Of a stretch of 41,224 nucleotides of DNA, positions 1-41,224 are shown one piece after another. The notes below the pieces were generated by a model. It saw nothing but the letters and a program-made list of their open reading frames with translations, was not told where the DNA came from and made no database searches. Within the stretch, counting starts at the first letter, position 1. Each line of letters begins with the position of its first letter. The DNA is from Scytolyngbya sp. HA4215-MV1 (GTDB taxonomy: Bacteria > Cyanobacteriota > Cyanobacteriia > Leptolyngbyales > Leptolyngbyaceae), in contig JAHHIA010000023.1 in the NCBI GenBank assembly GCA_019359045.1, positions 1-41,224 of the forward strand, read 5' to 3'. Made by a program: the position numbers and the translations under genes.

Positions 1-1
1 C

Positions 2-306
2 AATTCGCTGAGCACGCTGCCGCCGGAAATCGTTCAACTCAGGAGCCTGCAAAGCCTTGAACTCAGCAACAATTCGCTGAGCACGCTGCCGCCGGAAATC
101 GTTCAACTGACGAGCCTGCAAAGCCTTTACCTCCGCAACAATTCGCTGAGCACGCTGCCGCCGGAAATCGTTCAACTCAGGAGCCTGCAAAGCCTTTACC
201 TCGGCTCCAATGCGCTGAGCACGCTGCCGCCGGAAATCGTTCAACTGAAGAGCCTGCAAAGCCTTGACCTCAGCTCCAATGCGCTGAGCACGCTGCCGCC
301 GGAAAT
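2..306 (+). repeat. Tandem 69-bp coding repeat (LRR units)
   Basis: Units begin at 2, 71, 140, 209 and 278 with an exact 69-bp period, each encoding one 23-residue leucine-rich repeat. Units differ at only a few bases (for example AATTCG versus AATGCG, and CTCAGG, CTGACG or CTGAAG near the middle). The near-identity at synonymous sites points to recent expansion or homogenisation. The array continues off the left edge. Confidence 0.9.
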
Positions 307-2320
307 TCGGCAAATGGCTGCGCTCAAAACGCTGGATTTACGGGGCAATCCGGTGCCTATTCCGCCCGAACTGCTGGGACCCAAAGAACCTTATTTACAA
401 CCAGGTGATCTGGAGACAATTCTCAGTTTCTACTTTCAGGTGCAAGACCCTGACGCCACTGAACCGCTCTACGAAGCAAAACTGTTGATTGTGGGCGAGG
501 GAGAAGCGGGGAAAACATCCCTGGCTAAAAAAATTAAGAATGAAGCCTACCAGCTTGACCAAAAAGAAAAGACCACCGAAGGCATTGAGGTGATTCGCTG
601 GGAGTTTCCCTTACCCAACGGGCAAGCCTTTCGGGTCAATATTTGGGATTTTGGCGGGCAGGAAATTTACCACGCCACCCACCAGTTCTTTCTCACCAAA
701 CGATCGCTCTATGCCCTGGTTGCCGACGATCGCAAAGAAAACCCCAATTTTCATCACTGGTTAAGTGTGGTGGAACTGCTCGGCGGCGATAGCCCGGTGC
801 TGATTATCAAAAACGAAAAGCAAGACCGCCAGTGCCCAATCAATGAACGTCAGTTGCGCAGTGAATTTAAAGTGGAAAAATTCCTGGCAACCAATCTGGA
901 AACCAATCGGGGCTTGGCTGACATTAAAGCGGCAATTCAGTTCTATCTCGTTCACCTGCCTCACATTGGCACTCCCTTGCCCAAAATTTGGGTGCGGGTG
1001 CGCGCAGCGCTGGAAAACTATGCCCAACACTGCCACCAAATCAGCGATGAAAAATATTTTGATCTCTGTCGGCAGAATGGGCTGCGCGATCGGGCCGAGA
1101 TGCTGCGACTCAGTAGCTACCTGCACGACTTGGGCGTGTGTCTCCACTTTCAAGACGATGCCTTGTTGAAAAAAACGGTGATTCTCAAACCCGAATGGGG
1201 CACCACTGCGGTTTACAAAGTGCTGGATACGCCCAAAGTCAAAACCAACTATGGACGCTTTACCCACGCCGACCTGACCGAAATCTGGCAAGACCGCCCC
1301 TATGCCGAGCTGCGCGATGAGCTGTTGCACCTGATGATGCGCTTCAAACTCTGCTACGAAATCCCTGGTCAGCCGCACCACTACATTGCCCCACACCTGC
1401 TAAAAGACGAGCAGCCCGACTATCTCAATCCCTGGGACACCGACAACAACCTGATCCTGCGCTACCAATACGACTTCATGCCCAAAGGCATCCTGACCCG
1501 GTTGATTGTTGAGATGCATCGTTGGATTGAGCAACAAACCCTGGTCTGGAAAACTGGAGTAGTGCTCAACAATGGCAGAGCCAGAGCCGAAGTGATTGAA
1601 TACAACCATCGCCGAGAAGCGATCGTGCGCGTCTCAGGCAGTGATAAAAAAGCCTGGCTTGCCATCATCGATCATGAGTTAAACAAAATCCATGCCTCCT
1701 ACGATCGATTGAAATATGACACGCTGGTTCCCTGCAACTGCAACACCTGCAAAGGCAGCCAAGAACCCTATTTTTATGAATTAAGCCAACTCCGTGAGCG
1801 AGTGAGCAACCGCAAACAAACCATTGAATGCGGCAAGCCTCCTTACCATGAGGTAAAAGTCTTAAAATTGATTGACGATGTTTTGGACTTTGAAACCGTC
1901 ATTCAAGGACAGCCGCCGTCACAAGAACTCCATCGATCAGGCGATATTGCGATCGGGACGGTTGAAACCCTCGTTATCCAGCAAGGAAGCCACATTATGA
2001 ATCCGCCCCCAGAATCGACTCCCCCCGAAAAACCTGTCCTGCTGCCTTCCGCCTTTCGCAACGGCATGTTTTATCTGCTCGCGGCTGAAGTGATCTTTTG
2101 TTTAGTCGCCATCTTTGCTGGATCATTGCCTCTCCCTTCTCTCATCGTTGTGGTGATCGCCACGGTTTTGATCTTCGTCTTGATTGGCGTTTTTCAACTC
2201 CGCGCCGACGATCGGCTTTCCGAGAAAACCACGGGAGAACTTGTGACCCTGGTGATTGAGCAACTGCCCGTCTTAGGCGGCATCTTTAGACAAATCTTGC
2301 GGCTGTTTGGCAAAGGATAA
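2..2320 (+). CDS. ROCO-family protein: LRR, Roc GTPase, COR, two C-terminal membrane helices (5' end outside window)
   Basis: The reading frame is open from the first bases, so the start lies upstream and 772 residues are visible. Residues 1 to about 125 are 23-residue leucine-rich repeats of the form NSLSTLPPEIVQL. A Roc GTPase domain follows: P-loop GEGEAGKTS near residue 165 and DFGGQE (switch II) near 216; the NKxD motif is degenerate (NEKQD). A COR-like region runs to about 560. A cysteine cluster, CNCNTC near 577 with another Cys downstream, could bind metal. Two hydrophobic helices lie at about 688-734, so the C-terminus is probably membrane-anchored. ROCO proteins are GTP-regulated signalling scaffolds; the bacterial ligands are mostly unknown. 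A tRNA gene follows on the same strand. Confidence 0.9.
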   Translation, partial: NSLSTLPPEIVQLRSLQSLELSNNSLSTLPPEIVQLTSLQSLYLRNNSLSTLPPEIVQLRSLQSLYLGSNALSTLPPEIVQLKSLQSLDLSSNALSTLPPEIRQMAALKTLDLRGNPVPIPPELLGPKEPYLQPGDLETILSFYFQVQDPDATEPLYEAKLLIVGEGEAGKTSLAKKIKNEAYQLDQKEKTTEGIEVIRWEFPLPNGQAFRVNIWDFGGQEIYHATHQFFLTKRSLYALVADDRKENPNFHHWLSVVELLGGDSPVLIIKNEKQDRQCPINERQLRSEFKVEKFLATNLETNRGLADIKAAIQFYLVHLPHIGTPLPKIWVRVRAALENYAQHCHQISDEKYFDLCRQNGLRDRAEMLRLSSYLHDLGVCLHFQDDALLKKTVILKPEWGTTAVYKVLDTPKVKTNYGRFTHADLTEIWQDRPYAELRDELLHLMMRFKLCYEIPGQPHHYIAPHLLKDEQPDYLNPWDTDNNLILRYQYDFMPKGILTRLIVEMHRWIEQQTLVWKTGVVLNNGRARAEVIEYNHRREAIVRVSGSDKKAWLAIIDHELNKIHASYDRLKYDTLVPCNCNTCKGSQEPYFYELSQLRERVSNRKQTIECGKPPYHEVKVLKLIDDVLDFETVIQGQPPSQELHRSGDIAIGTVETLVIQQGSHIMNPPPESTPPEKPVLLPSAFRNGMFYLLAAEVIFCLVAIFAGSLPLPSLIVVVIATVLIFVLIGVFQLRADDRLSEKTTGELVTLVIEQLPVLGGIFRQILRLFGKG

Positions 2321-2373
2321 GTGATTGGGGCTGCATCTACCCAAAGCAAGCTATACTGTTGAATGTGCCACAC

Positions 2374-2447
2374 CGGGATGTAGCGCAGCTTGGTAGCGCG
2401 CCTGCTTTGGGAGCAGGATGCCGCAGGTTCAAATCCTGTCATCCCGA
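2374..2447 (+). tRNA. trnP: tRNA-Pro (anticodon TGG)
   Basis: A complete cloverleaf can be drawn. The acceptor strands CGGGATG and CATCCCG pair perfectly. The anticodon stem CCTGC/GCAGG encloses TTTGGGA with anticodon TGG. The T arm GCAGG-TTCAAAT-CCTGT has one G-T pair and the discriminator base is A. CCA is not encoded. A possible -10 element TATACT lies at 2352-2357. Confidence 0.95.
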
Positions 2448-2539
2448 TTTAAAAATTTGACAGAAACCCGTCTCCGATCTACCGGATATGCCTACAAAAA
2501 AGGCATAATGCCGGGGAAAGAACTAGGACGTGAGGATCT

Positions 2540-2863
2540 GTGAAGTACTTTTTCCTGTCAGACGGTTGGACAGTCGGTCGGGTCTGGGAAATGGGCGGCT
2601 TATGGAACGAAGGTTCCTGGCGACGTAAACCCCAGATTCTCCAACTAAACCTTTGTATTTGGGAGCAGGGCGAAAAACTCTGGCTCTATCAAGTGGAAGA
2701 TGCAGTGCTGATGGTCGAAGTCAAACCAATGCAGCCTGCACAGGGAGGTGCCCCGAACCAGTCGATCGGGCAAGTCGTGCTCAAGCGGCTGATTACCGCC
2801 GACCAGGCGATCGAACGGCTCTGTGCCACGCAGGCAGTCCTCAAAGCCGAAGGAGGCGAATAG
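2540..2863 (+). CDS. Conserved-looking hypothetical protein, 107 aa
   Basis: I do not recognise a named family. The protein is Trp-rich and beta-rich at the N-terminus (FLSDGWTVGRVWEMGGLW) with a helical C-terminus, and it has no signal peptide or membrane segment. The GTG start is chosen because GAGGA at 2532-2536 sits 3 nt before it. A short hairpin (TATGCC at 2487-2492 with GGCATA at 2502-2507) lies between the tRNA and this gene. It is convergent with tyrA, about 160 nt away; that spacer holds purine-rich sequence and nothing else I can name. The good ribosome site and non-random composition argue that it is real. Confidence 0.7.
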   Translation: MKYFFLSDGWTVGRVWEMGGLWNEGSWRRKPQILQLNLCIWEQGEKLWLYQVEDAVLMVEVKPMQPAQGGAPNQSIGQVVLKRLITADQAIERLCATQAVLKAEGGE

Positions 2864-3023
2864 CTTACCGCGAGTGGTTGTATTTTGGACGAGTAAGGTG
2901 GAGGGGGAAGGGGGGAGAGGTGGAGGGGGTGAGTGTTGGTTTAAATCGTGGAAATGGCTGTAATTTTTGGGATGCCCTGTGGATGCTAACCAGCTTGAGT
3001 CCTCGATCGGCTCAAAAGGTAGA

Positions 3024-3860
3024 TTATAAAAACTCTGGGCGTGCCGCGTGGGTCTGTTGCAACCGCTGCTCCAGAGCCGCCCAATCTGCCTGCTCAATCA
3101 GTGCCATAAACTGGTCGAGCTGAGCACGGTATGCTTGGAGCGATCGCAATAACTCCTGCTGGTTATAGCGTGCCATCATCACCCCCAATTCCGGATTGCC
3201 ACCCCCTACCCGACTCGTATCTCGAAAGCCTGAACTGGCAAGCGTCTGTGCCAACTTCAACACCGCATCATCGGGTTCCGCCATACAAGCCGCAATCAAA
3301 CTGGCGCTCGTCATCACTGGCAAATGCGAGATCATGGCAACCGCGCGATCGTGCGCTGCGGGTTGGCAGTGATAAATCCGTGTTTGCAAAGGACGCACCA
3401 AGTCCTCGACACAATTCACTGCGGCGGCAGGGGTATCTGCGATCGGCGTCAGCACATAAGCCGCTCCTACAAACAAGTTGGGCTGAGCCGCCTCTAACCC
3501 ACTTTCTGCCCGACCTGCCATCGGGTGCCCGCCCACAAAGTTGTGCCACAGCGGCGCAATCTCCTCGACTACTGACGCTTTCACGGATCCCACATCTGTC
3601 AACACCGTCTCAGGTGCAAGATGGGGAAGTAGTTGCAAAACCGTAGGTTTAATCGCCGCTAGGGGCGTACACAGAAAAATCACCTCCGCTGTTGCCAGGA
3701 GGCTCCAATCTGTGCTGGCGCGATCGACGACTCCCAACCCGATCGCTTGTTCGCAAGTCTCTGGTCTGCGACTTACCCCCAACACTTCATGTCCCAGCGA
3801 TCGAAAATCTAGTCCCAGCGATCCGCCAATCAATCCCAGTCCAGCAATGCCAATCTTCAT
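3024..3860 (-). CDS. tyrA: Prephenate/arogenate dehydrogenase
   Basis: This 278-residue enzyme performs the oxidative decarboxylation step of tyrosine synthesis; cyanobacterial TyrA proteins of this length usually prefer arogenate and NADP. The N-terminus MKIGIAGLGLIGGSLG is a Rossmann nucleotide-binding loop (GLGLIG, residues 7-12). GGHPMAGRAESG in the middle holds the His expected at the active site. The helical C-terminal half fits the dimerisation domain. The start at 3860 is preferred over an upstream in-frame codon because it has AGGA about 7 nt upstream and puts the Rossmann strand at the N-terminus as in relatives. It reads convergently with the small gene at 2540. Confidence 0.93.
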   Translation of the reverse strand: MKIGIAGLGLIGGSLGLDFRSLGHEVLGVSRRPETCEQAIGLGVVDRASTDWSLLATAEVIFLCTPLAAIKPTVLQLLPHLAPETVLTDVGSVKASVVEEIAPLWHNFVGGHPMAGRAESGLEAAQPNLFVGAAYVLTPIADTPAAAVNCVEDLVRPLQTRIYHCQPAAHDRAVAMISHLPVMTSASLIAACMAEPDDAVLKLAQTLASSGFRDTSRVGGGNPELGVMMARYNQQELLRSLQAYRAQLDQFMALIEQADWAALEQRLQQTHAARPEFL

Positions 3861-3973
3861 CAACCGTCCTAAGGGTTCCGTCCACAATAAACGCGCGTTA
3901 CGGTGTTGCCTAACACACGCTACACAATCAGGTTTTCATTCACACCTTGGCAACAGACCTCCACTCGTTTTGG

Positions 3974-4335
3974 CTACGGTGTACACACAAATCTCAGATT
4001 CAAGGCGAAACCACTGAAGATACCCCCAACCCCCCTTAAAAAGCTACCGTGTACACACAAGTCTTCTGATCGAGCCTAAGTCGGGTTGTGATCCTCCCTA
4101 GCCCTCCTTAAAAAGGAGGGGACCAGATCGGAAGTCCCCCTTTTTAAGGGGGATTTAGGGGGATCAACCCACTCAATAACATCACTGATCACTTGTGTGT
4201 ACACCGTAGCCTTAAAAAGGGGGGCTTCAGCACTCAAAGTCTCCCTTTTTTCTAGCGCAGCGGCGCGCCAGCGCGGGGATTTAGGGGGATCAACCCACGC
4301 AATGACATCACTGATCACCTGTGTGTACACAGTAG
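3974..4335. repeat. Repeat island with GTGTACAC-type inverted ends (MITE-like)
   Basis: CTACGGTGTACACACAA (3974-3990) is matched by its exact reverse complement at 4193-4209. A near copy of the first end is at 4044-4060 and a variant of the second end at 4319-4335. A 61-bp direct repeat (4149-4209 and 4275-4335) has four mismatches. Between the ends are hairpins: CCCTCCTT/AAGGAGGG (4102-4120) and CCCCCTT/AAGGGGG (4136-4152). No coding frame looks real, so this resembles a nested non-autonomous element. It fills the gap between tyrA and the next gene. Confidence 0.75.
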
Positions 4336-4336
4336 A

Positions 4337-4525
4337 CTAGTTCTGGGGGGAGTCAGAATTCGGAAATGTCTTTTGAAACTCTTCAATCAGGTCATCCATT
4401 TCTTCCAACGCCTGATTGACATCAATCCGCAAGGTTCCCAGATCAGGCTGTTCCAACAATCGGAGCAATGTTTCACGCTTACTCTCAATCAACACAAATC
4501 GTTCACGCAGCGCTTGAGCGTCCAT
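4337..4525 (-). CDS. Small helical hypothetical protein, 62 aa
   Basis: An acidic, almost wholly helical protein (ALRERFVLIESKRETLL, ALEEMDDLIEEF) with coiled-coil character and no membrane segment. I cannot assign a family. The ATG has GGAAG about 9 nt upstream. It lies downstream of ubiD on the same strand across about 110 nt that holds a 7-bp inverted repeat, so cotranscription is possible but uncertain. Its stop codon abuts the repeat island. Confidence 0.6.
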   Translation of the reverse strand: MDAQALRERFVLIESKRETLLRLLEQPDLGTLRIDVNQALEEMDDLIEEFQKTFPNSDSPQN

Positions 4526-4592
4526 AAATCGCCGACTTCCTTACTGGATAAACACTGCACCATTCTAAACCACATCCCTGAGGAAAGTTTGG

Positions 4593-4615
4593 AGGGACGC
4601 AGGCATTACGTCCCT
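4593..4615. repeat. Inverted repeat between ubiD and the small gene
   Basis: AGGGACG (4593-4599) pairs with CGTCCCT (4609-4615) around a 9-nt loop. There is no T-run on either side, so it is not a convincing intrinsic terminator. It may stabilise the ubiD 3' end or be a scattered repeat. Confidence 0.4.
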
Positions 4616-4634
4616 GTTATGGAATTCTTTTTCC

Positions 4635-6143
4635 TTAATGCATCTCGTAACCAAACAGATTGGGGTCAACCTCACCCAGGTTCAGGTTCGCCAAGCCATA
4701 CTCCGCCCAGCGGTGATCGACCAGCTTTGCCACCTCCGGGTCAGATTCCAGCACCGCGCCCCACTCGTGGTTGATTTCCGGCGGAATCTTGGTTGTCGCA
4801 TCGATTCCCATGCGCCCACCCAGCCCAACCTTTTCACTGGCAAAATCGAGCGTATCGAATGGTGTATCCGGCAAGATGAATACATCGCGACTGGGATCGA
4901 CCTTGGAGCTAATCGCCCAGACCACCTGACGCGGATCACGCACATTCACGTCCTTATCGACCACAATCACAAACTTGGTATAGGTGAATTGAGGCAACGC
5001 ACTCCAGAACGCCAGCGCAGCCCGACGTGCCTGACCAGGATAGGCTTTGTCGATCGCAATAATTGCCGCTTTATAACTCAACGCCTCCATCGGCAAGAAA
5101 AAGTCCACAATCTCTGACACCTGTTGACGCAAAATCGGTGTATAGATGCGGTTGAGGGCGATCGCCATCATTGCTTCTTCCTTGGGCGGACGACCGCTAA
5201 AGGTGGTGAGGTAAATCGGATCTTTGCGATGGGTAAGGCAATGGAAGCGCACCAGCGGCGAATCTTCCACCCCCCCGTAGTAGCCCATGTGATCCCCAAA
5301 AGGACCATCTGGCAGCACCTCTCCTGGCGTAATCGTCCCTTCCAACACAAATTCTGAATCAGCAGGCACTTCCAGATCCACAGTTTTGCATTTTGCCAGA
5401 TTCACGCCAGCCCCCCCGTAGAGACCAGCAAACAACCATTCCGATAGATCGACTGGAATGGGTGTTGCTGCTGCCAAGATAATCAAGGGATCAACCCCCA
5501 GAGCGATCGCCACCTCCAGTTTCTGACCTTGCTCTGCGGCTTTTCGCAGATGACGCGCGCCACCTCGCACCGAGAGCCAATGCACCGTCATGGTGTTTTT
5601 GGACTGAAGCTGCAAACGGTAAACTCCCACATTAGGAATTCCTGTCTCGCAGTCTTTTGTAATCACCAAACCCAGGGTAATGATTTTTCCTGCATCTCCG
5701 GCATAGGGACGAATCATTGGGATCTGGTTTAAGTCCAGCTCATCTCCTGACACCACCACCTGATGGCAAGCAGGCAACAGATCGCGATTGGGTTTTGCCC
5801 GCACCACATCAAACAGCACCTTCCCAAATTCGATCGCCTGTGAAATTTTTTTCGGAGGTTTGGGCTGTTGCAACAAACTCAACTTTTTTCCCAGCGTTTC
5901 CAACTCCTCTGGCGATTCCATCTTCATCGCCCAGCAGATCCGCTCCACCGTCCCCATCAGGTTAATTGCTACCGGATAGGGAGACCCTTTGACCTGCTCA
6001 AACAACAGTGCTGGTCCCCCCTGTTTCAACATGCGACTGGAGATCTCGGCAATTTCTAAATTGGGATCAACCAGAGCCTTGACCCGCTGCAACTGCCCCC
6101 GCTGTTCCAACTGTTTAATAAATCCCCGCAGATCTCTTGCCAT
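4635..6143 (-). CDS. ubiD: UbiD-family decarboxylase (4-hydroxybenzoate-type, plastoquinone pathway)
   Basis: A full-length 502-residue UbiD-family protein. These enzymes use prenylated FMN, made by UbiX, to decarboxylate aromatic acids non-oxidatively; in cyanobacteria a UbiD of this kind serves plastoquinone synthesis. Family landmarks include NLMGTVER near residue 60, IPMIRPYAGDAGKIIT near 140, the VHWLSVRGGARH segment, and PDGPFGDHMGYYGG, the signature also seen in E. coli UbiD. The C-terminal KIPPE and HEWGAV segments are also typical. The start at the ATG of MARDLRGFIKQL matches the family N-terminus. No ubiX is in the window. The substrate assignment is from family knowledge. Confidence 0.93.
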   Translation of the reverse strand: MARDLRGFIKQLEQRGQLQRVKALVDPNLEIAEISSRMLKQGGPALLFEQVKGSPYPVAINLMGTVERICWAMKMESPEELETLGKKLSLLQQPKPPKKISQAIEFGKVLFDVVRAKPNRDLLPACHQVVVSGDELDLNQIPMIRPYAGDAGKIITLGLVITKDCETGIPNVGVYRLQLQSKNTMTVHWLSVRGGARHLRKAAEQGQKLEVAIALGVDPLIILAAATPIPVDLSEWLFAGLYGGAGVNLAKCKTVDLEVPADSEFVLEGTITPGEVLPDGPFGDHMGYYGGVEDSPLVRFHCLTHRKDPIYLTTFSGRPPKEEAMMAIALNRIYTPILRQQVSEIVDFFLPMEALSYKAAIIAIDKAYPGQARRAALAFWSALPQFTYTKFVIVVDKDVNVRDPRQVVWAISSKVDPSRDVFILPDTPFDTLDFASEKVGLGGRMGIDATTKIPPEINHEWGAVLESDPEVAKLVDHRWAEYGLANLNLGEVDPNLFGYEMH

Positions 6144-6421
6144 GAACCTGAATCAATGAAAGTCCCTTTCAATTATGAGGCGATTCCCGCAAGAATTTGG
6201 AGTCTTTTCCCCGTATCGCTCCCTTAACCGCTGCTTTACCAACACCCAGTAGGGTAAACAATGGAACGTTGGTGATGTTCCAGAATTTGTCATGTTTTAG
6301 AAATCGTGGTCTGGTTTCATTGGCAGCCGCATTGATTTCGATGTGAATGAAAGGCAGCCATGGCGATCGTCCATCCATCAGCCTCAATCCAACCCCTTAC
6401 ATCTTTTCCAGAGTTCAGGTA

Positions 6422-7168
6422 ATGTCTCCAATGCCCCGTCTGCAACTTCTCTGCTGGTTCAGCCTGGTTGGGCTGACAGCTTGTGCTCCCACCTTAAACA
6501 CCAAACAGATTGAGGAAATCATTCAGCAATCGATCATCAAGCAAGGCGGCATCTCTCTCAAAGGTGTCACCTGTCCTGATCGAGTGAAGCCTGCGATCGG
6601 TCAAGCGTTTGAATGTTTTGGCGATTTGGAGACGGGCAAAGCGGTGGCGATCGCCGTCAAGCAAGTGGATAATCAGGGCACTGTGACCTGGGATGTCCCC
6701 AGCGTCAAGGGACTGTTGAACCTGGAAAAGTTAGAAACTCAATTGCAGGATGCGATTCAGGCTGAAACCGGATTGCATCCCAGGGTCAAATGTGGCAGCC
6801 CCTATCGAGCCATTAAACCGGGCGAATCTTTTGCGTGCCTTGTGTTCAAACAAGCCGTGAAAAAGGAGGCGAAAGCAAGTGCCAAAGCTGAGAAAAGAGC
6901 CGGCGCGAAACCCAAAGAACAGCCAGACGGAATTTTGGTGACGATCGACCCGGATGGCAATGTGAACTGGCAAGAGATTTTCCGCGATCGGACTTTGGTG
7001 GCAAAAGCAACGGATGCAGCCGATCCCAACGCACCGTCCGATCCGACTGCAGCGGCGGCAGCGGCGGCAGCAGCAGAACCCTCCACTAGTGGCGGAGTTT
7101 CCGCTCCCGCTGCCGCTAGCACTGACGATTTCCTGAACCAGCCTGGCTCGGCTGACGGGTTTGATTAG
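6422..7168 (+). CDS. Putative lipoprotein with two DUF4333-like repeats
   Basis: The start at 6422 gives 248 residues and a lipoprotein signal: a basic/hydrophobic N-terminus and lipobox LTAC with Cys21, so it is probably exported and lipid-anchored. An ATG three codons later (6431) fits the AGG at 6417-6419 better and would leave the lipobox intact. Two similar modules follow: GVTCPD...FECFGDL...VTWDV at about 45-105, and RVKCGS...FACLVF...VNWQEI at about 120-190. Each has a Cys pair (TCP/ECF and KCG/ACL) and ends in V(T/N)W, as in DUF4333 domains. The C-terminus is Ala/Pro-rich low complexity. It precedes exbB by about 140 nt on the same strand, perhaps functionally linked. The exact role is unknown. 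Confidence 0.75.
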   Translation: MSPMPRLQLLCWFSLVGLTACAPTLNTKQIEEIIQQSIIKQGGISLKGVTCPDRVKPAIGQAFECFGDLETGKAVAIAVKQVDNQGTVTWDVPSVKGLLNLEKLETQLQDAIQAETGLHPRVKCGSPYRAIKPGESFACLVFKQAVKKEAKASAKAEKRAGAKPKEQPDGILVTIDPDGNVNWQEIFRDRTLVAKATDAADPNAPSDPTAAAAAAAAAEPSTSGGVSAPAAASTDDFLNQPGSADGFD

Positions 7169-7305
7169 TCGGTTGTTGCGATTTCTTCACCTGTCCTTAA
7201 CCAGACGGGGAAAAGGTTCGGCTATTCTAGCCATTAGCTTGCTTTTACTGCATCCAGATCCTCACAGCATTCAGAACTTCACAGCAGACGGGTTTCTCAG
7301 GTTTT

Positions 7306-8013
7306 ATGTCTTCTAATTTATTCAGCCTGTTGGTCAAGGGCGGTCCCACCATGATTCCCATGGCGGCACTGTCTGTTACAGCGATATCTTGTGCCCTCGA
7401 TCGGGCTATCTTCTGGCTCCAGATGTTGCGGGGAGAAAGACGAATTGTCCGAGATGTGCTGGAAGCTGCCCACTATAGCCTGGATGATGCCCAGGCGATC
7501 GCTGAACAGGCGCAGCATATGCCGATCGCCCGCTTTTTGCTGGCACCCTTACGGTTGAACAATCCCACGCCGGAAACCTTTAGTCTCGCTTTGGAATCTG
7601 CCGGAGAGCAAGAATTTGCTCGGATGCGGAAGGGGGATAAGTTGTTGGAAACTGTGGCGGCGCTGGCTCCCTTGTTGGGGTTGTTGGGCACAGTGACAGG
7701 GCTGATTGTGACCTTTACCAACCTGAATATTGGTGGAGCTGGTTCGGCAGCAGATACCTCCAAAGCTGCTGCCGGGATTGGGGAAGCGCTGATTACCACG
7801 GCAACGGGCATGGTCGTTGCGATTATTTCCCTTTTCACGTTCCGGACTTCAATTACGCTGCAAGCCCAGCAAACCGACTATTTTTCCAAAGTCGGCAGTG
7901 AGTTGGAGTTAATTTATCGACAAGTCTGGTATGAACCTAACTTGCCGAATGGCAACCGATCTCCCCATGGTTATGAAGCTGCGGATTCTGCCCTCTCCAT
8001 TTCAGGTCACTAA
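7306..8013 (+). CDS. exbB: ExbB/TolQ/MotA-type proton channel subunit
   Basis: A 235-residue inner-membrane protein with the three helices of the ExbB/TolQ family: about 12-35, 112-136 (ETVAALAPLLGLLGTVTGLI) and 148-175 (GIGEALITTATGMVVAI). The second and third helices carry the small-residue and Thr/Gly pattern that lines the ion path. With ExbD it converts proton-motive force into motion used by a TonB-type protein for outer-membrane transport. exbD follows 20 nt downstream, so they form an operon, and a TonB-like protein is encoded about 1.4 kb away on the opposite strand. Confidence 0.93.
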   Translation: MSSNLFSLLVKGGPTMIPMAALSVTAISCALDRAIFWLQMLRGERRIVRDVLEAAHYSLDDAQAIAEQAQHMPIARFLLAPLRLNNPTPETFSLALESAGEQEFARMRKGDKLLETVAALAPLLGLLGTVTGLIVTFTNLNIGGAGSAADTSKAAAGIGEALITTATGMVVAIISLFTFRTSITLQAQQTDYFSKVGSELELIYRQVWYEPNLPNGNRSPHGYEAADSALSISGH

Positions 8014-8033
8014 AAAACGTTCGACGCAATCCC

Positions 8034-8441
8034 ATGAAATTCAAATCCCAGCACAAAGGGTCTGACATGCCAGAACTCAATCTGGTGCCCATGATGGACG
8101 TGATCATGGTGATTTTGACGTTCTTCATCATTGTTTCGATGACGCTGACTAACTTTCAGGCAGTGGATGTGCCCTTACCCAGCAGCGATGCTGGCGTGAG
8201 CAAAGAGAAGCCTGTGGAACCGTTGATTGTCGGGTTAAATCGGCAGGGGCGGATTTTGTTAGAAAACCAGACCCTAACTGATGCTCAACTGGCACAGCGA
8301 ATGGTGACTTATATAGAGAAAAACCCAAAAGGCACGATCGTTCTCAAAGCTGATAAAGATATCACCTACGAAAAAGTGGTGCGATTATTGGGTACGATGC
8401 GCGATGTGGGCGGCGATCGTGTTTCCCTGGCGATCGAGTAA
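8034..8441 (+). CDS. exbD: ExbD/TolR-type energy-transducing subunit
   Basis: A 135-residue protein with a short cytoplasmic N-terminus, one membrane helix (about 20-42) and a periplasmic domain. The hallmark MPELNLVPMMDV places the protonatable Asp at residue 22 at the start of the helix. The periplasmic part (VGLNRQGRILLENQTL, then GTIVLKADKDITYEKVV) matches the family. It pairs with the ExbB just upstream. It ends about 20 nt before the end of a convergent gene. Confidence 0.93.
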   Translation: MKFKSQHKGSDMPELNLVPMMDVIMVILTFFIIVSMTLTNFQAVDVPLPSSDAGVSKEKPVEPLIVGLNRQGRILLENQTLTDAQLAQRMVTYIEKNPKGTIVLKADKDITYEKVVRLLGTMRDVGGDRVSLAIE

Positions 8442-8461
8442 ATCGGCACAAAAACACTATT

Positions 8462-9331
8462 CTAGGTCTGATTTGAAATCTCCACGAGGCGCTGATAGCG
8501 ACGGCGTGCCGATCGTCCCAAGACTGCACTGGCGAGCGCCATCGGCACACTCAACCCGCCAAATAGAATGCGGGTGCGTTCCCCATTTTGGCGAATCTCT
8601 GCTTCTGTGCCCACAAGCACCTGTAAGCGATCGCCCAACGGATCGACCAATTGGCTGCCCTTGGGCGTAGACTCTAGCCCTGCCACAATCACCACTGCCT
8701 GTCCATAGGGCAAAACTTGGCGCTCCACTTCGGTCGAAACACTACTGGCTTTGCCCCATTTGTTTGGGTCAAGGGGAAAATGCCGTCCACCGTATTCCAC
8801 CTCGATCGGTTTGGCAAAGCGCCCCACCCCATCTCGATGAATTTGTGGCAGTGTTTCTGGGGGGGCCTCTGGCAGCGGCAGGGCAGCGAAATCAAACCCA
8901 AGGCGCACCTGATGCTTGCCATCCGATAGATCAATTGGTTGGGCAGATTGCTCCCATTGCCATAAGGTTTCTCGCAAGGGTGCCTGACTGGTCTGCGTTT
9001 CTTTGATCTGCACATTCAATTTGCCGCGAATCACCCGCAGCGAGGCTTGATCTGGCATTCGCGGGGGATGATCCGTGATCAAATAACCTTGTAGCTTAAC
9101 CAGGTCGCGCCGATCGCCCCGATAGTTAGCAGCCGCCTGCACCGACATCGATTCCAGCCTTGCCAAAGATTGGGCAGTCCAAGTGGGCATGCCGATTGCT
9201 GCGCTGAGCGCCAACAAAAACGCCAACCCACCCGTCGCCACTGCCCCAAACGCCATGGCAGCATAAGCGTTATACTCTCGCCGACTGACGTTGCGAGGTC
9301 TACCCGTCCAGAAGGAATATCGCATTCGCAT
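8462..9331 (-). CDS. Two-helix membrane protein resembling the GIDE/BAM domain without RING
   Basis: A 289-residue protein with a hydrophobic helix at about 27-49 and a second at about 262-280, separated by a soluble beta-rich domain. The segments VKLQGYLITDHPP, IDLSDGKHQVRL and VLPYGQAVVIVAGLE resemble the membrane-flanked GIDE domain of MUL1/SP1-like proteins, but the chain ends after the second helix with a basic tail (RSARRRYQRL) and has no RING finger. The function in bacteria is unknown. It lies 45 nt downstream of the TonB-like gene on the same strand, so the two may be cotranscribed. The family call is a resemblance I judge likely but have not tested. Confidence 0.55.
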   Translation of the reverse strand: MRMRYSFWTGRPRNVSRREYNAYAAMAFGAVATGGLAFLLALSAAIGMPTWTAQSLARLESMSVQAAANYRGDRRDLVKLQGYLITDHPPRMPDQASLRVIRGKLNVQIKETQTSQAPLRETLWQWEQSAQPIDLSDGKHQVRLGFDFAALPLPEAPPETLPQIHRDGVGRFAKPIEVEYGGRHFPLDPNKWGKASSVSTEVERQVLPYGQAVVIVAGLESTPKGSQLVDPLGDRLQVLVGTEAEIRQNGERTRILFGGLSVPMALASAVLGRSARRRYQRLVEISNQT

Positions 9332-9376
9332 GATTCCTTCATAGCACTGTCAGGATCTCAGGTGCAATTGATTGAG

Positions 9377-10525
9377 TTACTTCGGTGATTGGGTCCAGAC
9401 CACGACGATCGTGCCCACCCCTCTTGAACTTCCCGCTTTCAAGGGAACTAAGTTCAAATAGAGGGTCATCCCCCCCTTTTTGAGCTGGTAGAGGGGACCG
9501 CCCCCATAGTCGCCCACCTTGGTCGCCGCTTCAAAGATGTTTTGCAACTCTGATTCAAAGTAGCTTTGATAAAACGGTTCGGGTTCCTCGCCAATCGCCA
9601 CCTTCATCGAGCCATCAATGGTGGGCAGTTGCTCTGGATTGAGGGCAAAACCATCCCCACTGCCACCCACATCTTGATAGAAAAGCTTAGGTTGGTCAAA
9701 ATCTTCCGGTGTGGCGAGCGAACTCTCAGCCGCCGGATCGGTCGAATCACTCCCCGGCAACCCAGCCAGTAACTCATAAAACGCAGTGGGAATTTCGATC
9801 GCCCCTTTCAGCGCTTTCAAACTGGGAATTTCGTTGGGAGCCAATACATACACCGTATTCTTTCCATCCTGAAATAAATTCAAGAACAGGGATTTATCGC
9901 CTTTTGTGACCTGAAAAACTTGCTTGCCTGCCTCAGAGGTTAATGGCGTCAGCGTAAACTTCTTGGTCGGCAAAGTTTGTTTGAAATAATCAGCGATCGC
10001 ATCAATCGCCACCCCCTTCACCTCATAGCAGCTTTCCTTGTCGTAGCAACCCGCCTGCGCTCTGGGGTGATGGGGAAAGTCCAAAAACGGATCTTTCGCG
10101 TCATTTTTGGTGTCTTTGGTCTCGTTAGCCGATTTAGATTCGGGTGTTTTGGGGACAGGCACGGTCGGTCTGGGGCGATTCACTTTTGCCGCTACCTTCT
10201 TCACCTTCGGACGCGGCACCTTGGGCTTGGGCTTCACCGACGGCAGTTGTGTAATTTTGACAGGAGCTTCGGTTTGCTTGGGGGCAGGCTTCTCCAGATT
10301 GGGGAATGGTGTAAACAAAAACAATGCATGGAGACCGAGCGAAGCCACCAACAGGGGACGAATCAGCACCCGCAAAGGCAGGGGTAACCGTTGCCAGGGC
10401 GAACCTTGACCCACTGTCTCACTCTGAAATGAAGTGACAGTTGTCCGGGGAACATCCTGCGGCTCTGAGAGAGAGCCATCGGGCGAAATGAGATTGGTTA
10501 GATCTTCTTCTGTCGTGCGGGTCAT
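9377..10525 (-). CDS. TonB-like protein with a duplicated C-terminal module
   Basis: A 382-residue protein built like TonB: a cytoplasmic N-terminus of about 50 residues, one helix at about 52-72 (VLIRPLLVASLGLHALFLF), then a Pro/Lys-rich spacer at about 78-130 (VKPKPKVPRPKVKKV and similar). The C-terminal half is not a standard TonB domain. It holds two related modules: VFQVTKGDKSLFLNL at about 205, and LYQLKKGGMTLYLNL at about 345, each followed by a hydrophobic V-rich strand. Convergent exbB-exbD lie next door, making an energy-coupling role in the cell envelope likely. It could instead be a structural periplasm-spanning protein. The ATG at 10525 is the first start in frame. Confidence 0.7.
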   Translation of the reverse strand: MTRTTEEDLTNLISPDGSLSEPQDVPRTTVTSFQSETVGQGSPWQRLPLPLRVLIRPLLVASLGLHALFLFTPFPNLEKPAPKQTEAPVKITQLPSVKPKPKVPRPKVKKVAAKVNRPRPTVPVPKTPESKSANETKDTKNDAKDPFLDFPHHPRAQAGCYDKESCYEVKGVAIDAIADYFKQTLPTKKFTLTPLTSEAGKQVFQVTKGDKSLFLNLFQDGKNTVYVLAPNEIPSLKALKGAIEIPTAFYELLAGLPGSDSTDPAAESSLATPEDFDQPKLFYQDVGGSGDGFALNPEQLPTIDGSMKVAIGEEPEPFYQSYFESELQNIFEAATKVGDYGGGPLYQLKKGGMTLYLNLVPLKAGSSRGVGTIVVVWTQSPK

Positions 10526-11062
10526 AGAAGCTAGCGATAAAACAGGATGAGGGTCTTAACTTTCACTGCACCCAGAGGATGACTTCTCAACCGCTTCTGA
10601 GAAACCGTCTCCTTTGTGGCTCGAAATCAAGTTTCGATAAAAATGATTTCTCTACATTTTTATCAGTTAAACACAAACCTTTGAAATCATATTTCCTTGA
10701 CAGGTTTCTCAGCAAGTCCTCTCAATCACCAAATTCAGTTGCCGATTGAGAGAAATCTCCCTTCTTTCCTTCTAAAAAATTGTGACTAAGCCAAACAATC
10801 TATGGAAAAACTTTGCCAATTTATAAAGAAATACTGGATATTGCTGTCGTCAAATCACAAAGAACAATTCGCCAGAACCCAAGTAATAAATTAGGTTTAG
10901 CCTATTTTCTATAATGATTTCCTGATAATTGCAACCCCGATCACCGATCCAGTTGTTTCTAGCCTAGAGTTAGAAAATATCCCTAAATTTGGATAGTTTT
11001 CGAAGGGTTAAAAAAACAGCCATTTAGCTAAAAAATCTCTATAAATTGCGAATCATTCGCTC
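10526..11062. other. AT-rich intergenic region between the TonB-like gene and pstS
   Basis: About 540 nt with no credible gene. It holds the divergent promoters of the TonB-like gene and pstS. The one clear structure is a perfect inverted repeat, GATAAAAATG (10636-10645) and CATTTTTATC (10655-10664), about 110 nt upstream of the TonB-like start. It could be an operator; its likeness to a Fur box is weak. Confidence 0.6.
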
Positions 11063-11092
11063 CTTAAACAAAACTTTAACTCGTCTTAATCA
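11063..11092 (+). promoter_or_regulatory. Pho box upstream of pstS (PhoB/SphR site)
   Basis: Three direct 8-mers spaced by exactly 3 nt are present: CTTAAACA (11063-11070), CTTTAACT (11074-11081) and CTTAATCA (11085-11092). This 11-bp-period PyTTAA-type array is the known form of cyanobacterial Pho boxes bound by SphR/PhoB under phosphate starvation. It ends 100 nt before the pstS ATG. Confidence 0.8.
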
Positions 11093-11192
11093 TTCATTAT
11101 TTTCCTGTTTGTGTTCACTTAACTGCTGTAGTTGTAGCTTTGTGACTGAATACTCAATTATTAACAAGTTTTCTGTCTGAGGACATCGCACA

Positions 11193-12227
11193 ATGGCTTT
11201 TTCAACCACAGCGCTTCGCCGGACTCTTACCACCTCAGCACTGACTGCTGCGATCGCGGTAAGCCCCCTGCTCACAGCAATTGCTCAAGCGGTGACACTC
11301 AATGGTGCGGGAGCAACCTTTCCTGCACCGCTCTATGAAAAGTACATCTCCGAATTTCAGAAGAAAAATCCTGATATCAAGGTGAACTACCAGGCGATCG
11401 GGAGTGGCGGTGGCATTCGTCAGACGATCGCAGGCATTATCGACTTTGGTGGCAGTGATGCCGCAATGACCGATTCAGACATTGCCAAGGTTAGCAAAGG
11501 CATTCTGCTGGTGCCTACTGCGGGAGGTGCAGTTGCGGTGGTTTATAACCTGCCCGGTGTTTCTAGCCTGAAACTCTCCCAGAAATCTCTGGCTGAAATT
11601 TTTGCAGGTCGGCTAGCTAAATGGAATGATCCGAAGATTGCGGCTGATAACCCTGGAGTAAACTTGCCCGACCAGCCGATCAAAACCGCTGTGCGGGCAG
11701 ATGGGAGTGGCACCACCTTCATTTTCACCAATGCCCTTAGCTCGATGAATTCTTATTTCAAGGGCAGAGTCGGTGTGGGCACCGCTCCCAAGTGGACGAC
11801 GAATCCTTTGAAAGGAAGAGGCAACCCTGGTGTGGCTGCTCAAGTGAAGCGCACGCCCTATTCCATCGGCTATGTCGAGTTTGCCTACGCCAAGAAAAAT
11901 GGTCTTCAGGCAGCTGCGATCGAAAATAAGAAGGGTGAGTTTGTCTTGCCGTCCTTGGAAACTGCTAACAAAGCGCTCTCAACGGTGAAGTTTCCGGATA
12001 ACTTCCGCGTGTTTGAAGGGAACCCCAGCGATGGTTATCCAATCGTCGGGTTGACCTGGTTGCTGGTTTACAAGCAGTATGATGCAGACAAGAAAGCAGC
12101 CATGAAGAAGTGGATCAACTGGGTTCTGACCGATGGGCAGGAACTCAATGATGATTTAGATTACACCCGCATCCCTGCGGATACTGCGCAAAAAGCAATC
12201 GCCGCGTTTGATGCAGAAGTGAAGTAA
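11193..12227 (+). CDS. pstS: Phosphate ABC transporter substrate-binding protein
   Basis: A 344-residue PstS with a Sec signal peptide ending near AIAQA (about residue 31). The mature N-terminus carries the phosphate-binding motif GAGATFPAPLY, and later GGSDAAMT and DGSGTTFIF supply the remaining anion-contact loops. It is periplasmic and delivers phosphate to PstCA. The ATG has GAGGA at 11179-11183. It heads pstSCAB behind a Pho box, so induction by phosphate limitation is expected. A hairpin after its stop probably lets pstS be expressed above the membrane subunits. Confidence 0.95.
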   Translation: MAFSTTALRRTLTTSALTAAIAVSPLLTAIAQAVTLNGAGATFPAPLYEKYISEFQKKNPDIKVNYQAIGSGGGIRQTIAGIIDFGGSDAAMTDSDIAKVSKGILLVPTAGGAVAVVYNLPGVSSLKLSQKSLAEIFAGRLAKWNDPKIAADNPGVNLPDQPIKTAVRADGSGTTFIFTNALSSMNSYFKGRVGVGTAPKWTTNPLKGRGNPGVAAQVKRTPYSIGYVEFAYAKKNGLQAAAIENKKGEFVLPSLETANKALSTVKFPDNFRVFEGNPSDGYPIVGLTWLLVYKQYDADKKAAMKKWINWVLTDGQELNDDLDYTRIPADTAQKAIAAFDAEVK

Positions 12228-12271
12228 ATCGGCTGTTTGGGATTCCCTATTGGGTTCGTTCATCACGCGAT

Positions 12272-12308
12272 CTGGGGGGGATCTCGATCTTGAGGTTCCC
12301 CCAGTTTT
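12272..12308 (+). terminator. Intercistronic hairpin after pstS (partial terminator)
   Basis: CTGGGGG (12272-12278) pairs with CCCCCAG (12298-12304) and is followed by TTTT. It lies in the 140-nt gap before pstC. A leaky terminator or mRNA-stabilising stem here would raise PstS relative to PstC and PstA, as is common in binding-protein operons. Confidence 0.5.
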
Positions 12309-12367
12309 GACGAGATTTCAAGGGTTTAGAATTTTGCTAGCTCAAGAAAAATTGATAAGTTGTCCCT

Positions 12368-13372
12368 ATGATTGATCCTTCTCAACCAGTGCCGAATATT
12401 GTTGCTTCAACTGCAATGACTCTACCGGATCTGCGAGAAGGTGAAGGGTTAGAAAGTCAAACCTTTTTTTCCTGGGATCAGGCCTTTCGCTGGCTAGTTT
12501 TAGGGATCTCTCTGGCAACGGCTGGGGTGTTGTTTTGGTTAGGGGGCGTCATTTTTCAACAGGCGTTACCTGCGATTCGTCAGTTTGGCTGGGCATTTTT
12601 GTGGAACCAGGATTGGGACGTCGGTAATCTCACGTTTGGGGCATTACCTTACCTCTATGGTACGTTGGTCAGTTCGGGAATTGCCCTGTTGATTGCCTTA
12701 CCCGTGGGTTTAGCGGTAGCACTGATCACCAGTGAGAACTTCTTGCCTGGTTGGGTGCGATCGCCGCTGGCATTTGTGGTGGAATTGATTGCTGCGATTC
12801 CCAGTGTGGTGGTAGGGCTGTGGGGCATTTTGGTGATGGTGCCCTGGCTGCAACCGCTCCAGTTGGGGTTACACGCGCACTTGGGTGGGTTGCCCATCTT
12901 TGGTACTGAGCCATTTGGGTCGAGTATGCTGGCTGCTGGAATTATTCTGGCGATTATGATTTTGCCTGCGATCGCTGCCATCAGTCGAGAAGTCCTCATT
13001 GCGATTCCGCCTGACCTGCGCAGCGCTTCCATGTCACTGGGTGCCACTCGCTGGGAAACGATTTTTCGCGTGCTGCTGCCGGCTGGAACTTCAGGCATTA
13101 TTGGGGCTGCCATGCTGGCATTGGGGCGGGCATTGGGCGAAACCATGGCTGTGACAATGGTGATTGGCAATTCCGATCTGTTGAGTGTTTCTATTCTCGA
13201 TCCAGGCAATACCATTCCCGCGATTCTGGCAAATCAATTTCCCGAAGCCCTGGATGACATTCACATTGGGGCGTTGATGTATTTAGGGTTGATCTTGTTT
13301 GCCTTGACCTTTGCGGTAAATGTGGCAGCTGTTTTAATGATCCGTGTCCTGGGTTTCAAGCGAGATGGGTAG
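12368..13372 (+). CDS. pstC: Phosphate ABC transporter permease PstC
   Basis: A 334-residue permease with about six membrane helices, beginning near residue 38. The cytoplasmic loop near 222-245, including SMSLGATRWETIFRVLLPAG, is the EAA-type loop that contacts the ATPase PstB. With PstA it forms the inner-membrane phosphate channel. The N-terminal 30 residues are hydrophilic. No strong ribosome site is visible; the ATG at 12368 is the first in frame. Confidence 0.94.
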   Translation: MIDPSQPVPNIVASTAMTLPDLREGEGLESQTFFSWDQAFRWLVLGISLATAGVLFWLGGVIFQQALPAIRQFGWAFLWNQDWDVGNLTFGALPYLYGTLVSSGIALLIALPVGLAVALITSENFLPGWVRSPLAFVVELIAAIPSVVVGLWGILVMVPWLQPLQLGLHAHLGGLPIFGTEPFGSSMLAAGIILAIMILPAIAAISREVLIAIPPDLRSASMSLGATRWETIFRVLLPAGTSGIIGAAMLALGRALGETMAVTMVIGNSDLLSVSILDPGNTIPAILANQFPEALDDIHIGALMYLGLILFALTFAVNVAAVLMIRVLGFKRDG

Positions 13373-13389
13373 GAGGAATAGATACCGGA

Positions 13390-14316
13390 ATGAATTCTTT
13401 TTCCATGCGTCCAGATGTTGACCCCCCTCCGCCAGAGTCTCGACTTATCGAGGATTTGACCCGTTCCCTGCCCTGGTATCGGCAAGGGTTTACTTATGGC
13501 ATGACGGCGATCGCCTTTGGGTTCACAGCGCTGGCACTGTTGCCACTGCTGGCGATTTTGTTCACAATTTTGCGCCAGGGAATCGCTGGATTGAAGTGGC
13601 AGATCTTTACCCAGCCAGTGGTAGAAGGCGGTTTTGCCAATGCGATTCAAGGCACCCTATTGATGGTGGGGCTGGCATCGCTGGTCAGTATTCCACTAGG
13701 GATTTTGACTGCCATCTATCTATCGGAGTTTGGCAAGAATTCTGCGATCGCTAATATTGTTCGCTTCATTCTCAACATCCTGACAGGAGTGCCCTCGATC
13801 GTCGTGGGTGTCTTTGCCTATGGGGTGATTGTTTTCCACGGGGTCAACTGGTTTGGCAATCCTATACTTGCGAAGGGATTTTCGGCACTGGCAGGGGGGT
13901 TTGCTTTAGCGATTATCATGTTGCCGCTCGTCACGCTGGCAACCGAAGAAGCCTTGAAACTGGTGCCACTGCCTCAACGGTTAGCCTCTGCTGCGTTGGG
14001 AGCCAACGATTTCCAAACGACCTTCCGAGTCGTGATTGCGGCGGCTTTGCCTGCTATTACCACAGGGGTTTTGTTGGCGATCGCCCGTGCCGGAGGCGAA
14101 ACAGCTCCGTTGATTTTTACGGCTTTATTTAGCCAAAACTGGATCGAAGGACTCATGAGTCCTACCCCGTCGCTTTCAGTATTCATTTACAACGCCTACA
14201 ATTTTCCAGACCAATTGCAAATGGTTTGGACAGCCTCCCTGGTGCTGGTGAGTATGGTGCTCCTCCTGGGACTGGTCTCTCGGCTGGTCACTCGCAATCG
14301 CTTGAACACTCGCTAA
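13390..14316 (+). CDS. pstA: Phosphate ABC transporter permease PstA
   Basis: A 308-residue permease with about six helices, partner of PstC. LPLVTLATEEALKLVPLPQR leads into ASAALGANDFQTTFRVV (about 200-216), the EAA loop that docks on PstB. GVPSIVVGVFAYG (about 136-148) is typical of the PstA/PstC pair. It follows pstC by 17 nt, with GGAGGAA just after the pstC stop serving as its ribosome site. Confidence 0.94.
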   Translation: MNSFSMRPDVDPPPPESRLIEDLTRSLPWYRQGFTYGMTAIAFGFTALALLPLLAILFTILRQGIAGLKWQIFTQPVVEGGFANAIQGTLLMVGLASLVSIPLGILTAIYLSEFGKNSAIANIVRFILNILTGVPSIVVGVFAYGVIVFHGVNWFGNPILAKGFSALAGGFALAIIMLPLVTLATEEALKLVPLPQRLASAALGANDFQTTFRVVIAAALPAITTGVLLAIARAGGETAPLIFTALFSQNWIEGLMSPTPSLSVFIYNAYNFPDQLQMVWTASLVLVSMVLLLGLVSRLVTRNRLNTR

Positions 14317-14359
14317 ACTTTACGCCAAGCTTTTTCCAACGGTTCCTCCCAATCTGACT

Positions 14360-15193
14360 ATGAATCCCAACCTGCCGAACCCAGCCACTTCCTATCTCAC
14401 CCTGTCCTCCTCAACTTACGATCAGCTGCCAGCTTTACAGGTCAGGAATCTCGCGTTCTATTACGGCACCCAGAAAGCGATCGAAAACATTACGATTGAC
14501 ATTTATCAAAATCAAGTGACTGCCATCATTGGACCCTCGGGTTGCGGCAAGTCTACCTTTATCAAAGCCCTCAACCGCATCAGTGAGCTAGAGAGTATCG
14601 TTCGGGTGGAGGGAACTGTCGAGTTTTTGGGACAAAATATCTACGCGCCTCGCATCAACCTCAACCGCCTGCGCCGTCAGATTGGCATGGTGTTTCAGAA
14701 GCCCAATCCTTTTCCCATGAGCATTTACGACAACGTGGCCTATGGGATTCAGGTATTTCGGCGTGCCAGTCGGACAGAACTAGATGAGATTGTGGAATCA
14801 GCCTTGCGGGGAGCTGCTCTCTGGGATGAGGTGAAGGACAATTTGAAAAAATCGGCGCTGGGGTTGTCGGGAGGGCAACAACAACGCCTCTGCATTGCCC
14901 GTGCGCTGGCAGTGCAACCCAAGATTTTGTTGATGGATGAGCCATGCTCGGCACTCGACCCGATCGCGACCATGAAAATTGAAGAACTGATCGATACACT
15001 ACGGCAAACTCTGACGATCGTCATTGTCACCCACAATATGCAACAAGCCTCGCGGGTCTCGAACTACACGGCGTTTTTCAGTACGGATGAGAGCCGCATT
15101 GGACAGTTGGTGGAATTTGGCAGTACGTCGCAGATTTTTATGGCAGCAACCCATCCCCGCACCCGCGACTATATTGAAGGGCGGTTTGGTTGA
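14360..15193 (+). CDS. pstB: Phosphate ABC transporter ATPase
   Basis: A 277-residue ABC ATPase. The Walker A GPSGCGKST lies at residues 58-66, the signature LSGGQQQRL near 174, and Walker B ILLMDEPCSALDP near 194, followed by the H-loop VTHNM. PstB powers import through PstCA. The first 25 residues are an extension before the core domain begins at LQVRNLAFYYG. No phoU follows. A weak stem, AGGTTTC/GAAACCT at 15199-15228, lies just after the stop and lacks a T-run. Confidence 0.95.
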   Translation: MNPNLPNPATSYLTLSSSTYDQLPALQVRNLAFYYGTQKAIENITIDIYQNQVTAIIGPSGCGKSTFIKALNRISELESIVRVEGTVEFLGQNIYAPRINLNRLRRQIGMVFQKPNPFPMSIYDNVAYGIQVFRRASRTELDEIVESALRGAALWDEVKDNLKKSALGLSGGQQQRLCIARALAVQPKILLMDEPCSALDPIATMKIEELIDTLRQTLTIVIVTHNMQQASRVSNYTAFFSTDESRIGQLVEFGSTSQIFMAATHPRTRDYIEGRFG

Positions 15194-15266
15194 TCGTTAG
15201 GTTTCAGTATCGGATGCCCGGGAAACCTGATTGCAGACTGGACTGTGCGATCGGAGGCAGCGGTTG

Positions 15267-15842
15267 CTACCAAAGGGTGTTGCAGTTGAGAACGAAATCG
15301 GGCAATACTGCTGAGTCTGAGAGGGTGGTCGGAGAATCCAAAACTTCCACGTCTTGACCGGGACGATAAACTTCAACCTTGCGGGTTTTGCGATCGATCA
15401 GCCAGCCCAACCGCACGCCGTTGTCTCGATATTCATTCATCTTTACGCGCACATCTTCAATCTCGTCACTAGGCGACAGGAGTTCCAGCACGACATCCGG
15501 GGCGATCAGGGGAAATTTAGCGCGTTGTTCGGGAGTGAGTGCATCCCAACGCCCTTTTTGCACCCAGGCAACATCAGGCGATCGCAGTGCGCCATTGGGC
15601 AGTTTGAAGCAAGTAGAAGAATCAAAACAAATCCCTAATTTGGCTCGACGATTCCAAATACCAAAATCAACTGCAATCTCGAAATTATAAAACCCGGTTT
15701 CTCCGCCAGTCGGTGCCACCAGTACCAATGCTCCCTTTGCAGTGCGTTCAAACTTGACATCCGGATTTGCCTGACACAGTTGCTCAAAAAACTCGTCAGT
15801 CACAGAGACGATCGGTTCAAAATTAATCGTATAGGCTGTCAT
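15267..15842 (-). CDS. Uma2-family (DUF820) putative restriction-like endonuclease
   Basis: A 191-residue protein of the Uma2/DUF820 family, greatly expanded in cyanobacteria, with a PD-(D/E)XK nuclease fold. Family marks are LPNGALRSPDVAWV (the Asp of the core), PDVVLELLSPSDEI (Glu) with the following VRVKMNEYRDNGVRLGWLID, and the C-terminal VYRPG and VLPDF. The ATG at 15842 has GGGAG about 6 nt upstream and starts at the usual family N-terminus. The frame stays open 37 codons further upstream, but that stretch contains a long inverted repeat and is probably not translated. Its biological role is unsettled; transposon-related and defence roles have been suggested. Confidence 0.85.
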   Translation of the reverse strand: MTAYTINFEPIVSVTDEFFEQLCQANPDVKFERTAKGALVLVAPTGGETGFYNFEIAVDFGIWNRRAKLGICFDSSTCFKLPNGALRSPDVAWVQKGRWDALTPEQRAKFPLIAPDVVLELLSPSDEIEDVRVKMNEYRDNGVRLGWLIDRKTRKVEVYRPGQDVEVLDSPTTLSDSAVLPDFVLNCNTLW

Positions 15843-15877
15843 AACGACTCCCGGTAGTGGTTCAAAGGTGTTACTGA

Positions 15878-15916
15878 TATTTTTGAAAGCTTTGCTGAGC
15901 AAAACTTTCAAAAATA
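15878..15916. repeat. Long inverted repeat in the leader of the Uma2 gene
   Basis: TATTTTTGAAAG (15878-15889) is the exact reverse complement of CTTTCAAAAATA (15905-15916), with TGCT and AGCA pairing again inside. It lies 36 nt upstream of the Uma2 start and would fold strongly in its mRNA leader. It may be a regulatory hairpin or a remnant of a small mobile element. Confidence 0.6.
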
Positions 15917-15983
15917 CTAACAACGGGTCTAGAACATAATCCGACTCCCCCAATCTGATAACTCAATCAGAGAGCTTTCTGTT

Positions 15984-16175
15984 CTATTGCAATGGCAAAA
16001 TAATGATGAGCACGATGGCAAGTACAACGACCGGAACAACTGCCAAGAAAAGGAGAATTTTAGGGGTCAGTTGAGGATTTTTTAGAATCAAGTTGATGGG
16101 TCTAGCAGCATACTTTTCAAAGTAATTTGGGAACCGTTCTGAAGTAGAGGGGGATTGCTTTTCAGATTCTTTCAT
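15984..16175 (-). CDS. Small single-helix membrane protein, 63 aa
   Basis: A hydrophilic N-terminus of about 40 residues is followed by one very hydrophobic helix (about 42-61, ILLFLAVVPVVVLAIVLIII) that ends the protein, so it is probably tail-anchored. I recognise no family. GGAG lies about 11 nt upstream of the ATG. It is just downstream of mnmG on the same strand, with 36 nt between them, and may be cotranscribed. Confidence 0.6.
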   Translation of the reverse strand: MKESEKQSPSTSERFPNYFEKYAARPINLILKNPQLTPKILLFLAVVPVVVLAIVLIIILPLQ

Positions 16176-16211
16176 GGGGCATCGATCTCCACAGTAGGGT
16201 GAACTACATGA

Positions 16212-18113
16212 TTAAACAGGCGCAGTTTGACGGGCTTGGACTTCTAGATAAATCAGCAATGCATTGATATCTGCAGGATTGACCCCACCAATGCGACTGG
16301 CTTGTCCAAGAGTCAGGGGACGTACTTTTGCTAACTTTTCCCGCGCTTCTTTGGAGAGAGTGGAAATGGCGGCATAGTCGAGATCCGGGGAGAGCTTGCG
16401 GTGTTCCTGGCGAGCCATTTGGTCAATCTGATGCTGTTGCCGCTGGATATAACCAGCATATTTGATGTCGATTTCCGCACCTTCTTTTTCGGCACGATCG
16501 ATCACACCATTGCCCAGATTGAACCGTTCCAGATCGACATAGTGAAATCCGGGTTTGCGGAGCAGATCAGCGAGCGTCACGGAGCCTTTGATCACCTGTT
16601 GGGTATGAGCAGCGAGCGCTTTGCCTAATTCATCGTGCTCTTTGATACGCGTTTCGTGCAACCGTTCTTTTTCAGCCGCAATATTTGTTTGTTTTTGCTG
16701 AAATCTTTGCCAGCGTCGATCGTCCACCAACCCAACTTCACGCCCCAGCGGGGTCAGGCGTTGGTCGGCATTATCAGACCGTAAAATCAGGCGATATTCC
16801 GATCGCGAAGTCAACATCCGATAAGGCTCTCGCAAATCTTTGGTGCAGAGGTCATCAATCAAAGTCCCGATATAGCTCTGTTCGCGCGGAAAAACGATCA
16901 TGTCCTGGTGGCGACACAGCCGCGCAGCATTGATTCCTGCCACTAAGCCCTGCGCCGCGGCTTCTTCGTAGCCTGTCGTCCCGTTAATTTGTCCCGCACA
17001 GAACAGTCCCTCAATCTGTTTGGTCATCAGGGTGGGATAGCACTGGGTGGCAGGGAGATAATCATACTCAACCGCATAGGCGGGACGCAGCATGGTGCAG
17101 TGCTCCAGACCAGGGAGCGATCGCAGCATTTGTAACTGAATCAGTTCGGGCAATCCGGTAGAAAAGCCCTGGATATAGAGTTCCGGTGTCTCTCGTCCTT
17201 CCGGTTCAATGAAGATCTGGTGACTCTCTTTATCAGCAAAGCGAACGATTTTGTCTTCAATGCTGGGGCAATAGCGGGGACCCTTGGCATCTACCCAACC
17301 GCCATAAACAGGTGACAGGTGCAGATTTTCACGAATAATGCGATGGGTCTCTGCGGTGGTGCGGGTGAGATGACAGGGGATTTGGGTGCGTTCAACCCAG
17401 ACCGCTGGATCAAAGCTAAACCAACGCACGTCCGCATCGCCGGGCTGGGGTTCCATCTGAGAAAAGTTGACAGAGCGGCGATCGACGCGGGCAGGTGTGC
17501 CTGTTTTCAATCGCCCAGTTTCAAACCCTAATCGATGCAGGGTTTCGGTCAATCCTACCGCAGCAAACTCGCCTGCCCGTCCGGCTGCCATCGACTTGTC
17601 GCCCACCCAGATCTTGCCTCCCAAAAAGGTGCCTGTGGTCAGCACGACTGCCTTACACTGAAACGCCACGCCAAAATAGGTTTGGACGCCTAAAATTTCG
17701 TTGTTCTTGCCGAGCACCAAATCCGTTGCCATGCCTTCGCGAATGGTCAGGTTTTCCTGGTTCTCCACAATTCCTTTCATCACGGCAGCGTATTCACGCT
17801 TGTCGGTCTGTGCCCGCAATGCCCACACTGCCGGACCTCGCGAAGAATTGAGAATGCGCTTTTGTAGATAGGTGCGGTCTGCCACTTTGCCAATTTCTCC
17901 GCCCAGCGCATCGACTTCATGCACCAGTTGAGATTTGGCAGGTCCGCCCACTGCGGGATTGCAAGGTTGCCAGGCAATTTTATCCAGGTTTAAGGTTAGC
18001 AGCAGTGTTCGACAACCCAACCGCGCTGTTGCCAATGCTGCTTCGCAACCGGCATGTCCGGCTCCGACAACGACAACATCAAAGGCATCTAAAAATTCAA
18101 CAGGTGTGGTCAT
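16212..18113 (-). CDS. mnmG: tRNA uridine 5-carboxymethylaminomethyl modification enzyme
   Basis: A 633-residue MnmG (GidA), close to the usual length. With MnmE it installs the cmnm5 group on U34 of certain tRNAs, using FAD, NADH and a methylene-folate donor. The dinucleotide-binding motif [13 protein letters not shown] is at the N-terminus, and other family blocks follow: [52 protein letters not shown] and the C-terminal [11 protein letters not shown]-type helix region ([15 protein letters not shown]). The ATG at 18113 gives the family N-terminus; an in-frame TTG six codons earlier is less likely. Confidence 0.95.
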
Positions 18114-18278
18114 AGCTGCAAGATTCCGCAAGGCAGTAGGCTTCTATTTTAAAGGCTAGTGCCGAATAACCGATTGATTCAAGCGAAAGGAGAGGGGGCG
18201 GGAAATTTGCCATCGGTGTCTGCCAGGGGCGATCGCATCTGCCTAAAAAATAAACCCTCCAAAGATGACCGCAAAAAA

Positions 18279-18294
18279 GTGATCTGTATCACAG
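18279..18294. promoter_or_regulatory. CRP-type (SyCRP1-like) binding site
   Basis: AGTGATCTGTATCACA is a near-palindrome matching 13 of 16 positions of the CRP/SyCRP1 consensus TGTGATCTAGATCACA. It lies in the 280-nt mnmG-to-18392 gap, about 100 nt upstream of the small gene at 18392. It suggests cAMP-dependent control of that gene or of divergent mnmG. Confidence 0.5.
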
Positions 18295-18391
18295 TCTTCA
18301 TCGCAACTTATCACACCCCCCTCGATGCTCAATCACTAGGTAATTTCCGAATACCCCGCATACTAATTCCATGACGAGTTTTTGAACAGCC

Positions 18392-18607
18392 ATGCAAGCT
18401 TACATCTACCCCCAAGATATTTACACTCAAAACCAGCCTCAAGCGAATGTTGCTCAGTTTTTAGAGGGTATTCTCTCTTCTCGTAGAATCACCCGTGCCG
18501 ACCAATCTTTTCTCATGCGTCTCTCTTCGATCGGATCTGAAGAGCAACGGTTGTTTAACCGGGTCTACGAAAGCTTGAGCCGGGGATTGGTGAGAGTGGT
18601 CGATTAA
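18392..18607 (+). CDS. Small hypothetical protein, 71 aa
   Basis: An N-terminal Tyr/Gln-rich stretch (MQAYIYPQDIYTQNQPQ) precedes a compact helical region (ILSSRRITRADQSFLMRLSSIG). I believe it belongs to a small cyanobacterial family without known function, but cannot name one. No Shine-Dalgarno sequence is clear. A CRP-like site lies about 100 nt upstream and a possible -10 (TACTAAT) at about 18361, so it may be a regulated single gene. Confidence 0.65.
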   Translation: MQAYIYPQDIYTQNQPQANVAQFLEGILSSRRITRADQSFLMRLSSIGSEEQRLFNRVYESLSRGLVRVVD

Positions 18608-18658
18608 AGGTCGAAGCAATCATAATTTGCACTTCTGTTCCATTCCTTGTTGCTTGTC

Positions 18659-19195
18659 ATGCAGATGGGTGCTGTGATAGATTCCACAGGAAACTACCGC
18701 TATTTACTCTGGCGTGAGTGGAATCCCCAAGCCCCCAAAATTAGTTTTGTGATGCTGAACCCCAGTACTGCGGATGCAGCCACCAACGATCCGACGATTC
18801 GTCGCTGCATTGGATTCGCGCAGACTTGGGGCTTCGGCTCGATCGAGGTGGTCAACCTCTTTGCCTATCGCGCAACTCGCTGGTTGGATTTACGTAACGC
18901 GACTGATCCGATCGGAACCGAAAACGATCGTTACCTCATTAACACTGCCCACCAAGCGCATACCCTGCTGCTGGCATGGGGGAACAGTGGGCAATGGCAA
19001 AACCGTCATCAAGCTGTTATTCAGTTATTGGGCGATCGCTCACCGCTCTACTGCTTAGGCACAACCCACAGCGGACAACCCCGCCATCCCTTATATCAGC
19101 CAGGAAATCTGCAACCGATCGTTTTTCGAAAGGGCAGAAAGATAGACGTGGATGAAGATGGGGACGCAAAAACACAAGACCATGGAGATGATTAA
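18659..19195 (+). CDS. DUF1643 family protein
   Basis: The sequence follows the DUF1643 pattern closely: a short N-terminal strand with YRYLLWREW, then FVMLNPSTADAATNDPTIRRC near residue 30, GFGSIEVVNLFAYRAT near 60, LLAWGNSG near 105, and a C-terminal LGTTHSGQPRHPLY. These are conserved in a family of unknown biochemical role found in bacteria and phages. The start at the ATG 18659 (or the ATG two codons later) is preferred to an upstream TTG; no strong ribosome site is visible. The last 25 residues are charged and variable. Confidence 0.8.
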   Translation: MQMGAVIDSTGNYRYLLWREWNPQAPKISFVMLNPSTADAATNDPTIRRCIGFAQTWGFGSIEVVNLFAYRATRWLDLRNATDPIGTENDRYLINTAHQAHTLLLAWGNSGQWQNRHQAVIQLLGDRSPLYCLGTTHSGQPRHPLYQPGNLQPIVFRKGRKIDVDEDGDAKTQDHGDD

Positions 19196-19337
19196 GGTCG
19201 GCACCCCACCACTCCATCACCCCACTGCCATCATAAAGTTTTAATAAAAAAACATCAGGCTCCCGAAACTTCCCCTGACGCAGTTGAATCATGAGGCTAA
19301 CGTCTGCACGCTGAGCACTCAAAAGTGAGCAGAGAAT

Positions 19338-20846
19338 ATGCAACTTGAAAAGCTTGGGGAGTTGGCTCGTTGGCGAGAGAAAGGCTACAGTGCCTTGCTG
19401 GTTACAGTGTGGCTGTATGCCAACTTGCCAGCATTAGTATGGTTAGGGCAATCGCTCCAATCGATTTCACTGCTGAATGGGTTGCTATTGAGCGCTGGGA
19501 TAAGTTTTTTGCTGGGGCTGATGGTGCGATCGCGATCGCAGTGGCAGTTCTCGCCCACGCCAATCTTGCAACCCTTGCCCTTAAGTTTAATGCTGGCAGC
19601 GGGCGTGGGAGCGATCGTCTGTCCCTGGGTGGTAGATATTCCACAATTGCCGGTTCTGCTGTTTGGCTTGGGAACGTATGGTTTGTGTGGATTGTTTTTG
19701 CCAAACGTCACCTGGTGGCGTGGGTTACCGATCGCAGCGCTAGTGGCGTGCGTCCTACCCTTTGGTGCCCAATTTGGCACAGGATTAGGCTTTCCGGTGC
19801 GAGTGCTGACGGCTCAAATCGTCGAGCAATTTCTCCAAAGCTGGCAGATCGCAGCAATTTCTTCGCACGATATTATTGTTTTAGAGAATGGGGTGGCACG
19901 GGTAGATTTGCCCTGCAGTGGGTTAAAGAGTATCTGGGCGGGCATCTTGTTTTTGCTGGCAGCAACTTGGCTAGAAGGGCGAACGATCGGGGGACGCTGG
20001 CTGTTGGTCTGTGTCACCCACTCAATTTTGCTCTTAGTGGCAAATACTTTGCGAGTGTTGGCGTTGGTGTTGCTGATTCATATTCAGCAGCCCCAAATGG
20101 CTGAGATTGTGCATATACCACTGGGCATTTTGGGCTTTATTTTGGCTTGTGGACTGACCTGGGTGCTATTGCAGTGGATACCTAAAAACCCTGTCAGGAG
20201 ACTGTTACCGGTCAATCGCCTGGAAGCGAGAAGCCAGCAGCTAAAAGCTAAAAGCCCTACTGACTGGGTTGCTCGAACCATCTTGATTGCTGCCGTTTTC
20301 AGTTTAGGCATTCTAGCCGCGTCCTATCCACCTCGCACACTTCCTGCGATCGCCCCACTCCAGATGCCTTCCGCAATTCAAGCTCAACCCATTGCCTTGA
20401 TACCAGTAGAGCAGCGTTTTTTTAGCAACGCATCGAGCACCACACCGCAAAAATGGCGGTTCACCTTTGGTGACCTAACTGGCTCCATCCTGATAGTCAG
20501 CAGCCGCAATTGGAGCGCGTTTCATCCACCAGAATTGTGCCTCATTGGCAGTGGCCTACAAGTCGATCGCATGGAGACAAAGCAATTGGCTCCGGTTGTG
20601 CTCGCTCGTTGGCTGACATTGGAGAAAGGTCGTCTCACCGCAACCTATTGGCTACAATCGCGGCACCATACCACCGATGATTTTTTGTCTCGGATGGGAG
20701 AGTATGTTCTGCACCAAAACCGTACCTGGGTGATGGTTTCAATTTTGTTGAATGACGATCGCCCACCCGATGACCCCAAGCTTCAGGAATTTGTCACGTT
20801 AATTCACACCACGATTGATCACCATCTCCAAGGACATTCGCTATGA
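19338..20846 (+). CDS. xrtO: Exosortase (cyanobacterial type, probably exosortase O) with C-terminal EpsI-like domain
   Basis: A 502-residue multi-pass membrane protease/transpeptidase that processes PEP-CTERM proteins. The catalytic triad is visible: Cys193 in DLPCSGLKSIW, Arg239 in NTLRV and His259 in IHIPLG. After about eight helices, a soluble region (about 330-500, with HPPELCLIGSG and YWLQSRHHTTDDF) resembles the EpsI/DUF3485 domain fused to some exosortases. The stop overlaps the next start by four bases (ATGA), so the two genes are translationally coupled. That neighbour is a PEP-CTERM integral membrane protein, which fits the dedicated exosortase O pair. The XrtO subtype is inferred from this context. 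Confidence 0.85.
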   Translation: MQLEKLGELARWREKGYSALLVTVWLYANLPALVWLGQSLQSISLLNGLLLSAGISFLLGLMVRSRSQWQFSPTPILQPLPLSLMLAAGVGAIVCPWVVDIPQLPVLLFGLGTYGLCGLFLPNVTWWRGLPIAALVACVLPFGAQFGTGLGFPVRVLTAQIVEQFLQSWQIAAISSHDIIVLENGVARVDLPCSGLKSIWAGILFLLAATWLEGRTIGGRWLLVCVTHSILLLVANTLRVLALVLLIHIQQPQMAEIVHIPLGILGFILACGLTWVLLQWIPKNPVRRLLPVNRLEARSQQLKAKSPTDWVARTILIAAVFSLGILAASYPPRTLPAIAPLQMPSAIQAQPIALIPVEQRFFSNASSTTPQKWRFTFGDLTGSILIVSSRNWSAFHPPELCLIGSGLQVDRMETKQLAPVVLARWLTLEKGRLTATYWLQSRHHTTDDFLSRMGEYVLHQNRTWVMVSILLNDDRPPDDPKLQEFVTLIHTTIDHHLQGHSL

Positions 20847-23800
20847 AACGCCTGATAAATGGGATTTACCACGCTATTTTCTGGATCTGGAATCTGTCTT
20901 TTATTGCCTTGGTTTATGCGGGAATTTTGCCTACGATCGCCGGGTTCTTAGTCTCAGATTTTCTGATTGGACGAGTGCCGCTCAATCTAATGGCAACATT
21001 GGTGGCATTGGTAATCGTACCTGTGGTGTGTACAGTGATCGGATTAGTACGATTTCGCAATCACCCTCTGCAATTGATTCGGCTATTCTACGGTGTAGAA
21101 GCCCCATTGTTTACATTGTGTCTCTTGCGATTGTTTGTTTTTCGTGAGTTAACCCCTGCAAGTACCCATATTCTGGGAACATTGATGATTGCGACCTCGG
21201 CTTTTGGCGTTGAATTACTCGCAGGGTACGTAACGCGAACCCGCTCGATCGCAAATTTGGGGTGGAATGTGCTGTCCTGGATACAGTTGGTGTGTCACAG
21301 CATTATGCTGATAATCGGCGTTTACACCAGCATCTTACTCCTGTTCTATATCATTCCTTTTGCAGCCTGGTTACCTTTGGCTTTCGTCGGGTCTTTCTTT
21401 TCTGCCAATTCTAGAAATTTGGTAATCCCTAGCGAGCTATGGAGTTTAGCCCGATTTACGCTTATCCAAGCCAGTCTAATCACTTCTCTAGTCCTGGTAC
21501 TCATGCTGCCAGGGACTGCCCGACGAAAATTTTGGTCGTTGGCAAGTTTGACAGTAATTCTGGATATTTTAGCGATTACAAGTCTGGGACATGATGTCTT
21601 TTTAAGTGATCGATCGCAATCCTGGTATCAATATGACAATCCATTACCTGATTGGAATGCAGTGTCATGGGGATGTCTATCAATTAGTTTGATTTTTACC
21701 TTTGCGCTCGCAGTGTTCACTCAATATCGTCAGAATTTCAAAGTTCTCCGATTATTGGCTAGCTTTTTCATGTTGGGATGGTGCTTGATTATCCTGGCGA
21801 TCGAAAACCGATACGGCATTCTTTATCCCGCGATCCTGCTCATGTTTGGGCTGACGATGTCTCTCTTTATCGGTATGCCCGTCCTATGTAGTTACTACCT
21901 GCAATCCTGGCGGCGCGTGTTTCAAGCCTTTGCTGCCCAGCACGGTCGCAGTCAAGCATTTGTCGGTTCAGTGGCAACCGTAACGACCTGGCTCGTGTTG
22001 TTTCTGGCACTCCAACAACAACCTCAAACTCAGGCATTTGGGTGGCTGAACCACCCACCCGCTAATGACCAGGCACGTCAAACTCTGTTGGCAAAATCTG
22101 ATACGATTCAGAAGGGGTTGCGGAATGCGTATCTCTCTGCCTACCGCTATCTCAGTGCAGAAGGGGATGTCAACCACATCCAAGTGTTGTACCAGAGTGT
22201 GTTTGGCTTACCAGAGTCGGCAGCGCGATCGTTGCAAGCAGCCTATAACCTGGTGATGTCTCCCTTTTTGTATCAAGGTGAGTTTAGCGATCGCGACAAA
22301 GCTGCACAGCTTTATGCTGAGTTTTTTGATACGCCAATTCAAAAAGCCGAACGGCAGGCAATTAACCAGGCACTAGAGGCAACCTGGAATCGGGGCGAAG
22401 CCAAAGCCGGATTGCTCAACATCAATCAGGAAAAGGTCTGGTTGCGTGAACAGAAAGTCACCGTGAAGCCTCAAGGAGACTGGGCAGACGTGGAATTGTA
22501 CGAAGTCTACGAAAACCAGACTGCCAATCTTCAAGAAGTATTTTATGCTTTTTCTTTGCCGGAAAGCGCTGTTATTACCGGGGTGTGGTTAGGGCATACG
22601 GCAAATTTGAGCGATCGTAATTCGTTTCAGGTGTCGCCCCGGGGGGCAGCTCAAAAGGTTTATACTGAGCAGGTACAGGAAAGGATTGATCCGGCATTAC
22701 TGGAGCAAGTGGGTCCCCGTCACTATCGCTTGCGGGCATTCCCCGTTCCGGCGAAACAGGAAGCGCGATTCGCTACCCCCACCCAACTTCATCTGTGGTT
22801 GACCTATCAGGTAATGCAACAAAAACAAGGCTGGGCATTGCCTCAATTGGCAGAGCAGCGCAATGTCTATTGGACTGGACAGAGTCAGCGATCGCTGAAT
22901 GGTCAATCTATCCAAACCCAAGCCTGGTTGCCTGACTTTGCCCCTGCCTACCCCAAAGCCGCCACCATCCATCAGGTAAACCTGCCAGAAGGCGACTCGA
23001 TCGTTGCCAAACCGCTGACAGATCAAGATTACGCCCTGCCTCAGGGACAGCACATTGCGGTTGTGCTAGATACTTCGCGTAGCATGGCGAAGGTTGAATC
23101 CGCAGTCCAACAAACCTTTGCTTGGCTGCAAGAGCAGGGCTTTAGCGACAACAACCCGACCAACAATGACGCCGATCTCTATCTCGCTGTGGCAGCTCAA
23201 AAGCCACAACGGATAGATGATTTACAACCCTTTAAGCCCACCAACCTGACCTTCTACGGCTCCTTACAACTCAAGGATCTGCTGCGTCAGTTCGATCAGC
23301 AACGAGGCAATACTGCCTACGATGCGATCGTCCTACTCAGTGATGCTGGCAGCTACGAATTGTCGGATGACAAAACCCCGGTGCCTACCATCTCCATCCC
23401 CTTGTGGATTGTGCACTTGGGGGGAATGCCCGCCGCTTATGACGATGGCATCCTCAAGACTTTGCAAGATAGCGGGGGCGGCGTCGCGACCGAACTCCCA
23501 GAGGTGCTCAAACGCACCGCCACCCAGGCAAAATTGGGATCTTCGACAATTAGTGTCGTCGATGGATATGCCTGGTTGCTGCAACCAACCCCACCGGCAA
23601 CGACCAAAACCCAGAAGCCATCAGTTATGGACAAGGTTGAGCCAAACAACTTTACACCTGTCGCCGCCCGACAATTTGTCACTGCCCTCAGTCGCCAACT
23701 CCACCAAACCAACTCGATCGATCCGGTCGCTCAATTGGATAAAATCCATGCGGTTGCCAAACACTACGGCATCGTCACCCCCTACTCTTCGATGATTGTG

Positions 23801-24034
23801 CTAATAAATGACGACCAACGAGCTGCCCTGAAAAGAGCAGAAGCTGCCCAAGATCGGTTTCAGCGAGAAGTGGAAACCGGACAAGAGCAATTGACACAAC
23901 CGACCAATCCCCTCTCGGTTTCGGCAGTGCCAGAACCAGAAGAGTGGGTGCTGATTCTCTTAGGGGCGATCGGTTTAGGGGCGATCGCACGCCGACGGCA
24001 CCTCTCGAATAACTCACTAAAAAGTCAGAGCTAA
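20843..24034 (+). CDS. PEP-CTERM integral membrane protein with VIT and vWA domains
   Basis: A 1063-residue protein. Residues 1 to about 400 form about ten membrane helices. A VIT-like beta domain (about 525-670) contains VELYEVYENQT and FSLPESAVITGVWLG. A von Willebrand A domain (about 735-900) has the metal site DTSRSM at 743-748. The C-terminus is a PEP-CTERM signal: VPEPEEW at about 1029, a hydrophobic helix, then ARRRH. This is the layout of the cyanobacterial PEP-CTERM membrane family found beside dedicated exosortases. The adjacent exosortase probably cleaves it at the PEP motif, releasing or re-anchoring the vWA part outside. The cellular function is unknown. Confidence 0.88.
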   Translation: MKRLINGIYHAIFWIWNLSFIALVYAGILPTIAGFLVSDFLIGRVPLNLMATLVALVIVPVVCTVIGLVRFRNHPLQLIRLFYGVEAPLFTLCLLRLFVFRELTPASTHILGTLMIATSAFGVELLAGYVTRTRSIANLGWNVLSWIQLVCHSIMLIIGVYTSILLLFYIIPFAAWLPLAFVGSFFSANSRNLVIPSELWSLARFTLIQASLITSLVLVLMLPGTARRKFWSLASLTVILDILAITSLGHDVFLSDRSQSWYQYDNPLPDWNAVSWGCLSISLIFTFALAVFTQYRQNFKVLRLLASFFMLGWCLIILAIENRYGILYPAILLMFGLTMSLFIGMPVLCSYYLQSWRRVFQAFAAQHGRSQAFVGSVATVTTWLVLFLALQQQPQTQAFGWLNHPPANDQARQTLLAKSDTIQKGLRNAYLSAYRYLSAEGDVNHIQVLYQSVFGLPESAARSLQAAYNLVMSPFLYQGEFSDRDKAAQLYAEFFDTPIQKAERQAINQALEATWNRGEAKAGLLNINQEKVWLREQKVTVKPQGDWADVELYEVYENQTANLQEVFYAFSLPESAVITGVWLGHTANLSDRNSFQVSPRGAAQKVYTEQVQERIDPALLEQVGPRHYRLRAFPVPAKQEARFATPTQLHLWLTYQVMQQKQGWALPQLAEQRNVYWTGQSQRSLNGQSIQTQAWLPDFAPAYPKAATIHQVNLPEGDSIVAKPLTDQDYALPQGQHIAVVLDTSRSMAKVESAVQQTFAWLQEQGFSDNNPTNNDADLYLAVAAQKPQRIDDLQPFKPTNLTFYGSLQLKDLLRQFDQQRGNTAYDAIVLLSDAGSYELSDDKTPVPTISIPLWIVHLGGMPAAYDDGILKTLQDSGGGVATELPEVLKRTATQAKLGSSTISVVDGYAWLLQPTPPATTKTQKPSVMDKVEPNNFTPVAARQFVTALSRQLHQTNSIDPVAQLDKIHAVAKHYGIVTPYSSMIVLINDDQRAALKRAEAAQDRFQREVETGQEQLTQPTNPLSVSAVPEPEEWVLILLGAIGLGAIARRRHLSNNSLKSQS

Positions 24035-24057
24035 GGATCTGTTCAATGAATTGAGCC

Positions 24058-24103
24058 GATGCAGCCATTTGATTGTCTATGATTCATGATGGATGGCTGC
24101 ATC
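24058..24103. terminator. Inverted repeat between the convergent exosortase-partner and pentapeptide genes
   Basis: GATGCAGCCAT (24058-24068) pairs perfectly with ATGGCTGCATC (24093-24103) around a 24-nt loop. It lies between two convergent stop codons, where a bidirectional terminator is expected, but no T-run follows on either strand. Confidence 0.45.
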
Positions 24104-24112
24104 ACCGCTTCT

Positions 24113-24889
24113 CTAAAGCTGCTTACTACCATCCGGCATCATTGCTCCTTGCAAATCTGCATCCGTCAATACTGCCCCGGTCAAATCTGCGTCCCTCAAA
24201 TCTGCATTACGTAAAATTGCGCCCGTGAGATCGGCATAACTCAAATCGGCTCCGCGCAAATTGGCTTCACTTAAATCAGTCGGCTTCATTCCCTGTTGTA
24301 ATGTCCGATTCAAATGAGCTCGGCAAAGTCTTGCACCCTCCAGGTTTGCCTGATACAAGATCGCACCACTCAAATTGGCATAGCACAGTTCTGCCTTGCT
24401 CAAAATGGCGTAACCCAGATCCGTGACTTGATCCAGCGTGGGACGCAAATCCGCCTCAAACAAATTGGCACCCAGCAATTTCGCACGAACTAAGTTCGCC
24501 CCGCCTAAGATTGCCTTACTCAAATTCGCTTGCTCCAGATTGGCGTTACTCAGTTTGGCACCGCTCAAATCTGCCTCTCGGAGGATCGCTTGATACAAAT
24601 CTGCCAGGCTCAGATTCGTTCCCCACAAAATTGCCTCGCTCAGATCGGTTGCGCAGAAATTGGCTTGGCTAAAATCTGTTTTCCCCAATCGCGCTTGTCG
24701 CAAATCTGCCTGACTGAAGTTCACTCCACTCAGAGCCACCCCATGCAAATCGACCTCTCGCAGGTTGACGCCTTGAAAGTTTCGCTCCCCTTCGACGTAG
24801 CGCTTCAAAAGGTCGTCAATCAAGATCTTGGTTACCTTGGGAGATGGCAACTGTAGAGGTTTCGCTGGAAAAGAAGTTCGTTCGGTCAT
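24113..24889 (-). CDS. Pentapeptide-repeat protein
   Basis: A 258-residue protein. After a helical N-terminus of about 38 residues come some 40 tandem A(D/N)LXX-type pentapeptides (ANLEQANLSKAILGGANL and similar), which fold as a right-handed beta helix. The run is broken near 150-165 (TLDQVTDLGYA) and near 195-205 (LQQGMKPTDL). No signal peptide or membrane segment is seen. Such proteins are abundant in cyanobacteria and act as scaffolds or DNA mimics; the specific role here is unknown. It lies 116 nt downstream of the DUF3593 gene on the same strand and may be the tail of that operon. Confidence 0.9.
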   Translation of the reverse strand: MTERTSFPAKPLQLPSPKVTKILIDDLLKRYVEGERNFQGVNLREVDLHGVALSGVNFSQADLRQARLGKTDFSQANFCATDLSEAILWGTNLSLADLYQAILREADLSGAKLSNANLEQANLSKAILGGANLVRAKLLGANLFEADLRPTLDQVTDLGYAILSKAELCYANLSGAILYQANLEGARLCRAHLNRTLQQGMKPTDLSEANLRGADLSYADLTGAILRNADLRDADLTGAVLTDADLQGAMMPDGSKQL

Positions 24890-25005
24890 TCCTTTTTAAA
24901 AATTCAGCATGTTTTTTTAAATCCAATCTAGATATAGAAGAAGAATTTGAGGAACTTGTGAGGAACCGAGATCGCCACCAAGATTGATCCGAATCAATTG
25001 AAACT

Positions 25006-25305
25006 TTACCCACGGTTCGTAGCACGTTGGCGAACCAGCGCCTGACGAAATCCCAGCACAATCAGAATATTGGAGAGCGTCAAGAAGGACTCAGCTATTC
25101 CGTGCAGCCAATCCACATTTGCCAAGGACTCTCCATAAACAACCTTTGTGTAGATTCCAGCAGCAATCGTCACCCCCACAAATACCAGGGTGAAATAAAA
25201 TCCAATTAGAGCCAGACGAGGAACTTGTCCTGAACGGGTGAGAAACCCAAGAAACGCTACATAGGGAAACAGAGACAGCGCAAACACCAGATCCTTAGAA
25301 ATCAT
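25006..25305 (-). CDS. DUF3593-like small membrane protein
   Basis: A 99-residue protein with three hydrophobic helices (about 5-22, 32-52 and 75-90). SLFPYVAFLGFLTRSGQVPRLALIGFYFTLVFV matches my memory of DUF3593, a family of oxygenic phototrophs with no assigned function. The start overlaps the end of the upstream gene by 11 nt and has AGGTAAGG as ribosome site, so the two are coupled. The pair is the distal part of the nitronate monooxygenase operon, which carries an operator shared with psbA; a role in thylakoid membranes is a reasonable guess. Confidence 0.7.
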   Translation of the reverse strand: MISKDLVFALSLFPYVAFLGFLTRSGQVPRLALIGFYFTLVFVGVTIAAGIYTKVVYGESLANVDWLHGIAESFLTLSNILIVLGFRQALVRQRATNRG

Positions 25306-25615
25306 GACGATGCCTTACCTCAGAACGATTTCGCTGCCACAACCACCACGCTGCCCACAAAAGCGTACAATTCCCCACGAAAGTCATAGTGGCTTGTACC
25401 ATGCCTAACCATGCCAATGTGGGGGCATTATCAAAAAAGTGCCAAGTGCAAACGCAAATCGCACTCACCCAGGCAGGCACCATCGCGATCGCCATGCCCT
25501 TCCAGGCAGGATTCTGGCTGGCATCTGCATAAGACCATACCAGCCAAATTGCCACCATCCATTCCAAGACACTCAAAATGTGAATGACCCAGGTGGGAAT
25601 TGAAAGTACATGCAT
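25295..25615 (-). CDS. DUF2499-like small membrane protein
   Basis: A 106-residue protein with three hydrophobic helices rich in Trp (SIPTWVIHILSVLEWMVAIWLVW, MVPAWVSAICVCTWHFF, NCTLLWAAWWLW). The pattern fits DUF2499, a family of cyanobacteria and plastids that is commonly beside DUF3593, as here. No function is established. It starts 20 nt after the nitronate monooxygenase stop, indicating cotranscription, and overlaps the following gene. Confidence 0.7.
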   Translation of the reverse strand: MHVLSIPTWVIHILSVLEWMVAIWLVWSYADASQNPAWKGMAIAMVPAWVSAICVCTWHFFDNAPTLAWLGMVQATMTFVGNCTLLWAAWWLWQRNRSEVRHRHDF

Positions 25616-25634
25616 AGTAATGACAAACTTGTTC

Positions 25635-26729
25635 TTAGACGCTCACCGCTTCTCGTACACCCGTTAACTCCGCCATCACCTCAGCCACCGACAAAAGTCG
25701 CTCTGCCCTTCCTACGTTGGCACCTGAAAAGATCAAGCCATTCTCGACATCTCCCCGTGCCGCATTCGCCAATGCCTGAAGAATACAATAGGTCTTGCGG
25801 CTATCCCGACAGAGGCAAATCTCTAGACAATTGACAATGCATCGCCGTTCTAAATCGGTGGAGGCACTTATCGCCTTTTCAGCAAATGCATTGCGTAACG
25901 CGCGAGCAGGCTTACCCACCGGACTGGGCACGATCGTCACATCCGCTGGATCGGCATGAAGATGAAACTCTTTGTAGCGTTGATCGGCATCACACTCCTC
26001 AGTAGTGATAAAGCGAGTCCCCACTTGAACCCCCTTGGCTCCCAACGCTAACATGCGATCGACATCTGCACTATCCCAAATTCCTCCGGCTGCAATGAGT
26101 GGAATCTCCACGTGAAAATGATTCTGAAGATAATTCTGAATTTGAGGAATTAAAGGCTCAATCTGTCCGCTGAACTCCTCACAAGTGGTGCCAATATGTC
26201 CACCAACTACTTTAGAATTCTCCACAATAAAGGCATCCGGTAAGCGATCGTACTGTTGCTGCCAGGTATGACAGATCGCTTGCACCGCTTCTAAGCCACA
26301 CACCATCGGAACTAACGCCACTTCTGGGTAGTCTACTGTGTAAGCAGGCAAGTTCAAGGGCAAGCCTGCGGCTGTAATGATCAGGTCTGCACCATTTGCC
26401 GCCGCCGTCTGAGCCATGGCTGGATAATCTTTCGTCGCAACCAGAATATTCACCCCAATCACCCCATTGGGGCTAATGGCACGCGCCTTTTTCAGTTCAT
26501 CACTTAATGCCAATTGATTGGCAATGAAAAAGCTACCTTGTTTGGGATGAGTGTCAAAATAAGGGGAATCCAGCCCTAAGCCCAGAGAGGAGATGACCCC
26601 GACCCCTCCCGTCTTGGCAACCGATCCCGCCAAACGAGCACCCGACACCCGCACTGCCATCGCCCCTTGAACAATCGGATAACGGGCAGTGTGTTGACCA
26701 ATTCTAAGTGGAGGCAGCGATCTCGACAT
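25635..26729 (-). CDS. Nitronate monooxygenase family FMN enzyme
   Basis: A 364-residue TIM-barrel flavoenzyme of the nitronate monooxygenase/2-nitropropane dioxygenase family. It shows PIVQGAMAVRVSGARLA at the N-terminus, GVGVISSLGLG near 43, VENSKVVGGHIGTT near 170 and IPLIAAGGIWDSADVDRMLALGAKGVQVGTRF near 210 (the phosphate-binding end). A cysteine-rich stretch, CIVNCLEICLC near 300, is notable. Family members oxidise nitronates with O2; the true substrate here is unknown. It heads an operon with DUF2499 and DUF3593, and its promoter carries the operator also found at arsR and psbA, so it is probably controlled by the neighbouring repressor. Confidence 0.85.
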   Translation of the reverse strand: MSRSLPPLRIGQHTARYPIVQGAMAVRVSGARLAGSVAKTGGVGVISSLGLGLDSPYFDTHPKQGSFFIANQLALSDELKKARAISPNGVIGVNILVATKDYPAMAQTAAANGADLIITAAGLPLNLPAYTVDYPEVALVPMVCGLEAVQAICHTWQQQYDRLPDAFIVENSKVVGGHIGTTCEEFSGQIEPLIPQIQNYLQNHFHVEIPLIAAGGIWDSADVDRMLALGAKGVQVGTRFITTEECDADQRYKEFHLHADPADVTIVPSPVGKPARALRNAFAEKAISASTDLERRCIVNCLEICLCRDSRKTYCILQALANAARGDVENGLIFSGANVGRAERLLSVAEVMAELTGVREAVSV

Positions 26730-26743
26730 ACGATACTTCGCTC

Positions 26744-26795
26744 AATAACTAAATAGTGATGCAACGAATATACCACTTCAGATCTGGAAACTCAA
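26744..26795 (-). promoter_or_regulatory. Promoter and ArsR-type operator of the nitronate monooxygenase operon
   Basis: Read on the minus strand, a -35 TTGAGT (26790-26795), a 17-nt spacer and a -10 TATATT (26767-26772) form a good sigma-70 promoter. Just downstream, at about +1 to +20, is the operator core AATAACTAAATAGTGATG (plus strand, 26744-26761). A repressor bound there would block initiation or early elongation. Confidence 0.65.
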
Positions 26796-26802
26796 CCCGC
26801 AA

Positions 26803-27234
26803 TTAATGTCGCGAACCAGGTACTTGCTCTTTCACCTTGGTCTTTTGGGATTTAGCACTTTTCTTAGGGGCACTGCTATTGGACTGCAGAGTTGTGGCTT
26901 GCAAAAACTTTTCAGCCTGTTGACGCAACCGATCGCCAATCTGACCACAGGCTAGTTCACAAAATTCAAAGACCAGTGGATCAGCAATTTCATAATAGGC
27001 ACTGGTTCCTTTTGGCTGACGGGTCAGAATCCCTGCTTGGGTCATCACCTTGAGATGCTTCGAAAGGTTTGCTTGACCTAATTCAGTTGCCTCACACAAC
27101 TCCATCACATTCATGGGACCCGACCTGAGGCATTGCAGAATATGCAAACGGCTTGTCTCAGAGAGGATTTTGAAGTAGTCCGCAACGGCTTCAAGCACAG
27201 CAATGGGGACTAGCGGTTGGACTGACTTTGGCAT
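26803..27234 (-). CDS. ArsR/SmtB-family transcriptional repressor
   Basis: A 143-residue winged-helix protein. AVADYFKILSETSRLHILQCL (about 15-35) is the ArsR dimer/helix-1 region, followed by the recognition helix in QANLSKHLKVMTQAG and the wing RQPKGTSAYYEI. Four cysteines are present (35, 47, 92, 96), but the classic ELCVCDL arsenic motif is reduced to ELCEATE. Cys47 and Cys92/96 could form a redox or persulfide switch as in SqrR/BigR-type members; that is inference. The C-terminal 35 residues are basic and variable. It lies between two target-like promoters and has the same operator upstream of itself, so autoregulation is likely. Confidence 0.88.
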   Translation of the reverse strand: MPKSVQPLVPIAVLEAVADYFKILSETSRLHILQCLRSGPMNVMELCEATELGQANLSKHLKVMTQAGILTRQPKGTSAYYEIADPLVFEFCELACGQIGDRLRQQAEKFLQATTLQSNSSAPKKSAKSQKTKVKEQVPGSRH

Positions 27235-27260
27235 GGGGCGGGCAGAATCTATAAAAGTTT

Positions 27261-27278
27261 AATAACTATATAGTAGTC
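27261..27278. promoter_or_regulatory. ArsR-type operator upstream of its own gene
   Basis: AATAACTATATAGTAGTC shares the core AATAACTA-NNY-AGT with the sites at 26744 and 27566. It lies 27 nt upstream of the repressor's ATG (minus strand), within the likely promoter, as expected for autorepression. Confidence 0.6.
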
Positions 27279-27361
27279 TAACCCAAGCAATACCCGCGAT
27301 CGTACCCCTCAATCACAAGCTAAGGAACGAGAACCTAACAAAACCGTTCATTCTGTAGCTT

Positions 27362-27412
27362 AGCATTCGGGCTAAACTTCGGCGATGGGCCAAAAGTCAC
27401 CTGCCGAATGCT
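27362..27412. repeat. Inverted repeat between arsR and psbA
   Basis: AGCATTCGG (27362-27370) and CCGAATGCT (27404-27412) are exact reverse complements 33 nt apart. The stem lies in the 426-nt divergent gap, upstream of both promoters. It has no T-run; it may be an additional regulator site or a repeat remnant. The remainder of the gap besides the two operators shows no gene. Confidence 0.4.
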
Positions 27413-27555
27413 GAGTCCTTGCGCTTGGAAAATTTGTCGATGTTATTTACTCCCCATTCTCAAGAAACCGCTTCATTCGTCGTTACAACAGCATTCTCAC
27501 CAACCCTCAACCAAGATTGACGCATGCTCGAACAACGCATCTTCCCAGATCTCTA

Positions 27556-27588
27556 TTGACAACTTAATAACTATTCAGTTATTAAGTT
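27556..27588 (+). promoter_or_regulatory. psbA promoter with perfect palindromic operator
   Basis: A consensus -35 TTGACA (27556-27561) is followed after 17-18 nt by a weak -10 (TTATTA or TATTAA, about 27579-27585). The spacer and -10 are filled by a palindrome with 12-bp arms, AACTTAATAACT (27561-27572) and AGTTATTAAGTT (27577-27588). Its centre contains AATAACTATTCAGTTATT, the motif found at arsR and the nitronate monooxygenase operon. Binding here would occlude RNA polymerase. Confidence 0.75.
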
Positions 27589-27659
27589 ATAAAAGATCGT
27601 TTTTTCTAGTGCTTCATACTTCATAACGACATCCTTAATCAATTTGCACGAATGGAATC

Positions 27660-28742
27660 ATGACTACACTTCTCCAGCGGCGCAATCGCGCCAATTTGTG
27701 GGATCGTTTTTGTGACTGGGTCACCAGCACCGAGAATCGACTGTATGTCGGTTGGTTTGGGGTTCTGTTAATCCCGACGGCCTTAACCGCTGCGATCGTA
27801 TTTATTCTGGCAATGATTGCTGCCCCACCAGTGGATATCGATGGCATTCGGGAACCTGTTTCAGGGTCGTTGCTCTATGGCAACAACCTGATTACGGCAA
27901 CGGTTGTCCCAACCTCAGCTGCTGTTGGTTTGCATCTTTACCCCATTTGGGAAGCCGCTTCTTTAGATGAGTGGTTATATAACGGGGGACCTTATGAAAT
28001 GATCGTGCTGCATTTCTTAATTGCGGTATATGCCTACATGGGACGGCAATGGGAACTGAGTTATCGTCTGGGCATGCGTCCCTGGATTGCAGTGGCATTT
28101 TCTGCTCCCGCTGCTGCGGCAACTGCGGTGCTCCTCATTTACCCGATCGGACAAGGTAGCTTTTCTGATGGGATGATGTTGGGCATTTCTGGCACCTTCA
28201 ACTTCATGATTGTGTTTTCTCCCGAACATAATCTCCTCATGCATCCCTTTCATATGTTAGGAGTGGCTGGGGTCTTTGGGGGCGCCCTCTTTGCAGCCAT
28301 GCATGGCTCATTGGTGACCTCTTCTCTAGTGCGTGAAACCAGTGAAACTGAGTCGCAAAACCACGGGTATAAGTTTGGACAAGAGGAGGAAACTTACAAC
28401 ATCGTGGCAGCGCATGGTTACTTTGGACGGTTAATCTTCCAATATGCATCTTTTAACAATAGTCGTGCGTTGCACTTTTTCCTGGCTGCTTGGCCCGTTA
28501 TCGGCATCTGGTTTGCGGCGTTGGGCATCAGCACGATGTCGTTCAACTTAAATGGACTGAATTTCAACAGTTCGATTTTGGATCATGAAGGACGAACTAT
28601 TCCGACGTGGGCAGACGTTCTCAACCGAGCCAATTTAGGAATTGAGGTGATGCACGAGCGGAATGCCCACAACTTCCCACTGGATTTGGCATCGCGCGCA
28701 GCTCAACCGATCGCGATCGTAGCGCCTGCGATTTCTAGCTAA
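27660..28742 (+). CDS. psbA: Photosystem II D1 protein, microaerobic-type (D1') variant
   Basis: A 360-residue D1. All manganese-cluster ligands are present (Asp170, Glu189, His332, Glu333, His337, Asp342, and Ala344 before the processed tail), as are Tyr161/His190, His198, His215, His252, Ser264 and His272. It carries the three marks of D1' forms: Ala80 (Gly in standard D1), Leu158 (Phe) and Ala286 (Thr). It also has Met173 (Pro) and Phe147 (Tyr), and Gln130 as in low-light D1. Known D1' proteins are made under low oxygen. Unusual are Ser187-Pro188 before ligand Glu189, and Ala87 for Asn. The palindrome in its promoter ties it to the adjacent ArsR repressor. No other psbA is in the window. 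Confidence 0.95.
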
Positions 28743-28792
28743 TTTTGAGCAATTTTGCCACTTTTGCGTCTTTGATAAAGACTTGATAGATA

Positions 28793-28820
28793 GCGCCCTG
28801 CCATGGGCGCTTTTGTTTTT
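28793..28820 (+). terminator. Intrinsic terminator of psbA
   Basis: GCGCCC (28793-28798) and GGGCGC (28805-28810) form a stem with loop TGCCAT, followed by TTTTGTTTTT. It lies 50 nt after the psbA stop. Confidence 0.85.
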
Positions 28821-28926
28821 GAATCTCAGTCGGTTGCCGGAACTGGTGGAAGATACCCAGATGATGGTGGGGAGTGAAGCCTATGCCGCTGCGAGGTTGG
28901 CTTACAGTTCTGCGAAGACTTTGTAA
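28819..28926 (+). pseudogene. Possible C-terminal gene remnant
   Basis: A short frame with no start encodes LPELVEDTQMMVGSEAYAA, then ARLAYSSAKTL and a stop at 28926. The composition looks protein-like and helical, but nothing upstream continues it. It may be the tail of a lost gene. The rest of the 28743-29149 gap holds the psbA terminator and a hairpin, CTGGAGC/GCTCCAG (29047-29066), about 85 nt before the next gene. Confidence 0.25.
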
Positions 28927-29149
28927 GGATATAGGCTTGGATGAGGTGGTGGGTGATCTGTCGCGTCAGTTTAGTTGAAAGAGTTGTAAGACTCAGGCGA
29001 TCGATGGGGCAGGAACGAATTGAGATTGTAAATAGATAAGTTAGGGCTGGAGCGCTTATGCTCCAGTCTCGGTAAGCCAGATCTCCGGAATTGTCTATTA
29101 AAATTGGAAGAACTACAGTGACATCGTGTTTCTGCTGAGTTAAGTCCAG

Positions 29150-30136
29150 ATGGTATCGTTTGATCCGCTACACCCTATACATAAGGCATTGCAAGAGCAG
29201 CATAGCCTCTTGAGTGAGAAACTGCTGGAACTACGACGAGACTCCGCGATCGAGACAGGGGCTGCTGTCCAATTTCAAATTAGAGAGCAGATTAAGCAGG
29301 TTGAGGCAAATCTGGTAGAGATTGCCAAACAGATGGACAACCTGGAGCGAGTTTTAGAAGATGGGCGCTTATACCAAGCCTTGTTAAAACTGGGCTACCG
29401 AAAGCAAGTGCAGCTATTTCGGAAGTTTGTGGAAAAGCACCCAGTAACTGCTTTCTTGATCTATGGCAAGCTAGACTTTGGGCAACGCTGGTTGCTCAAT
29501 CGGTTAGTTGTGCAGCATACTCGCGATAGTATTGCCGGAAAGGTCATTAAAGTGAGTCTGGGTCGGGTTGCCCGACGTAGTGATGTGGCAGCCTTATGGC
29601 GAGAGTTAGGCGGGCGAGTTGGGTTGGGACGACAGAGTTCTGTTTCTGCCATTGTGGAACGGGTTTACCAGAGCTGGAAAACCCAAAATGTTTTGCTAGT
29701 TTTCTACGATGTCGATTTTTTGCCAGAAAGATCTCTAAAGGAACTGTTACAAGATTTTTGGTCACCTTTAGCCACTCAAGTCTGGAAGGGAGGAAAACCC
29801 GAAAGTCCCTATAAGTTATTACTGTTTCTCGTCGATTACGAGGGATGTGTGGGGAACTGGAGTATTCCCTTTGCGGAAGCACTCAATTCAGATTGGCATC
29901 CCAGATTGCCTGTCAAACTACCAATGATTAGCGAGTTTACCAAGAACGAATTGACCAATTGGTTAGAGTTTTCAGCTGATGATCTGCCTGTGGCTTTGGT
30001 AGATGATCCAGATGCAGTTGCTCAAGCAATTCTGGAAAACAGCGATAATGGCATTCCTGAACCTACCTTGGGAGAAATTTGTCAGCAAGCTGGGTTAGAT
30101 TGGTACGAAAACGAGGAAAAATGGATGAAGCTGTGA
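29150..30136 (+). CDS. Degenerate STAND-like P-loop protein with N-terminal effector-associated helical domain
   Basis: A 328-residue protein. Residues about 10-70 form a helical hairpin (SEKLLELRRD, EQIKQVEANLVEIAKQMDNL) that aligns without gaps to the C-terminus of the TIR protein 5 kb downstream. A P-loop-like domain follows: FLIYGKLDFGQRWLLNRLV (about 102-120) sits where Walker A belongs but lacks its Lys-Thr/Ser, and LLVFYDVD (about 183-190) resembles Walker B. This is the layout of inactive STAND (iSTAND) proteins of MoxR-vWA conflict systems, so it probably senses or scaffolds rather than hydrolyses. It overlaps the MoxR gene by 16 nt. Confidence 0.65.
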   Translation: MVSFDPLHPIHKALQEQHSLLSEKLLELRRDSAIETGAAVQFQIREQIKQVEANLVEIAKQMDNLERVLEDGRLYQALLKLGYRKQVQLFRKFVEKHPVTAFLIYGKLDFGQRWLLNRLVVQHTRDSIAGKVIKVSLGRVARRSDVAALWRELGGRVGLGRQSSVSAIVERVYQSWKTQNVLLVFYDVDFLPERSLKELLQDFWSPLATQVWKGGKPESPYKLLLFLVDYEGCVGNWSIPFAEALNSDWHPRLPVKLPMISEFTKNELTNWLEFSADDLPVALVDDPDAVAQAILENSDNGIPEPTLGEICQQAGLDWYENEEKWMKL

Positions 30137-31053
30137 AGTTGCAACCATTGCAATATACGGGAAAAGTGAAACCAGCTCGGGGAGAGCGTGGGGCAAATGG
30201 TCAACTACTATCACCCTATTTGCCTAGTGATGAACTGGTTGAGGCTGTGAATCTGGCAATTTATCTGGAACGTCCTCTGTTGCTTAAGGGAGAACCAGGG
30301 TGTGGCAAGACTCAGTTGGCAGAAGCGGTAGCCTACGAGTTGAAATTGCCGCTAGAACCCTGGTATGTCAAATCCATCAGTCGAGCGAGGGATGGACTAT
30401 ACACCTATGATGCTGTGGGGCGGTTACGGGATGCCCAACTGGCAGTATCGGGTCGATTGAGTGAAGAGCAAATTCGGAAAATTGATAATCCGGCAACGTA
30501 TGTGCGCTGGGAAGCCCTGGGACGGGCTTTTCAAAATCAGCAGCGAACCGTTGTCTTGATTGACGAGATTGACAAAGCAGACATTGACTTTCCTAATGAT
30601 TTGTTGCTGGAATTGGATAAACAATGTTTCTTTGTAGAAGAAACAGGGCAAATGATTCAAGCACAAGTTGCTCCGATCGTTTTCATTACCAGCAACGATG
30701 AGAAAGATTTGCCTGATGCTTTTTTGCGGCGTTGTCTATTTCATTATGTAGAGTTTCCTAACCAAAAACGCTTGATCGAGATCATTGAGTCTCGATTCCC
30801 AAACGCATCTGAGGAATTGGTGAATCAGGCAGTCACAAAGTTTCAAGAACTGCGGGAAGCCATGCGTAAGGAGAAGGGCGAAGCTGGCAAGAAAGTTAGT
30901 ACTAGTGAATTAATTGACTGGTTTAAGGTGTTGCAGCAGCATCCAGAGGATGAGGTGTTGACAAAACTGCATGGCAAGCTCCCCTTTGCTGGGGTATTGC
31001 TGAAGAGTTGGGAAGATCATGTTCGCTATTTGAGGTCAGGTAAAGGTGGATGA
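30121..31053 (+). CDS. MoxR-family AAA+ ATPase
   Basis: A 310-residue AAA+ protein. Walker A is LKGEPGCGKTQLAEA near residue 55, Walker B VVLIDEIDKAD near 145, and FITSNDEKDLPDAFLRRC near 188 holds sensor 1 and the arginine finger. MoxR ATPases remodel partners together with vWA proteins; the vWA gene overlaps its end by 8 nt. The ATG at 30121 is chosen over an upstream in-frame codon because GAGGAAAA lies directly before it. It is the ATP-using motor of the six-gene cluster. Confidence 0.92.
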   Translation: MDEAVKLQPLQYTGKVKPARGERGANGQLLSPYLPSDELVEAVNLAIYLERPLLLKGEPGCGKTQLAEAVAYELKLPLEPWYVKSISRARDGLYTYDAVGRLRDAQLAVSGRLSEEQIRKIDNPATYVRWEALGRAFQNQQRTVVLIDEIDKADIDFPNDLLLELDKQCFFVEETGQMIQAQVAPIVFITSNDEKDLPDAFLRRCLFHYVEFPNQKRLIEIIESRFPNASEELVNQAVTKFQELREAMRKEKGEAGKKVSTSELIDWFKVLQQHPEDEVLTKLHGKLPFAGVLLKSWEDHVRYLRSGKGG

Positions 31054-32248
31054 TCTGCCCCTACTGGAACTATTCAACCGATTGCGTGCCATAGGTCTAC
31101 CTCTGGGACTTCGAGATTATGAATCTGTTTTGCAAGCATTACGAGGGGGCTATGGACTTCCTAACCGTTCTGCGCTAGCACGTTTATGTCAAACTTTATG
31201 GGTAAGAACGCCTGCTGAACAACAAGTATTTAACTACTATTTTGAGCGATTGATGGGTGAGGAAACACATTTTCCGATCAATAGAGCAGAGGATACATCT
31301 ACTTTTCCACCAGATCCTACGCCATCCTCAACACCTAAACCGAGTTCATCACCCACACTATTTCCCTCGGCAAATCCTATTTCATCTTCGCCCCCATATT
31401 CCACTCACAAACCTCCATTAAACCATCCAGAGTATCGCCATCAGAGCCAAAGCAAGTCGGTGTCTTCTGAATTAACTGCTAGTACCAGGCTCGCTTCAGA
31501 GTTGCTGCGGGAGACGGGCGATACCGTCCAGGTTGCTCAAGTTGTGCAGCAAATAACCAATCCAGACGGGCAAAAATTGCGCCACGATTCCAGATTCGCT
31601 GGAGATTACTTTCCTGTCACACAGCGACAAATGAAGCAAAGTTGGCGATATCTACGCCGTATGGTGCGAACGGGTTTGGCGACAGAACTGGATATCAAAG
31701 GTACGGTTCATCATATTGCTCACAATGGCATGTTTTTGGAGCCAATGTTTGTGGCACGACGTACCAACCAAACTGAGTTAATCCTGCTACTCGATCGAGA
31801 TGGCTCGATGGTCCCTTTTCATTCCCTCTCAGATCTTTTGGCTGAAACCGCTTTTAGAGGAGGACGATTGAGCCAGACGGGAATTTACTACTTTCACAAC
31901 TGCCCCCTGGGTTATCTCTATCGAGACCCAATGCATCAAGAGGCAATCCCAGTTGAGAAGATGCTGTCAAGAATACGCCGCAACCATACGACTGTGCTGT
32001 TCTTCAGTGATGCGGGTGCAGCACGGTCTGGGCTAAATTTAGAACGCATCGAGTGTACCGTGGCATTTTTGAAACAGCTTAGACGCCATATTCGTTATCT
32101 TGCATGGCTGAACCCAGTGCCCCAATCTCGCTGGTCTATGACTACAGCAGGGGGAATTGCCCGTCATGTGCCCATGTTTGAAGTCACCCGTCCAGGTCTT
32201 AGTCGCACAATTGATGCTTTGCGTGGTCGTCACCAACTGTTGCCATAG
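31046..32248 (+). CDS. vWA-domain (CoxE-like) protein partner of MoxR
   Basis: A 400-residue protein. The N-terminal helical part (1-80) is followed by a Ser/Pro-rich linker (about 85-140) and a vWA-like domain from about 245. The metal site is DRDGSM near 250, a variant of DxSxS, and later FFSDAGAARSG and a C-terminal WLNPVPQSRW complete the fold. Such proteins act with MoxR ATPases as metal-dependent binding platforms. The start is a GTG overlapping the MoxR stop (8 nt), indicating tight coupling. Confidence 0.85.
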   Translation: MDDLPLLELFNRLRAIGLPLGLRDYESVLQALRGGYGLPNRSALARLCQTLWVRTPAEQQVFNYYFERLMGEETHFPINRAEDTSTFPPDPTPSSTPKPSSSPTLFPSANPISSSPPYSTHKPPLNHPEYRHQSQSKSVSSELTASTRLASELLRETGDTVQVAQVVQQITNPDGQKLRHDSRFAGDYFPVTQRQMKQSWRYLRRMVRTGLATELDIKGTVHHIAHNGMFLEPMFVARRTNQTELILLLDRDGSMVPFHSLSDLLAETAFRGGRLSQTGIYYFHNCPLGYLYRDPMHQEAIPVEKMLSRIRRNHTTVLFFSDAGAARSGLNLERIECTVAFLKQLRRHIRYLAWLNPVPQSRWSMTTAGGIARHVPMFEVTRPGLSRTIDALRGRHQLLP

Positions 32249-32262
32249 CCCAAGGGGAAGCA

Positions 32263-33972
32263 ATGCTTTATTCATCTTTATCCTGGCTTGAAATTGAATC
32301 TACCGCCTCAGCCCAAAAGCGTATCGAGCTATTGCGCCAACGCTTTGGCGAGGGGCATATTTATTTGGCTTGCCATGCAGCGTTACCTCTGGCACTTACT
32401 CCAGATTTACTGTATTGCCTATGGATTAATTTTCAGCAAGATGTTTATGGTCAACTGTTGGATATTCCCTGGATTGCAGTTGCAGATTTATTGCTTTCAA
32501 ACCTTTGCCATGAGGTGGGATATGAACTCTATGAGCTAGATTCTGTCGTCCGAAATTTATTGCTAGTTGAGTTAGAAACAAATCCCCGACTTGGTGTAGG
32601 AAGGGTTAAGGAATTGTCGGAGTTTTTGCTTAATTTCGTACAGCCACAATTTGAAAATCATGATCCAGATCTCCAAAACCTCGCCCAAGTGCAAAGATGG
32701 GCAGCTTTGGCTTATGTACAGCCCCAACAGTTGAAATATGAGATGTTGTCTTCGATTTCAAAACTAGATCTGGAAGATAGCGCAGAGTGGATTCGCATGG
32801 CGTCTTTAGCTGAAACCTTGACTGAACCGTTAGTAGAATTTGACTCTCTATTGATTTACGTGCGGGGCATCCGACAATTTGCTCGAGGTAATTTGCAAGC
32901 CGCTGCAACAGAACTTAGTGCCTTATCCAACAATGAGTTGCAAGTACAGATTGACAGCTTTGTTCTCGATCTGCCCCTAGGATTACCTGCGATCGAAACA
33001 ATCAGTCATCAGTCTAAAGCTCATGATACTGAAGCTAGTGAAGTTAGGCACCTATTACTTATTGAAGACGACCAAGGACGACGAGAATTTATTTTAGAAA
33101 ATTCAGTCTATTCGATTGGGCGTGACCCTAAATGCGATATCCGTTTAGTATCACAGTTTGTCAGTCGTCGTCACGCAACCTTAGTACAACTGCCAAGAGA
33201 TGACGGCTCTTTTTATTACCGAATTGTTGACGGTAATCTTAAGGGAAAAATTAGCGCTAATGGATTATTTATCAATGGGCGTAGGCTCCAGGCCCATGAT
33301 CTGCAAAATGAAGACGTGGTTATTTTTGATCAACGTCAAGTACGTGCTATTTACTATGCGTTACGTAGAGATGCTTTGGTTTCCATTCCGCCGGATGAAT
33401 TTGATATTACCCTTATAAGCCCCTTGATGGTTCAGGCAGAATATGATGATGTAGAGAAAATTAGTAACCAGTCTCAAGAGCACCCTGACGTGGAGATTAG
33501 GACGAAAGATTTTAATGTAGAAAAAAATAGTAATCAGTCTCAAGTAGAGGGTATTGAAGTAAGTCAAATTGACCATCTATTCATCATTGAAGACAATAAA
33601 GGGCGACGAGAATTTATTTTAGATAGTCCAGTCTATTCGATTGGACGTGACCCTAAATGTGATATCCGTTTAGTATCAGATTTTGTCAGTCGTCGTCACG
33701 CTACCTTGGTAAAACTACAAAATGAAGATGGCTCTTTTTATTACCGAATTATTGATGGTAATCTTAAGGGAAAACCGAGCGGCAATGGATTATTAATCAA
33801 TGGGCGTAAGCTTCGGCATGCTGATTTGAAAGATGAGGATGAAATAGTTTTTGGGCCCCAAGTCAGCGCCATTTATTACCTACTACGCAGAGAGGTGTCT
33901 TATCCTGATTTTCTTGATGAGTTTGATATAACGCTCATAGCACCTAATCACTGGAGTTTGGATAATGATTAA
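32263..33972 (+). CDS. Protein with cyanobacterial N-terminal helical domain and two FHA domains
   Basis: A 569-residue protein. Residues 1-240 form a helical domain (LSWLEIESTASAQKRIELL, PWIAVADLLLSNLCHEVGYELYE) that I recognise only as recurrent in cyanobacterial multidomain proteins. Two FHA domains follow at about 262-385 and 435-558. Each has the phosphothreonine-binding marks SIGRDPKCDIRL, FVSRRHATLV and NGL(F/L)INGR, and the two are nearly identical. FHA domains read phosphothreonine, so the Ser/Thr kinase encoded next is an obvious partner. It starts 14 nt after the vWA gene. From here through the kinase gene the DNA is visibly AT-richer than the rest. Confidence 0.85.
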   Translation: MLYSSLSWLEIESTASAQKRIELLRQRFGEGHIYLACHAALPLALTPDLLYCLWINFQQDVYGQLLDIPWIAVADLLLSNLCHEVGYELYELDSVVRNLLLVELETNPRLGVGRVKELSEFLLNFVQPQFENHDPDLQNLAQVQRWAALAYVQPQQLKYEMLSSISKLDLEDSAEWIRMASLAETLTEPLVEFDSLLIYVRGIRQFARGNLQAAATELSALSNNELQVQIDSFVLDLPLGLPAIETISHQSKAHDTEASEVRHLLLIEDDQGRREFILENSVYSIGRDPKCDIRLVSQFVSRRHATLVQLPRDDGSFYYRIVDGNLKGKISANGLFINGRRLQAHDLQNEDVVIFDQRQVRAIYYALRRDALVSIPPDEFDITLISPLMVQAEYDDVEKISNQSQEHPDVEIRTKDFNVEKNSNQSQVEGIEVSQIDHLFIIEDNKGRREFILDSPVYSIGRDPKCDIRLVSDFVSRRHATLVKLQNEDGSFYYRIIDGNLKGKPSGNGLLINGRKLRHADLKDEDEIVFGPQVSAIYYLLRREVSYPDFLDEFDITLIAPNHWSLDND

Positions 33973-34056
33973 CAATCTGCTCAATTCAGGTAATCGAATC
34001 TAGAGGAAATTCAAGAATCTCAAACCCATTCATTGTCTAGTCACAATTGAGAATCA

Positions 34057-34947
34057 ATGAAGAGAATTAAAGATAATACAAAAGAACATCCTCTAATAGC
34101 CAATCGTTATCAACTAGACGAGTTAATCAGCCAAAAACAAGGGAATGTACTTTATAAAGCAAAAGATCTTCTGAAAGAAAACACCTGCGTTGCTATCAAA
34201 TTGCTAGAGAAATCCTGTAAAACAATTCGTCAAGAATTTTTTAGCAATGAGATTAGAATTTGCACTCAACTAAGTCAGAAGAGCCATCATATTGTACAAG
34301 TTTTAGATGATGGCATAACCGAAATGGGAATGCTTTTCTATGTTATGGAGTTCTTAATTGGAAAAAAAATTGCTGAATTGATCAAATTTAGATTGCTGAC
34401 ATTGCCTAAATTCTTAACTTTGTCATCCCAAGTTTGTTTAGGTCTGCAATGTATTCATGAAGCCTCGATTATCCATCAGGATATTAAACCCAGTAATCTT
34501 TTTTCTATTAAAAATGACCAAACTGGTCAACCGTTCGCAAAGATCCTCGATTTTGGTGTGGCTGTCCCCATTGATTCAGCTTTTAATCATTCCAGATCGG
34601 GCTTTGTAGGAACCTTCGCTTATGCTTCTCCAGAAAAACTTACAGGCGAAAAAGTGGATACTCGTTCTGATATTTATAGCTTTGGTGTAGTGATGTATGA
34701 AATGTTAACTAGTCACTTGCCTGTGCGGGCAGAAGACTTCCATGAAATGTCCGGTTGGGCTAAAGCTCATCGCACTAATAGTCCACCTAAAATCGGGGAA
34801 CTTTGTTTAGCAAAACCACCCAAGTCTTTAGAAGATTTAGTAATGGCTTGTTTATCAAAATCACCCAGCGATCGTCCTCAAACGATACTGGAAGTTCTAG
34901 AGGTTCTCACACCTTTAGAACAACAATACCATCGGCACAAAGCTTGA
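34057..34947 (+). CDS. Ser/Thr protein kinase
   Basis: A 296-residue Hanks-type kinase with no membrane helix. The ATP-binding Lys lies in CVAIKLLEK (about 48) and the catalytic loop is IIHQDIKPSNL (HQD in place of HRD, Asp kept). DFGVA starts the activation segment, YASPEKL replaces APE, and DIYSFGVVMYEML is kept. The glycine loop is degenerate (ISQKQGNVLYKA). It is likely active. Position between the FHA and TIR genes suggests that it phosphorylates a system component read by the FHA domains. The gene is about 37% GC in sampled lines, below its neighbours. Confidence 0.9.
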   Translation: MKRIKDNTKEHPLIANRYQLDELISQKQGNVLYKAKDLLKENTCVAIKLLEKSCKTIRQEFFSNEIRICTQLSQKSHHIVQVLDDGITEMGMLFYVMEFLIGKKIAELIKFRLLTLPKFLTLSSQVCLGLQCIHEASIIHQDIKPSNLFSIKNDQTGQPFAKILDFGVAVPIDSAFNHSRSGFVGTFAYASPEKLTGEKVDTRSDIYSFGVVMYEMLTSHLPVRAEDFHEMSGWAKAHRTNSPPKIGELCLAKPPKSLEDLVMACLSKSPSDRPQTILEVLEVLTPLEQQYHRHKA

Positions 34948-34985
34948 TAGTGGCAAAGAGACTTTTTCCATATTTGTGAAGACTT

Positions 34986-35756
34986 ATGCACGATTTTTTC
35001 ATTAGCTACACAGGTAACGATCGCCCCTGGGCAGAATGGATTGCCTGGGTGTTGGAAGAAGCGGGTTACTCTGTCATCATCCAGGCATGGGACTTTCAGG
35101 TGGGTGGCAATTTTGTCCTGGATATGCAGAAAGCCACTGAAGCCAAGCGGACGATCGCAGTGCTTTCTGCCCTCTATCTCACCAAACCCTTTCCCCAATC
35201 CGAATGGGCAGCCGCGTTTGCCCAGGACTCAACCAGTGCTAACCGCAAACTGATTCCAGTTCGAGTAGAGGACTGCAACCCTACCGGGCTGCTGGGGCAG
35301 ATTGTTTATATTGATACCTTCAACTGTGAAGAATCAGAAGCGCAGCAACGGCTCTTAGCTGCCGTCAAAGATGGTCGGATGAAACCGACCCAGCGTCCTG
35401 GCTTCCCTGGCCAACCCGTTCAGCGAGAAGTTTCAGAGCATGTCTCCTTTCCTGGTCAATCAACTCCAGCCACCGCCACCACCCCTCTCTCTCAGACCGC
35501 AGCCCAACCGCCTCAATCGCCTGCTGTCAGTTTAACTGTTTCGCAAAAACATCGCTTACAGCAAAAACTGGATACTTTACAGCCCGAACTGGACTTAAGA
35601 ACAGAAAAGTTGAAGCAATTACGCAAGGGCTTGGCGATTATGGTTGACCCGGCAACCAAGTTCAAGCTACAGAATCAGATTCAGGATGAAGAGGCGCTGT
35701 TGGCAAAACTGGAAGACGAGATAGAGACGATCGAAGCAACTTTACGATCGACGTAA
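34986..35756 (+). CDS. TIR-domain effector with C-terminal helical adaptor domain
   Basis: A 256-residue protein. Residues 1-125 are a TIR domain: HDFFISYTGNDRPWAEWIAWVLEEAG, WDFQVGGNFV (the BB-loop region) and PQSEWAAAF, where Glu73 fits the catalytic glutamate of NAD-consuming TIRs. A Pro/Gln/Thr-rich linker (135-183) leads to a helical hairpin (about 190-253). That segment matches the N-terminus of the STAND-like protein at 29150: 19 identities in 56 ungapped positions (TIR 198-253 against 14-69). The TIR is probably the toxic output of the cluster, recruited by this domain. It starts 38 nt after the kinase. Confidence 0.85.
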   Translation: MHDFFISYTGNDRPWAEWIAWVLEEAGYSVIIQAWDFQVGGNFVLDMQKATEAKRTIAVLSALYLTKPFPQSEWAAAFAQDSTSANRKLIPVRVEDCNPTGLLGQIVYIDTFNCEESEAQQRLLAAVKDGRMKPTQRPGFPGQPVQREVSEHVSFPGQSTPATATTPLSQTAAQPPQSPAVSLTVSQKHRLQQKLDTLQPELDLRTEKLKQLRKGLAIMVDPATKFKLQNQIQDEEALLAKLEDEIETIEATLRST

Positions 35757-35808
35757 GAGCTAATCAAGAAACTACTCTATAACCAATACATCGTTCATTT
35801 GTCAGAGT

Positions 35809-37737
35809 TCACTCAGGCAACCCTGATAACACCGTGGCAATTTCTTTTAGATAAACTCGGTTGATGGGTTCCTCTGCCTCAAGCTGGTATTGTTCCACTA
35901 GCCCATGACGATGAACCGAAATTTTATCAGCTTTGCGAACTACCACCGTTGATGTTTCCACGACATCCCGCATGAGTATCATTTCTACCTCCGTAGGATT
36001 ATCCAGCAGCACCAAATCGCTACCGCTGTAGAACATGCCGTCGTGGTCGATCGCCGTTTCCTGATACTCCACAATTAAAAGATCGAGACTAGGATTGCGC
36101 AGGAGATTTTGCACATTGGTGTTGTAATCAGGATGCTTCTCTTTTTGAGAGCGATTTATGAACACCCCCTCCCGACAGACTGATCCGATCGTCCAATTGG
36201 GGTACTTCAACAAAATATGGTCAATCATTTCTAACAACTCCGAAACCGAAACGCGATTAAACGTGAGGATCGGAATCCGGGCATCTTGACCAGCAGTAAA
36301 AAATGTCTTCAAAATGTGGGAAGCAATATCGACAGATTCGCCGATCGCCGGTCGCAGGTGCATAAAGATGCCCGGTGCGGCATTGATTTCCAGAATCCCG
36401 AAATGACTTTCTTTCCAGGATTGAGACAAATCAGCAGTAATTACATCGATGCCTAAACAGGTGAGCCGAAAATGTTGAGCAATGTCCTGCACCAAAATGA
36501 TCGTATCGGGATGAACGATCTGAGTCGCATCAATACTGAATCCTCCCGACGATAGGTTGGCGACCTTACGAAGAAAAACCGTATGTCCCCGCTCCAGCAC
36601 CCTATCTAGAGATAAGCGCTGCTCCTCCAGATATCGTTCCATCGCGTCATCGCACTGGATTTTACCCAGGGGCGAAGTGGGGGTATCGGAGCGATCGGGA
36701 GACCGATTTTCGCGATCGATCAGTTCCTGAATCGTGGATTTTCCATCCCCCGTCACCGAGGCGGGACGACGTTCTGTGGCTGCAACAAACCGACCATTCA
36801 CACAGAGCAATCGGTAGTCCTTGCCTGGAATGCTGCGCTCCACAATGATCCGAAGCGGTTCTGTGGGAGGAATTGCCTGAATCGCGCGCTCCACTGCCTG
36901 CATCAATTCATCCGCATCATGAATGTCTGCAGTCACCCCAATCCCCTTATGTCCAACGACAGGTTTGATGGCGATCGGGTAGCCAATCCGACGGGCAACC
37001 GCCAGCGCTTCTGACAAACTGTAAACCACTTCCCCTTTGGGCACCGGAAATCCCAGGCAAGCCAAAAAAGACTTGCAATCATCTTTGCGAGTCGTAAAGT
37101 CGGAATCGAGGTGACTATCGCGATCAAAAGTTGTGGCAATGCCGCGCACCTGCTTTTTTCCGTACCCATACTGCATTAAACCTTCATCCCACAAATAGAA
37201 AGCAGGAATATCCAACTGATGTGCCGTTTTGAGCAATGCGTAAACTGTGGGACCGCCATAAACTGAGTCGCGGAAATTTTTTTGTAGCATCTTAACCTGG
37301 TCATCCAGGTAAAATTTTTCCTTCTGAGTCATCGCCTCAAACCAATCCCAGACGGAATAGACCACGGATCGGCTGACGCGAGTATGCAGGGATTGGACAG
37401 CAATTCTCGTGCATTGGTGAGATTGAGGGTGCAAACTCCAGCGATCGAGCTGTAGCCCCATCCCTAGGTTGCTAACTTCTGCAACCGTTTGAGCAAAGAG
37501 AGCCGCATAGGAGTCCCAGGATTGTTCTCGAATGTGGGGATAGTAATCAGCAATTTGATCGGCATACTGCTGAAGTAGAAGAGGAGTGGAATTCTCTGTC
37601 ACCGTCAAATCAAAGACGATCGCTGCTTTTTCTAAATAGAAATTTGGTCCCTGATAATAGCGGAAATTGAAAATATCGAAGGCATCCGTTTTCCTAGCAT
37701 TGACGCGGGTTATTTCGATATCTGTGTTGATCGCCAT
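35809..37737 (-). CDS. cphA2: Cyanophycin synthetase, CphA2-type (short form)
   Basis: A 642-residue protein, well short of the roughly 875-900 residues of CphA1. The N-domain is followed by an ATP-grasp domain (about 210-480: GYPIAIKPVVGHKGIGVT, IIVERSIPGKDYRLLCVNGRFVAATER, VTGDGKSTIQEL, FGILEINAAPGIFMHL). Where CphA1 has the Mur-ligase P-loop GTNGKTT, this protein reads FNRVSVSEL, and the remaining 160 residues are a reduced Mur-like domain. CphA2 enzymes have this truncation and polymerise beta-Asp-Arg dipeptides rather than free amino acids. Cyanophycinase is encoded nearby, divergently, fitting storage and recycling of cyanophycin. Confidence 0.8.
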   Translation of the reverse strand: MAINTDIEITRVNARKTDAFDIFNFRYYQGPNFYLEKAAIVFDLTVTENSTPLLLQQYADQIADYYPHIREQSWDSYAALFAQTVAEVSNLGMGLQLDRWSLHPQSHQCTRIAVQSLHTRVSRSVVYSVWDWFEAMTQKEKFYLDDQVKMLQKNFRDSVYGGPTVYALLKTAHQLDIPAFYLWDEGLMQYGYGKKQVRGIATTFDRDSHLDSDFTTRKDDCKSFLACLGFPVPKGEVVYSLSEALAVARRIGYPIAIKPVVGHKGIGVTADIHDADELMQAVERAIQAIPPTEPLRIIVERSIPGKDYRLLCVNGRFVAATERRPASVTGDGKSTIQELIDRENRSPDRSDTPTSPLGKIQCDDAMERYLEEQRLSLDRVLERGHTVFLRKVANLSSGGFSIDATQIVHPDTIILVQDIAQHFRLTCLGIDVITADLSQSWKESHFGILEINAAPGIFMHLRPAIGESVDIASHILKTFFTAGQDARIPILTFNRVSVSELLEMIDHILLKYPNWTIGSVCREGVFINRSQKEKHPDYNTNVQNLLRNPSLDLLIVEYQETAIDHDGMFYSGSDLVLLDNPTEVEMILMRDVVETSTVVVRKADKISVHRHGLVEQYQLEAEEPINRVYLKEIATVLSGLPE

Positions 37738-38341
37738 AAGTCGTCTTTATTCCCACAACCATCGACCTTAACGTAAGGCTTAGATCATTTCGTCTACCGT
37801 AAGGCATCTTTGGAAAATCGGAATTCGACAGAATGCTATTTTTTGGCCAAAGACAGTTCAATCAGAACGCCACAGCCGTTGATTAATCATCCCCTGTTCA
37901 GCACAGATCCTTCTGAGCAATCGTTTGCGATCGCGTTATCCCCCAAATTATGCCTTTTGCTAGGCGATACACTCAGGACTTTTCAGTACTGTTATAGTCC
38001 AAGCACTTTTCAGAAAGTTTTTATATCCGCAAATCGCAGAGGCAAAGCATTTGGACGATGATTTTCGCGATTGATCAGGATGATTGACTGAATACTTCGT
38101 CCCTATAAGTAGGTAGCTCTAATTAATTGTAAGAAATGGGTTTGGGGCTACGTCCCCGGGCAGGGGCTTTTATCCCCACCCCACCCAAAAATATCTTCAA
38201 TTTAATTTAGCCCAGCCACTTAGGACAATCATTCCTGATTCGAGAAAACTCAAAACCCTTGAACTTGATAGGCTGAAATTAGCCCCAAAAGCGATTTCTC
38301 CGATCAATTTCAAACTGCATTGAATCGGAGGGAATAACACC
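37738..38341. other. Intergenic region between cphA2 and the 38342 gene
   Basis: About 600 nt with the divergent promoters. A reading frame at 37810-38061 exists but starts with TTG, has no ribosome site and looks random. GC-rich stems lie at about 38140-38190 (GGGG/CCCC runs). An imperfect stem, CCGATCAA against TTGAATCGG at about 38299-38327, overlaps the ribosome site of the next gene. I see no NtcA site of the GTA-N8-TAC form. Confidence 0.5.
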
Positions 38342-38632
38342 GTGAATTTGGATAGAACGAACTTACGAACCAGTGTCCGCAAGCTTGCTGAACTGGCTTT
38401 CTATCAACATCTAATTTCCGGCTACGGAGATGGAGAATATCCCGATAGATACCAAATTACCTATAAGGGGAAGACCAGACACTTACCCTTAATACAGGCA
38501 TATGGTTTTCTCAACGGGCTGATTGGGCAAACGGACTGGGACTTTTTCAGACTTGCTCATCAGCCCAAAGATAGGATTTCGGGACAGGATCTACCTAACG
38601 GTTATTGTCGCGGCTCGAATTGGCGTGATTAG
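38342..38632 (+). CDS. Conserved-looking small protein, 96 aa
   Basis: A soluble protein with a helical N-terminus (TSVRKLAELAFYQHLISGYG) and aromatic residues at spaced positions (DWDFFRLAH). I cannot name a family. GGAGGG about 10 nt before the GTG start supports translation. It lies about 70 nt upstream of cyanophycinase on the same strand, so the two may be cotranscribed; a link to cyanophycin metabolism is only guilt by association. Confidence 0.65.
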   Translation: MNLDRTNLRTSVRKLAELAFYQHLISGYGDGEYPDRYQITYKGKTRHLPLIQAYGFLNGLIGQTDWDFFRLAHQPKDRISGQDLPNGYCRGSNWRD

Positions 38633-38703
38633 CTACCAATGAGTCCCTGCAAGCGCAATCAGCGATTGTGACAACAACGATTGAACGAAACTTTGGAGGA
38701 AGT

Positions 38704-39558
38704 ATGACGCAGAGCGGAGTAGAAGCAACAGTTGAACCAGAAATTATGGAAGACGTTGCACTACCTGAAACTCACGGACAGTTGATTATCATTGGCGGTG
38801 CAGAAGATAAGGAAAAAGAATGTAAAATTCTGCGCGAATTTGTTCGGCATGCTGGTGGTCTACAGGCAAAGATCGTGGTGATGACGGTGGCAACTGAATT
38901 GCCTGGTGAAGTTGGCGAAACGTACATTCGAGTATTTAATCGCCTGGGTGTAGATGCAGTCCAGGTCGTTGATACAGGTCGGCGAGAGCATGCCAGTACA
39001 CCCGAAGCGTTAGAAGCGATCGCCCAGGCAACGGGTGTTTTTTTTACCGGCGGAAACCAAGCTCGCATCACCGAATTCTTGAAGGATACGGAACTGGACG
39101 AGCTACTGCACAAACGCTTTTCTGAAGGGGTGGTCATTGCAGGCACGAGTGCTGGAGCGGCGATGATGCCTGATGTCATGATTGTGGAAGGCGAGTCGGA
39201 GACGAGTCCCCGTCCCGATGTAGTAAATATGGATCGGGGAATGGGCTTTCTACCCGGTGTAGTGATTGATCAACACTTTGCCCAACGAGGACGACTGGGG
39301 CGGCTGTTGTCTGCGGTTGCGCAACGACCCGTTGTGCTGGGCTTTGGCATTGATGAAAACACTGCGATCGTCATTAACGGCAGCGATGTTGAAATCATTG
39401 GAGAGGGATCGGTCACCGTTGTGGATGTTGCTGACCTGACTCACAACAATGTGAATGAGCTACTAAAAGATGAGCCGCTAGCTCTCTGTAATGTAAAACT
39501 GCACATTCTTCCCCATGGCTACCACTTTGACCTGACCCGCCGTTCTTGTGTCTGTTAA
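38704..39558 (+). CDS. cphB: Cyanophycinase (peptidase S51 family)
   Basis: A 284-residue serine exopeptidase that cleaves cyanophycin to beta-Asp-Arg dipeptides. GQLIIIGGAEDKE at the start, FFTGGNQARITE in the middle and the nucleophile motif GTSAGAAMM (Ser of GTSAG) are diagnostic, as are MGFLPGVVIDQHFAQRGRLGRLL and GFGIDENTA further on. The ATG at 38704 follows GGAGGAAGT, a near-ideal ribosome site; an upstream in-frame GTG is less likely. Together with the divergent CphA2-type synthetase it could run a dipeptide release and re-polymerisation cycle. Confidence 0.95.
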   Translation: MTQSGVEATVEPEIMEDVALPETHGQLIIIGGAEDKEKECKILREFVRHAGGLQAKIVVMTVATELPGEVGETYIRVFNRLGVDAVQVVDTGRREHASTPEALEAIAQATGVFFTGGNQARITEFLKDTELDELLHKRFSEGVVIAGTSAGAAMMPDVMIVEGESETSPRPDVVNMDRGMGFLPGVVIDQHFAQRGRLGRLLSAVAQRPVVLGFGIDENTAIVINGSDVEIIGEGSVTVVDVADLTHNNVNELLKDEPLALCNVKLHILPHGYHFDLTRRSCVC

Positions 39559-39694
39559 GCATGGGCTGTTTTTGTCGATATTTCCGTCTATATCTTCAAA
39601 ACACCGAGACTCTTTGACAAGATGACTCAAGCTGAAGCCCGATAACGACCAATTTAAGATTGTCTTCATCAGTCGGTGGTTACAATTCCACGGA

Positions 39695-39764
39695 GGATGG
39701 GTAAAGGGCATCGCCTATGCCCATCGAACAGCCTAAGCATGGGCACCCGGCACTTTGCCCATCC
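39695..39764. repeat. Nested inverted-repeat structure after cphB
   Basis: GGATGGGTAAAG (39695-39706) pairs with CTTTGCCCATCC (39753-39764) with one mismatch. Inside are GGGCAT/ATGCCC (39706-39722) and ATGGGCA/TGCCCAT (about 39739-39762). The 70-nt segment can fold as alternative hairpins and could end cphB transcription or be a dispersed repeat. The rest of the 436-nt gap to the Xre gene holds only the tRNA-Gly remnant. Confidence 0.55.
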
Positions 39765-39844
39765 TGCGCGGTTTTCATGGATCAAGGATAACAATTCTGA
39801 GCCTTCGAATCTCATTGGGGAGGCATCCGCTGAAGTAGCTTAAA

Positions 39845-39892
39845 AGCGGGTAGCGAGAATCGAACTCGCATCAATAGCTTGGAAGGCTATCA
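39845..39892 (-). pseudogene. 3' part of tRNA-Gly(TCC): probable attachment-site scar
   Basis: On the minus strand, the anticodon arm ATAGC-CTTCCAA-GCTAT (anticodon TCC), a TGAT variable loop, the T arm GCGAG-TTCGATT-CTCGC and the 3' acceptor strand TACCCGC are intact. The 5' acceptor strand and D arm are absent beyond 39892. Integrative elements that use tRNA 3' ends leave such half copies. An Xre-type repressor starts 100 nt away, consistent with the edge of an element. Confidence 0.75.
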
Positions 39893-39993
39893 ACAATCTA
39901 TGAACAGAAAGAGTTTCAGGCTTTACACCAAAAATTTACCCCAAACCTACCCCAAAAAAGCTGGCTTCATCATTCCTTGATATAAGCGATCGC

Positions 39994-40203
39994 TCACTCA
40001 TCAGGTTCATAGACGATAAAATCCCCTGGTTGCCATCCATAAGCACGGCAAATTTTCTCAATCACATCCCCGGTAGGGATGTAGCTCGGATCATCACATA
40101 ATCGATAGGCAGTTGCTCTGCTTAACCCGGTATCTTGCCAGAAACGATACCGGGTTAAGCCCTGCTGATCTAAGAGGATTTTGATGCGATTTTTAGCTCC
40201 CAT
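39994..40203 (-). CDS. Xre/Cro-type HTH repressor, 69 aa
   Basis: A compact helix-turn-helix protein: NRIKILLDQQGLTRYRFWQDTGLSRATAYRLCDD contains the HTH, followed by VIEKICRAYGWQPGDFIVY, as in the HTH_26 subgroup of Xre regulators. It has no effector domain, as typical for phage- or island-borne repressors and antitoxin-like regulators. The upstream dyad TATTCTCAT/ATGAGAATA is a likely operator that could control both this gene and the divergent small genes. Confidence 0.88.
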   Translation of the reverse strand: MGAKNRIKILLDQQGLTRYRFWQDTGLSRATAYRLCDDPSYIPTGDVIEKICRAYGWQPGDFIVYEPDE

Positions 40204-40219
40204 CCCCCAATATTGCCAG

Positions 40220-40257
40220 TATTCTCATCTTGCCGCTATGTCTAAAAAATGAGAATA
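40220..40257. promoter_or_regulatory. Operator-like dyad in the Xre divergent promoter
   Basis: TATTCTCAT (40220-40228) and ATGAGAATA (40249-40257) are exact reverse complements 20 nt apart. They start 17 nt upstream of the Xre ATG and precede the divergent gene at 40333. This fits a repressor binding two half-sites or two dimers. Confidence 0.5.
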
Positions 40258-40332
40258 TTGAGGCAGTCAAAACCCAGTCCCACAGACTCGCAATCCTCAG
40301 GACTGGGTAAACCCCGATTAGGAGTTACAACC

Positions 40333-40632
40333 ATGATCGCAGATGAAAGACCGGATCAACCAGGTTCTCAGTCCCCTTTTGAAATTGCTCAGGGTGCTGC
40401 AAGTGAGGCTCTAGATGCTCTGTATACCGTCTACTGGGCAGATAGCTTCCAGGCTGATTTGTTAGAAACCAAGCTGGCAGAACTCATCCTGTTCTACACC
40501 AAAGAGGCTCGTCCTTTGAGTGAACCTCATCCCCATCCTGACCAGTTGGACAGTGAGGAAGCAAGTACGATCGCCCCTTCCATCCTGCCAGAGCAGTGGA
40601 TCGAAGCATCTACCTGTTTCACCACAGTCTAG
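40333..40632 (+). CDS. Small hypothetical protein, 99 aa
   Basis: An acidic protein with a central helix (SEALDALYTVYWADSFQADLLETKLAELILFY). I recognise no family. The ATG at 40333 has AGGAG at 40320-40324, which is preferred to an in-frame ATG 84 nt upstream that lies inside the operator dyad. It is divergent from the Xre gene and 13 nt upstream of another small gene, forming a two-gene operon. Confidence 0.65.
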   Translation: MIADERPDQPGSQSPFEIAQGAASEALDALYTVYWADSFQADLLETKLAELILFYTKEARPLSEPHPHPDQLDSEEASTIAPSILPEQWIEASTCFTTV

Positions 40633-40645
40633 GGAGGGAACAACG

Positions 40646-40876
40646 ATGTCTTTTCAACCTCCAGAGCAACCCACCATTATCGATTTACGCGATCGCCCTT
40701 CTCCTGAAGTCTTGCGAGTGCTGGCGATTGGTACACCTGAAGTGGTGCAAAACTTTGTGATGACCCTGTTTCAATGGGGATATGCTCGACCGGATGAATG
40801 GTCTAGACAGCTTCCGACTGTGAATCCTGGCGAGGTGATGCGGATACTGACCAAACGGATCAATCTGGTTGAATAG
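40646..40876 (+). CDS. Small hypothetical protein, 76 aa
   Basis: PTIIDLRDRPSPEVLRVLA and FVMTLFQWGYARPDEWSRQLP suggest a small alpha/beta fold; I cannot name the family. AGGGAGGGAA just upstream is a very strong ribosome site and fixes the ATG at 40646. It ends 33 nt before a strong terminator and closes the operon begun at 40333. Confidence 0.7.
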   Translation: MSFQPPEQPTIIDLRDRPSPEVLRVLAIGTPEVVQNFVMTLFQWGYARPDEWSRQLPTVNPGEVMRILTKRINLVE

Positions 40877-40908
40877 AAAGTTCAGCTATTATTTTATCGA
40901 TAAGGACG

Positions 40909-40940
40909 AAAAAGTCCGGAGATATCCGGACTTTTTCTTT
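40909..40940. terminator. Strong, probably bidirectional, intrinsic terminator
   Basis: AAAAAGTCCGG (40909-40919) and CCGGACTTTTT (40926-40936) form an 11-bp stem with a 6-nt loop, flanked by A and T runs on the two sides. It ends the 40333-40876 operon. The following 165 nt up to the next ATG hold no complete gene. Confidence 0.9.
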
Positions 40941-41105
40941 TGGTGGCTTGTTAAGAGATGATATGACTATCCGATAAGCTAAATCAGATAACTTTATGGC
41001 ATTTTACTTTGTGGAAGGGCTTAAGTATTACTGGAACGTCTAGGCGATCGTCGTATTGACCTGTTAAAACAGTATTTCCCCATTAAAAATTAAGAGTCAA
41101 ACTCG

Positions 41106-41224
41106 ATGAAAGCAACTGAAGTGAATTTTCTCAAGTTCCTCAAACAGCCTAATCAGTTTGTCATCCCTATTTATCAACGCACCTACAGTTGGACATTAAA
41201 GCAGTGCCAGCAGTTATGGCATGA
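41106..41224 (+). CDS. DUF262-family protein, N-terminus only (runs off window)
   Basis: The 39 visible residues include NFLKFLKQPNQFVIPIYQR and TYSW near position 27, the conserved N-terminal signature of DUF262 (ParB/sulfiredoxin-like fold). DUF262 proteins include GmrS-type components of modification-dependent restriction and related defence proteins, often with a C-terminal HNH (DUF1524) domain that would lie outside this window. Placement beside an island boundary fits a mobile defence gene. No strong ribosome site is visible. Confidence 0.8.
   Translation, partial: MKATEVNFLKFLKQPNQFVIPIYQRTYSWTLKQCQQLWH

Follow-up and report, generated by a model that had tools for sequence, protein, structure and literature searches.

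A candidate ArsR-type repressor of low-oxygen photosynthesis and tetrapyrrole genes in cyanobacteria

Introduction

In a 41,224-bp stretch of DNA from Scytolyngbya sp. HA4215-MV1 (the whole stretch analysed, hereafter the window), the gene of an ArsR/SmtB-family regulator lies between a psbA gene and an operon that begins with a nitronate-monooxygenase-like gene, and one sequence motif recurs upstream of all three. This arrangement raises the question of whether the regulator acts on its neighbours through the motif and, if so, which other genes it controls and what signal it senses. Control of low-oxygen genes has so far been assigned to an unrelated regulator, ChlR. Our comparison of genomes suggests, with a probability of about 0.7, that the window carries a so far uncharacterised repressor, from a clade of ArsR proteins, that controls a low-oxygen photosynthesis and tetrapyrrole regulon, together with one block of its targets. 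In many cyanobacteria, the protein encoded beside the D1′ gene probably silences a set of low-oxygen genes for photosynthesis and chlorophyll while the cells are in air. A first-pass annotation of the window had considered this gene set undescribed as a regulon, and no description of it was found in the literature searched.

Results

Genes and motif copies at the arsR locus

The arsR gene (26803–27234, minus strand) encodes a protein of 143 residues with cysteines at positions 35, 47, 92 and 96, assigned to what we call clade A from HTH_5 and NF033788 matches, a tree and a structure model. The psbA product (27660–28742, plus strand) scores above the TIGR01151 cut-off and has A80, L158 and A286, which we take to be the signature of the microaerobic (group 3) isoform D1′, as well as M173; none of the Mn ligands (D170, E189, H332, E333, H337, D342, A344) is missing, and the protein was classed as D1′ on its signature residues and intact ligands. 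On the minus strand, profile matches identified a nitronate-monooxygenase-like FMN protein (NMO, PF03060; 25635–26729), single-copy in this genome and present in 7 of 15 genomes searched, and second genome copies of a DUF2499 protein (25295–25615; the other copy is in L357) and a DUF3593 protein (25006–25305; two copies here against one in each of 11 other genomes). The gene identities of the first-pass annotation hold throughout, from ArsR, above the NF033788 cut-off, to PsbA with its D1′ residues.

The motif AATAACTANNYAGT is found exactly, on the plus strand, at 26744, 27261 and 27566; these three copies, already noticed at first pass, are the only exact matches in the whole 6.6-Mb genome. 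When up to two mismatches were allowed, the window contained 10 matches, a number that none of 100 shuffles reached; the shuffles averaged 3.06. Genome-wide, matches with at most one mismatch showed no excess (14 + 9, against 37 + 42 for the reversed control), and the signal is therefore one of clustering, not of count.

Motif scanning placed the three putative operators, annotated without strand, as follows. The psbA copy (27566–27583) is a perfect palindrome, AATAACTATTCAGTTATT, with 12-bp perfect arms around a 4-nt centre (17-nt arms match at 88%) and with equivalents in most D1′ promoters. As the annotation had it, this copy lies between TTGACA (27556–27561) and TATTAA (27580–27585), filling the spacer of a putative psbA promoter (27556–27585, plus strand) that was read by eye and was not among the matches of a strict promoter scan of the window. 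An asymmetric copy, AATAACTATATAGTAGTC, stands 27–44 bp upstream of arsR (27261–27278). The third (26744–26761) covers the point at which transcription of the monooxygenase operon should begin, just downstream of a promoter-like TTGAGT-17-TATATT (26795–26767, minus strand; −10-like part 26772–26767), in a scan that returned 2 promoter-like matches, fewer than the shuffle mean of 4.9.

The same genome has an unlinked site-bearing locus in which acsF2 is divergent from ho2-hemN-bchE. Palindromes with up to two mismatches occur at 32 places, two in the window and three within 3.4 kb at the acsF2/ho2-hemN-bchE locus. Because controls gave 36 such places and there is thus no excess, a large regulon in this genome was dropped and only these two loci are claimed.

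The palindrome recurs upstream of low-oxygen paralogues

Comparison across genomes shows that the conserved motif is a palindrome, WATAACT-N4-AGTTATW, that recurs far outside the window, with a definite gene set, a preference for low-oxygen paralogues and linkage to clade-A ArsR. In 39 loci of ArsR relatives it was found upstream of psbA (10/11), acsF2 (10/11), hemF2 (6/6) and NMO-like genes (11/14), against only 5 of 210 other ORFs, and 27 of these 39 loci hold PsbA, NMO, AcsF2 or HemF within the flanks examined. Among genomes with an ArsR hit, a class that takes in group-B paralogues, 27 of 32 D1′ promoters carry the site; of standard D1 promoters, 2 of 27 do. Of these 32, five D1′ genes (G033, G045, G087, G014, G284) have none at a score of 12, and the count becomes 27/34 when two ChlR-type D1′ genes are included. 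The palindrome directly follows TTGAC in 16 of 24 D1′-type promoters, a set in which three genes deviate slightly from the three-residue signature. At scores of at least 12 the site precedes ho2 in 18 of 35 regions and NMO in 14 of 16, the window included, some of the latter being nearer a divergent psbA. The conservation of motif and gene linkage that the annotation proposed to look for is thus seen, and the proposed linkage of ArsR, D1′ and NMO stands; the scope does not, since the set is wider, apparently of low-oxygen type, and takes in acsF2, hemF2 and ho2. DUF2499 and DUF3593, put forward as members, were rejected as core members: among the 39 named loci and the window they occur at the arsR locus in the window and L040 only, where they form a second pair; apart from this, the genomes checked have one pair each.

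In a permutation test that counted the upstream regions scoring at least 12, the half-site AATAACT ranked 1 of 105, with a gap of 4 best, for arsR (n = 78), D1′ (n = 21) and acsF2 (n = 69), although for arsR a gap of 0 was nearly as good (11 vs 13). The acsF1 control gave 1/21 at this score (by count, tied at rank 3 of 105) and 2/21 by a looser score. A weight matrix built from the named-locus sites and searched within 300 bp (250 bp for D1), with partly overlapping test and training sets, reached at least 10 for 41 of 64 acsF2 genes in genomes with an ArsR hit and 0 of 5 in those without (G249, G101, G062, G091 and G074 make up the latter class in the acsF2 and D1 counts), for 0 of 21 acsF1, for 21 of 24 D1′-type and for 0 of 17 standard D1 genes. 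Despite an ArsR hit in the genome, 24 of 64 acsF2 regions remained below 12; within 400 bp, 2 of the 5 regions from genomes without a hit, that of G249 among them, scored at least 12. Score thresholds and upstream lengths (250–450 bp) vary between these counts, and the compared sequences are related, so that P values for the site tests overstate independence. The fragment L077, the distant hit L136 and the duplicate L167 were left out of the permutation, cysteine, named-locus and weight-matrix sets.

The best arsR site (score at least 11) lies 35–70 bp upstream in 34 of 78 relatives; arsR's own sites are weak or asymmetric (7/36 at 13 or more). Few or no sites scoring at least 13 were found near HemN (1/19), BchE (0/3), desaturase (0/3) or PetC (0/1) genes, and near bchE the exact palindromes stand at distances of about 400 and 620 bp. 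In other genomes, 33 stretches that surround an exact palindrome were compared (that of L145 ends before its site). A target-type gene adjoins the site in 11; the other 22 palindromes, inside genes or beside genes without clear relation, were mostly taken as chance. Among the matches listed, arsR lies less than 10 kb from acsF2 in 9 of 56 genomes that have both acsF2, called above our own threshold of 505 bits, and an ArsR hit.

Alternation with ChlR

The target types under the palindrome are shared with ChlR, the MarR-type low-oxygen activator of Synechocystis. Passages of PMC4500134 give acsF2/chlAII, ho2 and hemN as targets of ChlR (Sll1512) in Synechocystis 6803 and Synechococcus 7002, with the D1′ gene psbA1 added in Synechocystis. 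In contrast to that activator, which has a [4Fe-4S] cluster and the box TTMCC-N3/4-GGWAA according to part of a review (PMC13421787), the protein here is of ArsR type, the palindrome is different and the site positions fit repression. Sections of PMC4500134 leave open how low-oxygen chlorophyll, heme and bilin enzymes are controlled in cyanobacteria that lack ChlR or whose ChlR lacks the cluster cysteines, and mention a ChlR with a single cysteine that persists in Anabaena, its role unknown.

Comparison also shows the two kinds of site alternating. Genus g7 has five species: two combine this ArsR with the palindrome at acsF2, and the other three gave no ArsR hit and carry a ChlR box. In G014 and G078, which show no ChlR box, acsF2 has the site 29–32 bp upstream, with matrix scores of 11.6, attained in 2 of 300 shuffles, and 15.1, attained in none of 300; G074, G091 and G386 have the box and no acsF2 site (−5.5 to −9.9, reached by 148–238 of 300 shuffles). 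The four g7 D1′ genes tested follow the acsF2 pattern (10.1 in G014, 19.5 in G078, 1.5 in G074, 1.6 in G091), and those of G074 and G091 carry the ChlR box. Upstream of acsF2 that box was found only in these three genomes and in G058, always without the palindrome; the one ArsR hit listed for G058 is of group B (77% to B). In the window genome no ChlR box was found upstream of acsF2 (L152), and none of the 30 loci listed for PF12802 encodes a C-x(4-7)-C-P protein. The idea that the palindrome is a ChlR site was dropped, because it is unlike the published box and palindrome and box never turned up together in the regions compared. Since acsF2 identity to the query differs between the two types in g7 (71–73% for ArsR-type, 64% for ChlR-type), the swap in these five genomes may be a gene replacement rather than a promoter change.

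The ArsR protein

Family membership of the regulator is supported by PF01022 (43.2 bits, cut-off 22) and NF033788 (79.3, cut-off 55). Its structure model has a winged helix and a long helix 5, and matches CzrA and SmtB with TM-scores over the query of about 0.5. SmtB of Synechococcus 7942 (1smt, 1r1t), the zinc sensor of metallothionein, is the closest solved cyanobacterial relative by sequence and fold, at about 20% identity. The metal-sensing C-x-C of helix 3 is absent: only C47 is there, found in 5 of 74 relatives, a set from which four group-B rows were left out. In that set C92 is invariant (74/74), C96 nearly so (70/74) and C35 present in 60, and the helix-5 pair C92-x3-C96 is our candidate for the sensor. 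The helix-2 segment ILQCL has one cysteine only. RexT (Alr1867) of Anabaena 7120 is likewise a cyanobacterial, non-metal ArsR redox regulator, but, by its description in part of PMC13421787, has vicinal C40–C41 and the operator ATTCG-N15-CGAAT, neither of which fits the window protein. This genome also encodes a second ArsR paralogue, of group B, whose own gene lacks the site.

Discussion

From these comparisons we infer that an ArsR dimer binds WATAACT-N4-AGTTATW and represses in air. It would then occupy the −35/−10 spacer of the D1′ gene, the start of the monooxygenase operon and its own upstream region, keeping all of them off, and would act likewise at the unlinked acsF2/ho2-hemN-bchE locus. 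As oxygen falls, an oxygen or redox signal would alter C92-x3-C96 in helix 5, the dimer helix of the family, perhaps together with C35 of helix 2, and the released repressor would allow a low-oxygen D1, Mg-protoporphyrin ester cyclase, coproporphyrinogen oxidase and heme oxygenase to be made. Excerpts of published work report low-oxygen induction of D1′ and ChlAII in other strains. The main text of PMC10830646 contains none of the terms arsR, nitronate, acsF, coproporphyrinogen and heme oxygenase and offers no expression support.

The signal could instead be sulfide or persulfide, sensed as by SqrR or BigR, with low oxygen a mere companion of sulfide. SqrR-type sulfur sensors have their cysteines in helix 2 and helix 5. 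Parts of PMC12423496 describe the repressors SqrR, BigR, YgaV, SoxR and sHdrR, which have the ArsR fold and two conserved cysteines in common with the window protein, and the helix-2 and helix-5 cysteines here resemble those of such reactive-sulfur sensors; SqrR is also among the fold matches. In some cyanobacteria group-3 psbA and arsR lie near sqr (passages of PMC5061849), as do arsR and petC2 (passages of PMC11304991). The window ArsR differs, however, in its helix-5 C-x3-C pair and its low-oxygen photosynthesis regulon, scores only 31.7 bits against a BigR cut-off of 155 in NCBIfam, and belongs to a group in which 14 of 74 members lack the helix-2 cysteine. Of the redox or sulfur signal suggested by the first-pass annotation, the sulfur alternative is possible but unlikely, since the site-bearing genes are low-oxygen isoforms of oxygen-using enzymes.

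It is distinctly unlikely that the palindrome belongs to another regulator, such as a one-cysteine ChlR paralogue of the Anabaena kind (PMC4500134, in part) or the group-B ArsR, with arsR merely a target. The arsR sites are indeed among the weaker ones, a group-B paralogue exists in the window genome, and G249, without an ArsR match at E-values up to 1e-15, has a good acsF2 site at −327 (matrix 16.4). Yet the ChlR box is unlike the palindrome and box-bearing acsF2 genes lack the site; the site is missing both at the group-B gene of this genome and at acsF2 of G058, which has group B; the targets are strongly linked to clade A. That a classical metal or arsenic sensor stands beside psbA by chance, its motif cluster a local duplication, is very improbable: family membership and the NCBIfam label metalloregulator suit it, but the helix-3 C-x-C is missing, and many genomes have the site at unlinked loci, before unrelated genes.

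A bolder form of the preferred reading, in which clade A is a master low-oxygen photosynthesis switch independent of ChlR, exchanged between close relatives and sensing oxygen through C92 and C96, is speculative and rather unlikely. The two residues on both dimer helices would supply four thiols, for an iron-sulfur cluster across the dimer or for disulfides in air; we know of no such oxygen-sensing chemistry in the ArsR fold. Repression by the clade-A protein would tie the D1′ isoform to the same switch as low-oxygen chlorophyll, heme and bilin enzymes, and the reading offers a candidate gene, together with an 18-bp site and a list of predicted targets. Further members are predicted among unknown genes with the site. 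The pentapeptide-repeat protein of the window (24113–24889, minus strand; profile match) may also belong to the set: in 19 of the 39 related loci arsR has a relative of it nearby; only 5 of 20 upstream regions of such genes have a site scoring at least 13.

The palindrome in the window

A motif search located three copies of AATAACTANNYAGT, upstream of psbA (27566-27583), arsR (27261-27278) and the nitronate-monooxygenase-like (NMO) operon (26744-26761), where the first-pass annotation had placed them; the 6.6-Mb genome holds no further exact match. The psbA copy, a palindrome whose 12-bp arms match perfectly, fills the spacer between -35 and -10, here TTGACA and TATTAA (read by eye from the sequence), and the NMO copy lies directly 3' of a -10-like match in a promoter scan; both placements agree with that annotation. 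Profile searches bore out all gene identities. By the residue signatures A80, L158, A286 and M173, the encoded PsbA is D1', the low-oxygen form; all manganese ligands are retained.

Conservation of the site and its candidate target genes

Relatives of the window ArsR occur in 39 named loci; counting paralogues, 126 of 386 genomes from the phylum have an ArsR match at E up to 1e-15. Protein searches of the flanks identified the pentapeptide protein at 19 of the 39 loci, the monooxygenase at 15, PsbA and AcsF at 12 each and HemF at 6; one or more of PsbA, the monooxygenase, AcsF and HemF occur at 27. Beside arsR, the monooxygenase gene is apparently reduced to fragments in Stenomitos frigidus (L039:5493-5863) and divided between two frames at another locus (L065:6876-7966).

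The candidate operator, WATAACT-N4-AGTTATW, was then counted in the named loci at 13 or more of 14 matches, up to 300 bp upstream. It precedes 10/11 PsbA, 10/11 AcsF, 6/6 HemF and 11/14 NMO genes, 7/36 ArsR and 5/20 pentapeptide genes, 5/210 of all other ORFs, and none of three desaturase genes or the one PetC gene. By these counts motif and arsR linkage, whose conservation in relatives had been named beforehand as a check, are conserved. Of the D1' genes from genomes with an ArsR hit (group B, a second paralogue, included), 27 of 32 carry a site scoring at least 12, against 2 of 27 standard D1 genes; upstream match scoring gave 40/64 for acsF2 from genomes with such a hit and 2/21 for acsF1. 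A weight matrix trained on the named-locus sites (threshold 10; 300 bp, or 250 bp for D1) separates target from control upstream regions more sharply: acsF2 41/64 with an ArsR hit and 0/5 without, acsF1 0/21, D1'-type 21/24, standard D1 0/17, and arsR 34/78. L321, a further psbA retrieved from the genome of the window, has no site upstream. When the half-site was permuted, the true one came first among 105 for arsR, D1' and acsF2, and a spacing of 4 bases performed best; among the controls its rank was 92 for standard D1 and 3 for acsF1, the latter on a single match. TTGAC stands immediately 5' of the site in 16 of 24 D1'-type promoters, an arrangement that fits a promoter-blocking repressor.

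A palindrome search of the window's own genome found three sites inside 3.4 kb on a different contig, flanking acsF2 (TIGR02029), which is divergent from a heme oxygenase gene, hemN (TIGR00538) and bchE (TIGR02026); a phosphodiesterase-like gene also lies there. This BchE (L088:2976-5021, contig C31) ends in a fused response-regulator receiver domain, and its gene is collinear with ho2 and hemN. We also fetched 33 stretches around exact palindromes from other genomes, mostly with an ArsR hit, and a target-type gene adjoins the palindrome in 11. In six of these (L121, L124, L125, L130, L139, L151) acsF2 stands on one side of it and either hemF2 or ho2 on the other; in L132 and L134 it is next to NMO and in L136 next to psbA, while in L123 and L128 bchE lies about 400 and 620 bp away, respectively. 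The proposed ArsR-psbA-monooxygenase link is real and conserved but was drawn too narrowly: acsF2, hemF2 and ho2 also carry the site, which would define a low-oxygen regulon.

Candidate regulators

Genes of these types are known to be controlled at low oxygen by ChlR, a MarR-type protein that binds TTMCC-N3/4-GGWAA (PMC13421787, PMC4500134). The five species of one genus fall into two groups. G014 and G078 possess the ArsR, with a site 29-32 bp upstream of acsF2 but no ChlR box; in G074, G091 and G386 the ChlR box sits at -171 to -180 relative to acsF2, with neither site nor ArsR hit. Simple acsF2 match counts differ little (11 and 12 versus 10, 10 and 11), while matrix scores are 11.6 and 15.1 versus -9.9, -9.9 and -5.5. 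Among the D1' genes, those of G078 and G014 have the site (19.5, 10.1) without a ChlR box, and those of G074 and G091 a ChlR box without the site (1.5, 1.6). In G058, where the single ArsR hit among the matches listed is the group-B paralogue, the ChlR box is present and the site absent, and the group-B arsR of the window's own genome (L367:1923-2294, contig C15; 80% to a group-B member) has no site upstream. The foremost exception to the association is G249, with a good site before acsF2 but no ArsR hit at E up to 1e-15. Nine of the 56 genomes that have both acsF2 and an ArsR hit place acsF2 within 10 kb of an arsR of the window type, clade A (G066, G326, G298, G125, G305, G170, G155, G103, G141). 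These patterns make the clade A ArsR the probable regulator acting at the palindrome.

Structure prediction (mean pLDDT 76.6) gives the ArsR a winged-helix fold whose helix 5 is long (model residues 85-119); in the ArsR family this is the dimer helix. C92 is kept in 74/74 members, C96 in 70/74 and C35 in 60/74. We infer a repressor controlled by oxygen or redox. A sulfur signal as in SqrR is possible but less likely. The closest solved folds include SqrR, along with CzrA, SmtB and Rv0081, at 19-29% identity and TM-scores of about 0.5 over the query. Among the nearest published arrangements are an ArsR beside sqr and a group-3 psbA near sqr (PMC5061849).

No account of the gene set as a regulon, which the first-pass annotation had called undescribed, or of the window-type ArsR and its palindromic operator was found in the literature searched; because subscription journals lay largely outside its scope, the claim of novelty is bounded by that literature. 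Within it, this appears to be a new regulon with a new putative operator for a known protein family.

The DUF2499-DUF3593 pair and other neighbors of the site

DUF2499 and DUF3593, earlier counted with the NMO operon, are not general members: besides the window they were found in only one of the 39 named loci (L040). DUF2499 adjoins DUF3593 in 10 of 12 fetched loci. Since DUF3593 occurs twice in the window's genome and once in each of 11 others, the window pair (25006-25615) is a second copy, the other lying at G000:C23:369087 (L357), just as D1' is a second D1. With DUF3593 single in those 11 genomes, the two window proteins may form the low-oxygen version of a membrane protein pair of unknown function.

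At L068, a gene for a Rieske PetC paralogue (9181-9714) near arsR-psbA-NMO is preceded at about 36 bp by a weaker site (9750) that lacks symmetry. It recalls Acaryochloris, another of the nearest published cases, where psbA1 and a petC paralogue are induced under microoxic conditions (PMC5295598). Exact palindromes also lie 19-78 bp upstream of genes for a Tll0287-like protein (L119:3537), a DUF2214 membrane protein (L122:880), DoxX (L133:3560) and an HdrC-like iron-sulfur protein (L135:3511), which are possible further members of the regulon.
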